Part shown: in pieces, positions 1-64,000 of the stretch
How positions within the stretch are numbered: the stretch's first letter is position 1
Layout of the letters: the number at the start of each line of letters is the position of its first letter
Assembly (NCBI RefSeq): GCF_916619195.1
Contig: NZ_CAKAKL010000008.1
Span: forward strand, 124,001 to 188,000
From: Inquilinus sp. Marseille-Q2685
Lineage (GTDB): Bacteria; Pseudomonadota; Alphaproteobacteria; DSM-16000; Inquilinaceae
Direction of reading: 5' to 3'
DNA: 64,000 nt
The notes under the pieces: generated by a model
What the model was told of the DNA's origin: nothing
Databases searched by the model: none
Seen by the model: only the letters and a program-made list of their open reading frames with translations
Made by a program: the position numbers and the translations under genes

Positions 1-484
1 GCCGCTCGGGCCAGGCGGCGAAAGCGGTGCCGATGCCGGCGTCGCGCTTGATCACGGCGATGTCGAGCTCGCCCTGGCCGAAGGCGCGGCGCAGCTCCGG
101 CCCCGCATCGCAGCGAACGTCGAGCCGTAGCGCCGGGCGCAGCCGGGCAAGGCCGGACAACGCCTCGGTCAGCCGCTCGGCGGCGAAATCCTCGCCCAGC
201 CCGACCCGCACCACGGCCATGCCGTCCGGCCGGCGCAGCGCGTCCTCCGCCTCGTCGCTCAGCGCCAGCAGGCGGCGGGCATAGCCGAGCAGCCGCTCGC
301 CTTCCTCGGTCGGCGCCACGCCCCGCCCCTGGCGGTGCAGCAACGGCCGGCCGACCGCCTGTTCCAGCTTGCGGATCTGCTGGCTGACCGTCGACTGGGT
401 GCGGTGCACCCGCTCGCCGGCGCGGGTGAAGCCGCCGGCATCGACCACGGAGACGAAGCTGCGCAGCAGGTCGAGGTCGAGCAT
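1..484 (-). CDS. LysR-family transcriptional regulator (partial, C-terminus outside window)
   Basis: About 161 residues are visible before the window edge. The reverse-strand reading starts MLDLDLLRSFVSVVDAGGF and carries the LysR winged helix-turn-helix (RVHRTQSTVSQQIRKLEQAV, residues about 26-45). The start of the ligand-binding domain follows (VRVGLGEDFAAERL). The ATG at 482-484 gives the normal LysR N-terminus, a few residues before the helix-turn-helix. The gene is divergent from the EamA exporter at 585, with a dyad between them, so it probably controls that exporter; this is inferred from arrangement. The effector cannot be told because the ligand-binding domain is mostly missing. Confidence 0.9.
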   Translation of the reverse strand, partial: MLDLDLLRSFVSVVDAGGFTRAGERVHRTQSTVSQQIRKLEQAVGRPLLHRQGRGVAPTEEGERLLGYARRLLALSDEAEDALRRPDGMAVVRVGLGEDFAAERLTEALSGLARLRPALRLDVRCDAGPELRRAFGQGELDIAVIKRDAGIGTAFAAWPER

Positions 485-513
485 GGGGCACCCATCGGCT
501 TTTCCACTGAACC

Positions 514-541
514 CCATTTAACCATTGAATTTCCAAATGGT
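514..541. promoter_or_regulatory. Candidate LysR operator between divergent genes
   Basis: The gap between the LysR gene and the exporter holds ACCATT at 521-526 and its exact complement AATGGT at 536-541, separated by 9 bases. A wider CCATTT/AAATGG pair lies at 514-519 and 535-540. The core reads ATT-N9-AAT, the usual form of a LysR T-N11-A box. Location and symmetry support an operator; binding is inferred. Confidence 0.5.
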
Positions 542-584
542 CACGCCCGCTTCTATGGTGCAGCCGATCCGAAGGAGATCCGCC

Positions 585-1514
585 ATGGACGCCGTGTCGA
601 TCCCGGCCCCCGGCCGCAGCGCCCTGGTGCGCTGGGGCTTCCCCGCCCTGTTCGTGGTGCTGTGGGCCTCGGCCTTCACCGCCGCGAAGGTGGCGGTGAC
701 CTATGCCCCGCCCTTCCTGCTGCTGTCGACGCGCTTCCTGCTGGCCGGGCTGGTGCTGGCCGCCATCGCCCGGCTGTCGGGCCGGCGCTGGAGCTTCGGC
801 CCCGGCGCGGTGGCGCGCTTCGCCCTGCTCGGCATCGTCACCATGGCGGTCTACCTGACCCTGTCCTATTTCGGGATGCAGACCGTCACCTCGGGCTTCG
901 CGGCGCTGATCATCAGCATGAACCCGGTGCTGACCGCGGTGCTGGCGCCGCCGCTCCTGGGCGAGCGGCTGACCCGGACGAGGCTGGCCGGGCTCGCGCT
1001 CGGCGTCCTCGGCGTCGCCATCGTGCTGCAGAGCCGACTCGGCGGCGGCATCGAGGGCCCGGTCGGCATCGCCTTCACCTTCGGCGCGCTGGTCGCCCTG
1101 TCCGCCGGCACCATCCTGTACAAGCGGATCGCGCCCTCCGGCGACCTCTGGTACGGCACCGCGGTCCAGACGCTCGCGGCCGGCGTCGTGCTGCTGCCGC
1201 TGGGCTTGGCGCTGGAGCCGGTCTCGGCGATCCGCTGGACGCCGGAGCTCCTGGCCGGCTTCCTCTGGCTCGCCCTCGCCGTGTCGCTGTGCAGCTATCT
1301 GCTGTGGTTCGACATGCTGGACCGGCTCGGCGCCTCGACCGCCAGCGCGCTGCACTTTCTGGTGCCGCCGATCGGCCTGCTGCTGGGCTGGGCGGTGCTG
1401 GGCGAACATGTGCCGCCGCTCGACCTGCTCGGCGTGGTGCCGATCGCGCTCGGCATCCGCCTCGTCACCCGCGCCACCCCGGCTACAGCGCGAAATCGCC
1501 GAGCTGCAGGCTGA
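585..1514 (+). CDS. EamA/DMT-superfamily transporter
   Basis: This 309-residue, strongly hydrophobic protein has the two-fold EamA repeat of drug/metabolite exporters with about ten membrane helices. The first half includes FAALIISMNPVLTAVLAPPL and the second LHFLVPPIGLLLGWAVLGE, both typical helix-loop signatures. I chose ATG 585 because GAAGGAG lies at 571-577 with good spacing; an in-frame ATG at 525 lies inside the intergenic dyad region. Family members export amino acids or metabolites; the substrate here is unknown. The last 11 codons overlap the 3' end of the convergent RTX gene, and the tail (TPATARNRRAAG) looks unlike a normal EamA C-terminus, so it may have been altered when the RTX gene arrived. 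Confidence 0.88.
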   Translation: MDAVSIPAPGRSALVRWGFPALFVVLWASAFTAAKVAVTYAPPFLLLSTRFLLAGLVLAAIARLSGRRWSFGPGAVARFALLGIVTMAVYLTLSYFGMQTVTSGFAALIISMNPVLTAVLAPPLLGERLTRTRLAGLALGVLGVAIVLQSRLGGGIEGPVGIAFTFGALVALSAGTILYKRIAPSGDLWYGTAVQTLAAGVVLLPLGLALEPVSAIRWTPELLAGFLWLALAVSLCSYLLWFDMLDRLGASTASALHFLVPPIGLLLGWAVLGEHVPPLDLLGVVPIALGIRLVTRATPATARNRRAAG

Positions 1515-2511
1515 CCGCCCCCGACAGCGTGATCCGGAGATCCGCTGCGCCGTCGCCGTCGACATCGCCCAGGACCGTGGTCGCTCCGCCGTCGATCTCG
1601 TAGCGCAGCTCGCCGGCCTGGTGGCTGAACGGGGCGTTCCAGATGAAGCCGAAGCCCTGGCGGCCCGCCGCCGTGGCGTCGGCATCCATCACCACCAGGT
1701 CGATGACGTCGCCTTCGGCCTGGTGGAAATCGATGATCCAGTCCGCCCCCGTCCCGGCCTGGCTGTCGGTGACCGACCAGAACTCGAAGGCATCGGCACC
1801 GGCGCCGCCGCTCAGGGTATCGGCCCCGCCATCGCCGATCAGCCGGTCGCTGCCGTCGTTGCCGTAGAGCAGGTCGCCGGCGGGCCCGCCGCCGAGGAAG
1901 TCGTCGCCGCCCCAGCCGCGCAGATCGCTGCCCGAAGAGGTGCCGACCAGCACGTCGCCATAGGCCGTGCCCCAGACATTCTCGACGCCGGTGATGACAT
2001 CCCCCTGGGCCTCGCCGAACTCGGCGATGCCGCGCCCGAGATCGACATGCACGCCCTCGAGGCCGTTGTAGTCGACGGTGTCGGTGCCGTCGCCGCCATC
2101 GATCGAGTCCGCCCCTGCCCCGCCCTGGAGGAAGTCGTCGGCCATGCCGCCGACCAGCCGGTCGTCGCCGTCGCGGCCATAGAGCGTGTCGTTGCCGCCG
2201 AAGCCGCGCAGCTCGTTGCCGGCGTCCGATCCGGCCAGGATGTCGCCATAGCCGCCGGTGCCCCAGACATTCTCGATGTCGAACAACCGGTCGCCCTCGG
2301 CTTCCCCGCCCCAGCCCTGCCCCGCGGCGAGGTCGACCGAAACGCCGGCATTGCCGTTGTAGTCGGCGGTGTCGATGCCCGCGCCGCCGAACAGGGCATC
2401 GGCCCCGGCGCCGCCTTGAAGGAAATCATTGCCGTCGAAGCCGAAGAGGATGTCGTCCCACGCGCCGCCGACAAGGAGATTGCCGGCGGCATCGCCATAG
2501 ATCGTCGTCAT
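1483..2511 (-). CDS. RTX-type calcium-binding secreted protein (342 aa)
   Basis: The protein is made of hemolysin-type nonapeptide repeats (for example [15 protein letters not shown] and GGDDFLGGGPAGD), which bind calcium in a parallel beta-roll. It ends in a domain of about 85 residues containing IIDFHQAEGDVIDL, AGELRYEIDGG and GDVDGDGAADLRITL, then LQLGDFAL. The other four RTX proteins in this window share this ending, which probably carries the type I secretion signal. There is no N-terminal signal peptide. GGGAG precedes the ATG by about 6 bases. No enzymatic domain is visible. It lies 40 bp downstream of the larger RTX gene and is probably cotranscribed. No HlyB/HlyD/TolC genes are in the window. 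Confidence 0.85.
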   Translation of the reverse strand: MTTIYGDAAGNLLVGGAWDDILFGFDGNDFLQGGAGADALFGGAGIDTADYNGNAGVSVDLAAGQGWGGEAEGDRLFDIENVWGTGGYGDILAGSDAGNELRGFGGNDTLYGRDGDDRLVGGMADDFLQGGAGADSIDGGDGTDTVDYNGLEGVHVDLGRGIAEFGEAQGDVITGVENVWGTAYGDVLVGTSSGSDLRGWGGDDFLGGGPAGDLLYGNDGSDRLIGDGGADTLSGGAGADAFEFWSVTDSQAGTGADWIIDFHQAEGDVIDLVVMDADATAAGRQGFGFIWNAPFSHQAGELRYEIDGGATTVLGDVDGDGAADLRITLSGAVSLQLGDFAL

Positions 2512-2551
2512 GCATCGCTCCCGAGATGCGGAAGGCTCCGGGCTGCCGTCG

Positions 2552-4798
2552 CTACAGCACGAAATCCGAGGCCTGCAGGCCGATCGAGCCCGTCAGGCGG
2601 ATGTGGAAATCGGAGGAGCCGTCGCCATCGACGTCGCCGCCGATGGTAGTGACGCCGTCGACGATGACAGTGCGCAGCTCGCCGGCGTGGTGGGTGTAGG
2701 CCCCGGTGCCGATGAAGCGGAACGCCTGGTTGCCGGCGGCCGCGGCGTTGGCGTCGATCGCCGACAGGTCGATGCGGTCGCCCTGGCCGTGGCTGAAATC
2801 GGTGATCCGGTCGGCCCCCGCCCCGGTCGGGCTCTGCGCCGCGCTGCTGTAGACGAAGCGGTCGGCCCCGGCCCCGCCGGTGAGCGTGTCCCTGCCGCCG
2901 GCGCCGGTGAGCACGTCGTTGCCGTTCCAGCCTTGCAGCACATTTGCGCCGGTGTTTCCGACCAGGCTGTCATGGCCCTGGCTGCCGCTGAGGTTCTCGA
3001 TGCCGGTCAGCCTGTCGCCCTGGGCGTCGCCGCCGGTCCCGGTGCCGGAGACCAGGCTGACCGCGACCCCGGTCCTGCCGGTGTACCAGCTGGCGGTGTC
3101 GCTGCCGTTGCCGCCGTCGAGCGTGTCGGCGCCTGCCTCGCCGCGAAGCAGGTCGTTGCCGTCGAAGCCGCGCAGGACATTGGCGCCGGCATGGCCCGAC
3201 AGCGTGTCGCCGCCCTGGCTGCCATTGACGTTCTCGATGCCGATCAGCACGTCGCCCTGGGCGTTGCCGCTGCGGCCGGTCCCGGCGGCGAGGTCGACCA
3301 CCACGCCGACCGCGCCGTCGGTGTAGCTGACGGAATCGGTGCCGGCGCCGCCGTCGAGCCGGTCGGCCCCCTCGCCCCCGCGCAGGATGTCGCCGCCGTC
3401 GCCGCCCAGCAGCGCGTCGTCGCCGCCGAGGCCGCTGAGCGTGTCGTTGCCGCCCCAGCCCTGCAGCTGGTTGGCGTAGGAGGAGCCGGCGATCGTGTCA
3501 TAGGCGCTGCCGCCGGAGACGTTCTCGACATCGGTGCCGATGACATCGCCCTCGGCGTCGCCGCCATGGCCGGTGCCCCCGATGGTCACGGTCAAGGCGG
3601 TGTCGCCCCAATACACGATCGTGTCGATGCCGTTGCCGCCGTTGATCCGGTCGCCGTCACCGTCGCCGCGGATGAGGTCGTTGCCGTCGCCGCCGTCCAG
3701 GACATCGGCGCCGCCATAGCCTTCCAGCCTGTCGTCGCCGCCCAGGCCAGTCAGGACATCATCGCCGGAGTAGCCGCGCAGGAGGTTGGCGGCGAAGTTC
3801 CCGATCAGCGTGTCGTTGTAGTAGGACCCAGCCAGGTCCTCGAAGACGCCGATGAAGACGTCCCCCTCGGCATTGCCGCTCCAGGCCGATCCGCTCGTCA
3901 GGTCGACGCCCACCCCGGCAGTGCTGTCGGTGTAGTCGAGCCAGTCGCTGCCGTCTCCGGCTTCGAGCCGGTCCCGCCCCGGCCCGCCGACAAAGACATT
4001 GTCGCCGCTGCTCCCGATCAGGACGTCGTCGCCATACCTGCCGTAAAGGACATCGTCGCCCTCGGCGCCGAGGAGCCGGTTGTTGCCGTAATCCCCGGAC
4101 AGCCGGTCGTCATAGGGGCTGCCGCTGATGTTCTCGACACCCTGGATGGCGTCGCCCTCGGCATGGCCGCCGCGGGCGACGCGGTACTCCAGATCGACCT
4201 CGACCCCGGCGTCGCTGGCGAAGTATTCGACCGTGTCGGTGCCGTCGCCGCCGAGCAGGACGTCCGCCCCGGCCCAACCGCGCAGGAAATCGTCGCCGTA
4301 GCTGCCTTCAAGCTTGTCGTTGCCGTTGCCGCCGGTGAGATAGTCGTTGCCGATCATGCCCCAGAGCGTGTCGTCGCCGTCGTCGCCCCAGAGCCCGTCA
4401 TTGCCGTCATAACCGCTCAGGACGTTGTTGGCCGCCGAACCTGCGATGGAATCGTTGGAATTGGTGCCCCAGACATTCTCGATGTCGCCATCGACCACGT
4501 CGCCATTCGCTTCGCCACCCCAGGAGGTGCCGCCGATGGCGACGTTGACCCCGATATCGCCGCGGTAGTCGACGGTGTCGATCCCGGCCCCGCCATGCAG
4601 CCCGTCGCCGCCGTTCCCGCCCTGGAGCAGGTCGTCGCCGTCGCCGCCCCAGAGATCGTCGTGGCCGTCGCCGCCATAGAGCGTGTCGTTGCCGCCGGCC
4701 CCGACCAGCAGGTCGTCGCCGCCGCGGCCATCCAGAAAGTCGTCCTCGGCGAAGCCGCCGGCGCCTTCATTGGCATCGGTACCGGTCCACTGGACCAT
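2552..4798 (-). CDS. Large RTX calcium-binding repeat protein (748 aa)
   Basis: About seven blocks repeat a pattern: a GGxGxDxLxGG beta-roll run, then TDTVEY/IDTVDYRG, then a strand such as VGVDLTSGSAWSGNAEGD, then IENVSGS. This is the layout of long secreted RTX proteins of the bacterial-cadherin/serralysin-tail type. The C-terminus (ITDFSHGQGDRIDL, AGELRTVIVDG, GDVDGDGSSDFHIRLTG, LQASDFVL) matches the neighbouring RTX genes. AGGAGA sits just upstream of the ATG at 4796-4798. No catalytic motif was seen, so an adhesive, surface-layer or biofilm role is possible. It is the likely first gene of a two-gene RTX operon. Confidence 0.87.
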   Translation of the reverse strand: MVQWTGTDANEGAGGFAEDDFLDGRGGDDLLVGAGGNDTLYGGDGHDDLWGGDGDDLLQGGNGGDGLHGGAGIDTVDYRGDIGVNVAIGGTSWGGEANGDVVDGDIENVWGTNSNDSIAGSAANNVLSGYDGNDGLWGDDGDDTLWGMIGNDYLTGGNGNDKLEGSYGDDFLRGWAGADVLLGGDGTDTVEYFASDAGVEVDLEYRVARGGHAEGDAIQGVENISGSPYDDRLSGDYGNNRLLGAEGDDVLYGRYGDDVLIGSSGDNVFVGGPGRDRLEAGDGSDWLDYTDSTAGVGVDLTSGSAWSGNAEGDVFIGVFEDLAGSYYNDTLIGNFAANLLRGYSGDDVLTGLGGDDRLEGYGGADVLDGGDGNDLIRGDGDGDRINGGNGIDTIVYWGDTALTVTIGGTGHGGDAEGDVIGTDVENVSGGSAYDTIAGSSYANQLQGWGGNDTLSGLGGDDALLGGDGGDILRGGEGADRLDGGAGTDSVSYTDGAVGVVVDLAAGTGRSGNAQGDVLIGIENVNGSQGGDTLSGHAGANVLRGFDGNDLLRGEAGADTLDGGNGSDTASWYTGRTGVAVSLVSGTGTGGDAQGDRLTGIENLSGSQGHDSLVGNTGANVLQGWNGNDVLTGAGGRDTLTGGAGADRFVYSSAAQSPTGAGADRITDFSHGQGDRIDLSAIDANAAAAGNQAFRFIGTGAYTHHAGELRTVIVDGVTTIGGDVDGDGSSDFHIRLTGSIGLQASDFVL

Positions 4799-4864
4799 GG
4801 AATTCTCCTGACAAGGGATGGGCCGCGGAACGGCGGCCGCCCGGACATGTGAAAGGCCGGCCCC

Positions 4865-5263
4865 TCAGGCCAGCGGTGTCCAGCTCTCGAACACATGCTC
4901 GCGGGCGATCCGGCCGTCGCGCATGTGGAAGACATGGACCAGCCGAAGCTCGATCCGCGACCCGACAGGCGCGTCGACCATGCCCTCGCCGGTCAGGCGG
5001 AAGCGGACGATGCAGTCGTCCACCACCCGGTCCACCGTCGCGAAGCGGTCGAGCGGCTCGATCTCGACATCGGCGATGGCCGAGAAGATCCGCCGGTAAT
5101 TCGCCAGGATCGCCGCCTTGTCGGTCAGGCGCAGGCCGCGGGCCGGCGCCTCGAGCACGGCGTCGTCGGTGTAGAGGCTCATGACCGAGGCCGGGTCGCG
5201 CGCTTCGTTGCGGATATGCTCGTCGACGACGGCGAGGTTGGTCGTGATCGCATCAGCAGACAT
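4865..5263 (-). CDS. SnoaL-like / NTF2-fold protein (132 aa)
   Basis: The reading frame starting MSADAITTNLAVVDEHIRNE has the small cone-shaped NTF2-fold pattern: an N-terminal helix, DPASVMSLYTDDAVLEAPARG, FSAIADVEIEPLDRF, then a C-terminal sheet including VHVFHMRDGRIAREHVFES. Such domains occur in polyketide cyclases, isomerases and small carrier proteins, so the reaction cannot be assigned. I chose ATG 5263 over an upstream start at 5371 because AAGGA lies 8 bases before it and the upstream extension has no conserved character. It follows the RTX gene on the same strand in reverse order and has no clear functional partner. Confidence 0.75.
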   Translation of the reverse strand: MSADAITTNLAVVDEHIRNEARDPASVMSLYTDDAVLEAPARGLRLTDKAAILANYRRIFSAIADVEIEPLDRFATVDRVVDDCIVRFRLTGEGMVDAPVGSRIELRLVHVFHMRDGRIAREHVFESWTPLA

Positions 5264-5455
5264 GCAGCAGTCCTTTCCCACCGGATGCGGCCCATCGGCC
5301 GCGATCCGCCCGATCTGTGATGAAGACGAAGAACCCATCCTGTCCGGTTCGGTCGCGACGCACCCTTCCACAGGGACGCATCGCCGCCGGCGGGTCGTGC
5401 CGCCGGGCCCGGTCGAGTGGGCGAAACGATGTCGGGAATCGGGACCGTCCTCAAT

Positions 5456-6899
<1,444 letters not shown>

Positions 6900-6914
6900 A
6901 CCATTCATCGGGCG

Positions 6915-7835
6915 ATGACGCGGTCGAACCTGCCGCTGCGCGCGCTCGCGGCCTTCGAGGCCGCCGCCCGCCTGGAGAGCTTCCGGGCGGCGGCGGAGGA
7001 GCTGGCGCTGACCCCGTCGGCGGTCAGCCACCAGGTGCGGATCCTGGAGCGACGGCTGGGGCTGCGGCTGTTCGACCGGGTCGGCCGCGGCGTCGTGCTG
7101 TCACCAGAGGGATCCGAGCTGTTCGGCCGGATCGGCGGCAGCTTCGACGCCCTGGCCGAGGCGGTCGAGACCGCCGCGCGGCGTGGCCGGCGCCCCCGCC
7201 GGTCCGAGGTGGTGTTGCGGCGCCCCCCGCCGTCATTGGCGGGATGCTGGGTACTGCCCCGCCTGCCCGCCTTCCTGGCCGCGCATCCGGAGATCGACCT
7301 GCGGGTCCATGCCGATCTGCGGCTCGCCGCCGACAGCGGCGCCCGGTCGGAGGCCGACGGGGTGGACCTGACGATCGGGTATGGCGATCACGTGCCGGCG
7401 ACGGCCGTGCCGCTGCTGACCGAGACCGTGCAACCGCTCTGCGCCCCGGCCCTTGCCGCCCGCGCCGACCCGCGCGCGCCGCGCGGCCCGCCGGATCTGC
7501 CGCTGATCGTCACTCGCGACAACCGCCTGTCCTGGGAGGTTTGGTTTCGGCGCCAGGGCGTGGCGCTGGACGACGGCTTCGCCGGTACCATCCAACTCGA
7601 CCCGTCGCATGTCGCGATCGAGGCGGCGGTGAAGGGCCTCGGCGTGGTGCTGGAGAGCGACGTGTTGGCCGGGGACGCGCTGCGCGACGGCCGGCTGGTC
7701 GCCCCCTTCCCGGGGCTGGGCGTGACCTGGCCCGCCTATTGGCTCGCCGTCGCCCGCGGCTCGGCGGGGCGGGAGAGCGTGGAGACGGTGCGCGTTTGGC
7801 TGCTGGGCAGCGCGGCGCGCACGGCCTGGGGTTAG
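6915..7835 (+). CDS. LysR-family regulator, GcvA-like, divergent from dgdA
   Basis: This 306-residue protein begins with the GcvA/AmpR-type helix-turn-helix (LPLRALAAFEAAARL, then TPSAVSHQVRILERRLG at about 33-49). A PBP2-type effector domain follows (VDLTIGYGDHVPA, IEAAVKGLGVVLESDVL, VTWPAYWLAVARG). Such proteins activate a divergent target when an amino-acid or related ligand binds. Its position 110 bp from dgdA suggests it is the dgdA regulator. It ends just before a perfect hairpin shared with the convergent GH4 gene. Confidence 0.88.
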   Translation: MTRSNLPLRALAAFEAAARLESFRAAAEELALTPSAVSHQVRILERRLGLRLFDRVGRGVVLSPEGSELFGRIGGSFDALAEAVETAARRGRRPRRSEVVLRRPPPSLAGCWVLPRLPAFLAAHPEIDLRVHADLRLAADSGARSEADGVDLTIGYGDHVPATAVPLLTETVQPLCAPALAARADPRAPRGPPDLPLIVTRDNRLSWEVWFRRQGVALDDGFAGTIQLDPSHVAIEAAVKGLGVVLESDVLAGDALRDGRLVAPFPGLGVTWPAYWLAVARGSAGRESVETVRVWLLGSAARTAWG

Positions 7836-7853
7836 AGAAGGCGTCAGCTACTC

Positions 7854-7888
7854 GCGTTGCCTCTCCCGCCAGGCGGGAGAGGCAACGC
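7854..7888. terminator. Perfect 35-bp palindrome, likely bidirectional terminator
   Basis: GCGTTGCCTCTCCCGCC at 7854-7870 is followed by one base and then its exact reverse complement at 7872-7888. The two genes converge on it, with the LysR gene ending at 7835 and the GH4 gene at 7903, which fits a two-way terminator. It could also be a dispersed palindromic repeat unit; no second copy was seen in this window. Confidence 0.6.
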
Positions 7889-7902
7889 ATTACGCTCTAT
7901 AT

Positions 7903-9246
7903 CTACGCCACCCGGGGCAGCGGCTGCGCCTTGGCCGGCGGGCGCAGCGCCTCCGGGATCCACTCGCCATGCGCCGCCAGCAGGGCGTCGACCAGCTTCC
8001 AGATCTGGTCGAGGTCCAGCTCCGCCGCCGTGTGCGGGTCCAGCATGGCGGCGTGGTAGATGTGGTCGCGGTTGCCGGTCAGCAGCGCCTCGACCGTCAG
8101 CGACTGGACGTTGATGTTGGTCTGCATCAGCGCCGCCAGATGCGGCGGCAGCCGGCCGATGCCGATCGGCTGCACGCCGTTGCGGTCGACCAGGCAGGGC
8201 ACCTCGACCGTGCAGTCCTGCGGCAGGTTGTCGATCAGCCCGTGGTTCTGCACGTTGCCGTAGATCACCGCCGGCCGGCCGGTCTCCTTGGCGTGGATGA
8301 TGGTCGAGCCGTATTCGACGCTGCGCTTGATCTCCAGCGGCACGGTCGGGTCCTGCAGCTGGGCCTTCAGCGCGCCCCATTTGTCGATCTGGCGCTCGCA
8401 GCGGGTGATGTACTCGTCGAGCGGGATGTTGAACCGGTCGACGATCTCCTCGCGCCCGCGCTTGATGTACCACGGCACGTATTCGCTGAAATGCTCGCTG
8501 GATTCGGTGACGAAGTAGCCGAGCCGCAGGAACATGTCGTAGCGGACGCGGTTCCACTCCGGCACCCGCCCCTCCTCCACCACCTTGCGGATCAGGGGCG
8601 TCAGGTCTTCGCCGTCGCGCTCGAACTTCAGGTAGAAGGCCATGTGGTTGATGCCGCCGCAGAGATAGCTGATCTCCTCGACCGGCACGCCGATGTCCTC
8701 GGCGATCTCCGCCGCGGTGCCCTGCACGCTGTGGCACAGGCCGACGGTCTTGATCCTGGTCGCCCGGTTCAGCGCCCAGCAGTTCATCGCCATCGGGTTG
8801 GCGTATTGCAGATGGGTCACGTCCGGGCACAGCCGCTCCATGTCCCGCGCGTGCTCCAGCAGCACCGGCACGGTGCGCAGCGCCCGCATGATGCCGCCGA
8901 TGCCGAGCGTGTCGGCGATGGTCTGGCGCAGCCCGTAGGTCTTCGGCACCTCGAAATCGGTCACGGTGCAGGGCTTGTAGCCGCCGACCTGGATCATGGT
9001 GATGGCGTAGTCGGCGCCATCGAGCGCCCGGGCGCGGTCGGTCGTCGCCTCGATCGTCGCGGGCGCCTTCAGGGTCTCGGCGATGCGGCGGGCCACGACC
9101 TCGGAGGTGGCAAGGCGCTCCGGATCGATGTCGTAGAGGGTGATGCGCGCATCCGCCAGCTCCGGATAGGACAGGATGTCGCCGATCAGGTTCTTGGCGA
9201 AGACCGTGCTGCCGGCGCCGATGAAGGTGATCTTGGGAGAGGTCAT
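7903..9246 (-). CDS. Glycoside hydrolase family 4 (alpha-galactosidase/alpha-galacturonidase-like)
   Basis: GH4 enzymes cleave glycosides by a redox mechanism using NAD and a divalent metal. The N-terminus has the NAD-binding motif FIGAGSTVFAKNLI (residues 8-21), followed by TLYDID. The metal-binding Cys-His is C171/H172 in GLCHSVQGTAAE, with H201 in CGGINHMAFYL. NPMAMNCWALN (150-160) is also characteristic. The 447-residue length is normal. It is the last gene of an ABC uptake operon, so it probably hydrolyses the imported glycoside in the cytoplasm. The motifs fit MelA or LplD-type enzymes about equally, so the sugar is not assigned. Confidence 0.87.
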   Translation of the reverse strand: MTSPKITFIGAGSTVFAKNLIGDILSYPELADARITLYDIDPERLATSEVVARRIAETLKAPATIEATTDRARALDGADYAITMIQVGGYKPCTVTDFEVPKTYGLRQTIADTLGIGGIMRALRTVPVLLEHARDMERLCPDVTHLQYANPMAMNCWALNRATRIKTVGLCHSVQGTAAEIAEDIGVPVEEISYLCGGINHMAFYLKFERDGEDLTPLIRKVVEEGRVPEWNRVRYDMFLRLGYFVTESSEHFSEYVPWYIKRGREEIVDRFNIPLDEYITRCERQIDKWGALKAQLQDPTVPLEIKRSVEYGSTIIHAKETGRPAVIYGNVQNHGLIDNLPQDCTVEVPCLVDRNGVQPIGIGRLPPHLAALMQTNINVQSLTVEALLTGNRDHIYHAAMLDPHTAAELDLDQIWKLVDALLAAHGEWIPEALRPPAKAQPLPRVA

Positions 9247-9307
9247 GCGGAGAGTCCCGGTTGGCGGAAAGGCCCGCGGCGCGGCGGCCGCGGGCCGGGT
9301 GGAAGAG

Positions 9308-10627
9308 CTATTCGAACAGGGCGTTGACCTGGTCGTTCGCTTCCTTCAGCAGCGGCGCGACCGGCACGTCCTCGAGGAAGATCCGGTCGAAGGCCACGTT
9401 CATGGTCGACACGACCTGCGGCGAGTAGTCGGTGATCGGATAGAGGAAGGTCTGGTCCGGCGTCGCCTCGCTGGTGAAGGCGGTGACATCCTGGCCACGG
9501 GCGGCGAAGGCGTCCTGCGCCATCTTCGCCGCCTCCGGGATCGCCGGGAAGACGACGCCGGCCTTGCCGATGATGCCCTGGCATTCCATCGATCCCAGGA
9601 ACTTGACCCATTCCCAGGCCTCGTCCGGATGCTTGGTGCCGGTCCAGATCGAATCGCCCAGGCCGTTGAACATGCTCTTGCGGCCTTGCGGCCCCTTCGG
9701 CAGCGGCACGAAGCCGTAGGGGAAGGACACGTTCTGGGCGTACCAGGTCGAGTTCCAGGAGCCGTCGGGGACGATCGCGCCCTTGCCGGCGCCGAGCAGC
9801 GCGGTGCCGCCGAGGCCGCCGACATCCTTCTGCGGCAGGGCGTAACCCTTCTTCAGCCACAGATCGCGCAGCCAGGTCAGCGTCTCCGCCAGGACCGGAT
9901 CGTCGTAGTGGTACTTGGTGCCCCAGGGCTCGTCGATGAACTTGAAGCCGGCGGAGACGGCCAGCCAGCTCCACTGCGTCTGGCCATAGGCGTCGGGCCC
10001 GATCTTGGGGGCGATCAGGCCGTACTGCACCACGCGCTTCGGGTCGAAGCCCGGCTCGTCGCCCCGTTTGCCGTTGGCGTCGAGCGACAGCCGGGCCAGG
10101 ATCTTCTCGAAGCTGCCGCCGTCCTTCGGGCTCCAGGTGGCGTTCCGCAGCTCGTCGACCGTCACCCCGGCCTTGTCCAGCATGTCCTTATTGTAGACCA
10201 GGGCGACCGTGTCCCAGTCCTTGGGCATGCCGTAGAGCTTGCCGTCGCGGGTCCAGAGATCGACGAGGCCGGGGCTGAAGATGCCGGTGTCGACCTTGTC
10301 GCGCTCGACCAGCGGCGTCAGGTCCATGATCTGCTCGTTGGCGACGAATTCGGGGTAGGAGCGCAGATGGTCGGCGAAGACGTCCGGCGCCTCGCCCGAG
10401 ACGAATCCGGTCGACAGCGTGGTCCAGTAATCGGTCCAGGCGTACTGCGTCACCTTGACGGTAATGTCGGGATGCTTGGCGTGGAAGGCGTCGGCGCATT
10501 GCTGATAGTGCGGCGCCTGCAGCGCATCCCACAGCCAGTAGTTCAGCGTGGTCTCGGCCCGGGCGGCGCCGGTCGCAGCCAGGACCGCCACGGACAGCAA
10601 TAGGGTCTTCGGCAGACTCACACGCAT
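9308..10627 (-). CDS. ABC sugar transporter, periplasmic substrate-binding protein
   Basis: This 439-residue family-1 solute-binding protein begins MRVSLPKTLLLSVAVLAATG, a Sec signal peptide ending GAARA, followed by TTLNYWLWDALQ. Later blocks are typical: KVTQYAWTDYWTTLSTGF, YGMPKDWDTVALVYNKDML, GAIVPDGSWNSTWY and EAWEWVKFLGS. I chose ATG 10627 because GGAGGAGG lies about 7 bases before it; an upstream in-frame ATG at 10669 would bury the signal peptide. Gene order is permease, permease, binding protein, GH4, all on the minus strand. The cargo is probably an alpha-glycoside, judging from the enzyme. Confidence 0.88.
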   Translation of the reverse strand: MRVSLPKTLLLSVAVLAATGAARAETTLNYWLWDALQAPHYQQCADAFHAKHPDITVKVTQYAWTDYWTTLSTGFVSGEAPDVFADHLRSYPEFVANEQIMDLTPLVERDKVDTGIFSPGLVDLWTRDGKLYGMPKDWDTVALVYNKDMLDKAGVTVDELRNATWSPKDGGSFEKILARLSLDANGKRGDEPGFDPKRVVQYGLIAPKIGPDAYGQTQWSWLAVSAGFKFIDEPWGTKYHYDDPVLAETLTWLRDLWLKKGYALPQKDVGGLGGTALLGAGKGAIVPDGSWNSTWYAQNVSFPYGFVPLPKGPQGRKSMFNGLGDSIWTGTKHPDEAWEWVKFLGSMECQGIIGKAGVVFPAIPEAAKMAQDAFAARGQDVTAFTSEATPDQTFLYPITDYSPQVVSTMNVAFDRIFLEDVPVAPLLKEANDQVNALFE

Positions 10628-10665
10628 CTCAAGCCTCCTCCGATCTCGTTTGTGGACGCCGCGGG

Positions 10666-11562
10666 TCATTTCAGCCCGCTGAACTGCAGGGATTCGACGA
10701 CGCGCCGGCCGAACAGAACGAGCAGGACGATCACCGGCACGATCGACAGCACGGTGGCGGCCGTCATCCCGGTCCAGTCCGGATTGCCGCTCTGCTGCTG
10801 CGACTTGAAGGCGGACAGCGCCACCGAGATGACCCGGACCTCGGCGTCGCGCCCGACCAGGAACGGCCAGAAGAAGTCGTTCCAGGCGTTGATCGACAAG
10901 AGGATCGCCAGGGTGGCGATGGCGCTCTTGTGCACCGGCAGCACCACGCTCCAGAAGGTCCGGAACGGCGTGGCGCCGTCGATCCGCGCCGCCTCCTCCA
11001 GCTCGCGCGGGGTCGACAGGAAGAACTGGCGCAGGAAGAACACGGCGAAGGGCGACATCAGCAGCGTCGGCGCCACCATGCCCTGGAAGGTGTTCAGCCA
11101 GCCCAGCTCCCGGATCAGCACGAAGTTCGGGATGAACAGCACGATCGCCGGGATCATGGTGGCGGCGATGAACAGGTAGAAGATCACCGTCGACCCGACG
11201 AAGCGGATGCGGGCGAAGGCGTAGGCGGCCAGCGCCGAGAAGAAGATCTGCCCGCCCACCGTCAGCAGCGTGAAGATCAGGCTGTTGCGCAGCGCCAGGG
11301 CGAAGTTGATCGGTGTCGACGGGGTGGCGGGGTTGACCGGCGCCAGCCCCAGCACGCGGCGGAAGTTGTCGAGGGTAACGTCCATCGGCACCAGCAGCGT
11401 CGCCTGGTCGAACAGGGTCGAACTCGGCACCAGCGCGGTCTTCAGCGTGATCCAGAGCGGGAACAGCGAGCAGACGATGAAGGCGGCCAGAACCGCCCAG
11501 GCGACCAGGCGGCCGAAGGACAGGCGCCGGGCGGAAGGCAGCGGCAGGGTGATCGCGGTCAT
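10666..11562 (-). CDS. ABC sugar transporter permease, MalG-like
   Basis: The 298-residue inner-membrane protein has a long N-terminal helix (LVAWAVLAAFIVCSLFPLWI), a periplasmic loop with LDNFRRVLG, five further helices and the cytoplasmic EAA loop EEAARIDGATPFRTF, which docks on the ATPase. The C-terminal VVESLQFSGLKG-type ending is usual for MalG-class permeases. It begins 8 bp after the partner permease ends, so the two are cotranscribed and probably translationally linked. No ATPase gene lies in this cassette. Confidence 0.9.
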   Translation of the reverse strand: MTAITLPLPSARRLSFGRLVAWAVLAAFIVCSLFPLWITLKTALVPSSTLFDQATLLVPMDVTLDNFRRVLGLAPVNPATPSTPINFALALRNSLIFTLLTVGGQIFFSALAAYAFARIRFVGSTVIFYLFIAATMIPAIVLFIPNFVLIRELGWLNTFQGMVAPTLLMSPFAVFFLRQFFLSTPRELEEAARIDGATPFRTFWSVVLPVHKSAIATLAILLSINAWNDFFWPFLVGRDAEVRVISVALSAFKSQQQSGNPDWTGMTAATVLSIVPVIVLLVLFGRRVVESLQFSGLK

Positions 11563-11569
11563 GGCTGCC

Positions 11570-12508
11570 TCACTCGAGATCCGAGCTGCCGGCGCGCAGC
11601 GCGCGCATCTGCAGGATGGTGATCAGGATCAGCACCGCGAACAGCACCACCGACATCGCCGAGGCGTAGCCCATCTTCGAGAAGCGGAAGGCGCTCTCGT
11701 AGACGTACCAGATGATGGCGCTGGTCGAGTTCGCCGGCCCGCCCTGGGTGGTGACGGCGATGGTGTCGAACACCTGGAACGACCCGATCACGCTGGTCAC
11801 CAGCACGAACACCAGGACCGGGCGCAGCAGCGGCAGGGTGATGCGGCGGAACACCACCCACTCCCCCGCCCCTTCCAGCCGTGCCGCCTCGTACAGCGAC
11901 CGCGGGATCGCCTGCAGACCGGCGTAGAACAGGAGGGCGGTGAGGCCGACATGGCGCCAGATGTTGATGCCGGCGACCGACATGATGGCGAGGTCCGGCG
12001 TCGCCAGGAAGGACTGGCGCGGCACGCCGACCAGCCCGAGGAAGGCGTTGGTCATGCCCAGCAGCGGATCCAGCAGCCACAGCCAGATCAGCGCGGCGAT
12101 GACGTTGGACAGCAGATAGGGCGCGATCACCACCGCCCGCAGCGCCACCGATTTGCTCAGCCGGTCCATCATCACCGCGAGGACGAGGCCCAGCACGGTC
12201 TGCAGCGGGATGTTGTAGAGCACATAGGCGATTGTGATGCGCGCCGACTGCCAGAAGCGCGGATCGTCGGCCAGCTTCAGGTAGTTGTCGAAGCCGACGA
12301 ATTTCGGCGCCCGCATCAGGTTCCAGTCGGTCAGGCTGATCTCGATCGCCCGCAGCGTCGGGTAGAGATAGAAGATGGCGAAGCCGATCAGCGCCGGCAG
12401 GATGAACAGCCAGCCGATCACGTTGCGCTGCAGCGCCGCCCGCAGCTTCGGGCGGGACCGCAGCCAGCCGGCTGCGGCCGCCGGCCTGCTCAACTCCGCT
12501 GCCACCAT
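11570..12508 (-). CDS. ABC sugar transporter permease, MalF-like
   Basis: This 312-residue permease has the MalF-type pattern: WLFILPALIGFAIFYLYPTL, then SLTDWNLMRAPKFVGFDNY, the EAA loop YEAARLEGAGEWVVF, and TIAVTTQGGPANSTSAI. ATG 12508 has GGGGAGGA about 9 bases upstream. An in-frame start at 12598 is unlikely because it lies inside the second palindromic operator. It is the first gene of the operon and is divergent from the LacI gene. Confidence 0.9.
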   Translation of the reverse strand: MVAAELSRPAAAAGWLRSRPKLRAALQRNVIGWLFILPALIGFAIFYLYPTLRAIEISLTDWNLMRAPKFVGFDNYLKLADDPRFWQSARITIAYVLYNIPLQTVLGLVLAVMMDRLSKSVALRAVVIAPYLLSNVIAALIWLWLLDPLLGMTNAFLGLVGVPRQSFLATPDLAIMSVAGINIWRHVGLTALLFYAGLQAIPRSLYEAARLEGAGEWVVFRRITLPLLRPVLVFVLVTSVIGSFQVFDTIAVTTQGGPANSTSAIIWYVYESAFRFSKMGYASAMSVVLFAVLILITILQMRALRAGSSDLE

Positions 12509-12570
12509 CCTCGACCGTCCTCCCCGGATCGGGCCCCGGCTCCCATGAAAGCGAGGCTTCTGTCTGCGGA

Positions 12571-12605
12571 TGACACGTGTCACTATCATTACTAACACGT
12601 GTTAG
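12571..12605. promoter_or_regulatory. Twin LacI-family operators
   Basis: Two perfect palindromes lie between the divergent permease and LacI genes: TGACACGTGTCA at 12571-12582 and CTAACACGTGTTAG at 12592-12605. They share the core ACACGTGT, with a central CG as in most LacI-family sites. Their centres are 22 bp apart, about two helical turns, so two dimers could bind the same face. Placement suggests both the operon and the regulator are controlled. Confidence 0.8.
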
Positions 12606-12650
12606 CTATAGTCAAACGAGATCCGGCCGGCTTGTCAAGCGCCGACCGGC

Positions 12651-13754
12651 ATGGCAGGAGGGGACGAGGCGTTCCGGCCGGCCGGGCGCCCCGTGAAGCG
12701 GATGGACATGGAACGACGCAAGGTCACCAGCCACGACGTCGCCCGCCGGGCCGGGGTGTCGCGCGCCACCGTCTCGATGGTGCTGAACCGGTCCGACGCG
12801 GTGGTGATCAGTGCCGAGACCCGGCAGCGCGTGCTGGAGGCCGCGGCGGCGCTGGGCTACCGGCCGAACTCGGCGGCGCGCATGCTGGTGCGCGGCGATA
12901 CCGAGACCATCGGCCTGGTGGTCACCGACCCGCAGGTGCTGGCGGTCGACGGCTTCGTGCCGCAGCTCTTGTACGGCATCAGCCAGGCGACGCAGGAGAG
13001 CGGCTACCGCATCCTGTTGGAGGGGGTGGAGCCCGGCGCCGGCCCGCATGCCTATGGCGAGCTGGTGGAGGGCCGCCGGATCGACGGGCTGATCGTGCTG
13101 AACCCGCCGACCGACGCGCCGCAGATCCACGCCCTGATCGACCAGGGCTTCCCGCTGGTGCTGCTGGGCTCGGTCCGCCACCCGCGCGAGCATGCGGTGA
13201 ACTTCTCCACCCGCCGCGCCATCCGCCGCTCGATGGACCATCTGGTCGGGCTGGGCCACCGGGCGATCGCCCATATCGGCTTCTCGCCGCCCGGCTTCGT
13301 CGCCACCGACGCGCGGCTGAACTCCTACCGCGAGTCCTTGCGTGCGCACGGCATCGAGCCGGACGACCGGCTGGTCGCCTATGGCGCCTTCAGCGCGGAG
13401 AGCGGCCACCGGGCGATGCGCGAGCTGCTCGACCGAGGCGGCCCGCGGCCGACGGCGGTGCTGGCCGGCAACGACACCATCGCGCTCGGCGCCCTGGCGG
13501 CGCTGGTCGATGCCGGGCTGTCGGTGCCCGACGACATCGCCATTGTCGGTTTCGACGACCTGCCCTTCGCCGCCCTGCTGCGCCCCGCCCTGACCACGGT
13601 GCGCAACCCGGGCGTCGAGCAGGGCCGCCAGGCGGCGCAGTTGCTGATCCGCCTCCTGAAGGGCGAAACGATCGAACAGCGTCGCATCGCCCTGCCGACC
13701 GAGCTGGTGGTCCGCGATTCCTGCGGCGCCCGGCGGCGCCAGATCAGAGGATGA
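12651..13754 (+). CDS. LacI-family transcriptional repressor
   Basis: The N-terminal headpiece VTSHDVARRAGVSRATVS and the hinge helix NSAARMLVRG are followed by a periplasmic-binding-like sugar sensor: IGLVVTDPQ, GLIVLNPPTD, HIGFSPPGF, AVLAGNDTIALGAL, and IAIVGFDDLPFAALLRPALT. It most likely represses the adjoining ABC/GH4 operon until the sugar or its breakdown product binds. The start is uncertain. ATG 12651 gives 18 residues before the usual LacI N-terminus and lacks a clear ribosome site; ATG 12702 gives MDMERRKVTSHDVA and a normal-length protein. The last 11 bp overlap the convergent RTX gene. Confidence 0.92.
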   Translation: MAGGDEAFRPAGRPVKRMDMERRKVTSHDVARRAGVSRATVSMVLNRSDAVVISAETRQRVLEAAAALGYRPNSAARMLVRGDTETIGLVVTDPQVLAVDGFVPQLLYGISQATQESGYRILLEGVEPGAGPHAYGELVEGRRIDGLIVLNPPTDAPQIHALIDQGFPLVLLGSVRHPREHAVNFSTRRAIRRSMDHLVGLGHRAIAHIGFSPPGFVATDARLNSYRESLRAHGIEPDDRLVAYGAFSAESGHRAMRELLDRGGPRPTAVLAGNDTIALGALAALVDAGLSVPDDIAIVGFDDLPFAALLRPALTTVRNPGVEQGRQAAQLLIRLLKGETIEQRRIALPTELVVRDSCGARRRQIRG

Positions 13755-14691
13755 AGTCCGAGGCCGCCAGCTGCGTCAGGTCCCGGACCTTCACGGCAAG
13801 ATCGGCGACGCGGTCGCCGTTGGCATCGGCCGAGACCAGGAGATCCGCGCCCATGGCCTCATAGCGCAGCTCGCCGGCCGTGCCGCTGAAGGCCGCGGCG
13901 CCGATGAAGGCGAAGGCCTGGTCGTCCGGCGCGGCGGGATCGGCGTCGATGCGCGAGAGGTCGATCGTGTCGCGGAAGGTGAAGTCGAGGATGGTGTCCT
14001 CCTGTCCCGGCAGGCTTTCCACCAGCCGGTCGATCCGGATGATGTCGGCGCCCCTGCCGCTCAGCAGGCCGTCGGCGCCGCGCCCGCCGACCAGGATGTC
14101 GTCGCCGTCGCTGCCCTCCAGGCGATCGGTGCCGCCGCGGCCGGAGAGGAGGTCGTCGCCGCCGTAGCCTGCAAGGCGGCTCCCCCTGTCCGTGCCGACA
14201 AGGATGTCGTGTCCGGAACTGCCATAGGCATCCTCGAAATTGAGGACCGTCGCTTCGACGAACACGCCCGGTTCATCCATCAGACCGATCAGTGCGGTCC
14301 CGTTCTCCAGATGGACGAAGACGCCCCGACCCCCGAGGCTCAGAATGTCCTTGCCGTCGCCGCCGTCGAAAAAGATGTCCGGGCCCGCGCCGCGGTAGAT
14401 GGCCGCGTAGTCGTCTCCCGCCCCGCCATGGAATCTGGTGTCCCCGATCCTGGCCTCGTCCCACAGTCTCAGAGACTCCGAGCCCGGACCGCCATGGACC
14501 GTGTCTCCGCCATCACCGAGCCAGATGTTGACGTGTCCCGTATTCCCCTGATCCACCTCGATCAGATCCGAGCCGGTATAGGCTTCGACGTGGTTCCAAT
14601 CATCATTGGCGGGTACGACGAGATGGTCGTCGCCGTCAGTGCCGTAGATCTCGAGATGGTCGGCGGCGACGGCGCTCTGGACCTCGGTCAT
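13744..14691 (-). CDS. Short RTX calcium-binding protein (315 aa), tandem paralogue
   Basis: The N-terminus begins LEIYGTDGDDHLVVPANDD, then SDLIEVDQGN, GDGGDTVHGGPGSESL and FHGGAGDDYAAIY. Calcium-binding repeats run GYGGDDLLSGRGGTDRLEG to GGRGADGLLSGRGAD. The C-terminal module (ILDFTFRDTIDLSRIDAD, FIGAAAFSGTAGELRYEA, LAASDFIL) matches the other RTX proteins here. It is a clear paralogue of the next gene upstream in nearly the same layout, so the pair arose by tandem duplication. No signal peptide is present, so export is presumably by a type I system encoded elsewhere. The 3' end overlaps the LacI gene by 11 bp. Confidence 0.83.
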   Translation of the reverse strand: MTEVQSAVAADHLEIYGTDGDDHLVVPANDDWNHVEAYTGSDLIEVDQGNTGHVNIWLGDGGDTVHGGPGSESLRLWDEARIGDTRFHGGAGDDYAAIYRGAGPDIFFDGGDGKDILSLGGRGVFVHLENGTALIGLMDEPGVFVEATVLNFEDAYGSSGHDILVGTDRGSRLAGYGGDDLLSGRGGTDRLEGSDGDDILVGGRGADGLLSGRGADIIRIDRLVESLPGQEDTILDFTFRDTIDLSRIDADPAAPDDQAFAFIGAAAFSGTAGELRYEAMGADLLVSADANGDRVADLAVKVRDLTQLAASDFIL

Positions 14692-14752
14692 CTCTTTCCT
14701 CCGTGAATGATGCCTGGCTGTGCGCCCGGCAGGCGCGGACCGTTGGCGCGGG

Positions 14753-15679
14753 TCAAAGGATGAAATCGTCTCTCGCCATGGCGGCCACCTCCGTCACCGT
14801 GACGGCAAAGTCGGCGACCTTGTCGCCATCGGCATCCGCCGAGAGCCGCACGCCGTTCCACACGGCCTCGGTGCGCAGCTCGCCGGCCGTGCCGCTGAAG
14901 GCGGCGGCGCCGATGAAGACGAAGGCCTGGTTCCCTGGCGTGGTCAGGTCGGCATCGACGCGCCACAGATCGATCCGGTCCTTGATGCTGAACTTGACGA
15001 TGGTGTCTTCCTGGCCCGGCAGGCTGTCGGCGAGCTGGCTGAACCGGATGACGTCGACGCCCCGGCCGCTGTCGAGCAGGTCGGCGCCGGTCCCTCCGAC
15101 CAGCGTGTCGTTGCCCTCGCCACCGGTCAGCTCGTCGTTCCCGCCGCGGCCGGACAGGAGGTCGTGCCCGCCATAGCCGCGGAACAGCTCGTCGGCACCC
15201 GACCCGGCGATGATGTCGTACCCCTCGGTGCCGAAGATGCGCTCGAAATTGCGCACGGTCGCTTCGTAGAACAGGCCCGACCCGTCATTGGGCGACAGAT
15301 GCGCGATGCCGGTCTCCAGGTTGATATGGGCGGCGCGGCCGCGCGGCCAGAACTCGTCCATGCCGCCTTCGCCGCCGTCCAGGACGTTGCCGGCGCCCGA
15401 GCCTCCGCCGCCGCCGGCAAAGCCGACGGAATCGTCCCCTGCGCCGCCATGGAAGGTGACGTTCTCGATCCTGGAGAGGAAATCGATGCCCAGGCGGTCC
15501 GAGCCGGCTCCGCCGACGACCGTGTCGCCCCCATCCCAGAAGGTGATGACGTTGTCGCTGGCGTTCTCCGGATCGACCTCGACCAGATCCACGCCGCTTT
15601 GCCCCTGAATGATATTGTATTCGCCGTTATCGGGCACGATGATGTGGTCGTCACCCGTGGTTCCATAGAACCAGGCCAT
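14753..15679 (-). CDS. Short RTX calcium-binding protein (308 aa), tandem paralogue
   Basis: Starting MAWFYGTTGDDHIIVPDNGE, the protein follows its downstream neighbour segment by segment: VDLVEVDPENAS, FWDGGDTVVGGAGSDRL, FHGGAGDDSVGF, YEATVRNFERIFGTEGYD, GYGGHDLLSGRGGNDELTG, then VKFSIKDRIDLWRVDAD, FIGAAAFSGTAGELRTEA and ending ARDDFIL. ATG 15679 has GGAGG 8 bases upstream, preferred over an in-frame ATG at 15721. The DNA upstream (15700-15800) is AT-rich for this genome and probably holds the promoter of the pair. Its function is unknown. Confidence 0.83.
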   Translation of the reverse strand: MAWFYGTTGDDHIIVPDNGEYNIIQGQSGVDLVEVDPENASDNVITFWDGGDTVVGGAGSDRLGIDFLSRIENVTFHGGAGDDSVGFAGGGGGSGAGNVLDGGEGGMDEFWPRGRAAHINLETGIAHLSPNDGSGLFYEATVRNFERIFGTEGYDIIAGSGADELFRGYGGHDLLSGRGGNDELTGGEGNDTLVGGTGADLLDSGRGVDVIRFSQLADSLPGQEDTIVKFSIKDRIDLWRVDADLTTPGNQAFVFIGAAAFSGTAGELRTEAVWNGVRLSADADGDKVADFAVTVTEVAAMARDDFIL

Positions 15680-15875
15680 TGCCGCCCTCCAGTGATGAAG
15701 GATGATACGGCAACATCTCATAAGATTATGACATAGTCACTTTTCCGATTTTAAGGAACTTATAGAGCAATATTTGCCAATCAAGATAATAATACAGATC
15801 GGTTACGGCAAAGCGCAGCCCGGACGGCCGAACAGCGCGGCCAGGCCGCAGGCCGAGGTCAGCATGCGGTCGCCG

Positions 15876-16871
15876 TCATGGGCCGACGCCCTCGACCAGC
15901 AGCAGCCTCTGCCGGAATTCACCGGGATGGCGCCCGCGCAGATACTGCACATAGGCCTCGCCGCGGGCGAGGCGGTAGGGTCCCTGCGCCTCCGCCATGC
16001 AGGTCTTGTCCAGCGCCGGGTGGTTCGGATCGGTGTCGGCGGTGCCGAGCAGATAGGTCACGTCGCGGCCGAGATAGGCCTGCTCCAGCGCCGCCGGAAG
16101 CGCCGATCCGGCATAGGCCGGCAGGTCGGCCATGCCGTATTTCCAGCGGTCGAATTTCGGGCAGGACGCGGCGCCGGCAAAGGGGCCGAAGCCGCCCTTC
16201 CCGTCCGGCCGGTCGGCGCTGAAATAGGCATAGGTTGAAGGATTGGCGACGACGTAGCGCACGGCGATGCCGGCCGCGACCGGCCCCGCCTCGCCCTTGC
16301 CCAGGATGGCGTAGCGCTGCACCACCTGGCCGCCGCCGGAATGGCCGGCCACCACGATCGTCTGCAGGTCCGGGAACAGCGCGCGGTCGGCCAGCTTCGC
16401 CAGGATCGCGTCGAGCGCGGCGAAGGAGCTGATCGGGGCCGGGCCCTTGGCGTCGGCGCCGCCCTCCCAGCCGGTCGTGCCCCACCGCAGCGTCCCGGCG
16501 GGCAGGTGATGGGCCGCCGCTTCGATCTCGGAGAGGAACTGCGGCACCACCAGGATCGCGGCCGTCCCCGCTTCCCCCGCCGCCGCCAGCGCCTTCTCGC
16601 CCGAGGCGTTGTAGACATCGGCGTTGCGCAGCCGGCCATGGATGACGATCACCGCCCGGGTGACGCCCGGCTGCGGCTTCGACCAGTCGCGCGAGACGTA
16701 GAGCGCCAGCTCACCGGTGCCGGCCGGCGTGGTCACCGCCAGACGCCGGTCGGCCACCACCTTCACCGGCTTTTCGGGCGAGCTCTCATCGGCCGCGTGC
16801 AGCGGCGGGCCCGACAGGGCGACCAGGCCCGTCACCATGGCGAGGACCCCGAGGACATATCGCAGAACCAT
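15876..16871 (-). CDS. Secreted alpha/beta hydrolase
   Basis: The 331-residue product starts MVLRYVLGVLAMVTGLVALS, a Sec signal peptide ending LHAADE. It has alpha/beta-hydrolase features: AVIVIHGRLRN (oxyanion region), a nucleophile elbow GHSGGGQVVQR with serine in G-x-S-x-G, and a late histidine near RLARGEAYVQYLRGRHPGEF. YLLGTADTDPNHP probably holds the acid residue. I used ATG 16871 because AGGGAGA lies before it; the much longer open frame upstream is antisense to the amidase. The substrate is unknown; an esterase or lipase-like role in the periplasm is likely. Confidence 0.78.
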   Translation of the reverse strand: MVLRYVLGVLAMVTGLVALSGPPLHAADESSPEKPVKVVADRRLAVTTPAGTGELALYVSRDWSKPQPGVTRAVIVIHGRLRNADVYNASGEKALAAAGEAGTAAILVVPQFLSEIEAAAHHLPAGTLRWGTTGWEGGADAKGPAPISSFAALDAILAKLADRALFPDLQTIVVAGHSGGGQVVQRYAILGKGEAGPVAAGIAVRYVVANPSTYAYFSADRPDGKGGFGPFAGAASCPKFDRWKYGMADLPAYAGSALPAALEQAYLGRDVTYLLGTADTDPNHPALDKTCMAEAQGPYRLARGEAYVQYLRGRHPGEFRQRLLLVEGVGP

Positions 16872-17126
16872 GCAGCATCTCCCTGGCCGATCGTTCCCTG
16901 CACGATGGGAAGGCGGCGGGCCGTCGGTCCCGCCGCCCGGCTGCGTCACTCCGCCGGGGCGGGGGCCGTGCCTTCGTCTTCGCGGCGTATATGCGCCGGG
17001 ACTTGTCGCCCCTGTATGTCGGGCCGTCGCCGAAGCCCTGATCCCGCTGGCTCTTGATCGCGGCGCCGCGGCGGCGATGATAGGGACGCCGGATATCCGG
17101 CGCCCCTCGCGACCAGGAGACCCCGC

Positions 17127-18527
17127 GTGACCGATCCGGCCTGGTTGTCGGCAGCCGAGCTGTCGAGCCTCTACGCCGCCCGCGACCTGTCCCCGGTCGA
17201 GGCGACGCGGGCCAGCCTCGCCCGGATCGAGCGGCTGGACCCGCAGCTCAACGCCTTCTGCGGCGTCTATCCCGAGGAGGCGCTGGCCGCCGCGCGGCAG
17301 TCGGAGGCGCGCTGGCGCGAGGGCCGGCCGCTGAGCCCGATCGACGGCGTCCCGACCTCGGTCAAGGACCTGGTGCTGGCCCGCGGCTGGCCGACCCTGC
17401 GCGGGTCGAAGACGGTCGACCCTGCAGGCCCTTGGGACCAGGACGCGCCGTCGGTGGCGCGGCTGCGCGAGGCCGGGGCGGTGCTGGTCGGCCGCACCAC
17501 CACGCCGGAATTCGGCTGGAAGGGGGTCACCGATTCGGCGCTGACCGGCATCACCCGCAACCCCTGGGACCCGACCAAGACGCCCGGCGGCTCCTCCGGC
17601 GGCGCGGCGGTGGCGGCGGCCACCGGCATGGCGGCGCTGAATATCGGTAGCGACGGCGGCGGGTCGATCCGCATCCCAGCCGGCTTCACCGGCATCTTCG
17701 GGCTGAAGCCCAGCTTCGGCCGGGTGCCCGCCTATCCGCTGAGCCCCTTCGGCACCGTCTCGCATCTCGGGCCGATGACCCGCACGGTGCGCGACGCGGC
17801 GCTGATGCTGTCGGTGATGGCGCGGCCCGACCCGCGCGACTGGACCGCCCTGCCCTTCCCGGTCACCGATTTCACCGAGGGGCTGGAGGACGGCGTCCGC
17901 GGCCTGCGCATTGCCTATGCCCCGACCCTGGACGACGCGCCGGTCGACCCCGAGGTCGCGGCGTCGGTGGCGAAGGCGGTCGAGGTCTTCGCCGAGCTCG
18001 GCGCCCGGGTCGAGACGGTGACGCTGGACCTGCCCGGCACCGGCCCGATCTTCCGCGCCCACTGGTTCGTCGGCGCAGCGACGCTCCTGGCCTCGATCCC
18101 AGGGGAGAAGCACGCCCTGATCGATCCCGGCCTGCGCGCCGTGGCGGCCGAGGGCGCGGCGATCCCGCTGCTCGACTACACGAGGGCGACTCTGGCCCGC
18201 GGCCGGCTGGGCGTGGCGATGAACCGGTTCCACCAGGACTGGGACCTGCTGCTGATGCCGTCGCTGCCGATCCCGGCCTTCGCCGCCGGGCAGAACCTGC
18301 CGGAGGCGCCGGACGGCTCGACCTGGGCCAACTGGACGCCCTTCACCTACCCCTTCAACCTGACGCAGCAGCCGGCGGCCAGCGTGCCCTGCGGCCTGAC
18401 CGCCTCGGGCCTGCCGATCGGCCTGCAGATCGTCGGCCCGATGTTCCAGGACGCGCTGGTGCTGCGCGCCGCGCGCGCCTTCGAGGCGGTGCACCCGGCG
18501 CCGCTGCCGCCGCTGGCCCGCCCATGA
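17127..18527 (+). CDS. Amidase (amidase-signature family)
   Basis: The 466-residue protein has the amidase-signature Ser-cisSer-Lys triad. K80 lies in [10 protein letters not shown], cis-serine S156 in [11 protein letters not shown] and nucleophile S180 in [13 protein letters not shown], with the usual spacings. The C-terminus ([28 protein letters not shown]) is also standard. The start is GTG 17127, with AGGAG 8 bases upstream. Such enzymes cleave amide bonds of varied small molecules; the substrate is not evident. The YcgN-like gene starts 10 bp downstream. Confidence 0.9.
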
Positions 18528-18537
18528 ACGCACGATC

Positions 18538-18996
18538 GTGACCGAGACCGAGCCCTTCTGGCGCCGCAAGCGCCTGGACCAGATGACCCGTGGAGAGTGG
18601 GAATCGCTGTGCGACGGCTGTGGCCGCTGCTGCCTGCACAAGCTGCGCGACGCCGACGAGCCGCCGGACACGCCGAATGTCGACTACACCGACATCGCCT
18701 GCAAGCTCCTGGACACCCACAGCTGCCGCTGCACGCATTACCCGACCCGCCGGCGCTACGTGCCGGACTGCGTGCGGCTGACGCCGAAGAATGTCGACCA
18801 TCTCGGCTGGATGCCTTCGACCTGCGCCTACCGGCTGCTGTCCGAGGGCGAGGACCTGTACTGGTGGCATCCGCTGGTCTCCGGCGACCCGGAGACGGTG
18901 CACGTCGCCGGCATCAGCGTGCGCGACAGGGTGATCTCCGAGACCGAGGTCGAGGAGGACGAGTACGAGTACCACATCGTTGAGTGGCCGGCCTGA
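18538..18996 (+). CDS. YcgN/UPF0260-family cysteine-cluster protein
   Basis: This 152-residue protein has the CxxCxxCC-type cluster [12 protein letters not shown] near residues 25-36, further cysteines ([20 protein letters not shown]) and the family sequence [26 protein letters not shown]. It probably binds a metal ion or iron-sulfur cluster; the physiological role of the family is unknown. The start is GTG 18538, and the amidase gene ends only 10 bp before it. Confidence 0.88.
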
Positions 18997-19020
18997 CCGG
19001 CCGGCGGGTCGACCGGCCGG
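18997..19020. terminator. Hairpin between convergent genes
   Basis: CCGGCCGG at 18997-19004 and again at 19013-19020 form an 8-bp stem around an 8-base loop. It lies between the YcgN-like gene and the convergent ExbB-like operon. There is no T-run, so it is only a candidate bidirectional terminator. Confidence 0.4.
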
Positions 19021-19031
19021 CGTGAGCCCTC

Positions 19032-19634
19032 TCAGGGCAGATCCTTCCGCGGCAGCACCGGCTTGGGCAGGGGTGCCAGCTCGACCGATTTCGACTGGCC
19101 GCCAAGGAATTCGGGGTCGAGCAGCCCGCCGCCGGACGGGTCGCCGCCCGGCGGCGCCCCGGCGTTGACCGGCCCCATGACGCCGGCATTGTGGACCGGG
19201 TTGCCGAAGAACTGCGACCGGCCGCCCTGCGGATTGCCCTTCTCGATCTCCGCCTGGGCCGCGGACACCCGGCCGGCCAGCTCCCGTGAATAGGGCAGCA
19301 GATAGGCCCTCGGTACGCCGCTCGGCAGGTTGGAATCGTCCAGTTCCTCCAGCCAGAGATGGATGGCGCCGGGATCGCCGCGCACGGGATTCGGCTCCAG
19401 CACGCGCGTCCACAGCAGCTGGAAGCGGTCCGGCACCGCCACCGGCGCCGACCAGCCGAGCAGGTTCTGGGTGGCGAAGAACACCACGACGTAGCAGCCG
19501 CTGGCGGCCAGGATCGCCGCGATCTTGACCAGCCGCCTGACCGGCAGCCAGATCAGCACCGCGAGCAGCAGCACGCTCAGCAGCACATAGGCCAGGGACA
19601 GGCCGAGGACGCTGGTCTGCAGCGACATCATCAC
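19032..19634 (-). CDS. Uncharacterised membrane protein, third gene of ExbB-like operon
   Basis: I do not recognise the family. The 200-residue product has two N-terminal membrane helices (LSLAYVLLSVLLLAVLIWLP and KIAAILAASGCYVVVFFA). A periplasmic part follows with WLEELDDSNLPSGVPRAYLLPYS, then a Gly/Pro-rich tail (PGGDPSGGGLLDPEFLGG). The start GTG 19634 overlaps the preceding stop by 4 bp; ATGs at 19631 and 19628 are alternatives. Tight overlap with the two upstream genes says it works with the ExbB-like channel. Confidence 0.7.
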   Translation of the reverse strand: MMMSLQTSVLGLSLAYVLLSVLLLAVLIWLPVRRLVKIAAILAASGCYVVVFFATQNLLGWSAPVAVPDRFQLLWTRVLEPNPVRGDPGAIHLWLEELDDSNLPSGVPRAYLLPYSRELAGRVSAAQAEIEKGNPQGGRSQFFGNPVHNAGVMGPVNAGAPPGGDPSGGGLLDPEFLGGQSKSVELAPLPKPVLPRKDLP

Positions 19635-20263
19635 TGGCCGTTCTTCCAGCTGTTGTGGAAGGTCTGCAGGATCGACCGCTGGATGTGGCTGGTCTCCGTC
19701 ACCGCGCCCGCCGCATCCAGGGTGAAGCGCACCGCCGTCTTCTCCTGCCCGCCCTGGTCGAGATCGACCGTCTCCTTGGCCACGATCGTCACCGACGGGT
19801 TGAGCTTCTGGACGGTGACCGTCACCGGCACCGGCTGCCCGGTCAGCGCCGCGAAGTGATAAACGTTCACCGTGTATTCGCCGGCGACGATGCCGCGCAG
19901 GCTGACCAGTTCCTGCCTCGTCGCCGTCAGCACCTTGCGGCCGTTCACCAGGACGAAGTCGTTGACGCCGCCGCGGTCGTCGCGGTCCAGCAGCATGAAT
20001 CCGGCCTCGCGCCGGCGGAACCAGACGATGTTGCCGAGCGGGTCCTGGACGAAGATGTCGAAATCGTCGGGATGGTTGTCCGGCCAGTCCAGGCTGATCA
20101 GGAACTCGGCCTTGCTGTCGACCTTCCCCTCCTTCGCCTCAGGCGCGACGATCAAGAGCGCGACGAAGAACAGGAAGGCCAGGATCTGCAGCGCCTTGAA
20201 CAGCACCACGCTGAACGGGTCGAAGGCCTCGTCGCGGGGCAGCAGGTCGAAGTCGTCGATCAT
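19631..20263 (-). CDS. Single-pass membrane protein with periplasmic domain, ExbD-position gene
   Basis: The 210-residue protein starts MIDDFDLLPRDEAFDPFSVV, has one helix (LFKALQILAFLFFVALLIV), then a periplasmic domain containing DDFDIFVQDPLGNIVWFRRR, VNDFVLVNGRKVL and IVAGEYTVNVYHFAAL. It occupies the place ExbD/TolR/MotB would have beside an ExbB-like channel, but the periplasmic part resembles a beta-sandwich (DUF2135-like) rather than an ExbD domain. The start overlaps the upstream stop as ATGA, implying translational coupling. The function is unknown; coupling of proton flow to a periplasmic partner is inferred from context. Confidence 0.7.
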   Translation of the reverse strand: MIDDFDLLPRDEAFDPFSVVLFKALQILAFLFFVALLIVAPEAKEGKVDSKAEFLISLDWPDNHPDDFDIFVQDPLGNIVWFRRREAGFMLLDRDDRGGVNDFVLVNGRKVLTATRQELVSLRGIVAGEYTVNVYHFAALTGQPVPVTVTVQKLNPSVTIVAKETVDLDQGGQEKTAVRFTLDAAGAVTETSHIQRSILQTFHNSWKNGQ

Positions 20264-21009
20264 TCGGCGGGCGCCCGGGCTTCCAGCGCCGAGACCACAT
20301 GGACCTCGGTGAGGTCGACCGCGAAGGCGAAGATCTTCGCCGTGGCGCTGTCCAGCAGCGCGTACTGGATCTTGAGGAGGACGGAGCCCGCCAGGCCGAC
20401 CAGCGTGGTGTACATGGCGACCGCCATGCCGTCGCTCATCAGCGACATCGACGACCGCACCGCCTCGCGGTTCTCGGTGTCCAGCCCGGCGATCGGCGCC
20501 AGCATCATGATGAAGCCGATGATGGTGCCCAGCAGGCCCAGCTTCATCAGCATGTCGCTGGCGAAGGCGCCGAAGGCGTTCGATCCGCGCAGCCGGCTGG
20601 CGAGCACCCGCAGCAGAAGCGTCTGGTCGAGCCGTTCGGTGCCCTGCAGCGCGGCCTTGGTGACGAGGTCGCGGATATGGCTCGAAACCAGGCCGGGCGG
20701 CAGGCCGTCTTTCCCCTCGCCGCCCCCGCCGTCCAGGATCCGGCGGCCGTTCCCGACCACGGCCCGGGCCGTCCTCAGGGCCGCGTCGCCCTCCCATGAG
20801 ACGATCAGGACGCGCCACAGGCAGTGCAGGCTGCTGGCGACATAGAGCAGCACGATGGTCAGCGAGATATGGGTCGGGTCGCTCGCCACCATCCGGCCGA
20901 TCAGGCCGAAATACCACAGGAGGACGAAGGCAAAGAGGCTGACGCCGGTGAAGATCAGCCAGGGCAGCAGCGGGTCGCGCCCGGGCAGCTCGACTCTGCG
21001 CTCGCTCAT
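20260..21009 (-). CDS. MotA/TolQ/ExbB-like proton channel protein
   Basis: The 249-residue protein has membrane helices at LLPWLIFTGVSLFAFVLLWY and SLTIVLLYVASSLHCLWRVL. A cytoplasmic segment follows, then the hallmark pair LKLGLLGTIIGFIMMLAPI and SDGMAVAMYTTLVGLAGSVLL, typical of the TolQ/ExbB channel helices with a conserved Thr. It starts at ATG 21009 and is the first gene of a three-gene overlapping operon. These proteins form pentameric stators that use the proton gradient. The partner energised here is not TonB or TolA, so its role is open. Confidence 0.82.
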   Translation of the reverse strand: MSERRVELPGRDPLLPWLIFTGVSLFAFVLLWYFGLIGRMVASDPTHISLTIVLLYVASSLHCLWRVLIVSWEGDAALRTARAVVGNGRRILDGGGGEGKDGLPPGLVSSHIRDLVTKAALQGTERLDQTLLLRVLASRLRGSNAFGAFASDMLMKLGLLGTIIGFIMMLAPIAGLDTENREAVRSSMSLMSDGMAVAMYTTLVGLAGSVLLKIQYALLDSATAKIFAFAVDLTEVHVVSALEARAPAE

Positions 21010-21198
21010 GCAGGGGCTCCGGCAACTCGTCGGCGATGGCTCGGAGCGTATCGGTCCGGCATGCCGCAAGGCCTGGGCACCGGTCACGAACCGGCTTGGG
21101 CAATATGCCCGAACTGCGCCGCGGCCCGGTCTCCGCGCTTGCCAGCCGGGGGGCCGGCGACCAGTATCGACAAGGATCCCTTCGTGCGGGGGCGACCC

Positions 21199-22590
21199 AT
21201 GAACCTTTTCGTTCATCTCGTCTTGCGCCTGGCCGCGGTCGTCCTGCTCTGCCTGGCCTGCGCCGTCGGCTGGGTGCTGGTCGACACCCATCGCACCATC
21301 GAGAGGGAGGCGGCGGCCTCCGCCGAGAGGGTCGCCGGCACCCTCGAGACGCTGTACTGGCGCGAGCTGCTGTGGCGTGGCGGGATGAGGCGCGAGCATC
21401 TGGTGCCGGTCCCGGACTGGGAGACGCTGGCGACGATGAAGGTCATCTCGCCCGGCGTCTGCGTCACCTTCGCCCCCGGCAGCGAGGCGCCGCAGCGCCT
21501 GTGCAGCCAGCTGGAGACGATCGCCGATCCGGCGCCGTCCTGGTTCCGGGCCGTCTACGACCAGCTCTTCGGCCCCTATGCCCGGACCGAGTGGCCGCTG
21601 TCAGCGCGGCAGCCCCTGGCCGGCACGGTCTCGGCCGAGCCGGACCGCGGCGCCGCGATCCGGCAGGCCTGGCACCAGATCACCGTCGTGCTCAGCGTCG
21701 CGGCTCTCCTCGCGGCGGGCATCGGCATCCTGGCCGCCCTGTGCATCGGCCACTCGCTGATGCCGACCCGGACCATCGTCGCCGGCCTGCAGCGCCTCGG
21801 GCGAGGCGACTACAGCTACCGCCTGCCCCATTACCGCACGGCGGAGTTCGACCGGATCTCCCGCGCGGTGAACGACCTGACCGCCCGGCTGGCCGAGACC
21901 ACGGCGCAGCGGATGGCACTGACCAACCGCCTGTTCCAGGTGCAGGAGGAGGAGCGCCGGGCGCTGGCCCGGGACCTGCATGACGAGTTCGGCCAGTGCC
22001 TCGCCGCGGTCGGCGCCCTGGCCACGGTGATCGAGATGGAGGCGGCGGACCGCCCCGACCTCGCCAAGGACGCGCGCTCGATCCGCGACACCAGCAAGCG
22101 CATGGCGGCGACGCTGCGCGGCGCCCTCGCGCGGCTGCGGTCGCAGGAGGTCGAGGAGCTCGGCCTGGAGGCCAGCCTGGCCCAGCTCGTCGCCGGCTGG
22201 AACGCGCAGAAGGACCGGCAGGCGGCCTTCCATCTCGACATCGTCGGCAGCCTCGCCGGCCTGCCCGAGGCGACCAGCCTGAGCATCTACCGCATCGCCC
22301 AGGAATGCCTGACCAACGCCGCACGCCACGGCAAGCCGCGCGATGTCCGCCTGCAGGTGCAGCGGGTCGACGCGGAGGGCCGCGATGCCGTGGCGGTCAG
22401 CGTCGAGGATGACGGCGGCGGCACCCTGTCCCGCCTGGGCTGGGCGCCAGGCTACGGCATCCTCGGCATCCGCGAACGGGTCGCGGCGCTGGGCGGCAGC
22501 CTGTCGATCAGCCAGGCGCGCTGGGGCGTGCGGGTCGCCGCCCTGATCCCCCTGCTGCCGGCCGGACAGGCAGCGGCGGCTCCGGCGTGA
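21199..22590 (+). CDS. NarL-type sensor histidine kinase
   Basis: The 463-residue protein has an N-terminal helix (LVLRLAAVVLLCLACAVGWV), a periplasmic sensor of about 130 residues, a second helix (TVVLSVAALLAAGIGILAAL) and a HAMP region (LQRLGRGDYSYRLPHY). The HisKA_3 dimerisation helix carries the phosphoacceptor histidine in ALARDLHDEFGQ. The ATPase domain shows QECLTNAARHGKPRD, SVEDDGGGT and GYGILGIRERVAALGG. ATG 21199 was chosen because it starts the first membrane helix. Its stop overlaps the response regulator start by 4 bp. The signal sensed is unknown. Confidence 0.9.
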   Translation: MNLFVHLVLRLAAVVLLCLACAVGWVLVDTHRTIEREAAASAERVAGTLETLYWRELLWRGGMRREHLVPVPDWETLATMKVISPGVCVTFAPGSEAPQRLCSQLETIADPAPSWFRAVYDQLFGPYARTEWPLSARQPLAGTVSAEPDRGAAIRQAWHQITVVLSVAALLAAGIGILAALCIGHSLMPTRTIVAGLQRLGRGDYSYRLPHYRTAEFDRISRAVNDLTARLAETTAQRMALTNRLFQVQEEERRALARDLHDEFGQCLAAVGALATVIEMEAADRPDLAKDARSIRDTSKRMAATLRGALARLRSQEVEELGLEASLAQLVAGWNAQKDRQAAFHLDIVGSLAGLPEATSLSIYRIAQECLTNAARHGKPRDVRLQVQRVDAEGRDAVAVSVEDDGGGTLSRLGWAPGYGILGIRERVAALGGSLSISQARWGVRVAALIPLLPAGQAAAAPA

Positions 22591-23255
22591 CCGATCTCAC
22601 CATCCTGCTGGTCGACGACCATCCCATCGTGCGGGAAGGCTACAGGCGGCTGCTGGAGCGCATGCCGGGCTACCGGGTGGTGGCGGAGGCCCATGACGCC
22701 GCGTCCGCCTACCAGGCCTACCAGAAGGCGAAGCCCGACGTCGTGGTGATGGACCTGTCGCTGCCCGGCATCGGCGGGATCGAGGCGCTGCGGCATATCC
22801 GGCAGTGGGACCGCGATGCCCGGGTCCTGATCTTCACCATGCACAGCGGCGCCGGCTTCGCCCTGAAGGCCTTCGAGGCCGGCGCCGCCGGCTATGTCAC
22901 CAAGGGCAGCGACGCGGCCGAGCTGGTCAGCTCCATCGCGGTCGTCGCCAAGGGCGGCCGGGCGATGAGCGACGACGTCGCCCGCGAGATCGCCGCCGAG
23001 CGCCTGGCCCGGCCAAGCTCGCCGCTGGACGATCTCAGCCCGCGGGAGGCGGAGATCCTGCGTCTCGTCGCCTCGGGCTGGTCGGATGAGGAGATCGCGG
23101 CCTCGCTGCATCTCAGCCTGAAGACGGTGCGTAACTACCACTACCAGATCAAGGCGAAGGTCGGCGCCCGCACCGACGCCCATTTGGTGTGGCTGGCCAT
23201 GGGCATGGGCCTGGTCCAGGCCGGACCGCAGGGATCGGCGGCCTCGGCGAAGTGA
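22587..23255 (+). CDS. NarL/FixJ-family response regulator
   Basis: The receiver domain has LLVDDHPIVREGYRRLL, the phosphoacceptor aspartate in DVVVMDLSLPG, threonine in IFTMHSGAG and lysine in YVTKGSD. A LuxR-type helix-turn-helix follows (LSPREAEILRLVASGWS, then HLSLKTVRNYHYQIKAKV). At 222 residues it is normal for the family. The GTG start overlaps the kinase stop, so the two form one pair. The gene targets are not visible here. Confidence 0.92.
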   Translation: MTDLTILLVDDHPIVREGYRRLLERMPGYRVVAEAHDAASAYQAYQKAKPDVVVMDLSLPGIGGIEALRHIRQWDRDARVLIFTMHSGAGFALKAFEAGAAGYVTKGSDAAELVSSIAVVAKGGRAMSDDVAREIAAERLARPSSPLDDLSPREAEILRLVASGWSDEEIAASLHLSLKTVRNYHYQIKAKVGARTDAHLVWLAMGMGLVQAGPQGSAASAK

Positions 23256-23337
23256 CTCGGTGTCCCGTTGAAGCTTCCCGGGATGCGAACGAGGGTAGCC
23301 GCAGCGGTCCTTGAGATCGCCTCTCCCGTCTTTTCCC

Positions 23338-23420
23338 CGTCATGGCGAGGCGCGCAGCGCCGTGGCCATCCAGAGATCGAGCCGCTGGATGGCCGCGCCC
23401 CTTCGGGGCTCGCCATGACG
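23338..23420. repeat. Dispersed palindromic repeat (CGTCATGGCGAG type)
   Basis: CGTCATGGCGAG at the left end pairs with CTCGCCATGACG at the right, and GGCCATCCAG pairs with CTGGATGGCC inside, so the whole unit can fold into one long hairpin. It is related in form to the CGTCATTGCGAG repeats at 48730-48815 and 32144-33885. It fills the gap between the response regulator and the methyltransferase gene. Confidence 0.75.
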
Positions 23421-23507
23421 CCCAATAGGTCCGGCCGCTGGTTTGTGTTGGCGGCCAAGGGGCCAAGGCGGCAATGTCACGTCCCGGACGGAACCGACGG
23501 AGTCGAC

Positions 23508-24425
23508 ATGTCAGGACAGGGCGTGACACTGCTCGATGGCGGCATGGGACGGCAGCTGGCGCGGATGGGCGCGCCGTTCCGGCAGCCGGAATGGTCGGCG
23601 CTGGCGCTGATGGAGGCGCCCGAGACGGTGCAGGCGGCCCACGAGGCCTTCATCGCCGCCGGGGCAGAGGTGATCACCACCAACAGCTACGCGGTCGTGC
23701 CCTTCCATATCGGCGAAGAGCGCTTCACCGCACGGGGGCTGGAATTGGCGGACCTGTCCGGCCGGCTGGCGCGACGGGCCGCGGCGTCGGCCGCCCCGGT
23801 GCGGGTGGCGGGATCGCTGCCGCCGCTGTTCGGCTCGTACCGCCCCGACCTGTTCGAGCCGGAGCGCGCGCCGGAGATCGCCCGGATCCTGGTCGATGGG
23901 CTGACGCCGCATGTCGATCTCTGGCTGGCCGAGACCCAGAGCTCGATCCGTGAGGTCGCCGCGGCGGCCGCGGCCGTGGCGAGAACCGGCAAGCCGCTAT
24001 GGATCTCCTACACCATCGAGGACGAGCGGCCCGAGCCCGGAGCGCCGCGGCTGCGCTCCGGTGAGACCGTCGAGGAGGCGGTGCGCGCGACGCTCGACCT
24101 CGGCGCGCAGGCGGTGCTGTTCAATTGCAGCCAGCCCGAGGTGATGGGCGATGCCATCGCTGCCGCGGCCCGGGTGATCGGCGAGGCCCGGTCGGCGGCC
24201 CGGATCGGCGTCTACGCCAACGCCTTCCCGCCGCAGCCCGAAGACGCGACGGCCAACGAAGGCCTGTCGGAGCTGCGGGCCGATCTCGACCCCGACAGCT
24301 ATCTCCGCTGGATCCGGCGCTGGGTCGGGCTCGGCGCCACCCTGGTCGGCGGCTGCTGCGGCATCGGCCCGGAGCACATCGCCCGCATCCGTGCGGCACT
24401 GCCGGAGTTGCCCCGGACCGCGTAG
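23508..24425 (+). CDS. Homocysteine S-methyltransferase family protein
   Basis: The 305-residue protein has the zinc-dependent methyltransferase barrel: TLLDGGMGRQLARMGAP at the start, GAEVITTNSYAVVPFHIG, LFNCSQPEVM with the first zinc cysteine, and GATLVGGCCGIGPEHI with the cysteine pair. Relatives transfer a methyl group from S-methylmethionine or AdoMet to homocysteine, or methylate selenocysteine. ATG 23508 gives the normal short N-terminus; the longer frame from 23268 runs back through the palindromic repeat. The stop codon is the first bases of the next repeat. It is not obviously linked to its neighbours. Confidence 0.85.
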   Translation: MSGQGVTLLDGGMGRQLARMGAPFRQPEWSALALMEAPETVQAAHEAFIAAGAEVITTNSYAVVPFHIGEERFTARGLELADLSGRLARRAAASAAPVRVAGSLPPLFGSYRPDLFEPERAPEIARILVDGLTPHVDLWLAETQSSIREVAAAAAAVARTGKPLWISYTIEDERPEPGAPRLRSGETVEEAVRATLDLGAQAVLFNCSQPEVMGDAIAAAARVIGEARSAARIGVYANAFPPQPEDATANEGLSELRADLDPDSYLRWIRRWVGLGATLVGGCCGIGPEHIARIRAALPELPRTA

Positions 24426-24502
24426 GTTGGGTTCGCGCAGCGAACCCAACATCCCGCCGGCGGAGCCCACTGTTGGGTTCGCCTGCGGCGAACCCAACCT
24501 AC
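24422..24502. repeat. Double-hairpin dispersed repeat (GTAGGTTGGGTTCGC type)
   Basis: The unit begins GTAGGTTGGGTTCGC and ends with GCGAACCCAACCTAC. Inside are two separate hairpins, each TTGGGTTCGC-loop-GCGAACCCAA, separated by about 22 bases. A second copy lies at 39195-39275. The methyltransferase stop codon TAG is formed by the first bases of this repeat. Confidence 0.8.
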
Positions 24503-24538
24503 TCGGCACGCTCAACGAGTACATTTTCGTTCGACATA

Positions 24539-24578
24539 TTGACGCCCGGCATCCCTCGCGCTACGACTGACATGTCAG
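24539..24578 (+). promoter_or_regulatory. Promoter with overlapping GntR-type operator
   Basis: TTGACG at 24539-24544 is spaced 17 bases from TACGAC at 24562-24567, a fair sigma-70 promoter. The expected transcription start falls in a perfect 12-bp palindrome, CTGACATGTCAG at 24567-24578. An operator over the start site is normal for repression by a GntR protein such as the one encoded at 25528. This layout also rules against using the ATG at 24572 as the start of the next gene. Confidence 0.55.
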
Positions 24579-24631
24579 ATCGACATCACTGGCCGCGCAC
24601 CAACGAAGGCGGCCCACCCAGGGAGATGGAC

Positions 24632-25531
24632 GTGGCCCAGCCAGCCGAGCGTTTCGGACTTTCCGCGGCACTGACCGTCCCCTTCCGCCCCGATGGCGGG
24701 GTCGACTTCCCGCGCTTCGTCGCGCATGTGCGCTGGTGCCTGGCGCAGGGCTGCCGCACCGTCACCGCCTTCGGCACCACCGGCGAGGGCGCCGCCTTCT
24801 CCCTGTCCGAGCGTGAGCAGGTGCTGGGCGCCCTGGCCGGCGCCGGCATCGAGGGGCGCCAGCTGGTCGGCGGCATCTCCGCCTCCTCGGCCGAGGACGC
24901 CGTGGCGCAGGCGCGGCTGGCGCTGGACTTCGGGGCCGACGCGCTGCTGCTGCCCCCGCCCTTCTACTTCAAGGGCGTCGGCGATGAGGGCCTGTTCGGC
25001 TGGTTCGCCCGGGTGTTCGAGCAGCTGGGCGCCGCCGCACGCGGCGTCATCCTCTATCACATCCCCAGCGTCACCCAGGTGCCGCTGTCGGTCGAGCTGG
25101 TCGGCCGGCTGCGCGACGCCTTCCCCGAGGTGATCCGCGGCGTCAAGGATTCCTCCGGCAGCTGGGACTACGCCCAGGCCCTGCTGGCGCAGCATCGCGA
25201 CCTGGCGATCCTGATCGGCGACGAGCGCTGCCTCGCCGCCGCGGTCCGGCTCGGCGGCCAGGGCGCCATCTCCGGCGTCGCCAACATCTACCCCGAGGCG
25301 ATGCTGCCGCTGGTGCAGGAGGGGCGCGAGGACGACCGCATCCACCGCCTGGTCGAGGCGCTGCTGGCCTATCCGGTGATCCCGGCGGTCAAGGCGCTGG
25401 TGGCGCATCGGACGGGCGACCCGGCCTGGCTGGCCACCCGCGCGCCGCTGCAGCCGCTGTCGCCGGCCGAGGCGGCACGGCTCGGCGCCGCGGCGGACAG
25501 GCTGTTCACGACCATGGCGGAGGCTGGATGA
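24632..25531 (+). CDS. DHDPS/N-acetylneuraminate lyase-family aldolase
   Basis: The roughly 299-residue barrel enzyme begins VAQPAERFGLSAALTVPFRP. It has the family motif FGTTGEGAAFSLSERE, the catalytic tyrosine in GVILYHIPSVTQVPLS and the Schiff-base lysine in VIRGVKDSSGSWDY, then GGQGAISGVANIYPEAML. Members form or split pyruvate aldol products, including sugar acids. I chose GTG 24632, with AGGGAG about 7 bases upstream. ATG 24626 is possible, and ATG 24572 is unlikely because it lies within the promoter/operator. The stop overlaps the GntR start. Cotranscription with an ABC sugar system suggests breakdown of an imported sugar acid rather than lysine synthesis. Confidence 0.85.
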   Translation: MAQPAERFGLSAALTVPFRPDGGVDFPRFVAHVRWCLAQGCRTVTAFGTTGEGAAFSLSEREQVLGALAGAGIEGRQLVGGISASSAEDAVAQARLALDFGADALLLPPPFYFKGVGDEGLFGWFARVFEQLGAAARGVILYHIPSVTQVPLSVELVGRLRDAFPEVIRGVKDSSGSWDYAQALLAQHRDLAILIGDERCLAAAVRLGGQGAISGVANIYPEAMLPLVQEGREDDRIHRLVEALLAYPVIPAVKALVAHRTGDPAWLATRAPLQPLSPAEAARLGAAADRLFTTMAEAG

Positions 25532-26190
25532 GCGACGACCGCGCCGAGCCGCTGAAGCTGCGCGAGAAGGCCTATGACAGCTTCACCCAGCACCTGCTGG
25601 CCAACAACCTGCACGCCGGGCAGTTCATCTCCCAGCGCGAGCTGGTGGCGCTGACGCAGATGCCGCTCGGCGCCATCCGCGAGCTGGTGCCGCGGCTGGA
25701 GGCCGAGGGGCTGATCAAGACGGTGCCGCAGCGCGGCATGCAGATCATGCACATCGACCTGACCATGATCCGCGACGCCTACCAGTTCCGCCTGTTCCTG
25801 GAGAAGGAGGCGACCGCCGCCTTCGCCCGCACCGTGACCGATGGCGGCTTGGCGCTGCTGCGCGCGCAGCATGAGGAGATCATCGCCCGGGTCGGGCGCG
25901 AAGGCGCCACCCAGCAGGTGATCGACGACGCCCAGGCCACCGACTGGGGCCTGCACGACATCATCATCGACGCCCTGGGCAACGAGATCATCTCCAAGGC
26001 CTATCGCGTCAACTCGATCAAGATCCGGCTGATCCGGCGCGAGCTGACCGGCATCGCCGGCCTCGTCGTGCCGGTGATGCAGGAGCATCTCGGCATCATC
26101 GACGCGATCGCGAGCCGGGATCCGGTCCGCGCCGCCGAGGCGATGACGGCGCATATCGCCAACGCCCGCAACCGCGCCCTCGGGCTATAA
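25528..26190 (+). CDS. GntR-family regulator, FCD type
   Basis: The 220-residue protein has the GntR winged helix (LREKAYDSFTQHLLANNLHA, then TQMPLGAIRELVPRLEAEG and VPQRGMQIMHID). A helical FCD effector domain follows, with DWGLHDIIIDALGN and VMQEHLGIIDAIASRDP, whose histidines usually bind a metal and an organic acid. The ATG overlaps the aldolase stop (ATGA). It probably represses this operon through the palindrome at 24567-24578. Confidence 0.88.
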   Translation: MSDDRAEPLKLREKAYDSFTQHLLANNLHAGQFISQRELVALTQMPLGAIRELVPRLEAEGLIKTVPQRGMQIMHIDLTMIRDAYQFRLFLEKEATAAFARTVTDGGLALLRAQHEEIIARVGREGATQQVIDDAQATDWGLHDIIIDALGNEIISKAYRVNSIKIRLIRRELTGIAGLVVPVMQEHLGIIDAIASRDPVRAAEAMTAHIANARNRALGL

Positions 26191-26238
26191 CGCAAGCCGG
26201 CCCGGACAGCCCGGCTCAACCAATCAGGGGAGGACATC

Positions 26239-27570
26239 ATGGCATCCAGACTGAATCTCAGTCGCCGGTCGCTTCTGGCCGGCACCGCCGCCGCAGCCGC
26301 GGCCGGCGCCCTGCCCCGGATCCGCCCGGCCTGGGCCGCGCCGGACTGGAAGAAATACGCCGGCACCCATATCGAGGTGAACCTGGTCAAGAGCCCGCGC
26401 AGCGAGACCATCGCCCGGAACCTGAAGGAGTTCACCGAGCTGACCGGCATCGATGTCGGGCTGGAGCAGACGCCGGAGCAGCAGCAGCGGCAGAAGGCGG
26501 TGGTCGAGTTCAACAGCGGCGCGCCAAGCTTCGACGTCATCCATCTCAGCTACCACGTGCAGAAGCGGATGTTCGAGAAGGGCGGCTGGCTGGCCGATCT
26601 GCGGCCGTTCCTGGCCGACCCCGCCCTGGCCGACCCGGCGGTCAGCCTGAACGACTTCTCCAGCGCCGGCCTGGCCTATGCCACCGCCGCCGACGGCGCG
26701 GTCGGCAGCCTGCCGCTGAGCGTCGACTACTGGATCGTCTACTGGAACAAGGAGCTGTTCGACGCCAAGGGGCTGAAATACCCCGCGAGCTTCGAGGAGT
26801 TGGTCGCCGCCGCCGAGGCGCTGACCGACCCGGCCGCCGGCACCTATGGCTTCGTCGCCCGCGGCATGAAGAACGCCAACGTCCCGGTCTGGACCTCCTT
26901 CATGCTCGGCAACGGCGTCGCACCGCTGGCCGAGGACCGAAGCCTGGCCACAACCTCCGACGGCGCGGTCGAGGCGGCGAAGCTGTATCAGCGCCTGCTG
27001 ACCAAGGCGGCCCCTCCGGGCGTCGCCGGCTTCAACTGGAACGAATGCCAGTCGGCCTTCCTGCAGGGCAAGATCGGCATGTGGCTGGACGGCGTCGGCT
27101 TCGCCAAGCCGCTGGAGGACCCGAAGCTGTCGCGCGTGGTCGGCAAGACCGGCTATGGCGTCATGCCGAAGGGCCCGAAGGCCCAGGCCTCCGCCACCTT
27201 CGGCGACGGCATCGGCGTGGCCGCGGCCAGCGAGAACAAGGAGGCCGCCTTCCTGTTCTGCCAGTGGGCGGTGTCGCGCACGGTGCAGGCCGACCTGCTG
27301 CAGAGCGGCTCGGGCGTGCCGTTCCGCAGCTCGATCCTGGAGGATGCCGAGGTGCGCAAGGGCGTGACCCTGCCGGCCGACTGGATCGACGCCGTCGTCG
27401 GCTCGTCCAAGGTCAGCAAGCTCGGCCTGCCGGTGATCGTGCCGGTCACCGAGTTCCGCGACATCTTCGGCATCGCCCTGACCAACATCGCCGGCGGGGC
27501 CGACCCGGCGGCCGAGCTGGCCAAGGCGACCGAGCAGTTCAAGCCGATCCTGGACAAGAGCGAGGCCTGA
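26239..27570 (+). CDS. ABC sugar transporter substrate-binding protein with Tat-like signal
   Basis: The 443-residue binding protein starts MASRLNLSRRSLLAGTAAAA, where SRRSLL is a twin-arginine motif, and the signal ends near RPAWAAP. The mature part has PEQQQRQKAVVEFNSGAP, FDVIHLSYHVQKRMF, LPLSVDYWIVYWNKELFDA and GYGVMPKGPKAQASATFGDG, as in family-1 sugar-binding proteins. AGGGGAGG lies upstream of the ATG. It is followed by two permeases, so it delivers the cargo of this second cassette. Use of Tat rather than Sec suggests it folds before export. Confidence 0.88.
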   Translation: MASRLNLSRRSLLAGTAAAAAAGALPRIRPAWAAPDWKKYAGTHIEVNLVKSPRSETIARNLKEFTELTGIDVGLEQTPEQQQRQKAVVEFNSGAPSFDVIHLSYHVQKRMFEKGGWLADLRPFLADPALADPAVSLNDFSSAGLAYATAADGAVGSLPLSVDYWIVYWNKELFDAKGLKYPASFEELVAAAEALTDPAAGTYGFVARGMKNANVPVWTSFMLGNGVAPLAEDRSLATTSDGAVEAAKLYQRLLTKAAPPGVAGFNWNECQSAFLQGKIGMWLDGVGFAKPLEDPKLSRVVGKTGYGVMPKGPKAQASATFGDGIGVAAASENKEAAFLFCQWAVSRTVQADLLQSGSGVPFRSSILEDAEVRKGVTLPADWIDAVVGSSKVSKLGLPVIVPVTEFRDIFGIALTNIAGGADPAAELAKATEQFKPILDKSEA

Positions 27571-27574
27571 CGTA

Positions 27575-28507
27575 ATGACGGCCGTGGACGCCGGAGCGGG
27601 TCAGCGGCGACGGGGGCGGGCGCGGCGGCCGAATGCCGTCGCGCCGAGCCTGCGCACCTACCTGCCCTTCATCCTGCCGGCGGTGCTGGTGGTCGGGGCG
27701 GTGATCGTCTTCCCCTGGGCCTTCACCGGCTGGGTCAGCCTGCACGACTGGCAGGCCACCGGCGCCGGTGGCTTCATCGGCCTCGACAACTACGCCCGGC
27801 TGTTCGCCGACGCCCGCTTCGGCGAGGCGGTGTGGCACACGCTGGTCTACACGATCCTTTCCGTGGTGCTGCCGCTGGTCCTCGGCCTGGCGGCGGCGCT
27901 GGTGTTCAACGAGCGCTTCCCGCTGCGCGGCCTGGCCCGCGGCATCGTGATCATGCCGATGATGGCGACCCCGGTCGCCATCGCCCTGGTCTGGACCATG
28001 ATGTTCCACCCGCAGCTCGGCGTGCTGAACTATCTGCTCAGCCTGGTCGGGCTGCCGCCCTCGCTCTGGGTGTTCGACCAGGCGACGGTGATCCCGTCGC
28101 TGGTGCTGGTCGAGACCTGGCAGTGGACGCCGCTGGTCATGCTGATCGTGCTGGGCGGCCTGTCGGCCCTGCCGGCCGAGCCCTATGAGAGCGCGCAGAT
28201 CGACGGCGCCGGCTGGCTGCAGCAGTTCCGCTACCTGACCCTGCCGATGATCTCGCCCTTCCTGATGGTGGCGGTGATCATCCGCTCGATCGACGCGCTG
28301 AAGAGCTTCGACATCATCTACGCCATCACCCAGGGCGGCCCGGGCACGGCGTCGGAGACGATCAACATCTATCTCTACACCCAGGCCTTCAGCTTCTACG
28401 ACATCGGCTACGGCTCGGCCGTCGCCGTGGTCTTCTTCGTCATCGTCGTCGCCATGTCGCTCGCCCTCCTGTGGCTGCGCCAGCGCGCCAAGCTGGCCGC
28501 GTCGTGA
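27575..28507 (+). CDS. ABC sugar transporter permease, MalF-like
   Basis: The 310-residue protein has a basic N-terminus, then LPFILPAVLVVGAVIVFPWA, VSLHDWQATGAGGFIGLDNY, five more helices, the EAA loop YESAQIDGAGWLQQF and the signature IIYAITQGGPGTASETI. It begins 5 bp after the binding protein stop. It would pair with the next permease to form the channel. Confidence 0.9.
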   Translation: MTAVDAGAGQRRRGRARRPNAVAPSLRTYLPFILPAVLVVGAVIVFPWAFTGWVSLHDWQATGAGGFIGLDNYARLFADARFGEAVWHTLVYTILSVVLPLVLGLAAALVFNERFPLRGLARGIVIMPMMATPVAIALVWTMMFHPQLGVLNYLLSLVGLPPSLWVFDQATVIPSLVLVETWQWTPLVMLIVLGGLSALPAEPYESAQIDGAGWLQQFRYLTLPMISPFLMVAVIIRSIDALKSFDIIYAITQGGPGTASETINIYLYTQAFSFYDIGYGSAVAVVFFVIVVAMSLALLWLRQRAKLAAS

Positions 28508-28518
28508 GGAGGCCCGCC

Positions 28519-29352
<834 letters not shown>

Positions 29353-29479
29353 GCCGCCGCCCTCCCACGCCGGCCTCGGTGACCCACCCCAATTGGATCA
29401 CTTGCAAATTAGATAAAATGCCGTAGTTTGTAGGTATATAGTCATGGTCATTTGAACCCACTGGCTCGGGGATGGTGTC

Positions 29480-29890
29480 ATGTCCGTCATTCAGATCGCC
29501 GACGATCAGGCCCTGCCGGGAACGGCGCCCGCGGCCTCCATCCGGACCGTCCTGGTCAGCCGCCAGGACGAGATCCTTTCCCTGCGGCAGAACGCATCCG
29601 AGATCCTCTACCGGCTGCGGGCCGTCCGCGAGACCTGGTCCGACACCGACCTGCCGCCGGCGCAGGAGCGCTGGGTGCTGCAGCAGGTGCTGGAGTGCCT
29701 GACCGTCAGCTGCGAGCCGCCGACCGGGGACGAATTCGACCGGATCGCGGTGGCCGGCCAGGCGCTGGCCATGCTGTTCGACATGTCGGATGAGGAGTTC
29801 GAGGCCGTCGCCCCGGACGGCGACGACTACGACCTGGTCGATTTCGACGCCGACCTCGACGATGCGGAGGATCTGGCGGCGAACGCGTAG
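29480..29890 (+). CDS. Uncharacterised acidic protein (136 aa)
   Basis: I do not recognise this gene. The protein starts MSVIQIADDQALPGTAPAAS, has a helical middle (ILSLRQNASEILYRLRAVRE, QERWVLQQVLECLTVS) and an extremely acidic C-terminus (DGDDYDLVDFDADLDDAED). There is no signal peptide or membrane helix. It stands alone behind an AT-rich segment (29395-29450) that probably contains its promoter. The acidic tail suggests a binding partner that is basic or a metal, but that is only a guess. Confidence 0.7.
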   Translation: MSVIQIADDQALPGTAPAASIRTVLVSRQDEILSLRQNASEILYRLRAVRETWSDTDLPPAQERWVLQQVLECLTVSCEPPTGDEFDRIAVAGQALAMLFDMSDEEFEAVAPDGDDYDLVDFDADLDDAEDLAANA

Positions 29891-30002
29891 GACCGGCGTC
29901 GGCCGCTGCCGGACCTGTCTTCGTCGCATGCGGAAAAGCTTTGCCGCGCGGAAGGCCTTGTCCTAATCCGAGACGATAGTATCGGCTTCGGCGCGGCGCA
30001 TC

Positions 30003-31985
30003 TTGTCCCTTTCCCTCGGCATCGACACCGGCGGCACCTTCACCGACGCGGTCCTGTTCGACCCGGGCCGCGGCGTCGTCGCCGCCGCCAAGCGGCTGAC
30101 CACCAAACACGACCTGGCGCTGGGCATCGGCGCCGCGATCGACGCGGTGCTGGAGCAGCACCCGGCCGAGATCGGCTTCGTCGGCCTGTCCACCACCCTC
30201 GCCACCAACGCGGTGGTCGAGGGCCAGGGCAATCCCGCCTGCCTGGTCCTGATCGGCTACCCCGAGGCGGCGCTGGACCGCGCCGGGCTGCGCGCGGCGA
30301 TCGGCGGCGATTCGGTGGTTGCGATCGCCGGAGGGCACCGTCCAACGGGCGAGGAGCAGTCGCCGCTCGATCTCGAGGCGGCCCGCGCCGCGATCCTGCA
30401 GCACGCCCCGGCGGTCACCGCCTTCGCCGTCGCCGGCTATTTCGCCGTGCGCAACCCGGCGCATGAGCAGGCGGTGCGCGACCTGGTGCGCGACCTGACC
30501 GGCAGGCCCGTGACCTGCGGCCACGAGCTGACCTCCGGCCTCGACGCGCCGCGTCGGGCCTTGACCGCGCTGCTCAACGCCCGGCTGATCCCGCTGACCG
30601 CGTCGCTGATCCGGGCGGTGCGCGGCCGGCTGGACGCCCGCGGCATCGCGGCGCCGCTGATGGTGGTGAAGGGCGACGGGTCGCTGATCGCCGACCGCTT
30701 CGCTTTGGCCCGGCCGGTCGAGACCGTGCTGTCCGGCCCGGCCGCCAGCGTCGTCGGCGCGCGCTGGCTGACCGGCCGCGACGACTGCTTCGTCTCCGAT
30801 ATCGGCGGCACCACCACCGACATCGCCGTGCTCAAGGACGGCCGCCCCCTCTTGAACCGGGAGGGCGCCCAGGTCGGCGGCTGGCGCACCATGGTCGAGG
30901 CGGTGGAGATCCGCACCTTCGGCCTGGGCGGCGACAGCGAGGGGCGGATCGAGCCCGGCATCGGCCTCGCCGTCGGCCCGCGCCGGTCGGTGCCGCTGAG
31001 CCTCTTGGTGCACCAGCATCCGGAGATGCTGGTGGCGCTGCGCCGCCAGGCCGAGCGGCCCGAGGCCCTCAGCCTGGACGGCCGCTTCGCCCTGCGCCTG
31101 CGTGCGCTCGACACCGAGACGCTGTCGCCGCAGGAGCGGCGGATCTGGGAGGCGCTGGCCGACGGGCCGCAGCCGCTGGAGGCGGCGCTGACCAGCCATC
31201 TGCTCGACCGGCCGCTGGAGCGGCTGGGGGCGCGCGGGCTGGTGATCCTGTCCGGCTTCACCCCGACCGACGCCGCCCATGTGCTGGGGCTGCACGGCGG
31301 CTGGTCGCGGGAGGCGGCGCTATTGGGCGCGCAGATCTGGGCCCGGCGCCCGGCCGAGCCCGGCTGGACCCCGCCCGCCGATGCCGAATCCTTCGCCCGG
31401 GCGGTGCTGGAGCGGCTGACCGCCGACAGTGCGCTGGCGCTGGTCGAGGCGGCGCTGGCCCGCGACGGCGTCGCCGACCCGGCGCGCGAGGCCCGCGGTC
31501 TGCTGCCCCGCCGCGCGGTGGCGGGGGATGGTTCGGCCCCCGCCCTGCTGCGCCCGGCCCTGACCCTCGGCCTGCCCTTGGTCGGCATCGGCGCCTCAGC
31601 CGCGACCTACTACCCGGAGATCGCCCGGCGCCTCGGCACCGAGAGCGTGGTGCCGGAGCATGCCGGCGTCACCAACGCCATCGGCGCGGTGGCGAGCGGC
31701 GTACTGCAGCGGGCGACGATCACCATCACCGCGCCGGAGGAGGGCCGCTTCCGCGTCCATGCTCCGGGCGGCATCCGCACCTTCGGCAGCCTGGAGGAGG
31801 CCGCGGCTTATGCCGAGGCCGAGGCGCGCGGCCGGGCCGAGGCCCTGGCGCGCGAGGCCGGCGGCCGGGAGGTGGCGGTGACCGTCACCCGTGCCGACCG
31901 GGTGGTGTCGATGGCCGGCGGCCTCGAGATGTTCGTCGAGAGCACGGTGACAGCGACCGCCGCCGGCCGGCCTCGGATGGGGTGA
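30003..31985 (+). CDS. Hydantoinase/oxoprolinase family protein, HyuA-like
   Basis: The 660-residue protein begins with the actin-like ATPase phosphate-1 motif LGIDTGGTFTDAVLFDPG. It continues with GLSTTLATNAVVEGQG, ELTSGLDAPRRALTALLNA, ETVLSGPAASVVGARWL, the second phosphate motif VSDIGGTTTDIAVLKDG and ETRIRTFGLGGD-like EIRTFGLGGDS. Family members hydrolyse N-methylhydantoin, 5-oxoproline or carboxylate acetone with ATP. There is no HyuB-type partner next to it, which is unusual for true hydantoinases, so the substrate is uncertain. The start is TTG 30003; no better ATG or GTG was seen. Confidence 0.82.
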   Translation: MSLSLGIDTGGTFTDAVLFDPGRGVVAAAKRLTTKHDLALGIGAAIDAVLEQHPAEIGFVGLSTTLATNAVVEGQGNPACLVLIGYPEAALDRAGLRAAIGGDSVVAIAGGHRPTGEEQSPLDLEAARAAILQHAPAVTAFAVAGYFAVRNPAHEQAVRDLVRDLTGRPVTCGHELTSGLDAPRRALTALLNARLIPLTASLIRAVRGRLDARGIAAPLMVVKGDGSLIADRFALARPVETVLSGPAASVVGARWLTGRDDCFVSDIGGTTTDIAVLKDGRPLLNREGAQVGGWRTMVEAVEIRTFGLGGDSEGRIEPGIGLAVGPRRSVPLSLLVHQHPEMLVALRRQAERPEALSLDGRFALRLRALDTETLSPQERRIWEALADGPQPLEAALTSHLLDRPLERLGARGLVILSGFTPTDAAHVLGLHGGWSREAALLGAQIWARRPAEPGWTPPADAESFARAVLERLTADSALALVEAALARDGVADPAREARGLLPRRAVAGDGSAPALLRPALTLGLPLVGIGASAATYYPEIARRLGTESVVPEHAGVTNAIGAVASGVLQRATITITAPEEGRFRVHAPGGIRTFGSLEEAAAYAEAEARGRAEALAREAGGREVAVTVTRADRVVSMAGGLEMFVESTVTATAAGRPRMG

Positions 31986-32003
31986 GCCGCCTCACCCACC
32001 TAT

Positions 32004-32092
32004 TGTCATCGCCGGGCTTGACCCGGCGATCCAGGGACCACCCAGAGCGGCATCGACATTCCTGGATGCCTGGGTCAAGCCCGGGCATGACA
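32004..32092. repeat. Dispersed palindromic repeat (GGGCTTGACCCGG type)
   Basis: TGTCATCGCCGGGCTTGACC at the left pairs with GGTCAAGCCCGGGCATGACA at the right, and ATCCAGG with CCTGGAT further in. The unit folds into one long hairpin around GACCACCCAGAGCGGCATCG. A half copy containing GAGCGGCATCGACATT through the right arm is at 41585-41634. It lies between the HyuA-like gene and the IS element. Confidence 0.8.
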
Positions 32093-32143
32093 GCTTATAC
32101 CGGCGAGCTCGTGATCAGACTCGTCCCCCTCCCAAGAAAGAAC

Positions 32144-32173
32144 CGTCATTGCGAGGAGGCGAAACCGACGAAG
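32144..32173. repeat. Left half of a palindromic repeat split by the IS element
   Basis: CGTCATTGCGAGGAGGCGAA followed by ACCGACGAAG matches the right end (reversed) of the intact repeat at 48730-48815 with one change. The match stops at 32173 and resumes at 33828, so the IS element interrupts this copy. Confidence 0.85.
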
Positions 32174-32248
32174 ATTCCATGAGGGTGGATAGCGGCCAGG
32201 AGTCGGCCCAGGCTGAGGTTGCTATCCCACTCACCCTGGAGACGACCG

Positions 32249-33406
32249 ATGCTCGATCAACCTTGCGAGGGACAGGCCGCTATCCGGACACAGATTGGCG
32301 CAATTTTTGTGTCATTGGAACTGAGCCGTTCGAGTTGGCTGATCACCTCACTGTCGCCCGGCGGCGGGGAGAAGATGTCCAAGCACAGCGTCGGGGCGGG
32401 CGATGTCGCGGGGCTGCTGGCGCTGTTTGCAGAGTTCAGGCGCAAGGCGGCGATGCGGACGGGCCGGAGCTATCCGATCATCACCGTTCAGGAGACTGGG
32501 CTGGACGGGTTCTGGCTGCACCGGGTTCTGTGTCGGGAGGGGATCGAGAGCCACGTGGTGGATCCGGCGTCGATTGCGGCGCCGCGTCGGCGCCGGCGGG
32601 CCAAGACGGACCGGCTCGACGGCGAGGCGCTGCTGCGGGCGCTTCTGGCCTACAAGCGCGGCGAGCCGCGGGTCTGCGCCATGGTGGTGGCGCCCTCTCC
32701 GGAAGAGGAGGACCGGCGCCGGCTGTGCCGCGAACGCCAGACGCTGATCTGTGAGCGGACCACGCATGTGAACCGGATCAAGGGGCTTCTGTTCGCGCAG
32801 GGTATCACCGACTACGCGCCGCAGCGGCGCGACCGGCGGGAGCGGCTTGCGGCCTTGCACACGGCCGACGGGCGGGCGCTGCCGCCGCACTTGACGGCGC
32901 AGATCAGCCGCGAGTTGGACCGGCTCGAGCTGCTGGTCGACCAGATCAAGAGGGTCGAGGCCGAGCCGGAGGCCGTGCTGGCCGAGACCGGCGCCGGTGA
33001 GACGGCCGCCTCGGAGCCGGTGGCGATGCTGTCGGCAGTGCGGGGGATCGGCGCCACCTTTGCGGCGGTTCTCTGGTCGGAGGGCTTCTATCGATCCTTC
33101 GCCAATCGCCGCCAGGTGGCCGCCTATGCGGGGCTGGCGGCGACGCCGTGGCGCAGCGGCAGCATCATGCATGAGCAGGGTGTGTCGAAGGCCGGCAATC
33201 CGCGGCTGCGCACCGTGATGATCCAGCTCGCCTGGCTGTGGCTGCGGCACCAGCCGCAGTCGGCCCTGGCACGCTGGTTCCAGGCCCGTGGCCAGCGCGA
33301 CCGCAAGCGCGCCATCGTCGCCCTGGCGCGCAAGCTTCTGGTGGCCTTGTGGAAGTACGTCACAGCCGGCGTCGTCATCGAGGGCGCGGTGATCAAGACG
33401 GCCTGA
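32249..33406 (+). CDS. IS110-family transposase (DEDD recombinase)
   Basis: The 385-residue protein has the RuvC-like DEDD domain at its N-terminus (GAIFVSLELSRSSWLITSLS, ESHVVDPASIAAPRRRRRAK, then TDRLDGEALLRALL). The C-terminal transposase_20 domain is present (LSAVRGIGATFAAVLWSEGF, VAAYAGLAATPWRSGS, EQGVSKAGNPRLRTVMIQLA), with the catalytic serine expected in its GISKxGN-like segment. The first acidic residue of the N-terminal motif is E rather than D. ATG 32249 has GGAGA about 7 bases before it; the longer frame from 32219 adds no conserved residues. It catalyses movement of the surrounding element by an RNA-guided mechanism known for this family. Confidence 0.93.
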   Translation: MLDQPCEGQAAIRTQIGAIFVSLELSRSSWLITSLSPGGGEKMSKHSVGAGDVAGLLALFAEFRRKAAMRTGRSYPIITVQETGLDGFWLHRVLCREGIESHVVDPASIAAPRRRRRAKTDRLDGEALLRALLAYKRGEPRVCAMVVAPSPEEEDRRRLCRERQTLICERTTHVNRIKGLLFAQGITDYAPQRRDRRERLAALHTADGRALPPHLTAQISRELDRLELLVDQIKRVEAEPEAVLAETGAGETAASEPVAMLSAVRGIGATFAAVLWSEGFYRSFANRRQVAAYAGLAATPWRSGSIMHEQGVSKAGNPRLRTVMIQLAWLWLRHQPQSALARWFQARGQRDRKRAIVALARKLLVALWKYVTAGVVIEGAVIKTA

Positions 33407-33827
33407 CCACAGGCCGCCGCCCAGCCGTTCCGCCGAGGCCCGATCAGCCTCGGCCGATCCGGGTGGACGAACCGATGGATTGCATGGCTCATCGCCGCAA
33501 CGAAGACTGGTCTCGTCCTCTCGAGCCTGCCCGCCGCAAGCGGAAGCGTGGTGCTGTCGCCTCGCGCGACGACCGAATGTGAGTTTGATCTGGCCGGCAA
33601 CCCAGATCGTCGCACCGGCTCGACCCAGGGATCGCCACGGCCCTCCGCTCCGGTGCTGCCGACCGCACCAGCTTGATGGCGCGCTCGATCACGTCAAGAC
33701 CAAGCCGCTTCGCGGCGCCCCTGCGGGCCGGCCTTGACTTGATCTGCGCGCGCCATCGGTCACGCCATCGCCGCCAGCAACAACGAAAGACCTCTCGCCC
33801 CCCCTTGACCCATACACTCCTCATGTG
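33407..33827 (+). ncRNA. Non-coding right end of the IS, candidate bridge RNA region
   Basis: The 421 bp between the transposase stop and the right IS end hold no convincing gene. Stretches such as CTTCGCGGCGCCCCTGCGGG and the pair GATGGCGCGC (about 33674-33683) / GCGCGCCATC (about 33747-33756) indicate strong secondary structure. Other IS110-family elements encode a bridge RNA in a non-coding end, and the IS1111 group places it at the right end. The RNA itself is inferred; exact ends cannot be set. Confidence 0.4.
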
Positions 33828-33885
33828 AGCAATCCAGGGGCCACAGCGAGCGGCCCTGGATTGCTTCGCTACGCTCGCAATGACG
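33828..33885. repeat. Right part of the palindromic repeat split by the IS element
   Basis: AGCAATCCAGGGGCC opens the fragment and ATTGCTTCGCTACGCTCGCA near its end leads to TGACG. Together with 32144-32173 it rebuilds a unit nearly identical to the reverse of 48730-48815. The 53 bp to the next stop codon (33886-33938) hold nothing recognisable. Confidence 0.85.
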
Positions 33886-33938
33886 ATCTTTCATGGCTCG
33901 CTGGTATTGGTTTAGGGCAGTCTGTTCCTGGCCCGCGC

Positions 33939-35309
33939 CTACATGAGGCGGCTGGTCACCACGAAGTACAGCACGAAGATCACCCCGAGCCCCCACACCA
34001 CCGTGGTGACGCCCGAGCGGCGGCCCAGCGCCAGGCACAGCAGGATGTAGGCGAAGGTGCCGATCGCCATGCCGTTGATCAGGTTGTTGCTGAGCACCGT
34101 GACCAGCAGCATCAGCACCACCGGCACGGCGTTGGCGAGGTCCGCCATGTCGACCCGCGCCAGCCCCTGCAGCATGAAGATGCCGACCACCACCAGCGCC
34201 GGCGCCGTGGCCTGGGGCGGGATGATGACGAAGACCGGCCAGATGAACAGCGCCAGGACGAAGCCGATCGCCACCACCACCGAGGTCAGCCCGGTGCGGC
34301 CGCCGGCCTGCACCCCGGCGACGGATTCGATGAAGGCGGTGACCACCGAGGTGCCGAGCAGCGGTCCGACGATGGTGGCGGTCGCGTCGGTCGAGAAGGC
34401 GGCGGTGGCGTTCGGGATCGATCCGTCCGGCTTGCGCAGATTGGCCGCGCCGGTCACGCCGATCAGCGTCGCCAGCGTGCTGAAGAACTCGCCGCACAGG
34501 AAGTAGAACAAGAGCGGCAGCGCCACCAGGAAATGCGAGACCAGATAGCTGAAGTCGAGCGCCAGGAAGGTGCTCTCCGGCCATTTCGGCAGGGCGAAGA
34601 CCGCGGCCGGCAGCGTCGTCACCATGGTGCCGTCGTCCTTCAGCGGCACGAAGATGCCGATCACGGTGAGGGCGGCGATCGACAGGATCAGCGCCCCCGG
34701 CACGCCGCGGGCGACCAGGACGGGCGTGACCAGGATGCCGGCCAGGGTCAGCAGCACCGGCGGGCTGGCCAGCGACCCCATCGCCACATAGGTGTTCGGG
34801 TTGGCGACGATGAAGCCGGCGCCGCGCAGGCCGATGAACACGATCAGCGTGCCGACCGCCGCCTGGATGCCGATCTTCAGCGCGTCCGGCACCTCCTTGG
34901 CCACCTTCTCGCGCAGCCGCGACAGGCTGAGGCCCAGGAAGATCACGCCGGTGACGGCGACCATGGCCAGCGCCCCCTGCCAGGGGATGCCCATCTGCTT
35001 CACCATCACATAGGCGAACACGATGTTGGACCCCATCGCCGGCGCCACGGCCAGCGGCAGGTTGGCGGTCAGCCCCATCATCAGGCTGCCGAAGATCGCG
35101 GCCAGCGCCGTCGCGATCACCAGGTCGCCGCGGTCCATCCCGGCGGCGGACATGATCGCCGGGTTGACGGCGACGATATAGGCCATCGCCGCGAAGGTGG
35201 TGATGCCGGCGATCACCTCCTGCGGCACCGAGCTGCCGCGCTCGGACAGCCGGAAGCGGCGGTCGAGCCAACCCCCATTGGACGACGCCCGCGCATTGGA
35301 AACGGTCAT
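33939..35309 (-). CDS. NCS2/AzgA-type purine permease
   Basis: The 456-residue membrane protein has the AzgA-type signatures: ITTFAAMAYIVAVNPAIMSA near the start, TANLPLAVAPAMGSNIVFAY, PDALKIGIQAAVGTLIVFIG and STDATATIVGPLLGTS. It has about 12-14 helices. Such permeases import adenine, guanine and hypoxanthine with protons. ATG 35309 follows a GGGGG-rich ribosome site. The adenine deaminase gene lies 56 bp upstream on the same strand, so the pair forms a purine salvage unit, which supports a purine substrate. Confidence 0.87.
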   Translation of the reverse strand: MTVSNARASSNGGWLDRRFRLSERGSSVPQEVIAGITTFAAMAYIVAVNPAIMSAAGMDRGDLVIATALAAIFGSLMMGLTANLPLAVAPAMGSNIVFAYVMVKQMGIPWQGALAMVAVTGVIFLGLSLSRLREKVAKEVPDALKIGIQAAVGTLIVFIGLRGAGFIVANPNTYVAMGSLASPPVLLTLAGILVTPVLVARGVPGALILSIAALTVIGIFVPLKDDGTMVTTLPAAVFALPKWPESTFLALDFSYLVSHFLVALPLLFYFLCGEFFSTLATLIGVTGAANLRKPDGSIPNATAAFSTDATATIVGPLLGTSVVTAFIESVAGVQAGGRTGLTSVVVAIGFVLALFIWPVFVIIPPQATAPALVVVGIFMLQGLARVDMADLANAVPVVLMLLVTVLSNNLINGMAIGTFAYILLCLALGRRSGVTTVVWGLGVIFVLYFVVTSRLM

Positions 35310-35365
35310 GAGCCCCCCTCGCCCGGGTCTGCGCCGGGTCGGTTCGAACGGAACGGCGCTTCCCC

Positions 35366-37234
35366 CTACCAGACGACGGGGTGGGTCTCCCCGCTCTGCA
35401 CATTGACGAAGCCCTGCGGCGCCTGCTCGCAGGGCGCCACCAGCACCCAGCGCCACGGCGCGCAGGTCAGGGTGGCGAAGATCAGCCGCTCCGGGAAGCC
35501 CGGGAACCAGCGCGGATGGAAGGTCGGCTCGTACATCCAGTCGATGCCCTCGGCCGCGGCATAGAGCGCCTGCATCTCGGCATCGAGCGCCTCCGGCGGC
35601 CGGCAGCTCATCAGCCCGCCGATCTCGTAGCGCACGGTCGCCAGCACCTCGCCGTCGCGCACCAGGGCCCAGCCGCCCTGCAGCTCGGTCAGCGTGTTGA
35701 CCGCCAGCGCCATGGCCGCGTCGGAGGAGCCGGTGACCCAGATGTTGTGCTTGTCATGCGCCACCGAGCAGGCCAGCGCCGTATCCGGCGTGCGCGGGCC
35801 GCAGCCGAGCCAGAACATCTTCGCCACCCGCCCGTCGCCGGAGAAGCGGTCGACGATGGCGAACTTGGTGATGTTGCGGTCGGGGTCGCGCTGCACCGCG
35901 CCGTCGCGCACCGGCAGCTCGGCGGTGATGAAGCCGTCGTCCCAGTGGAAGGGCCGCAGCAGCGCCGCCTGCATGGTCTCGCGGCCCGGCGCGGCCGGCA
36001 GGGCGAAATCCGCCGCGGTCAGCGGCCGCCTCATGTTGACCGTCTGCCGCGCCCAGGCCGGCCAGTCGATCGCCGGCACCGGGCCGGTGTAGCGCTTGCC
36101 CTCCGCCACCGGCTGCCCGTCGGACCAGACCTCGGCGATCTCGAGGCTGGCGATATCGGACAGCAGCACGACATCGGCGTAGCGCCCCGGCGCCAGGCTG
36201 CCGACCCAGGGCGTCAGCCGCATGTGCCGCGCCGGGTTCAGGGTGATGCACTGGATCGCGGTCTCCGGCGCCAGCCCGTGCCGGATCGCCAGCCGGGCGT
36301 TGTGGTCGGTGGCGCCGAGCTTGAAGGTGTCGGAGACGCTGCGGTCGTCGGTGGTGAAGGCGATCTGCGACCAGTCGGCCAGGCCCTTTTCGATCAGCCA
36401 GGGGATCACCTCCGGCATCGAATAGGGCCGCAGCTCGACGAAGATGCCGTGGGCCAGCTTCTCCCACACCTCCTCCGGCGTCCACGCCTCGTGGTCGGAG
36501 GCCAGGCCGGCGGCGGCGAAGGCGCTGATCGCGGCGGTGTCGCGCAGCCCCGCGCCGTGGCCCTCGACCACGCCGCGCTGCTCGAAGGTGGCGCGGATCA
36601 TGCCCCACAGCCGCGGATAGGACGGGTTCTCGGGGTTCCAGACCGCCGGCCAGTCCATCACCTCGTCCAGGCCGGCAACCATCAGGCTCTCCTTCAGGAA
36701 GCCCTTCTGCTCGTCATAGCCGTACCAGCCGCCGCCCCATTCATAGGCCGTCGGCGGCACCGCCGATCCCGGCAGCGGGAAGATCTTGAGCGGCGAACCG
36801 CGGCGCCGGGCCTCCAGCCAGAAGGCCAGGTTGTTCGGGCCGTCGACATTGGAGAATTCGTGGCTGGCCTCGCAGGTCCAGGTGTTGCCGCGCGGCAGCA
36901 CCAGCGCCGCTTCCCATTCCGGCGTCAGATGCGTGCTCTCGATGTGCTTGTGCACCTCGCCGAAGCCCGGCACGGCCGCGAGATCCGGCTTCTCCACCCG
37001 CCGCGCCGCGGTGCCGGGGAAGGTCCCGGCCGGGCCGGTCCAGGCGATGCGCCGGCCCTTGATCGCGATCTCCTGGTCCTCGCGCCAGCTGCGGGTGTGG
37101 ACGTCGAGCAGCCGCCCCACCCGCAGCAGCGTGTCGGCCGGGCGCTTGCCCAGCGCCGTCAGCACCAGGTCCTGGCGGATCGCCACCTCGTCCTCGGCGC
37201 CGATCAAAAGATCATCGGGCAAGGAGGTCGCCAT
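35366..37234 (-). CDS. ade: Adenine deaminase (amidohydrolase superfamily)
   Basis: The 622-residue protein has the metal-binding motif VPGFGEVHKHIESTHLTP, then TWTCEASHEFSNVDGPNN, ISAFAAAGLASDHEAWTPEE, FTTDDRSVSDTF, a C-terminal AVQRDPDRNITKFAIVDRFS and SVAHDKHNIWVTGSSD, matching bacterial adenine deaminases. These convert adenine to hypoxanthine using iron or manganese. The HxH motif reads HKH rather than the usual HVH. ATG 37234 follows GGAG by 7 bases; the ORF upstream to 37453 is not conserved. It is coupled with the purine permease. Confidence 0.85.
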   Translation of the reverse strand: MATSLPDDLLIGAEDEVAIRQDLVLTALGKRPADTLLRVGRLLDVHTRSWREDQEIAIKGRRIAWTGPAGTFPGTAARRVEKPDLAAVPGFGEVHKHIESTHLTPEWEAALVLPRGNTWTCEASHEFSNVDGPNNLAFWLEARRRGSPLKIFPLPGSAVPPTAYEWGGGWYGYDEQKGFLKESLMVAGLDEVMDWPAVWNPENPSYPRLWGMIRATFEQRGVVEGHGAGLRDTAAISAFAAAGLASDHEAWTPEEVWEKLAHGIFVELRPYSMPEVIPWLIEKGLADWSQIAFTTDDRSVSDTFKLGATDHNARLAIRHGLAPETAIQCITLNPARHMRLTPWVGSLAPGRYADVVLLSDIASLEIAEVWSDGQPVAEGKRYTGPVPAIDWPAWARQTVNMRRPLTAADFALPAAPGRETMQAALLRPFHWDDGFITAELPVRDGAVQRDPDRNITKFAIVDRFSGDGRVAKMFWLGCGPRTPDTALACSVAHDKHNIWVTGSSDAAMALAVNTLTELQGGWALVRDGEVLATVRYEIGGLMSCRPPEALDAEMQALYAAAEGIDWMYEPTFHPRWFPGFPERLIFATLTCAPWRWVLVAPCEQAPQGFVNVQSGETHPVVW

Positions 37235-37620
37235 GGCCGGTCTCCGCATTGGGTATGTCCGCCCTTTACCTCTCCCCGGGAAGGCCCGCCAGTCCCTTTT
37301 CCGCGGGGTGCAGGTGACATTCCGAGGGGCGCCGCCAGCCGAGGGATGGCTGGCCCCGGCGACCCAAGACCAACTTGAAATCAAGGACGGAACGAGCCCA
37401 AAATCGAACAGCAATGAAAATGAAATAAATATGACACACAATTCGGTTCTCAATTTTATTTTCCATGCATAATCGAGTCACCTTAACAAAACTTTATCTG
37501 ATCTCGGCTATAGCTCGCCTGTCAGTGATTCCTTGACTGTGGGCAGCCAACCTCCGCCTCAGGCGTTCGCCGGCCGGCGTGGCGCGACCCGGGTCGACGG
37601 ACAGCCAGCAGGAGATCCCC

Positions 37621-39186
37621 ATGTCCATCCCCACCTCCCGACGCCTCCTCCTCCAGGGCGGCGGCGCCGCCCTCGCCCTGGGCGCCATCGGCAGCCTGGG
37701 CGCGCTGTCGCAGCGCCAAGCCCAGGCCGCCGCCACCGGCGAGAACTGGACCGCCCCGGTCCGCAGCCCTTACGGCCCGCTCGCCCCGGTTGCCGACGAG
37801 AGCACCGGCCTGCCGCTGCTGCTGCTGCCGCCGGGCTTCCGCTACAGCTCCTTCTCCTGGACCGGCGACCGCCTGGCCGACGGCCAGCCGGTGCCGCGGG
37901 CGCATGACGGCATGGCGGTGATGCACGGCCAGGGCGGCCGCTGGTTCGACTTCGGCCTCGGGCACGGCCAGGGGCACGGCCGCGGCAACGAGCTGATCCT
38001 GATCCGCAACCACGAGGTCGGCACCGCCGCCACGCAGATCACCGCGCCGGGCACCTACGACACCGGCACCATCGGCACCGACGGCCTGCGCGCCGGCGGC
38101 GGCACCACCACGCTGCGCTTCCGCAACGGGCGCTGGGTGTCGGCGGAAGCCAGCCTGGCCGGCACCCTGACCAACTGCGCCGGCGGCCGCACGCCCTGGG
38201 GCACCTGGCTGAGCTGCGAGGAGGTCAAGACCAACGCGATGTCCAGCGCCGGCCGCCGCCACGGCTATGTCTTCGAGGTGCATCCGGAGGCCGAGCGCAC
38301 CACCGGCCGTCCGCTGGTGGCGATGGGCCGCTTCAGCCACGAGGCGGTGGCCGTCGACCCGCGCACCGGCATCATCTATCTGACCGAGGACGACCGCAAC
38401 AAGTCGGGCCTCTACCGCTTCATCCCCAACGACCGCTCGGGCCGCCATGGCGCGCTGGAGGATGGCGGCCGGCTGCAGGCGGCCCGCGTCCGCCGCAAGC
38501 CCAATGCCGACCTGGTGGTCGCCCATGTCGGCGACGAGTACCAGCTGGAGTGGATCGACATCGAGCAGCCGGACATGGACGCGGTTCCCGCCCCGATCGG
38601 CTTCCCCGACATCGGCGCCGGCGACACGCTGAGCGGCCCCTTCGCCCAGAGCTGGGCCGAGGGCGGGCTGCGGATGAGCCGCGGCGAGGGCATCTTCTAC
38701 GCCGACGGCCGCATGTTCATCGTCGACACCAGCACGGGCAAGGAGCCGAGCGGCCGGCTCGGCCGCGGCTACGGCGCCGTGTGGGTGCTGGACCTGTTCA
38801 CCCAGCGGCTGCGGGCGCTGTTCGTCAGCGACAGCCAGATCGCGGCGCACAACCCGGACAACGTCACGGTCAGCCCGCGCGGCGGCGTGGTGCTGTGCGA
38901 GGACCCGGACGCGGCGCCGGCCGGCAGCCCCGACAATTACGGCCCGGGCACCCGGCTGGTCGCGCTGACCCGCCACGGCGCGCCGTTCTACCTCCTGAAG
39001 AACAATGTCGAGCTGACCGCCGGCCAGATCGCCGACGCCGGCAAGACCATCGCCGAGGGCGACTACCGCACCAGCGAGTTCGCCGGCGCGTGCTGGAGCC
39101 CGGAGGGCCGCACCCTGTTCGTCAACATCCAGACCCCGGGCATCACCTTCGCCATCACCGGCCCGTGGGAGCGCGGTCCGCTCTGA
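37621..39186 (+). CDS. PhoX/DUF839-family secreted protein with Tat signal
   Basis: The 521-residue protein begins MSIPTSRRLLLQGGGAALAL, a twin-arginine signal ending near AQAAA. The body is a DUF839 beta-propeller: NELILIRNHEVGTAATQ, GGGTTTLRFRNGRWVSAEAS, TPWGTWLSCEEVKTN, GRFSHEAVAVDPRTGIIYLT, GEGIFYADGRMFIVDTSTG and SPEGRTLFVNIQTPG. PhoX enzymes are calcium/iron phosphatases of the periplasm, and the E-acid motifs (LSCEE, FSHEA) fit metal binding. Many DUF839 proteins are untested, so phosphatase activity is probable rather than certain. AGGAGA precedes ATG 37621; the region upstream (37455-37620) is AT-rich and probably promoter. Confidence 0.82.
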   Translation: MSIPTSRRLLLQGGGAALALGAIGSLGALSQRQAQAAATGENWTAPVRSPYGPLAPVADESTGLPLLLLPPGFRYSSFSWTGDRLADGQPVPRAHDGMAVMHGQGGRWFDFGLGHGQGHGRGNELILIRNHEVGTAATQITAPGTYDTGTIGTDGLRAGGGTTTLRFRNGRWVSAEASLAGTLTNCAGGRTPWGTWLSCEEVKTNAMSSAGRRHGYVFEVHPEAERTTGRPLVAMGRFSHEAVAVDPRTGIIYLTEDDRNKSGLYRFIPNDRSGRHGALEDGGRLQAARVRRKPNADLVVAHVGDEYQLEWIDIEQPDMDAVPAPIGFPDIGAGDTLSGPFAQSWAEGGLRMSRGEGIFYADGRMFIVDTSTGKEPSGRLGRGYGAVWVLDLFTQRLRALFVSDSQIAAHNPDNVTVSPRGGVVLCEDPDAAPAGSPDNYGPGTRLVALTRHGAPFYLLKNNVELTAGQIADAGKTIAEGDYRTSEFAGACWSPEGRTLFVNIQTPGITFAITGPWERGPL

Positions 39187-39194
39187 CCCGTCGC

Positions 39195-39275
39195 GTAGGT
39201 TGGGTTCGCCTGCGGCGAACCCAACATGCCGACGCCGACGCACCCGTTGGGTTCGCGGTCCGCGAACCCAACCTG
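39195..39275. repeat. Double-hairpin dispersed repeat (GTAGGTTGGGTTCGC type), second copy
   Basis: It begins GTAGGTTGGGTTCGCCTGCG and ends GCGAACCCAACCTGC. As in the copy at 24422-24502 there are two hairpins, each with TTGGGTTCGC and GCGAACCCAA arms. The loops and the sequence between the hairpins differ between copies, while the arms are conserved. It separates the convergent PhoX-like and DUF3237 genes. Confidence 0.8.
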
Positions 39276-39287
39276 CGCTCGTGTCTC

Positions 39288-39749
39288 TCACAAGATCTCG
39301 AACACCTCATAGGCCGCGCCGTTCGGCCGGCGTTCGCCGACGCCGACGGCGACGATCCGGTTCAGCCAGGCATGGTCCGGCGACGCCGTCTCGAAGAACG
39401 GGGCGATCCGCAGATAGTATTCGGACCGCCCGACCGCTTCGCCCCGGGCGATCCGGTCGCCGACCTCGGGCGCGGCGTGCCGCACGCCGCGATAGGTCAT
39501 CAGGATCAGCGCCCCGTCGCGGGCCCGCAGGGTCAGCCGGACATCCTGCTGGAACGAGCCGTCGGCGCGGGTCAGCAGCAGGTCCGAGCCGCCATGCGGC
39601 AGGACCTCGCCGGCCAGCCGCTCGCCTTCGAATGTTCCACCCGACACCGGCACGACCCGGCGTTCGCCGGCCGGCGTCCTGCCCAGCTCGTGAATCGGAT
39701 GGAGAGCGATCGAGATGCTGAACAGGGGGCGGGACATCAACTCGGCCAT
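39288..39749 (-). CDS. DUF3237-family protein
   Basis: The 153-residue protein has the DUF3237 pattern: FSISIALHPIHELGRTPAGE, RRVVPVSGGTFEGERLAGEV, LPHGGSDLLLTRADGSFQQD, VRLTLRARDGALILMTYRGV and SEYYLRIAPFFETASPDHAW. This is a small beta-barrel family of unknown biochemical role. ATG 39749 has GGAGG about 5 bases upstream; the extra 26 residues of the longer frame are not conserved. It is convergent with the PhoX-like gene and separated from the LysR gene by an inverted-repeat element. Confidence 0.8.
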   Translation of the reverse strand: MAELMSRPLFSISIALHPIHELGRTPAGERRVVPVSGGTFEGERLAGEVLPHGGSDLLLTRADGSFQQDVRLTLRARDGALILMTYRGVRHAAPEVGDRIARGEAVGRSEYYLRIAPFFETASPDHAWLNRIVAVGVGERRPNGAAYEVFEIL

Positions 39750-39839
39750 GGGGACCTCCGCGCATGCCAGAGGCCCCATTCGACACCGGCGACCCCGCGG
39801 CCCAAAGCGAGCGATCTTGCCCGTCATCTTAAGCTGTCC

Positions 39840-40113
39840 TTAACCCGGATCTCTCACACGCCCTGCGTCCTGCGCCGGTTCAAAATGCCGACGGGGCAGG
39901 AGAGCGGCGCAGCGCGATGCCTTTGCATCGGGCCAGCCGTTCGACGCACCCTGTCGGCATTTTCAACCGGCCCGAAGGGTCGTCTTGCGGCGGCCGCCTG
40001 CGGGGGCGGGCCGCTCAACTGTATGTCCCCTATACGCTTTTCGCGTCCCGCCCTCGCATCCGACTCGCCGCAAGGCGACGCAGGGCGTAGGGGGTGTGAG
40101 AGATCCGGGTTAA
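39840..40113. repeat. MITE-like element with nested inverted repeats (274 bp)
   Basis: The outer arms are TTAACCCGGATCTCTCACAC (from 39840) and its complement ending GGGTTAA at 40113, about 30 bp of near-perfect inverted repeat. An inner pair, GCCGGTTCAAAATGCCGAC at 39874-39892 and GTCGGCATTTTCAACCGGC at 39953-39971, differs at one position. No gene was recognised inside. It fills most of the gap between DUF3237 and the LysR gene, and its right end lies 8 bases before the LysR start codon. Confidence 0.7.
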
Positions 40114-40121
40114 CATGGCGC

Positions 40122-41009
40122 ATGCCGAAACGCCTGCCGGCCCTGGAATCGCTGCGCGTCCTCGAAGCCTGCGCCCGCCACGCGAACTTCACCCGGGCGG
40201 CGGCCGAGCTCGGCGTCACCCCGGCCGCCGTCAGCCTGCGGATCCGCGATCTCGAGGCGGAGCTCGGGGTGGCGCTGTTCCGCCGCTCCGGCCCGAGCGT
40301 GACCCCGACCGAGACCGGCGCGACGCTCGCGAAACGCATGGCCAAGGCCCTGGGCCTGATCCGGTCGGCGGTCGATGACTGCCGGGGGGCGGCCGATGGC
40401 CTGCGGGTGACCGCGGTTCCGACCTTCGCCATGCGCTGGCTGACGCCCCGGCTCGCCGCCTACCACGCCCTGCCCGATGCCGTCCCGATCCGGCTCGATG
40501 TCTCGGCCGAGCTGCGGCCGGCCGACGGCTTCGACATCGCGATCCGGACCGGGCATGGCGACTGGCCCGGCTTCGAGGCGACGGCCCTGATGCCGGTCGA
40601 CGCCACGCCGATGCTGAGCCCGGCGCTGGCGGGCCGGGCGAAGCTGTCGTCGCCGGCGGATCTGGCGGCCCTGCCGCTGCTGCCCCATGACGATTGGCGG
40701 CGCTGGTTCCGCGAGGCGGGCGTCGAGGCCCCTGCCCTGCGCTTCTACGCCGACGACTATCCGACGCATGAGCTGGACGCCGCGGCCGCGATCGAGGGGG
40801 CCGGCGTGGCGCTGCTCTCGCCGCGCCTCTTCGGGGCGCTTCTGCGCGACGGCAAGCTGGTGCAGCCCTTCCCGCACGTGATCCGCGGCCCGGCGGCCCA
40901 TCACATCCTGCTTCGGCCCGGGGAGGCGCGGCGGGCGGCGCTGCGCTTCCGGGACTGGCTGGAGGATGAGGCGCGCCGGCCGGATGCCGGCCCTATGCCA
41001 GCTGCTTGA
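40122..41009 (+). CDS. LysR-family regulator, GcvA-like
   Basis: The 295-residue protein starts MPKRLPALESLRVLEACARH, with the helix-turn-helix GVTPAAVSLRIRDLEAELGV (residues about 30-49). The effector domain includes LRVTAVPTFAMRWLTPRLAA, FDIAIRTGHGDWPGFEA and AAIEGAGVALLSPRLFGALL. ATG 40122 is in frame; the nearby ATG 40115 is in another frame. Its leader is formed by the end of the inverted-repeat element. The 3' end overlaps the convergent acetyltransferase by 17 bp. Its target is unknown. Confidence 0.88.
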   Translation: MPKRLPALESLRVLEACARHANFTRAAAELGVTPAAVSLRIRDLEAELGVALFRRSGPSVTPTETGATLAKRMAKALGLIRSAVDDCRGAADGLRVTAVPTFAMRWLTPRLAAYHALPDAVPIRLDVSAELRPADGFDIAIRTGHGDWPGFEATALMPVDATPMLSPALAGRAKLSSPADLAALPLLPHDDWRRWFREAGVEAPALRFYADDYPTHELDAAAAIEGAGVALLSPRLFGALLRDGKLVQPFPHVIRGPAAHHILLRPGEARRAALRFRDWLEDEARRPDAGPMPAA

Positions 41010-41544
41010 GCATGTAGCTGGTGTCCTCCAGCACGCCGGCGGGGGAGCGGGCGTGGCCGGGGACGATGCCGAACTGGCGGAAGCCGAGGCTCTCATACAG
41101 CGCCTCGCCATGGTCTCCGCGCCGCGTGTCGAGCAGCAGCAGGCTGCGGCCGTGCCGGCGCGCCAGGTCCTCGGCCGCCAGCATCAGCCTCCGGGCGATG
41201 CCGCGGCGCCGCGCGGCCGGGTGCACCAGCAGCTTGGCGATCTCGGCCCGGTGGATGCCGTTGGCCGGCATGCCCAGCACCAGCTGCACCGTCCCGACGG
41301 TCCGCCCGTCCAGCCGGGCCACGATCAGCCGCCGGGCGCGGCTGCGGAAGGCGGGCTCCAGCCCCCGCCAGAAGTCCCGCGCCGCCTCGACCGTGAAGGG
41401 CAGCACGAAGCCGACGCTGGCGCCGTCCAGCACGCAGCCATGCAGCACCTCGGCGAGGTCGTCGAGATGCGGGGCCAGGCCGTCGGGCTCGACCTCCGCC
41501 ACGGTGACCTCTCTCGCATCGTTTTCGAGAACAATGGACATCAT
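40993..41544 (-). CDS. GNAT-family N-acetyltransferase
   Basis: The 183-residue protein has the GNAT core: [40 protein letters not shown] (acetyl-CoA loop with R-x-x-G-I-A/G) and LLLDTRRGDHGEALYESLGF. The acceptor is unknown. It overlaps the LysR gene at its 3' end. Confidence 0.87.
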   Translation of the reverse strand: MMSIVLENDAREVTVAEVEPDGLAPHLDDLAEVLHGCVLDGASVGFVLPFTVEAARDFWRGLEPAFRSRARRLIVARLDGRTVGTVQLVLGMPANGIHRAEIAKLLVHPAARRRGIARRLMLAAEDLARRHGRSLLLLDTRRGDHGEALYESLGFRQFGIVPGHARSPAGVLEDTSYMLKQLA

Positions 41545-41584
41545 CCAGGCCGACTTTCAGCGTTTCAGATTTCTAGCCCCTTCC

Positions 41585-41634
41585 GGAGCGGCATCGACAT
41601 TCCCTGGATGCCCGGGTCAAGTCCGGGCATGACA
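41585..41634. repeat. Half copy of the GGGCTTGACCCGG-type repeat
   Basis: GGAGCGGCATCGACATTCCC through TGGATGCCCGGGTCAAG and CCGGGCATGACA match the right half of the repeat at 32004-32092 with few changes. The left arm is missing, so this is a truncated or solo unit. The rest of the 256-bp gap holds no recognised feature. Confidence 0.75.
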
Positions 41635-41800
41635 GTGAAAGAATGGCTTGATGACACAGAGACCGTTTGGAAATGCGCTGGTGTGAGTCGGCTGGCGACG
41701 GTTTCGAGAACCGGCGCGCAGCGGACGTTGAGTCCGTGAGCACCGGAAGCGCAGAAACCGCCGTCAGACGGCCGCACCAGTAGCATTTGCAAACGGTCTC

Positions 41801-42382
41801 TCATGGCTTGCACAGGGCGATGACGTAATGGGCCGGCTGCGGGCCGGGGCAGTGGAAACGGGTCGGGCCGAACAGGCGATAGCGCAGGCAGTCGCCGGGG
41901 CCGAGCCGGTGAACCACGTCGTCGACCAGCAGCTCCAGCTCCCCCTCCAGCATCCAGACATGCTGCTCGATGCCGTGGATCGGCGGCGTGTCGTAGCTGA
42001 CCACGGCGCCGGCCGGCAGCACGCCTTCGACCAGCTCACCGCGGAAGCCGGCGGCGGGCGGCGAGACGCTGCGGCGGCGGAAGCCGGTCTCCGGATCGGT
42101 CCAGCCCGGCTGCTCCTTCCGGCGCAGCAGCTGCGGCGGGTCGGTCTCGACCTCGGCGATCAGGCCGGACATGGTGCGGCCATAGGCGGTGCAGAGGCGG
42201 CCGAGCAGCGACGCGGTCGGGCTGGTCTCGCCGCGCTCCAGCCGCGACAGCGTCGCCCGGCTGATGCCGCTGCGCTCGGCCAGGGCGTCCAGCGACCAGC
42301 CCTGCTCCGCCCGCAGCGCCGCCAGGCGCGCGGCCAGGCGGGCGTCCACCGGCTCCAGTTCGTTGGCGATCTCGCTTCTCAT
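41801..42382 (-). CDS. XRE-family regulator with cupin domain
   Basis: The 193-residue protein starts MRSEIANELEPVDARLAARL, with a helix-turn-helix LDALAERSGISRATLSRLER (residues about 32-51) followed by GETSPTASLLGRLCTAYGRT. A C-terminal cupin follows (GELVEGVLPAGAVVSYDTPP, HGIEQHVWMLEGELELLVDD, LGPGDCLRYRLFGPTRF). Such regulators sense a small ligand in the cupin barrel. The start codon lies inside a perfect palindrome, which suggests autoregulation or a structured leader. No target gene is evident nearby. Confidence 0.87.
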   Translation of the reverse strand: MRSEIANELEPVDARLAARLAALRAEQGWSLDALAERSGISRATLSRLERGETSPTASLLGRLCTAYGRTMSGLIAEVETDPPQLLRRKEQPGWTDPETGFRRRSVSPPAAGFRGELVEGVLPAGAVVSYDTPPIHGIEQHVWMLEGELELLVDDVVHRLGPGDCLRYRLFGPTRFHCPGPQPAHYVIALCKP

Positions 42383-42409
42383 GATCGGGAAATTATCCCG
42401 ATCATGAGA
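42377..42409 (-). promoter_or_regulatory. 33-bp palindrome over the XRE start codon
   Basis: TCTCATGATCGGGA at 42377-42390 is the exact complement of TCCCGATCATGAGA at 42396-42409, with AATTA between. The start codon of the XRE gene is at 42380-42382 within the left arm. It may be an autoregulatory operator, or an mRNA hairpin masking the start. There is no clear ribosome site. Confidence 0.65.
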
Positions 42410-42422
42410 GAACGGCAAGAGT

Positions 42423-43265
42423 CTACGGCGCCGGCGGCGGGGCGAAGCGCGGATCGCGCGGCGCATCGGCCGGGAATGGCCGGGGCGAGACGGCAACGAC
42501 CTCGTTGGCCGGGTCGTCGAGCGTGAACAGCGCAACGCCGATGACGCCGATGTTGCGCGGGTCGCCCAGCCGCGTGTTGGCGGCATAGGCGTCGCCCGGC
42601 GCGGAGAAGCGGAAGGCCGCGACCTCGTCCTCGCTCTTGCGGAAGCCCTCGATCACCAGCCTGTCGCCCGGGATGACCACATAGCCGCGATGGGCGATGC
42701 TGCCGGGGCGGCCATTGAGCACGTCGAGCCCGTCCACCGTCGCCACGATCTCGACCGTCTGCCGGCCGCGGTTGCTGAAGGCCAGCCGGTAGAGGTCGCC
42801 GGATCGGCCCTGAAGGCGGAGGTCGCCGCCGCTTGTCGGCGTCAGCTGCATCGGCGTGCCCCTGGCATTCAGCACCGAGAATTCGACGGCGCCGCCCGGC
42901 ACCGGAAGCCGGCGGGTGGTGCTCACCGGCCCCGTCGCCGCGCTGCGGCGGCCGTCGTAGCGGATCGTCACCTGTGCCTCCGGCCGGTCCGGCCGGAGGC
43001 GCGCGAGGCTGACGAACCGGATCGGCGACCGGATCTCCTCGCCCCAGCGCGTGCCGAGCCGCTCCTGCTCCGCGACCTCCGGCCGGTGCGGCGGGACCGT
43101 CGCGGAAGGCTGCGGCACGAGCCCGTCGGCGGCATCCGGCGAGAGGGCATAGGCAGGCGCCGGCTCCTGATGCAGCGTCACCTCCTGCACCGCCGGCCGC
43201 GACGAGACGCAGGCGGCCAGGGCCAGCAGCAGCCCGGCTGCCAGGATCTTCGATGGAATGCGCAT
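42423..43265 (-). CDS. Uncharacterised lipoprotein (280 aa)
   Basis: I do not recognise the family. The protein begins MRIPSKILAAGLLLALAACV, a lipoprotein signal with the lipobox LAAC, followed by SSRPAVQEVTLHQEP. The mature part is rich in beta-strand-like segments (AQVTIRYDGRRSAATGPVST, VEFSVLNARGTPMQLTPT, YRLAFSNRGRQTVEIVATVD) and ends proline-rich. GGGGGAGA precedes ATG 43265. The aspartate-free +2 position (V) suggests the outer membrane. Its role is unknown. Confidence 0.75.
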   Translation of the reverse strand: MRIPSKILAAGLLLALAACVSSRPAVQEVTLHQEPAPAYALSPDAADGLVPQPSATVPPHRPEVAEQERLGTRWGEEIRSPIRFVSLARLRPDRPEAQVTIRYDGRRSAATGPVSTTRRLPVPGGAVEFSVLNARGTPMQLTPTSGGDLRLQGRSGDLYRLAFSNRGRQTVEIVATVDGLDVLNGRPGSIAHRGYVVIPGDRLVIEGFRKSEDEVAAFRFSAPGDAYAANTRLGDPRNIGVIGVALFTLDDPANEVVAVSPRPFPADAPRDPRFAPPPAP

Positions 43266-43431
43266 GATCTCTCCCCCGAGACATCCAGCGCCGCATCATC
43301 GGTCCCGGTCTGCGGCGAAGCCATGGCCGGGCGGGGGTGAATCGAAGGCCGAGCAATCCCGGTACAGTGCCGGGCCGGCGCCCCTGCTACGGAACGGCAG
43401 CGTGCCCGACCGCGCCCAGACGGAGACGACC

Positions 43432-44598
43432 ATGACGCTGCGCCGCGCCCTGCCCCTGATCGCCCTCCTCGCCTCGCCCGGCGCCGCTTCGGCCGCGGAC
43501 GCGCCGCCCGACTGCCGCGCGCCGGCGGCGCTGGACGACGGCTGGGCCGTCGCCGCGCCCGCGGAGGAGGGCTTCGATCCCGCACAGATTTGCGCCCTGG
43601 GCCCGGCGCTGGAGGCCTGGCCGGAGGGGAACGCCCATGCCGTGCTGGTCGCGCGGCACGGCCGGCTGGTCTATGAGCGCTACTTCGCCGGCGAGGATGA
43701 ACGCTGGGGCCTGCCCCTGGGCCGCATCCCGCACGATGCCGGGACGAAGCACGACCTGCGCTCGATCACCAAGAGCGTGACCGCGCTGCTGGTCGGCATC
43801 GCCGTCGACACCGGCTGGATCAAGGACATCGACGCGCCGGTGCTGTCGCTGCTGCCGCAATACGCCGACCTGCGCTCGCCGGAGAAGGATCGCATCACCC
43901 TGCGCCACCTGCTGACCATGTCGAGCGGCTTGGCCTGGAACGAGGAACTGCCCTACAGCGACCCGCGCAACAGCGAACGGCTGATGTCGGACGCGCCGGA
44001 CCCGTATCGCTATGTGCTGGAGCAGCCCTTCGCCGCGACGCCGGGTGAGCGCTGGACCTACAGCGGCGGGGCGACGGCCCTGCTGGCGGCGGTGCTGAAG
44101 CAGGTCTCCGGCCGGCCGCTCGACGTGCTGGCGCAGGAGGTGCTGTTCACCCCGCTCGGCATCACCGATGTCGAGTGGGTGCGCTATCCGAATGGCGACC
44201 CGGTCGCCGCCTCCGGCCTGCGTCTGCGGCCGCGCGACATCGCCAGGATCGGCCGGCTGGTGCTCGACCGCGGCGCCTGGCAGGGCCGGCGGATCGTCTC
44301 GGCGGCATGGGTCGAGCAGGCGACCGCCCCGCAGATCGGCATCGAGGACGGGGTCGATTACGGCTTCCAGTGGTGGCTCGGCCGGTCGCAGGCCGACGGC
44401 CGGGAGATCCGCTGGAGCGCCGGCGTCGGCTGGGGCGGCCAGCGGCTGTTCCTGGTGCCGGACCACGACCTGTTGGTGGTGGTCACGGCCGGGCTCTACG
44501 ACCGGCCCGACCTGCAGGACCGGCTCGGCCGCACCGTGCTGGACCGCTTTGTCCTGCCGGCGGTGACGGGTTCCGGCGCCGGCGGTCCGGAAGAGTGA
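43432..44598 (+). CDS. Secreted serine hydrolase, class C beta-lactamase-like
   Basis: The 388-residue protein starts MTLRRALPLIALLASPGAAS, a signal peptide ending SAAD. The SxxK catalytic pair is S111/K114 in DLRSITKSVTALLVG. The second motif is a tyrosine in GERWTYSGGATALLAAVLKQ, and DYGFQWWLGRSQ and WGGQRLFLVPDHDLLVVV complete the fold. Relatives include esterases and penicillin-binding proteins as well as AmpC; the YSG in place of YAN suggests it is not a beta-lactamase. The start is supported by GGAG shortly upstream. The role is probably hydrolysis of a small ester or amide in the periplasm. Confidence 0.85.
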   Translation: MTLRRALPLIALLASPGAASAADAPPDCRAPAALDDGWAVAAPAEEGFDPAQICALGPALEAWPEGNAHAVLVARHGRLVYERYFAGEDERWGLPLGRIPHDAGTKHDLRSITKSVTALLVGIAVDTGWIKDIDAPVLSLLPQYADLRSPEKDRITLRHLLTMSSGLAWNEELPYSDPRNSERLMSDAPDPYRYVLEQPFAATPGERWTYSGGATALLAAVLKQVSGRPLDVLAQEVLFTPLGITDVEWVRYPNGDPVAASGLRLRPRDIARIGRLVLDRGAWQGRRIVSAAWVEQATAPQIGIEDGVDYGFQWWLGRSQADGREIRWSAGVGWGGQRLFLVPDHDLLVVVTAGLYDRPDLQDRLGRTVLDRFVLPAVTGSGAGGPEE

Positions 44599-44662
44599 TA
44601 CCGCGAGCCTGAAGATCACCCGTAAACACAATGTTCATTGCGCGAGCCTGCGCGGCTCGTTC

Positions 44663-45538
44663 ATGATATGTTCCATGAAGGAGATCCCTGCCGATTTCGA
44701 TGTCCAGGCCTATGGCCGCGGCTGCGCCCTGCAGCAGTGCGAGATGCTCTCGCGCCTGGCCGAGATCGGCATGCAGCTGGCCGAGGCCGCCGGCGCCCGC
44801 GCTCTCGCCCTCGCCGCCCAGGCGGCAGAGCCCCAGGCTGAGCCCGTGGAGGCGGAGGCTCAGCCTCCGGCTGCGGACCCCGGCCTCGCCTTCGCCCGCT
44901 ACGCCCATCTGGTGCGCCAGACCCTGGCCCAGCGCGCCCGCGCCGTGCGGGACCTGTCCCTTCGCGACGGCGGCCGCGACGCCCGCCGCGCCCGCCACCG
45001 CGAGCAGGTCCAGACCCTGATCGGCCGTCTGATCTGGAGCGATGCCGAGGACCGCGGTCGCGCCGCCGCCCTCGACCTGCAGGTCTCCCAGGCCTTCGCC
45101 GACCTCTATGGCGACGCCGAGGACCCGGTCGAGGACCGCCCGGTCGGCTCGGTCGTGGCCGGGCTGGTCTGCGGCCTCGGCCTGGCCGACAAGTGGAACC
45201 GCTGGGCGCCGCACCGCGTCAGCCGGCCGCGCCCGGGCCGGCCGGACGGCAGCCCGGAGGAGATCCGGGCCGAGCGCGCCCGCCGCCGCGCCGCGGTCAC
45301 CGCCTGGATCGAGCAGGCCGTCGACGACCTCGCCGACCCCGCCCTGGCCACCGACATCCGGGCCGGGCTGGCGGTGCGGATGCGCGAGCCCGATGTCGAG
45401 ACGCTGCTCGACACCGAAAGCTTCGGCACCGCCGTGGTCCGGCTCTGCCGCTCCCTCGGCTTCGACATCGAGAACGACCTCGACATCCCGCTCGACGGCG
45501 CAGACGACGCCGCCGAAGTCCCGCCCGACAGCAGCTGA
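44663..45538 (+). CDS. Uncharacterised protein (291 aa)
   Basis: I do not recognise this protein. It starts MICSMKEIPADFDVQAYGRG, then CALQQCEMLSRLAEIGMQLA, an Ala/Glu-rich linker (AEPQAEPVEAEAQPPA), a basic stretch (DGGRDARRARHREQVQTLIG) and an acidic C-terminus (IPLDGADDAAEVPPDSS). It is mostly helical, with no signal peptide or membrane helix. An alternative start at 44675 would begin MKEIPADF. It lies between a serine hydrolase and an S10 peptidase with no clear partner. Confidence 0.7.
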   Translation: MICSMKEIPADFDVQAYGRGCALQQCEMLSRLAEIGMQLAEAAGARALALAAQAAEPQAEPVEAEAQPPAADPGLAFARYAHLVRQTLAQRARAVRDLSLRDGGRDARRARHREQVQTLIGRLIWSDAEDRGRAAALDLQVSQAFADLYGDAEDPVEDRPVGSVVAGLVCGLGLADKWNRWAPHRVSRPRPGRPDGSPEEIRAERARRRAAVTAWIEQAVDDLADPALATDIRAGLAVRMREPDVETLLDTESFGTAVVRLCRSLGFDIENDLDIPLDGADDAAEVPPDSS

Positions 45539-45597
45539 GCGCCGCCGCGATGCGTCTTTGGGCTCGCCGGTCTCGGCGGGCGCGCTATCGGGCCGTT

Positions 45598-47115
45598 TCA
45601 GGGCGATGCCTGCCGCCGGTAGAAGGCGGCCGCCCCGGCGGTGAAGGCGCTGCGCGAAGAGGCGTCGAAATAGAACATGTGCCCGCCCTTGTAGAGCCGG
45701 AGTTCCACGCGCCCCTCGCGCCCCAGCGGCGGCAGGTGGTCGATCAGGTAGCGACTGACCGAATAGGGCGTGACGATGTCGCTGCGCCCATGGGCCACCA
45801 GCACGTCGAGGTCGGGGTTGAGCGCCAGCAGCTCCCGCAGGTCCCGCTCGATGCTGGCCTGGCCGATGCCGCGCGCCTCCCATTTCCATTGCCGCGCGAC
45901 CTCGCGGTTGAGCAGATTGAAGGTCAGCGCCGTCCGGAAGCCGAGGGCGTCGCGCGCATGGCCGACGAACAGCCCGCCGAGGGCCTGGGTATAGCCGTCG
46001 AGCACCGGGTCGAGGCCGTCATCCGCCGGAGAATCCGGGAACGGGTCGGACGAGAGGAAGGCGGCGTCGTAGGCGCTGGCGATCTCGGCCCCATCCTCGC
46101 CGGCCCGGTCGAGATAGGCGTCGCCGATGAAGCCGCGCGAACGGGCGACGGTCTCGGGCGACACTCCGGTGAGCCGGGCCACGCGGGCGTGGAAGGCGTC
46201 GGCCGCCTCGCCTTCGGGCGGCCGCCCGGCGAGCGTCGTCAGGTAGTCGGTCAGGGCGAAGCGCTCGGCCGCGGCCAGCGCGTCCGGCGTGAAGGCGCCG
46301 CGGCGGTCGAGCTCGGCGGCGGCCAGCGAGGGCAGCCGCAGCGCGGCCACCAGCGCGAAGCGGTCGGCGCCGAATGTCAGGCGGCCTTCCGTGAAGGGCG
46401 AGACCATGACGATGCCGTTGACCAGGACTCCCTGCTCCCGCTGCAGGGCCCGCGCGACCTTCACGCTGCGGTAGCCGCCATAGCTTTCCCCCAGGATGAA
46501 TTTCGGCGAGGCGCCGCGGCCGTTCTGCGCCAGATACAACGCGATCACCTTGGCCAGCGACTGGGCGTCCGCACGCTCGCTCCAGAACTCCTCCGCCTTG
46601 TCGGGCTTGGCGGCCCGGCTCCACCCGGCGCCGACCGGATCGATGAAGACCAGGTCGGTGAAGGCCAGCCAGGTGTCGGGGTTGTCCTGCAGCCGCGCCC
46701 GGGCCGGATCCCGCGCGAAATCGGGCCCGACCACCCGCGGCCCGGCCAGGCCGAGCTGCAGATAGGCCGAGGCGGCGCCGGGCCCGCCGTTGAACACGAA
46801 GGTGACCGGGCGGGTCGCGGCGGGCGCGTCGTCCAGGACATAGGCGGTGGTGAAGATCGCGGCCGAGCGGTCGCCGTCCTGGTCGTACAGGGGCATGGTC
46901 CCGGCGGTGGCGGTGTAGGCCAGCGTCCGGCCGTCGACCGCCAGCGTGTGGCGGGTGACCGCATCCGCCGGCAGCAGCGCCAGCACGCCGCCGGCCGGGG
47001 CGGCGCGGCCCGCATCGCCGCCGTCCGGCTGCTGCGCCGGGGCGGCGATGGCCGTCAGCAGAACCAGCAGCCCGGCCAGGCACGCCCGAAGCGGGGTCCG
47101 GCGCAGCATGGCCAT
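45598..47115 (-). CDS. S10-family serine carboxypeptidase-like protein
   Basis: The 505-residue protein starts MAMLRRTPLRACLAGLLVLL, a signal peptide ending APAQ. The body has the S10 motifs: VTFVFNGGPGAASAYLQLGL (substrate loop), the nucleophile serine in FILGESYGGYRSVKV, the aspartate region DLDVLVAHGRSDIVTPYSVS and the histidine in YKGGHMFYFDAS. Catalysis would follow the Ser-Asp-His order of serine carboxypeptidases, acting in the periplasm on peptides. ATG 47115 is weakly preferred over 47109. It is divergent from the L,D-transpeptidase gene. Confidence 0.87.
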   Translation of the reverse strand: MAMLRRTPLRACLAGLLVLLTAIAAPAQQPDGGDAGRAAPAGGVLALLPADAVTRHTLAVDGRTLAYTATAGTMPLYDQDGDRSAAIFTTAYVLDDAPAATRPVTFVFNGGPGAASAYLQLGLAGPRVVGPDFARDPARARLQDNPDTWLAFTDLVFIDPVGAGWSRAAKPDKAEEFWSERADAQSLAKVIALYLAQNGRGASPKFILGESYGGYRSVKVARALQREQGVLVNGIVMVSPFTEGRLTFGADRFALVAALRLPSLAAAELDRRGAFTPDALAAAERFALTDYLTTLAGRPPEGEAADAFHARVARLTGVSPETVARSRGFIGDAYLDRAGEDGAEIASAYDAAFLSSDPFPDSPADDGLDPVLDGYTQALGGLFVGHARDALGFRTALTFNLLNREVARQWKWEARGIGQASIERDLRELLALNPDLDVLVAHGRSDIVTPYSVSRYLIDHLPPLGREGRVELRLYKGGHMFYFDASSRSAFTAGAAAFYRRQASP

Positions 47116-47254
47116 CCGTCGGGCTGAACTTCCGTCCTGCTTTGCCACTTCAATATCCCGCTGAAATTCCACGCAATCGATGTTATAAAGGATCGAGCGG
47201 AACAAAGATAATCGGACGCCTCTATTTCTCTGCCATTGCGATTGGCCAGCTCCG

Positions 47255-48091
47255 ATGTCCGCGCGCTTCCTGCTTGCCGCCGCCCTGCTCCTGATCTCGG
47301 GATGCGATCGGACGCCGCCCCCGAATCCGACGATGCCCGGAACGGCAGCCGCCGGCCCGTCCGCCGATATCGGCGGCGAGGTCGCCCGTCTGCAGGCCGC
47401 GCTGGCGCGGGATGTTCCCGGCCGGATCAGCGACGCGCCCGACGGCGAGCGGCGATGGGCGGCCCTGGCGCAGGCCGAGATCGCGGCCGGCGGCCACGCC
47501 GTCCGCCGGCCGCAGCTGGTGGTGGTGGTCGACCGGAACCCTGCCGTCCAGGAGATGCGTATCCTGCTGGTGCAGCCCTTCGGCGCCTGGCGGAGCCTCG
47601 GCGGCGCCAAGGTCTCGACCGGCCAGGAAGGCCGGAACGGCTATTTCATCACCCCGACCGGCGTGTTCCTGCACACGGACGAGATCCTCGACTGGCGCGC
47701 CGAAGGCACCTTCAACGCGAACGGCATCCGCGGCCTCGGCCTCCAGGGCATGCGGGTGTGGGATTTCGGCTGGCAGACCGCCGAACGGGGCTGGGAGGCG
47801 GAGGGCCGGGAATCGACCATCCGCCTGCTGCTGCACGCCACCGATCCGGACGTGCTGGAGCAGCGCCTCGGCCGGCCGGCCTCGAAGGGCTGCATCCGCA
47901 TCCCTGGACCGATGAACGTGTTCCTGGACCGCAACGGCATCCTCGACATCGACTACGAGGCGGCGGCGAAGCTCGACCCGCGCTACGACGCCGTGCTGCG
48001 CCCCGACCGCACCCCGACGCCGCTGGCCGGCAACATGCTGGTGATCGTGGATTCCGCCGGGGGCTCCGCCGCCACGGCGCAGGCACGGTAG
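47255..48091 (+). CDS. L,D-transpeptidase (YkuD family) lipoprotein
   Basis: The 278-residue protein starts MSARFLLAAALLLISGCDRT, a lipoprotein signal with lipidation at C17. The catalytic motif is H194 in LLLHATDPD followed after 15 residues by SKGCIRIP, with nucleophile C213 and R215. ITPTGVFLHTDEIL and LGLQGMRVWDFGW are also in keeping with a YkuD fold. These enzymes make 3-3 cross-links in peptidoglycan or attach lipoproteins to it. The histidine-to-cysteine spacing is as expected for the family, but the usual SHGC is SKGC. The role is probably cell-wall remodelling. Confidence 0.83.
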   Translation: MSARFLLAAALLLISGCDRTPPPNPTMPGTAAAGPSADIGGEVARLQAALARDVPGRISDAPDGERRWAALAQAEIAAGGHAVRRPQLVVVVDRNPAVQEMRILLVQPFGAWRSLGGAKVSTGQEGRNGYFITPTGVFLHTDEILDWRAEGTFNANGIRGLGLQGMRVWDFGWQTAERGWEAEGRESTIRLLLHATDPDVLEQRLGRPASKGCIRIPGPMNVFLDRNGILDIDYEAAAKLDPRYDAVLRPDRTPTPLAGNMLVIVDSAGGSAATAQAR

Positions 48092-48096
48092 ACGGC

Positions 48097-48651
48097 CTAT
48101 TCGGTCTGCACCCCGCGCTCGCGCAGCATCGTCACCAGGGCGTCGCGCTGCGCCAGGTACTCGTCGCGCAGCAGGCCCAGCACATGGGCGTCGAGGAACT
48201 GGCCCCCCTTGCGCACATGCTGGCGCAGCAGCCCCTCCTCCCGGAAGCCGAAGCGCTTGTGCATCCGCACCACGCCGGGATTGCTGGCCAGCACCTCGCA
48301 GCACAGCTTGTTCAGCTTCAGCTCGAGGAAGACGTGGTCCAGCACCTTGAGCTCGACCCAGCTGCCGATGCCCTTGCCGCGCAGCTCCCCGGCGCCGAGA
48401 TAGAAGGCCCAGGAGCACTTGCTGTTCTGCTGGTCGATATCGACCAGGTTGGCCAGGCCGATCGGCTCGCCACCGTCCTGGATGATCCAGTAGACCCGGC
48501 GCGGATCGGCCGTCGCGCGGCTGAACCAGGCATCGTGCTCCGGCCGCGTGATGACGTGGTCGGTGTACTGATGGACCGCGACATGCGGCAGGTTCCGCCA
48601 GGTGAACAGCCGGTCGGAATCCCCCGGCTCCACCCGCCTCAGGCTCAGCAT
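48097..48651 (-). CDS. GNAT acetyltransferase, PseH-like
   Basis: The 184-residue protein has the PseH/RimJ-like pattern: LFTWRNLPHVAVHQYTDHVI, HDAWFSRATADPRRVYWII, PIGLANLVDIDQQNSKCSWA, FYLGAGELRGKGIGSWVELK and NKLCCEVLASNPGVVRMHKR. PseH acetylates a sugar nucleotide in pseudaminic-acid synthesis. No other pseudaminic or sialic acid genes are in the window, so the sugar acceptor is a family-based guess. It is convergent with the L,D-transpeptidase. Confidence 0.8.
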   Translation of the reverse strand: MLSLRRVEPGDSDRLFTWRNLPHVAVHQYTDHVITRPEHDAWFSRATADPRRVYWIIQDGGEPIGLANLVDIDQQNSKCSWAFYLGAGELRGKGIGSWVELKVLDHVFLELKLNKLCCEVLASNPGVVRMHKRFGFREEGLLRQHVRKGGQFLDAHVLGLLRDEYLAQRDALVTMLRERGVQTE

Positions 48652-48729
48652 TCCCGCGCTCCCCCGCTTGTCGTCGTCCGTGGCCTGACAGGCCGGGCCG
48701 GCCCTGTCCTCATGTCGCCTCTTCTACAT

Positions 48730-48815
48730 CGTCATTGCGAGCGCAGCGAAGCAATCCAGGGCCGCTCGCACCGGCCCCTGGATTGCTTCGTCGGCTTCGC
48801 CTCCTCGCAATGACG
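48730..48815. repeat. Intact palindromic repeat (CGTCATTGCGAG type), uninterrupted counterpart of the IS site
   Basis: CGTCATTGCGAGCGCAGCGA runs into AGCAATCCAGGGCC, and the unit ends CTCCTCGCAATGACG. The arms pair along most of the unit. Reversed, it matches 32144-32173 joined to 33828-33885 almost exactly, with the IS absent. It lies between the PseH-like gene and the EF-G-like gene. Confidence 0.88.
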
Positions 48816-48841
48816 GGGAGAACCGACACGCGATCAACCGC

Positions 48842-50884
48842 TCAGGCCGCCAGCGCCCTGCGGCGCTCCTCCACCACCTGCTCGGCGATGCGGCCCATCA
48901 GCTCCTGCAGATGGTCGAAGCGGGCGGTGAAGCTGCCGACGCCGAGCGTGACCGAACGCAGCTCGACCGCGAGGCCGTGCATCTCCGCCTCCGGCATCTG
49001 GCATTCGATCAGGTCCCAGCCGGTCCAGCCCTCGCGCGCGGTCATGCCCAGGATCTGGCCGCGCCGGCTGGAGACGATGGCGTGCACCTTGGCGGTGTAT
49101 TCCGCCGGCACCGCGATCGACACCGCCTGGATCGGCTCCAGCAGCACCGGGTCGCAATTCGCCAGCCCCTCCGCCATCGCCATCTGCGCCACGGTGCGGA
49201 AGGCCTGGTCGGAGCTGTCGACCGAATGGTGCTGGCCGTCGACCAGGGCCACGGCGATGTCGACCACCGGGAAGCCCAGCGGGCCGCGGTTCATCGCCTC
49301 GCGCGCCCCCGCCTCCACCGCCGGGATGTAGTTCTTCGGCACGGCGCCGCCGACCACCTTGTTCTCGAACACGAAGCCGCCGCCGCGATGCAGCGGCCGG
49401 ATCTCGACCTGGATGTCGGCGAACTGGCCGTGGCCGCCGGTCTGGCGCTTGAAGCGGGAATGCTGCTTGGTCGGCCGCCGGATCGTCTCGCGATAGGCGG
49501 TGCGGGTCGGCACCGTGGTCACCGCGACGTTGAACCGGCTCTTCAGCCGCTCGACCGCGATCTGCAGCTGGATGTCGCCCTGCCCGGCCAGGGTCAGCTC
49601 GCCGGTGGCCTCGACATGGTGGACCGACAGCGCCGTGTCCTCCTCGCACAGCTTGGCCAGCGAGGTGGTCAGCTTGACGTCGTCCTTCCGGTCCGACAGC
49701 GACAACGCCACGGCGTGCACCGGCTCCGCCGGCTTCGGCCAGTTCCAGGTCGGCTCCGCAGTGCCGTCGGCGCGCAGGGTCTGGCCGGTCGCCAGGTCGT
49801 CGAGCCGGGCGATGCCGACGATCTCGCCGGGGCCGGCCTCGGCCAGCTTCTGGTTCTCCCCGCCCTTCAGCCGGTACAGGCCGGAGATGCGGCGGCTGCC
49901 GAGATTGCTGTTGTCGGCCAGCCGGCCGCTCCACAGCCGCGCCAGGCTCAGCTTGCCGGTGTGCGGCTGGTGCTGGGTCTTGAACACGGTGGCGGCGAAG
50001 CCGCCCTGGGCGTCGTAGCCCAGCCGCATCGCCGCCGCCTCATGCGACGGCGCCTCGTGGCGCAGGGCCTTCCACAGCCGGGTGACGCCGTTGCCGTGCT
50101 CGGCCGAGCCGAAGAACACCGGCACGATCAGGTCCTGCTGCAGGTCCCGCGTCAGCTGGGCGTAGATCTCCTTCGGCGCCGGGATCTTGTCCTCGAGCAG
50201 CTGCTCCAGCAGCGCGTCGTCGAAATCGGCCAGGGATTCGAGCAGGGTCTGGCGCGCCTCGTCCTGGCGCGGCTTGATGTCGCCCGGCGCCTCGATCAGG
50301 TCGGAGGACTGGTTCTCGCGCCATTTGTAGGCGCGGCCGCTGACCAGGTCGACATAGCCGGAGACGCTGTCGCCCTCGCGGATCGGAACTTCACGGAGCA
50401 GCAAGGGGCGGGCCGAGACCTGCTGCAGGGCGGCCAGCAGGTCGCGCATGCGGATGCCGGACCGGTCCATCTTGTTGATGAACAGGATGTGCGGGATCTC
50501 GTGCTCGTCGAGGAAGCGCAGCAGCGGGGCCAGGATCACGGCGCGGTCGGGGTCGGCCTCGGCCACCACCACGGCGATGTCGGCGACCATCAGCGCGGCC
50601 AGGGCGTCCTGCGCCAGCTCGACCGAGCCGGAGCAGTCGATCAGGGTCCAGTCGTCGTCGAGATAGCGGCAGGAGGCCAGGTTCGGCTCGATCGTCATCT
50701 GCCGGGCGCGGGCCTCGGGCGAGGCGTCGCCCACGGTGTTGCCCTGGGCCACGCTGCCCTTGCGCGGGATCGCGCCGGCGCTGTGCAGCAGCGCCTCCAT
50801 CAGCGTGGTCTTGCCGCTCGAATACGGCCCCACCAGGGCCGCGCTGCGATATCTGGGGGCAGGGCGTTCCTGCGGCATGCGCAT
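48842..50884 (-). CDS. EF-G-like translational GTPase
   Basis: The 680-residue protein has EF-G architecture: GTPase domain with P-loop VGPYSSGKTTLMEALL, switch region RQMTIEPNLASCRYLD, IDCSGSVELAQDALAAL in place of the usual DTPGH motif, and FINKMDRSGI. Then come domain II (KLSLARLWSGRLADNS), domain IV (GGAVPKNYIPAVEAGAREAM) and a C-terminal domain with IVSSRRGQILGMTAREGWTG. The catalytic histidine of the DxxGH motif is replaced by serine, so GTP hydrolysis is likely altered. It is a paralogue of EF-G rather than the housekeeping protein. No neighbour suggests a special partner. Confidence 0.85.
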   Translation of the reverse strand: MRMPQERPAPRYRSAALVGPYSSGKTTLMEALLHSAGAIPRKGSVAQGNTVGDASPEARARQMTIEPNLASCRYLDDDWTLIDCSGSVELAQDALAALMVADIAVVVAEADPDRAVILAPLLRFLDEHEIPHILFINKMDRSGIRMRDLLAALQQVSARPLLLREVPIREGDSVSGYVDLVSGRAYKWRENQSSDLIEAPGDIKPRQDEARQTLLESLADFDDALLEQLLEDKIPAPKEIYAQLTRDLQQDLIVPVFFGSAEHGNGVTRLWKALRHEAPSHEAAAMRLGYDAQGGFAATVFKTQHQPHTGKLSLARLWSGRLADNSNLGSRRISGLYRLKGGENQKLAEAGPGEIVGIARLDDLATGQTLRADGTAEPTWNWPKPAEPVHAVALSLSDRKDDVKLTTSLAKLCEEDTALSVHHVEATGELTLAGQGDIQLQIAVERLKSRFNVAVTTVPTRTAYRETIRRPTKQHSRFKRQTGGHGQFADIQVEIRPLHRGGGFVFENKVVGGAVPKNYIPAVEAGAREAMNRGPLGFPVVDIAVALVDGQHHSVDSSDQAFRTVAQMAMAEGLANCDPVLLEPIQAVSIAVPAEYTAKVHAIVSSRRGQILGMTAREGWTGWDLIECQMPEAEMHGLAVELRSVTLGVGSFTARFDHLQELMGRIAEQVVEERRRALAA

Positions 50885-50997
50885 CCTCCCTTCTGCACGG
50901 GCCCGCCGTGCCGACCGGGCGAATGCCCGATCACGCGGGCGCCTTAGGAGGTCAGGATGTCACTTTCGCGACGATCGGCACAGCCCCGATTCGAGCG

Positions 50998-52284
50998 TCA
51001 GGCGATCGACCCCGGCGTGAAGGTCGGAACGACCGTAACCGGGCGGCCCGGCAGGTCCAGCGCCGTCACCCGCTCCGGCGTGCGGGCGATCACCCGGCCG
51101 GCGCGCAGCACCAGCAGGCGGGTCGCCTTCAGCCGCACCGCCTCGAACGGATCGGCGGCCTGCAGCAGCACCAGGTCGGCCCGGCAGCCCGGCGCCAGGC
51201 CGTAGCCGTCGAGCTCGAGGATCTTGGCCGCTTCGGTCGTCACCGCGGCGAAGCAGCGGCCGATGGCGTCGAGCGCGGTCATCTGCCCGACATGCACCGC
51301 CATATGCGCCACCTCCAGCATGTCGGCCGAGCCCATCGAGTACCAGGGGTCCATGACGCAGTCCTGGCCGAGGGCGACGGTGATGCCGGCCGCCATCAGC
51401 TCCGGCACCCGGGTCATGCCACGGCGCTTCGGATAGGTGTCGTGGCGGCCCTGCAGGGTGATGTTGATCAGTGGGTTGGCGATCGCCGCCACCCCGGCCT
51501 CGCGCATCAGCGGGATCAGCTTCGAGACGTAGTAGTTGTCCATCGAATGCATCGAGGTCAGATGCGACCCGGTCACCCGCCCGCCGAGGCCGAGGCGATG
51601 GGTTTCCGCCGCCAGCGTCTCGATATGGCGGGACTGCGGATCGTCGCTCTCGTCGCAATGCAGGTCGACCGGCAGCCCCCGCTCCGCCGCGATCTCGCAC
51701 AGCCGGCGCACCGAGGCGGCACCGTCCGCCATGGTCCGTTCGAAATGCGGGATGCCGCCGACCACGTCGACGCCGAGATCGAGCGCGCGCAGCAGATTCC
51801 GCTCGGCGGTGGCGGAGCGGTACAGCCCGTCCTGCGGGAAGGCCACGAGCTGCAGGTCGAGATAGGGCGCGACCTTGCGCTTGACCTCGAGCAGCGCCTC
51901 GACCGCCAGCAGCCGGTCGTCGCAGACATCGACATGGCTGCGGATCGCCAGCAGCCCTTGCGCCACGGCGAGGTCGCAATAAGCAAGCGCGCGGGCGACC
52001 ACCGCCTCCTGAGTCAGCTGCGGCTTCAGTTCGCCCCACAGCGCGATGCCCTCGAGCAGCGTGCCGGAGCGGTTCAGCCGCGGCAGGCCGAGCGACAGCG
52101 TGGCGTCGAGGTGGAAGTGGGAATCGACGAAGGGCGGCGTCACCAGACGGCCGGTCGCGTCGATCTCCTCCCGCCCCTGCGCCGCCAGGCGCGGCTCGAC
52201 CGCGGCGATGCGGCCGCCGTCGATGCCGATGTCGATGCCGGTGCGCCCGTCGGGCAGGTTGGCGTTGCGCAGGACGAGATCCAT
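50998..52284 (-). CDS. codA: Cytosine deaminase (amidohydrolase)
   Basis: The 428-residue protein matches CodA closely: PPFVDSHFHLDATLSLGLPR (metal HxH), ECDD-type VDLHCDESDDPQSRHIETLA, GSHLTSMHSMDNYYVSKLI, IANPLINITLQGRHDTYPKR and VALGQDCVMDPWYSMGSADM. CodA converts cytosine to uracil with iron or zinc. The start at ATG 52284 gives MDLVLRNANLPDG, the normal CodA N-terminus; a GTG at 52311 would add 9 residues. No codB permease is next to it. Together with adenine deaminase it shows nucleobase salvage, although the loci are 14 kb apart. Confidence 0.85.
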   Translation of the reverse strand: MDLVLRNANLPDGRTGIDIGIDGGRIAAVEPRLAAQGREEIDATGRLVTPPFVDSHFHLDATLSLGLPRLNRSGTLLEGIALWGELKPQLTQEAVVARALAYCDLAVAQGLLAIRSHVDVCDDRLLAVEALLEVKRKVAPYLDLQLVAFPQDGLYRSATAERNLLRALDLGVDVVGGIPHFERTMADGAASVRRLCEIAAERGLPVDLHCDESDDPQSRHIETLAAETHRLGLGGRVTGSHLTSMHSMDNYYVSKLIPLMREAGVAAIANPLINITLQGRHDTYPKRRGMTRVPELMAAGITVALGQDCVMDPWYSMGSADMLEVAHMAVHVGQMTALDAIGRCFAAVTTEAAKILELDGYGLAPGCRADLVLLQAADPFEAVRLKATRLLVLRAGRVIARTPERVTALDLPGRPVTVVPTFTPGSIA

Positions 52285-52373
52285 GGCGGGGCTGGCCTTC
52301 GGGAATTTCACTGAGGGAACGGCGCCGCCGACGATAGCATGCGGCCGGTGCAGAGAAAGACGGGAGAGCGCCC

Positions 52374-52844
52374 ATGATCAGCACGGCATGGGGCGAGATC
52401 CGCCGGGCCCGGCCCGACGAGGCGGAGGCGATCCGGACCCTGGTCCGCCGCGCCTATGCGAAATGGGTCGTCAGCGTCGGCATCGAGCCGAAGCCGATGC
52501 GGGCCGACTACGCCCGCGCCCTGGCCGAGCACGAGATCTGGGCGATCGACGGCATGCGGGGCTGCATCGCGCTGATCGAGCTGAAGCCCGAGCCCGACCA
52601 CCTGCTGATCGTCAATATCGCCGTCGATCCCGACCATCAGGGCCACGGCCTCGGCCGCCGGCTGCTGGATTTCGCGGAGCGCGAGGCGCGGCGCCAAGGG
52701 CTGGCCGAGCTCCGGCTCTACACCAACATCCGGATGTCGGAGAACCGTGCCCTCTACGCCGCCCGCGGCTATCGCGAGACGCATCAGGAGCAGCGGGGGG
52801 AGTACCTCATCGTGCACATGGCCAAGGCCATCCCCGCCGCCTGA
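52374..52844 (+). CDS. GNAT-family N-acetyltransferase
   Basis: The 156-residue protein has the GNAT core RRARPDEAEAIRTLVRRAYA, CIALIELKPEPDHLLIVNIA, VDPDHQGHGLGRRLLDFAER (acetyl-CoA loop Q-G-H-G-L-G) and ELRLYTNIRMSENRALYAAR. The acceptor is unknown. It is divergent from the cytosine deaminase gene and ends 18 bp before the convergent RTX gene. Confidence 0.87.
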   Translation: MISTAWGEIRRARPDEAEAIRTLVRRAYAKWVVSVGIEPKPMRADYARALAEHEIWAIDGMRGCIALIELKPEPDHLLIVNIAVDPDHQGHGLGRRLLDFAEREARRQGLAELRLYTNIRMSENRALYAARGYRETHQEQRGEYLIVHMAKAIPAA

Positions 52845-52862
52845 TGTCGCGGAGCGGCGCCG

Positions 52863-55235
52863 CTACAGCACGAAGTCGCCGGCCGCGAGGGCGATGCCGC
52901 CGGTCAGGGTAATGTGGAAGTCGGTGACCTTGTCGCCGTTGACGTCGCCGCCGATGGTGGTGACACCGTCTCTCACGACATAGCGCAGCTGCCCGGCGAT
53001 GCCGGTATAGACGCCGGTGCCGATGAAGCTGAAGGCCTGGTCGCCGGCGACACCGGTGTTGGCGTCGATCAGGTGCAGGTCGATCCTGTCCGCCTGAGCG
53101 CGGCTGAAATCGGCGATCCGGTCGGCATTGGCCCCGACCACGCTGTCGCCGAGCGCGGTGAACCGGAACTGGTCCGCCCCGGCGCCGCCGGCGAGCGTGT
53201 CCCTGCCGGCCCCGCCGACGAGGACATCGCTGCCGTTCCAGCCCTGCAGCGTGTTGGCCCCGGCATTCCCGGTCAGGCTGTCGGCGCCCTGGCTGCCCGA
53301 GAGATTCTCGATGCCGGTCAGCGTGTCGCCCTGGGCGATGCCGCCGCTGCCCTGGCCGGTGGCGAGGCTGACCACGACCCCGACCGAGCTCTCATAGTAG
53401 CTGGCGATGTCGATGCCGGCGCCGCCGTCGAGCACGTCGCCCCCCGCCCCGCCGCGGAGCAGGTCGTCGCCGGCACCGCCATGGAGCGTGTCGTTTCCGG
53501 CCACGCCGTCGAGCGTATCGGCACCGCCATAGCCGGACAGCACGTTGGCGACCGCGGAGCCCGTCAGGATATCCCCGAACCCGTCCGTGCCCTGGATGTT
53601 CTCGATATCGCTGCCGATCGTGTCGCCCTGTGCGTCGCCGCCGGACGCTGTCAGGGCCGTCAGGTTGACCCGCACCGCCGCGGAGCCGTCGTAGTTGATC
53701 GTGTCGATGCCGGCACCGCCGGTCAGGACATCCGCGCCGGCGCCGCCGGTGAGGAAGTCGTCTCCATCGCCGCCGTTGAGCGCGTCGTTCCCGGCGAGGC
53801 CGGACAGCACGTCGGCCCCGGCCAGGCCGGACAGCGCATTGGCGGCGGCGGAACCGGTCAGGCTGTCGTTGAAGCCGGTGCCGCGGACGTTCTCGATATC
53901 GTTGCCGATGCTGTCGCCCTCGGCATCGCCACCGAAGGCCGTGAACGTGGTCAGGTCGATCGTGATCCCGGCCGCCCCGCCGTAGACGATCGTGTCGCTG
54001 CCCGCGCCGCCGATCAGCGCGTCCGCCCCGGCGCCGCCCTCGAGGACATCGCTGCCGGCCCCGCCGTCGAGCGTGTCGTTGCCGGCCAGCCCGCCGAGCC
54101 TGTCGTTGCCGCCATTGCCCGACAGCACATTGCCGAAGGCCGAACCGGTCAGGACGTCGTTGAACCCGTCGGTGCCCTGGATGTTCTCGATGTCGCTGCC
54201 GATGGTGTCGCCCTGGGCGTCGCCGCCGACGCCGGTGCCGCCGATGGTCACCGTCACCCCGGCCGGGCCGTTGTAGACGATGGTGTCGACGCCGGCGCCG
54301 CCGTTCAGCACATCCGCCCCGGCGCCCCCCTCGAGGGTGTCGTTGCCGCTGCTGCCGTTGAGACTGCTGATCCCGCCATGGAGCACGTCGTTCCCGGCGC
54401 CGCCGCGCAGCACGTCGTCTCCGGCACCGCCATTGAGCGAATCGTCGCCGCCCAGGCCGTCGAGCACGTCGTTGCCGCCCTGGCCCAGCAGGGCGTTGGC
54501 CGCGGCCGACCCGGTCAGCGTGTCGTCGAAGCCGTTCGAGCCCTCGATGTTCTCGATATCGGCACCGATCGTGTCGCCCTGGGCGTCGCCGCCGGATGCG
54601 GTCAGCGCCGTCAGGTTGACCGTCACGGCGGCGGTGCTGGAGAAGTAGGTGATCCGGTCGATGCCCGCTCCGCCGCTCAACGTATCGGCGCCGGCGCCGC
54701 CCTGGAGGATGTCGTCCCCGTCGCCGCCGCGCAGGATGTCGGTGCCGGCGCCGGCGTTGAGAGTGTCGTTGCCGGCCCCGCCGTCGAGCAGGTCGTTGCC
54801 CGAGCCCGAGGCGTCCCCGGCGACCAGGGTGTCGTCGCCGCCGAGCCCGTAGAGGGCGTTGTTGCCGGCCCCGCCGACCAGGCGGTTGGCCGCGGCCGAC
54901 CCGGTCAGCGTGTCGTCGAAGGCCGTGCCCTCGATGTTCTCGATGTCGGCGCCGACCGCATCGCCCTGGGCGTCGCCGCCGCTGCCGGCGCCGCCGATGG
55001 TGACGGTCCCGCCCGCGGCGCTGGCGCCGTAATCGGCGGTGTCGGTCCCGGCGCCGCCGTTCAGCGTGTCCGCCCCGAGACCGCCGCGAAGCGTGTCGTT
55101 GCCGTCGCCGCCATTGAGGGTATCCTGGCCGGCCAGCCCGGAGAGGATGTCGTTGCCGCCGAGGCCGTTGATCGTGTCGTTGCTCGCCGTGCCGTCGAGA
55201 ATATCGGCGCCCGCATCGCCGTTGATGACCGCCAT
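52863..55235 (-). CDS. Large RTX calcium-binding repeat protein (790 aa)
   Basis: The largest of the five RTX proteins starts [20 protein letters not shown] and consists of about six near-identical blocks: beta-roll nonapeptides, then a strand such as [20 protein letters not shown], then [20 protein letters not shown]. The C-terminal module ([63 protein letters not shown]) matches the other RTX proteins. It is less regular in the first block than in the last. No enzyme domain is seen; a surface or biofilm role is inferred. The upstream DNA (55236-55355) is AT-rich and probably holds the promoter. The convergent GNAT gene ends 18 bp away. Confidence 0.87.
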
Positions 55236-55355
55236 GATGAATCCCTGATCGGAAAACGAGAAAATTGCCGAGGGATCCTGCCGGAAAAAGACACTAATGA
55301 CGGTTCGTTTTGCAGTTATTTTGTTGCGCGCCGATCCGCCGTCGGACCGCGGAGT

Positions 55356-56168
55356 CTAGCCGCCGATCGCGCCGCAGAGCAGCGCCATGGCGACGGCCTC
55401 GGCACGGCTGCCCGCCCCCAGCTTGCGCATGGCCGAGGCGAGGTATTCGTTGACGGTGTAGACCGATAGGGACAGCCGGCGCGCCGCCTCCTTGCTGGAG
55501 GCGCCGCGGGCGACCCAGGTCAGGCAGTCGCATTCGCGCGGGGTCAGCGGCGGCCGCGGCCGGGGCGCGGCGGCGGGGGCTTCCAGCGCGGCCAGCCCGC
55601 GCTCGATCCGCAGCGCCCGCCCGAGATGCGGCCCGATCGCGCGAAGCATACGGACCTGCGCCTCGTCCCAGTCGGGCCGGCGCCGCGGCCGCCACACCGA
55701 CAGCATCGCCGAGAGGTCGCCCTGGGCGAAATCGACCCAGTACAGGCCGTGGTCCTTGCCCTGCGGCCGCATGAAGTCGTTGTAGAACTCGGTGCGCCGG
55801 TACTCGGCGTTCGGCATCAGCGCCGAATGGGCGAAGGCGGCGTTCGGCTTCAGTCGCGGCAGCAGGGGCAGGAGCGGCAGCAGCCTGGAATAATGCGCGT
55901 GGTACCGCTCGACATAGTCCGGATCGGTCTCCGTCGCCATGGTCGCGGGACCCGGCGCGGCCGGGCCGATCCGGCGCAGCACCACGGACTCGCCGCCCAA
56001 CGCCTCGCCCAGCCGGCGCAGCACCGCGAGCCAGTCCTCGTTGCCGGTACCGGCGTCGTAGATCTGGTCGATCAGCCCGAGAATCGGCGATTCGCCCGCC
56101 CGGGCGACGGAAGACGGCTCATCGACCGCCGGCGGATGCGCCGACCCGCCGATGGAACGGCCTTGCAT
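55356..56168 (-). CDS. LuxR-family transcriptional regulator
   Basis: The 270-residue protein has a C-terminal LuxR helix-turn-helix (LTPRECDCLTWVARGASSKE, then RRLSLSVYTVNEYLASAMRK). An N-terminal half of about 190 residues (PILGLIDQIYDAGTGNEDWL, AVLRRLGEALGGESVVLRRI, WRPRRRPDWDEAQVRMLRAI) is of a type found in orphan LuxR proteins. I see neither a receiver domain nor the usual acyl-homoserine-lactone binding pattern. ATG 56168 has GAGGGGA upstream. It lies just upstream, on the same strand, of the large RTX gene and might control it; this is inferred from position. Confidence 0.8.
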   Translation of the reverse strand: MQGRSIGGSAHPPAVDEPSSVARAGESPILGLIDQIYDAGTGNEDWLAVLRRLGEALGGESVVLRRIGPAAPGPATMATETDPDYVERYHAHYSRLLPLLPLLPRLKPNAAFAHSALMPNAEYRRTEFYNDFMRPQGKDHGLYWVDFAQGDLSAMLSVWRPRRRPDWDEAQVRMLRAIGPHLGRALRIERGLAALEAPAAAPRPRPPLTPRECDCLTWVARGASSKEAARRLSLSVYTVNEYLASAMRKLGAGSRAEAVAMALLCGAIGG

Positions 56169-56352
56169 GGATATCCCCTCTCCCCTCGCACGCCGGGCGG
56201 GGCCCGGCGCTGCACATGCCGTGCATAAGAGAATACTGGATCGGACCCGGTCCTGTCGCGGTGACGGCGCGCACACCCGCTACGGTGGCACTCGCAATGG
56301 GCCCGGCTGTCGCGATAAAGCCGTTACGGCGCGAGACGGAATTCCGGAGCGG

Positions 56353-56802
56353 ATGATGGACGTGACGATGCGCACCGCCGATGAGGCCGACCTGCCGGCG
56401 ATCCTGCGCCTGCTGGCGGACGATCCCCTGGGCAAGAACCGTGAGGCCGCGGTCGAGGCGCCCTATCGGGCCGCCTTCGCCGCGATCGCCGCCGACCCGA
56501 ACCAGGAGATGGTGGTGGCGGAGCTGGACGGACGGGTGGTCGGTTGCTTCCAGCTCGGCTTCATCCCCGGCCTGTCGCGCCGCGGCGCCTGGCGGGCGCA
56601 GATCGAATCCGTGCGCATCGATTCGGCGCTGCGCGGCCGCGGCGCGGGGCGGGCGATGATGGAATGGGCGATCGCCCGGGCGCGGGCGCGGGGCTGCGCC
56701 CTGGTCCAGCTGACCACCGACAAGCGCCGCCCCGACGCCCACCGCTTCTATGCCCGGCTCGGCTTCGTCGCCAGCCACGAGGGCATGAAGCTGGAGCTGT
56801 GA
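56353..56802 (+). CDS. GNAT-family N-acetyltransferase
   Basis: The 149-residue protein has the GNAT pattern: RTADEADLPAILRLLADDPL, MVVAELDGRVVGCFQLGFIP, IESVRIDSALRGRGAGRAMM (acetyl-CoA loop R-G-R-G-A-G) and QLTTDKRRPDAHRFYARLGF. The start may be 56353 or 56356; the longer frame from 56152 runs back over the LuxR promoter. The acceptor is unknown. It precedes the VOC gene by 43 bp. Confidence 0.85.
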   Translation: MMDVTMRTADEADLPAILRLLADDPLGKNREAAVEAPYRAAFAAIAADPNQEMVVAELDGRVVGCFQLGFIPGLSRRGAWRAQIESVRIDSALRGRGAGRAMMEWAIARARARGCALVQLTTDKRRPDAHRFYARLGFVASHEGMKLEL

Positions 56803-56845
56803 GGGCGACGGGCATCGGCTACGGTGTCACCGGGGGAGGATCGCC

Positions 56846-57280
56846 ATGCCGTCACCCAAGCTCGTGCCCGAACTCTACGTCTCGGACATCGGCCGCAGCC
56901 TCAGCTTCTACACCGGGCTGCTCGGATTCGCCGTGCTGTACGAACGGCCGGAGGAGCGCTTCGCCTATCTCGACCGGGACGGCGCCGCGCTGATGCTGGA
57001 CCAGCCCGCCGATCCGGGCCGCATGTGGCTGGCCGGACCGCTGGAGCACCCTTATGGCCGCGGCATCAACCTCCAGATCGAGGTCGCGGATGTCGACGCC
57101 CTGAACGCTGCCGTGCTGGCCGCCGGGGCCCTGATCGAGCGGCCGCTGGAGGAGCGCTGGTATCGCCGCGATGCCGTCATGCTCGGCCAGCGCCAGTTCG
57201 TGGTTCAGGATCCCGACGGCTATCTGCTGCGGTTCTGCCAGCTTCTCGGATCGCTGCCGGCGCCGCAGGACGGTCGCTGA
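56846..57280 (+). CDS. VOC-family (glyoxalase/bleomycin-resistance-type) protein
   Basis: The 144-residue protein has the paired beta-alpha-beta pattern of the VOC fold: PKLVPELYVSDIGRSLSFYT, GFAVLYERPEERFAYLDRDG, GAALMLDQP, then GRGINLQIEVADVDALNAAV and RQFVVQDPDGYLLRFCQLLG. The family includes isomerases, dioxygenases and antibiotic-binding proteins; the activity here is not determined. Its stop overlaps the start of the small gene at 57280. Confidence 0.87.
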   Translation: MPSPKLVPELYVSDIGRSLSFYTGLLGFAVLYERPEERFAYLDRDGAALMLDQPADPGRMWLAGPLEHPYGRGINLQIEVADVDALNAAVLAAGALIERPLEERWYRRDAVMLGQRQFVVQDPDGYLLRFCQLLGSLPAPQDGR

Positions 57281-57465
57281 TGCTGTTCAAGCGCCCGGTG
57301 CGGGGCCGGATCGCCGCCGGCCGCGAGATCGCCGCCTTCAAGACGGATGTCCGCAAGCTGAAGGCGCTGGGGCTGACCGAGAGCCTGAAGGTCGGCTACC
57401 GCCTGTCGCCGCGCGGCCGCGCCCTGCTCGAGCGGATCGGCGAGGACACAGCCCCTCGGCCTTGA
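57280..57465 (+). CDS. Small uncharacterised protein (61 aa), coupled to VOC gene
   Basis: The 61-residue basic protein reads MLFKRPVRGRIAAGREIAAF, then KTDVRKLKALGLTESLKVGY and RLSPRGRALLERIGEDTAPRP. It starts within the VOC stop as TGATG, which implies translational coupling. The alternation LGLTESLKVGYRLSPRGRALL resembles a small winged-helix segment, but I would not assign a function. It may be a DNA-binding or ribosome-binding partner of the VOC protein. Confidence 0.6.
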   Translation: MLFKRPVRGRIAAGREIAAFKTDVRKLKALGLTESLKVGYRLSPRGRALLERIGEDTAPRP

Positions 57466-57523
57466 CGCCCCCTGCCCCTGCCCGCATGGTCGCGCCACCT
57501 TCGGACGGAATCGGCGGGGCCTC

Positions 57524-57994
57524 TTGGACGACGCCAGCCCAAGCAAGGATGGACCGGCCGGGCTGACGCTGCGGCCGGCCACGGATGCCGATGCCGGGAC
57601 CCTGGCGGCGATCCACCGCCGGGCCCGCGAGTCGGCGGCGATCCCGAACCTGCACAGCCGCACCTCGGTCCGCCGCTTCCTGCTGCGCACCATCCGGCAG
57701 TCGCAGGTCATGATCGCCTGCCGCGACGGCACGCCGGTGGGCTATGCCGCGCTCCACAACGGCTGGCTCGACCAGCTCTACATCCACCCCGAGCACCATC
57801 GCCGCGGCATCGGCACGGCGCTGCTGGCCTGGGCCCGGCGCGACAGCCCCGGGCTGCGCCTCTACTGCTTCGCCCACAACGCCCGTGCCCTCGCCTTCTA
57901 CCGGTCGCATGGCGGCGTGATTCTCAGCGAGGGCGACGGCTCCGACAACGAGGAAGGGCTGCCCGACCTGCTCCTGGGTTTCCCTGAAACCTAA
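57524..57994 (+). CDS. GNAT-family N-acetyltransferase
   Basis: The 156-residue protein has LRPATDADAGTLAAIHRRAR, MIACRDGTPVGYAALHNGWL, QLYIHPEHHRRGIGTALLAW (acetyl-CoA loop R-R-G-I-G) and LRLYCFAHNARALAFYRSHG. The acceptor is unknown. The start is TTG 57524; the nearby ATG is out of frame, so the exact N-terminus is uncertain. Confidence 0.85.
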   Translation: MDDASPSKDGPAGLTLRPATDADAGTLAAIHRRARESAAIPNLHSRTSVRRFLLRTIRQSQVMIACRDGTPVGYAALHNGWLDQLYIHPEHHRRGIGTALLAWARRDSPGLRLYCFAHNARALAFYRSHGGVILSEGDGSDNEEGLPDLLLGFPET

Positions 57995-58087
57995 GGATTC
58001 TCAGGCAAGCCCGTGATTCCCATGCTGAATCCGCATGCGGAACGACCTGAACTTTGCGATTCCGCGCTTGCGCCAGCCACGAAACTG

Positions 58088-58103
58088 ACACAATATCTGG
58101 GGC
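58088..58103 (+). promoter_or_regulatory. Possible NrdR box
   Basis: ACACAATATCTGGGGC matches 12 of 16 positions of the known NrdR consensus, with the first half close and the second half weak. NrdR represses ribonucleotide reductase genes when ATP or dATP is bound. A paired second box about 31 bp away was not found, which weakens the call. Confidence 0.3.
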
Positions 58104-58270
58104 CCTGGCACGAACAACCACCCACGGGTAGGGGCAGCCACAAGAATCGAATCTGTGGCGATTCTCTCGCGGGCGGGAACCGTGCCGGGTCCGGAAAGTC
58201 GCAGGGTTCTGCGGCTCACGGAAACTAATAACTGGTTCTTCACTGGGTATTCACTGATCTATCCACTGGG

Positions 58271-58279
58271 TTATCCACA
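58271..58279 (+). promoter_or_regulatory. DnaA box
   Basis: TTATCCACA is an exact match to the DnaA consensus. A weaker relative, TATCCACTG, lies at 58260-58268. DnaA controls ribonucleotide reductase genes in some bacteria, so it may link nrdJ expression to replication. A lone box can also arise by chance. Confidence 0.4.
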
Positions 58280-58459
58280 GAGAGAGCAAATTTTCCAATT
58301 TCAATACTTGTTTTTGACTTATGATGAAGGTTCCTTGACTGGTCTGTGGCGGCTCGCTGACGCGAGTCGCGGGTCGAGTTCGGTGCGGGGATCGCGGTCC
58401 CCGATGGGCATCAGGCGGGGGTCGCGGGCAGCGCGACGGACGAAGGAGGATCGGGGGCC

Positions 58460-61400
58460 ATGCGGATCGAACGGCGTTTCACGGCCGATGGGCACGACGC
58501 CTATGAAGGGATCGAGTTCCGGTCGGCGACCAGCGAGATCCGCAATCCGGACGGCTCGGTGGTGTTCCGCCAGACCGACATCGAGGTGCCGGCGGAGTGG
58601 AGCCAGGTCGCGTCCGACATCCTGGCCCAGAAGTACTTCCGCAAGGCCGGCGTCCCGGCGCGGCTGAAGCGCGTCCGCGAGAAGGGCGTGCCCGAGTTCC
58701 TGTGGCGCAGCGTGGCCGACGAGAAGGCCCTGGCCGAGCTGCCCGAAGCCGAGCGCATGGGCGGTGAGCGCACTGCCCAGCAGGTGTTCGATCGGCTGGC
58801 CGGCACCTGGGCCTATTGGGGCTGGAAGGGCGGGTTGTTCGATTCGGCCGCCGACGCCCGCGCCTATTTCGACGAGATGCGCTTCATGCTGGCGCAGCAG
58901 ATGGCCGCGCCGAACAGCCCGCAATGGTTCAACACCGGCCTGCACTGGGCCTACGGCATCGACGGCCCGGCCCAGGGCCACTGGTATGTCGACGAGAAGA
59001 CCGGCGAGCCGCGCCTGTCCGACAGCGCCTATGAGCGGCCGCAGCCGCATGCCTGCTTCATCCAGTCGGTCGCCGACGACCTGGTGAACGAGGGTGGCAT
59101 CATGGACCTGTGGGTCCGCGAGGCCCGCCTGTTCAAATACGGCTCCGGCACCGGCTCGAACTTCTCCAAGCTGCGCGGCGAGGGCGAGCGCCTGTCGGGC
59201 GGCGGCCGCTCCTCCGGCCTGATGAGCTTCCTCAAGATCGGCGACCGCGCCGCGGGGGCGATCAAGTCGGGCGGCACCACCCGCCGCGCCGCCAAGATGG
59301 TGACGGTCGACATCGACCATCCTGACATCGAGACCTATATCGACTGGAAGGTGGTCGAGGAGCAGAAGGTCGCGGCCCTGGTCGCCGGCTCGAAGCTGGC
59401 CCGCAAGCACCTGAACGAGGTGATGGAGGCGTGCCACGGCGTCTCCGACGCCGAGGTTGGCGACCGCTTCGACCCGAAGCAGAACAAGGCGCTGAAGCGC
59501 GCCATCCTCGGCGCCCGCAAGGCGATGCTGCCGGAGAACTACGTCCAGCGCGTCATCCACTTCGCGCGCCAGGGCTACACCGGCATCGACTTCCGGGTCT
59601 ACGACACCGACTGGGATTCGGACGCCTACCTCACCGTCTCCGGCCAGAACTCGAACAACTCGGTCCGCCTGACCAACGCCTTCCTCGAGGCGGTGCAGCA
59701 GGACGGCGAGTGGAAGCTGATCCGCCGCATCGACGGCAAGGTGTCGAAGACGCTGAAGGCCCGCGACCTGTGGGAGAAGATCGGCCACGCCGCCTGGGCC
59801 TCGGCCGATCCGGGTCTGCAGTTCGACACCACCATCAACGAGTGGCACACCTGCCCGGAATCGGGGCGGATCAACGCCTCGAACCCGTGCTCGGAATACA
59901 TGTTCCTGGACGACACGGCCTGCAACCTGGCGTCCCTGAACCTGATGACCTTCCGCCGCGCCGACGGCTCCTTCGACGTGCCGGCCTTCGAGCACGCCTG
60001 CCGGCTGTGGACCATCACCCTCGAGATCGCGGTGATGATGGCGCAGTTCCCGAGCCGCGAGATCGCACGTCTGTCCTACGAGTTCCGCACCCTCGGCCTG
60101 GGCTACGCCAATATCGGCGGCCTGCTGATGGCGTCCGGCATCCCCTATGACAGCGTCGAGGGCCGCGAGATCTGCGGCGCCATCACCGCGCTGATGACCG
60201 GCGTCGCCTACGCCACCTCGGCCGAGATGGCCAAGGCGGTCGGCCCCTTCCCCGGCTACGCCAAGAACGCGCCGCACATGCTGCGCGTGATCCGCAACCA
60301 CCGCCGTGCCGCCTATGGCGAGACGGAAGGCTATGAGGGCCTGTCGATCCTGCCGGTGCCGCTGGAGGCCGACGCCTGCCCGGACCAGGAGCTGGTCGCG
60401 GCCGCCCGCCGCGCCTGGGACCGCGCGCTCGGGCTCGGCGAGAGCTTCGGCTACCGCAACGCCCAGGCGACCGTGATCGCGCCCACCGGCACGATCGGCC
60501 TGGTGATGGATTGCGACACCACCGGCATCGAACCGGATTTCGCCCTGGTGAAGTTCAAGAAGCTGGCCGGCGGCGGCTACTTCAAGATCATCAACCGGGT
60601 GGTGCCGGAGGCGCTGCGCGTCCTCGGCTATGACGACGCGCAGATCGAGGCCATCGTCCGCTACGCCGTTGGCCACGGCACGCTGGAGAATTCCCCGGCG
60701 ATCGGCTGGGCCGCGCTGAAGGCCAAGGGCTTCACCCAGGCGGCAATCGACGCGCTCGAGCTCGGGCTGAAGTCGGCCTTCGACATCAAATTCGTGTTCA
60801 ACCGCTACACCTTCGGCGACGAGTTCCTGACCGGGACGCTGAAGGTGCCCGCCGCGGCGCTGGACGACGTCACCTTCGACCTTCTTGCCTTCCTCGGCTT
60901 CTCCAAGGCCGAGATCGAGGCCGCGAACACCTTCTGCTGCGGCGCCATGACCCTGGAAGGCGCGCCGGAGCTGAAGGACGAGCACCTGCCGGTGTTCGAC
61001 TGCGCCAACCCCTGCGGCCGCATCGGCAAGCGCTTCCTGTCGGTCGAGAGCCACATCCGCATGATGGCGGCGGCGCAGCCCTTCATCTCGGGCGCGATCT
61101 CCAAGACCATCAACATGCCGAACGCGGCGACGGTCGAGGACTGCAAGGATGCCTATCTCCTGTCCTGGCAGCTCTGCCTCAAGGCCAACGCCCTCTACCG
61201 CGACGGCTCGAAGCTGAGCCAGCCGCTCAACGCCTCCCTCCTCGACGACGACGCCGAGGACGAGGAGGAGAGCGTGGTCGAGCGCATCATCGAGGCGCCG
61301 GCCGGCGCCCGCGCCCCGATGGTGGCGGAGCGGATCGTCGAGCGGGTGGTGGAGCGGATCGTCGAGAAGACCGGCATCCGCGGAAAGCTGCCGCACCGCC

Positions 61401-62173
61401 GCAAGGGCTACACCCAGAAGGCGATCGTCGGCGGCCACAAGGTCTATCTCCGCACCGGCGAGTACGATGACGGGCGGCTGGGCGAGATCTTCATCGACAT
61501 GCACAAGGAAGGCGCCGCCTTCCGCAGCCTGATGAACAACTTCGCCATCGCCGTCTCGATCGGCCTGCAATACGGCGTGCCGCTGGAGGAGTTCGTCGAG
61601 GCCTTCACCTTCACCCGGTTCGAGCCCTCGGGCCCGGTGCAGGGCAACGACGCCATCAAGATGGCGACCTCGATCATCGACTACATCTTCCGCGAGCTGG
61701 CGGTCTCCTACCTCGACCGCAGCGATCTCGCCCATGCGACGCCGGACGACCTGACGCCGGACACGGTCGGCAAGGGCGTGACCTCGGACGACGGCAAGAC
61801 CCCGGCGGTGGCCGAGGCGACGCCGATCCGCAAGGTGGCGTCCACCGGCTTCGTCCGCGGCAACTTCCGGGTGTTCGAGGGCGGCAACCTCCGCACCGTC
61901 GCCCGGGTCGGCGAGGTGCAGGAGCTGGTGAGCGAGGCGGCGACGGCCCTGCACACCGAAGGCGCCACCGCCCTGGCGCCGGCGCCGGAGCCGGTTCCGC
62001 TGCGCAGTGCGGCCTTGAACGGCACGGCGGATGTCCGCCTGGCCAAGATCCGCGAGGCGCGGGCCAAGGGCTATGAGGGCGATCCCTGCCCCGAATGCCA
62101 GAACATGACGCTGGTGCGGAACGGCACCTGCCTGAAATGCGATACCTGCGGCGGGACCACCGGCTGCAGCTGA
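58460..62173 (+). CDS. nrdJ: Adenosylcobalamin-dependent (class II) ribonucleotide reductase
   Basis: The 1,237-residue enzyme converts ribonucleotides to deoxyribonucleotides with a 5'-deoxyadenosyl radical from coenzyme B12. Active-site features are C199 in [29 protein letters not shown]477 in [20 protein letters not shown] and [18 protein letters not shown]. The C-terminus carries CPEC, CLKCDTC and TGCS (C1210, C1213, C1224, C1227, C1230, C1236), the redox-active and zinc-type cysteine tail. An acidic segment DDDAEDEEE lies near residue 930. ATG 58460 follows AAGGAGG. The long open frame on the opposite strand is its shadow. It works with thioredoxin or a similar reductant and needs no oxygen. 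Confidence 0.96.
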
Positions 62174-62704
62174 GGCCCGGAGGGCGATAGGAAGCGGGAA
62201 GAAGGAGGTGCCCCGGGCGCGAGTGTCAAACCTCACAAGAGATAGCACTCGCCTCGCAAAACCGGCACCGGGTCCCGGCGGGCTTCACGAAAATGGCGCT
62301 CGCCGGGACCTTATTGCTCCAGACAACAGCCGCCCCAGAGGGGGGGGGCGGCCTCGTCAGACGCTTGCTCAACGGCCGCGATCCACGATGTGAAGGTGAC
62401 CGTCGTCGGCACCCGGGAGGCTGAAGCGCCTTCGGCCACGATATCCGGCCGTGTCGGCTGAAACGCAGTCGCGATTTTCAGCTGAAAAGTGGGCGGCGCC
62501 TCCGTACCCGCGCCCGGCCCTCCGACCAAGGTGGTAGCTCGCCATGCCCGGGGCTCAGCATTGCGATGCCCCTGCCCTACCACCTCCGCTCGCCGGTCCC
62601 CCTCCATGAATGACGGTCGGCGCATCCAGCACGCCGAATGTCCAATTGTGGGAAGGCCGTGCCGTCAATAGCGTTTCCGACGCATACGAAACAGAAGGTG
62701 CAGC
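62174..62704. other. Non-coding gap between nrdJ and the peptide gene
   Basis: These 531 bp hold no supported gene. Besides the terminator at 62271-62310 there is a second hairpin, GGTGGTAG at 62530-62537 with CTACCACC at 62577-62584, and a run of nine G at about 62341-62349. An open frame of 104 codons on the minus strand (62311-62625) has no ribosome site or recognised domain. The right part must hold the promoter of the peptide gene at 62705; no clear -35/-10 pair was found. Confidence 0.4.
62271..62310 (+). terminator. Likely nrdJ terminator hairpin
   Basis: GGTCCCGGCG at 62271-62280 and CGCCGGGACC at 62301-62310 form a perfect 10-bp stem about 100 bp after the nrdJ stop, followed by TTATT. 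The loop of 20 bases is longer than usual for an intrinsic terminator, so the call is moderate. Confidence 0.5.
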
Positions 62705-63016
62705 ATGACGGCCCTTCCTGACCCCCCTCCGCAGATCGACACGCCAGATCAGAACGACACGGCGGATCGTCGAGCGTTCCTGGCCAAGTGCGGCCGATTT
62801 GCGGTCGTGACCCCTCCCGCGGTCACCATGCTCCTGTCGACCAGCCTGAGCTCACAGGCGATCGCACAGTCGGGCGGCCGGGGCGGTCCGCCGGGCCATA
62901 ATCCGGGCCCTGGCGGAACACCCCCGGGCCATGGCGGCACACCCCCGGGGCATGGCGGCGAGAATCCAGGCCGGCACGGCGGCCTGTTAGGCTGGCTCCT
63001 GGGCCTGCTGTCCTAG
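62705..63016 (+). CDS. Small Tat-leader Gly/Pro/His-rich peptide, candidate RiPP precursor
   Basis: The 103-residue product has three parts. Residues 1-20 are acidic and Pro-rich. Then comes DRRAFLAKCGRFAVVTPPAV and TMLLSTSLSSQAIAQSGG, a twin-arginine-like motif plus hydrophobic stretch and an AIA cleavage-like site. The rest is a repeat tail, GGTPPGHGG twice in tandem, ending GLLGWLLGLLS with a C-terminal serine. AGAAGG precedes ATG 62705 by about 7 bases. The gene ends 11 bp before a PqqD-HprK-like gene. This arrangement suggests a modified peptide whose leader is bound by the PqqD domain; a simple Tat-exported Gly-rich protein is the alternative. No homologue can be named from sequence alone. 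Confidence 0.7.
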   Translation: MTALPDPPPQIDTPDQNDTADRRAFLAKCGRFAVVTPPAVTMLLSTSLSSQAIAQSGGRGGPPGHNPGPGGTPPGHGGTPPGHGGENPGRHGGLLGWLLGLLS

Positions 63017-63027
63017 GCGTCGCGAGG

Positions 63028-64000
63028 ATGATGCCGTCAGCCGACGAGACCGGCGGAACCGAGGCTGGCCCGGGCGAGGTCGACGCCGCAGGGCCTGCTT
63101 TCGCGGTGATGAACGGCCGAAAGCTGGCGTTCAGCGAGCCGCGGCAGGAGATCTACGAACTGAACGATACGGCGGCCTACATCTGGTACCGCCTGGCCGA
63201 TGGCGACGCGCCGGCGGCCATCATCGACGGCCTGGCCGGACTCGGGATTTCGCCGGAGACCGCGGACGCCTATGTCCGCGACGCGCTGGCCGTCTGGGCC
63301 AGGCTCGCCGGCGCCGGCAGGGCCGGCTTGGGCACGGCAGCCAGAGGCGGTGCGCAGCCTCAGGTCATCCACGTCGCCGGGCTGGTCGTCCGGATTCGAT
63401 ACGACCGCCCGTCCCTGGCGCGGATCGTCGCGCCCGCCTTCGCCCATCTCGCAGCGAAATCCCCCGCCGCGCACGAGGTCGCCCGGGCGGATGTGTCGCT
63501 CGAGATCCTTGCCGAGGGGACCCGGTTCCGATTGCAGGCGGATGGTGTGGGCCTGGACGCATGGGGCCTGGACGAGCTCCTTCCGGCCCTGAAGGCACAG
63601 CTCACCGCGGCTGTTCTGGCCCACGGCCGGTATGCGCTGGCGATCCATGCGGCGGCCTTGGCGCACCGCGATCGCATGCTGCTGCTCGGCGGGGAGGCCG
63701 GGGCGGGCAAGACGACCCTCGCGCTGGCCTTGGCGCATGCCGGCTTCGGCTATGCCGGCGACGACATCGCCCTGCTGACGCCGACCGGCCGGGTGGCCGG
63801 GGTGCCGTTCGCCGCGGCGGTCAAGTCCGACGCCTGGGGGTTGGTCTCGTGGTTCCGGCCGGAATTGGAGACGGTCCGAACCTGCCTGAGATCGGATGGG
63901 CAGCATGTCCGCTATCTGCCGCCGTCCGCCCCTCCGGTGATCGAGCCCCTGCCGCTCGGCTGGGTGGTGCTGCTGCGCCGGCAGCCACGCCGCGCCGCGG
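63028..64000 (+). CDS. PqqD-like/HprK-like kinase fusion (partial, C-terminus outside window)
   Basis: About 324 residues are visible. The N-terminal 95 residues (FAVMNGRKLAFSEPRQEIYE, LNDTAAYIWYRLADGDAP, IIDGLAGLGISPETADAYVR) match the PqqD-type RiPP recognition fold. After a linker, a kinase-like part has the P-loop GGEAGAGKTT (221-230) in a helix-strand setting, LALALAHAGFGYAGDDIALL with the paired aspartates of HprK-type kinases, and GVPFAAAVKSDAWGLVSWF. ATG 63028 or 63031 may be used; GCGAGG sits just before. HprK-like enzymes phosphorylate serine, and some lasso-peptide clusters use one to modify the precursor. The window ends before the domain is complete. Confidence 0.82.
   Translation, partial: MMPSADETGGTEAGPGEVDAAGPAFAVMNGRKLAFSEPRQEIYELNDTAAYIWYRLADGDAPAAIIDGLAGLGISPETADAYVRDALAVWARLAGAGRAGLGTAARGGAQPQVIHVAGLVVRIRYDRPSLARIVAPAFAHLAAKSPAAHEVARADVSLEILAEGTRFRLQADGVGLDAWGLDELLPALKAQLTAAVLAHGRYALAIHAAALAHRDRMLLLGGEAGAGKTTLALALAHAGFGYAGDDIALLTPTGRVAGVPFAAAVKSDAWGLVSWFRPELETVRTCLRSDGQHVRYLPPSAPPVIEPLPLGWVVLLRRQPRRAA

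Follow-up and report, generated by a model that had tools for sequence, protein, structure and literature searches.

In silico analysis of a 64,000-nucleotide stretch of the Inquilinus sp. Marseille-Q2685 genome (positions 124001-188000 of contig C8, hereafter the window) and of its flank (C8:180001-199999, L003) revealed a small peptide, a kinase in which a PqqD-like RRE is fused to an HprK-like domain and, nearly always, an NTP_transf_5 enzyme, which together form one functional unit. With moderate confidence, this unit is interpreted as a RiPP-kind module that would make a phosphopeptide through the proposed steps of leader binding, phosphorylation, decoration and Tat-dependent release. On the best reading, made by analogy, the module would be the alphaproteobacterial counterpart of the LPP peptides of Bacillota; we infer all of the chemistry involved. 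The positions of the features are collected in Table 1.

Table 1. Features of the module in the window and its flank, with two examples from other loci
Feature	Position	Strand	Basis
Precursor-like peptide gene, 103 aa	62705..63016	+	ORF call; homologue searches
Conserved leader RR...AIA, Tat-signal-like	62768..62866	+	Alignment of 74 homologues
VTPPAV, proposed PqqD-bound motif	62807..62824	+	Register shared with class-2 YxxP; binding predicted
Ser56 codon (AIA-Q-S), proposed phosphate acceptor	62870..62872	+	Column Ser in 71/74; phosphorylation predicted
Variable Gly/Pro/His-rich tail, end GLLGWLLGLLS	62873..63013	+	Homologue alignment
PqqD-HprK fusion	63028..64191 (window part 63028..64000)	+	ORF call, profiles, alignment, model of a relative
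PqqD (RRE-like) domain, residues 38-91	63139..63300	+	PF05402 27.9 bits, cut-off 23.4
Kinase His207	63646..63648	+	Identical in 15/15
P-loop GGEAGAGKTT with Lys228	63688..63717	+	Gly225, Gly227, Lys228 identical in 15/15
Kinase Asp245-Asp246	63760..63765	+	Identical in 15/15
NTP_transf_5 protein	First in-frame start 64125, ends 65234, overlaps kinase end		PF14907
Class-2 tiny peptide genes, example L150	L150: 5-202, 266-457, 566-721		
Apparent tatC, tatB, tatA of G003	L018:14519-16188	-	By eye

The genes of the module are located next to each other, and the peptide ORF and the 11-bp gap between its end and the kinase ATG are as claimed in an earlier sequence-only reading. The fusion ORF leaves the window and is completed in the flanking contig to a protein of 387 aa; for the NTP_transf_5 protein, an ATG at 64182 looks a likelier start than the first in-frame one. 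The successive order is peptide, kinase, NTP_transf_5, Crp-like regulator, GalE, LuxR-type regulator, Wzc-like chain-length protein and Wza-like export protein; exopolysaccharide genes lie to the right of NTP_transf_5. Beyond the Wza-like gene, further ORFs resemble sugar-nucleotide and polysaccharide genes by eye. The domain search (Pfam, NCBIfam) covered eight proteins, the left flank and the DNA on the far side of the Wza-like gene being read from ORF lists. The expectation that modification genes would be found to the right was borne out by NTP_transf_5 only in part: polysaccharide genes stand in place of the other predicted genes, and a lasso cyclase, a leader/B2 protease or a peptide exporter was detected in none of the eight proteins. 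As neither cyclase nor B2 protease is among them, a lasso cluster was rejected. Elsewhere in the window, a long Gly/Asp-rich repeat protein, RTX-type calcium-binding by look, is encoded at 52863-55235 (-), with an adjoining LuxR-type regulator at 55356-56276 (-), both judged by eye.

The window peptide indeed has the RR motif, the tandem GGTPPGHGG and a Ser at its C-terminus, as had been noticed, and it gave no Pfam or NCBIfam match at E<=1. Its leader contains VTPPAVTMLLSTS and not the LPP motif YxxPxVLxHQxIxFETxxS. Three sequence features of a Tat signal have been identified: (i) a twin-arginine motif; (ii) a mildly hydrophobic stretch, with a mean hydropathy of 1.35 over FAVVTPPAVTMLLSTS; (iii) an AxA site. 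From these three elements we infer that the leader doubles as a Tat signal, and the peptide is probably exported.

A scan of species genomes gave 98 pattern stretches and 31 loci encoding a peptide relative, in Inquilinus, Sinorhizobium/Ensifer, Bradyrhizobium, Tardiphaga, Microvirga and MAGs, and of 289 genomes sampled evenly across the class, 7 contained the peptide (leader class 1). The class-1 leader follows the consensus RRxFLxxCG[RK]FAV[VI]TPPAVTxLLSTS..xAIAxSG and hardly varies between RR and the SG that follows AxA. From 84 distinct matches collected from the loci, 74 were kept for counting. The ten dropped beforehand were three run-offs at locus ends (L066, L067 and L090, the last belonging to the G529 copy with the broken frame), two further pieces of that G529 copy from L082, a degraded copy (L009), a fragment from a MAG (L050) and three weak matches (the third copy of L059, L060 and L064). 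As many of these 74 sequences are closely related, the counts below are not independent events.

RRxF is found in 74/74 homologues, this motif having been used to locate the matches, and the A-x-A columns hold Ala in 72/74 and 70/74. Two residues past AxA a Ser is found in 71/74, a count favoured by the dropping of L009 and L050, both of which are without the A-x-A-x-Ser pattern; in class-1 peptides this column is preceded by A-Q/K/R. The spacing is equally rigid, with 16 residues from RR to the second Pro in 72/72 measured class-1 peptides and 18 residues from that Pro to the Ser in 70/72; two L059 rows of another lineage, with Cys-rich tails and no Ser at this place, count among the 74 but were not used for the spacing. 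Pooled pairs gave a leader pN/pS of 0.07 for ten Sinorhizobium/Ensifer copies and 0.20 for five Inquilinus-group copies, which indicates that the leader is under purifying selection. Because of this, and because it is found again in several genera with genes for the same enzymes next to it, the peptide is more than a chance ORF.

The class-1 tails are dissimilar and comprise GNNGWGNG..., PG repeats, His runs, KP repeats and Thr-rich repeats, besides another type with an amphipathic, Trp-containing end, e.g. LLEWLERFLSKFF. Long Thr-rich, mucin-like tails were seen in L115, L116 and L117 (G627, G755, G675). Unlinked copies were also observed: one in G003 (L018:8121-8270, +) lies about 6 kb from apparent tatC, tatB and tatA genes, and one on pSymB of Sinorhizobium meliloti 1021 (L175:8001-8144) is unannotated.

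The fusion protein shows both characteristics of a PqqD-like RRE, a PF05402 score above the cut-off and the RRE fold. The kinase half is more divergent: residues 117-383 match TIGR04352 (HprK_rel_A) at 71.9 bits against a model cut-off of 200, so that membership of this family was rejected, and Pfam Hpr_kinase_C gives only 12.3 bits on the fusion (cut-off 33.3). Since both scores fall below the cut-off, the kinase half is classified as distantly related to HprK, an assignment that relies chiefly on profile and fold. The structure model used was that of a relative from L023, 58% identical to the window kinase. Foldseek with its kinase half returned HprK chains (3tqf, E 8.3e-5); VIA-align ranked PEPCK chains first, with no HprK chain among the best 50 matches listed. 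The fusion and its HprK assignment, both proposed from the sequence, are upheld in this form, and the completed kinase possesses the catalytic residues His207, Lys228 and Asp245-Asp246. The single-chain arrangement had been regarded as unusual; it is not odd for the family, as 20/20 aligned kinases span the N-terminal part and the kinase part, PF05402 itself having been scored for a few of the proteins.

The protein right of the kinase matches PF14907 (NTP_transf_5) at 104.1 bits, with a cut-off of 31.2. A DxD pair, Asp118 and Asp120, is invariant in 18 relatives, the window copy not being among the aligned rows. Such a relative was found at 32 of 34 kinase loci when some 1.5 kb to either side of the kinase was examined, the exceptions within this reach being L142 and L144. 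Foldseek with the NTP model gave 5uvd as the best match (E 2.7e-3), and because no match reaches E<=0.001, only a nucleotidyltransferase-like fold is suggested; a PDB sequence search with the NTP profile returned nothing useful.

A search for the motif beside PqqD-HprK fusions in other genomes had been suggested, and the kinase and the NTP protein are both present in the DNA around the peptide in 19/31 loci. Neither is present in the remaining 12/31, so that homologues lacking a kinase partner, which the earlier reading had named as a refuting finding, exist only in the local sense. At the genome level this separation disappears: all 12 of 12 whole genomes searched hold the kinase, six of them behind loci without a local one. 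The twelve kinase-less loci are these six, five (L024, L025, L027, L032, L045) matched by name to genomes with a kinase locus already listed, and L050.

Genome-wide co-occurrence was counted with the fusion kinase taken at E<=1e-50, a line set after the matches had been seen. In 218 genomes of the family of the Sinorhizobium meliloti genome G302, the peptide was found in 5 and the kinase in the same 5; in 248 genomes of the family of the Bradyrhizobium genome G303, each was found in 20, with 19 shared. In the pooled 466 genomes, 24/25 peptide genomes carry the fusion kinase and 24/25 kinase genomes carry the peptide, in agreement with the earlier view that the two belong together; the pooled Fisher p of 6e-38 overstates the co-occurrence because the genomes are related. 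The single peptide genome without the kinase, G773, has its three peptide matches on three separate contigs (C562, C91, C123), which may point to a fragmented assembly, and the single kinase genome without a class-1 peptide, G643, encodes a peptide of a second leader class beside the kinase. Five further genomes of the 218 have weaker HprK-like matches (1e-24 to 1e-20) with no class-1 or class-2 peptide found; among the 248, weaker HprK-like matches without a peptide of either class were seen in 4 genomes. Up to six peptide matches accompany a single kinase match per genome (G302, G651), mostly away from the kinase. The window genome has one fusion kinase (E 7.8e-145), one other weak HprK-like match and two class-1 peptides, one at the window locus and one on contig C12; the sole other PqqD match in the genome search lies inside an apparent PQQ cluster (L005; by eye). 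In G529 (L090, L082, L097) the kinase and the peptide are both frame-broken, as if the pair decays together.

Gene neighbours were compared in 21 loci picked for a nearby kinase and NTP protein, using ORFs of at least 80 aa that lie, for the majority of loci, within no more than about 6 kb of the peptide. The neighbour groups common between lineages are the peptide, the kinase and the NTP protein; other shared groups are sugar-nucleotide epimerase-like proteins (3 loci), ABC ATPases (2 unrelated loci) and overlapping antisense ORFs (3 loci). No SpI-like peptidase, MsbA-like exporter, cyclase or B2 protease recurs across the 21 loci. Polysaccharide or sugar-nucleotide genes adjoin the Bradyrhizobium loci and the window, whereas the neighbours of the Sinorhizobium modules are unrelated genes, and a polysaccharide link was consequently rejected as a general rule. 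A protein of about 280-310 aa adjoins the kinases of L142, L144 and L145; in L144 and L145 it has no Pfam match at E<=0.01. Beside the G643 kinase, a 2OG-Fe(II) oxygenase is encoded (L143:609-1448, -; PF13640, 63.9 bits), which is perhaps a further tailoring enzyme.

The weakly matching HprK-like kinases of L147-L152, and likewise the G643 kinase of L143, adjoin one to several tiny peptides of the second leader class, e.g. RRRAALAKLGRTAVYAVPATVSLMAMTRSARAC and ...RAAADS. These peptides have an RR leader, without the RRxFL form, and a Y-x-x-P motif; they possess hardly any tail and most end at Ser or Cys, the final Ser being also the Ser next to the AxA-like end. The RR-to-Pro distance is 16 in 8/8 measured, the same as in class 1, and Pro-to-Ser is 15 in 7/8, the eighth having Cys there; these values come from hand-cut strings of 8 of 14 peptides, with L143 cut at the SG before its tail and its Ser chosen by the analyst. 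PF05402 scores on the L143 kinase; for those of L147, L148 and L150 it gives no score. Class 2 was found in 9/248 genomes at E<=1e-7, with an HprK match at E<=1e-20 in 8/9, a co-occurrence that is partly circular as the query peptides came from kinase loci. Because VTPPAV of the window leader stands in the same register as class-2 YxxP, the comparison supports its reading as an RRE motif, with V/I and not Y/W at the aromatic place in class 1. Two more short RR-leader peptides lie beside HprK-like kinases (L094 near 1223, +; L153:2594-2767, -), one with YAAPVL and a Thr/Arg tail and one with RRDAMKGMGKLLAAAP; they are perhaps further leader types.

The closest known system is that of the linear polyphosphorylated peptides (LPP), stated in PMC13381572 (2026) to be restricted to Bacillota. 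According to the same paper, LPP loci comprise an RRE, an HprK-like kinase, an NTP transferase, an SpI-like peptidase and an MsbA-like exporter; the kinase phosphorylates Ser3 of a core starting AQSNWK, and the precursor without phosphate is poorly cleaved. The NTP transferase LppN showed no activity in the test host and its deletion made no change, and YxxP is the kind of motif bound by lasso and LPP RREs (PMC13381572). Compared to LPP as described there, the module shares (i) an HprK-like kinase, with its catalytic residues; (ii) an NTP transferase, the PF14907 assignment referring to the window-side protein; (iii) a PqqD-like RRE and no cyclase; (iv) a precursor with a conserved N-terminus and a highly variable C-terminus; (v) in part, a polysaccharide setting; (vi) an acceptor Ser close behind the leader, in A-Q-S in LPP and, as a putative acceptor, in A-Q/K/R-S here. 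There are also major differences. The RRE is discrete in LPP and fused to the kinase here; the motif YxxPxVLxHQxIxFETxxS is replaced by a Tat-like RR leader with VTPP, or by YxxP only in class 2; and Pro-to-Ser was counted as 15 in the LPP motif and in class 2, against 18 here. An SpI-like leader peptidase and an MsbA-like exporter are missing from the eight proteins and do not recur across the 21 loci, the one group of ABC ATPases being confined to two unrelated loci, and in these Alphaproteobacteria the peptides are often unlinked and in several copies.

The paeninodin and pseudomycoidin lasso systems (PMC9266682) resemble the module in an HprK-like kinase with a His-Lys-Asp-Asp motif and a PqqD-like leader binder, and pseudomycoidin also in its NTP transferase partner, the gene of which is required for hexoses on phosphoserine. 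In contrast to them, a macrolactam cyclase or B2 protease is absent from the eight proteins and not recurrent in the 21 loci, the C-terminal Ser is not conserved, and the tails are unlike lasso cores. The DUF2063/DUF2282 RRE systems likewise have RRE-associated precursors with an export signal (PMC12710340); however, that signal is Sec and here it is Tat-like, and no specific RRE motif was found there by that paper, whereas the signal-like leader studied here contains a conserved motif. The words HPr and kinase are absent from the main texts of PMC7470986 and PMC12710340, and in the open-licence literature neither this peptide family nor an RR-leader RiPP with an HprK-like kinase is described in titles or abstracts among the matches listed.

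In the favoured reading, the PqqD domain would bind the leader in the cytoplasm via [V/I]TPPA[V/M/I/L], placed where class 2 has YxxP, and the kinase would phosphorylate the conserved Ser two residues behind AxA (Ser56 in the window peptide). The NTP_transf_5 enzyme might then add a nucleotide or sugar to the serine phosphate. Upon release, the leader would serve as a Tat signal and signal peptidase would cut after AIA, allowing the tail headed by the modified Ser to reach the envelope or the outside. Proofreading chaperones of Tat enzymes offer a parallel for the PqqD domain, which would hide the signal and delay Tat export until the ATP-dependent cytoplasmic modification is done. General Tat and signal peptidase would replace a dedicated exporter and peptidase, the simplest reading given that AxA stands directly before x-Ser and that no dedicated peptidase or exporter recurs. 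A single kinase could act on several peptides whose genes lie at other places in the genome. Because the tails are of low complexity and some, though not all, loci have a polysaccharide setting, the product is possibly a peptide of the envelope or matrix. Several observations weigh against this reading: class 2 is without RRxFL, class 1 has no Y/W at the aromatic place, the Pro-to-Ser spacing differs from that of LPP, two kinase loci show no NTP relative within the examined reach, LppN was inactive in its host, and weaker HprK-like matches occur in genomes in which neither peptide class was found.

Other explanations of the same data have to be weighed. The earlier proposal, modelled on paeninodin, placed the phosphate on the C-terminal Ser, with which the window peptide and several class-2 peptides do end; as only 4/74 class-1 homologues terminate in Ser, Arg (29/74) and Phe (14/74) being commonest, and the final Ser of class 2 is at once the one beside the AxA-like end, this acceptor was rejected by count and we consider the idea very improbable. 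The enzymes and substrate could instead be as proposed, with the modified site elsewhere in the leader (LLSTS or Cys), the peptide in the cytoplasm or inner membrane, and RR belonging to an RRE-binding helix rather than a working Tat signal. The leader is kept residue by residue, beyond the need of a signal peptide, and S, T and S of LLSTS are retained in 63/74, 64/74 and 64/74, which speaks for this explanation; yet divergent lineages and class 2 lose the LLSTS serines and the Cys while retaining the Ser behind AxA, and a leader site is judged unlikely.

Equally unlikely in our view is that the peptide is simply a small protein exported by Tat, with the kinase and transferase acting elsewhere, e.g. 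in polysaccharide synthesis, and the association reflecting shared niche or regulation. The polysaccharide and sugar-nucleotide neighbours in the window and the Bradyrhizobium loci would fit such a role, but the Sinorhizobium modules sit amid unrelated genes, the genome-wide co-occurrence is near-complete despite frequent unlinking, and the kinase carries a domain of the leader-binding type.

A broader reading of the phosphopeptide module is advanced tentatively, as possible rather than probable. The peptides may represent a wide alphaproteobacterial RiPP class in which the Tat signal itself is the leader: the RRE-kinase fusion would recognise a motif within the signal, phosphorylate the first conserved Ser past the cleavage site and hand the finished peptide over to Tat, one sequence coupling modification to export. 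One enzyme pair would serve dispersed peptides whose tails, rich in Gly/Asn, His, Lys/Pro or Thr, are interchangeable, and the two leader classes, VTPP with a tail and YxxP mostly without, would follow one scheme.

If the favoured reading is true, the module adds another form to a class of phosphate-bearing peptides that was described only recently, and kinase-made phosphopeptides extend from Bacillota to rhizobia and their relatives. The RiPP field would gain a leader doubling as a Tat export signal, and the sharing of one sequence by a peptide-binding domain and the Tat machinery would become testable. Likely substrates would be named for HprK-like kinases and NTP transferases, which the annotated records examined call nothing more specific than serine kinase, hypothetical protein, ATP-binding protein or nucleotidyltransferase. 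A role would thereby be proposed for short hypothetical proteins of a family that occurs in the genetically tractable Sinorhizobium meliloti.
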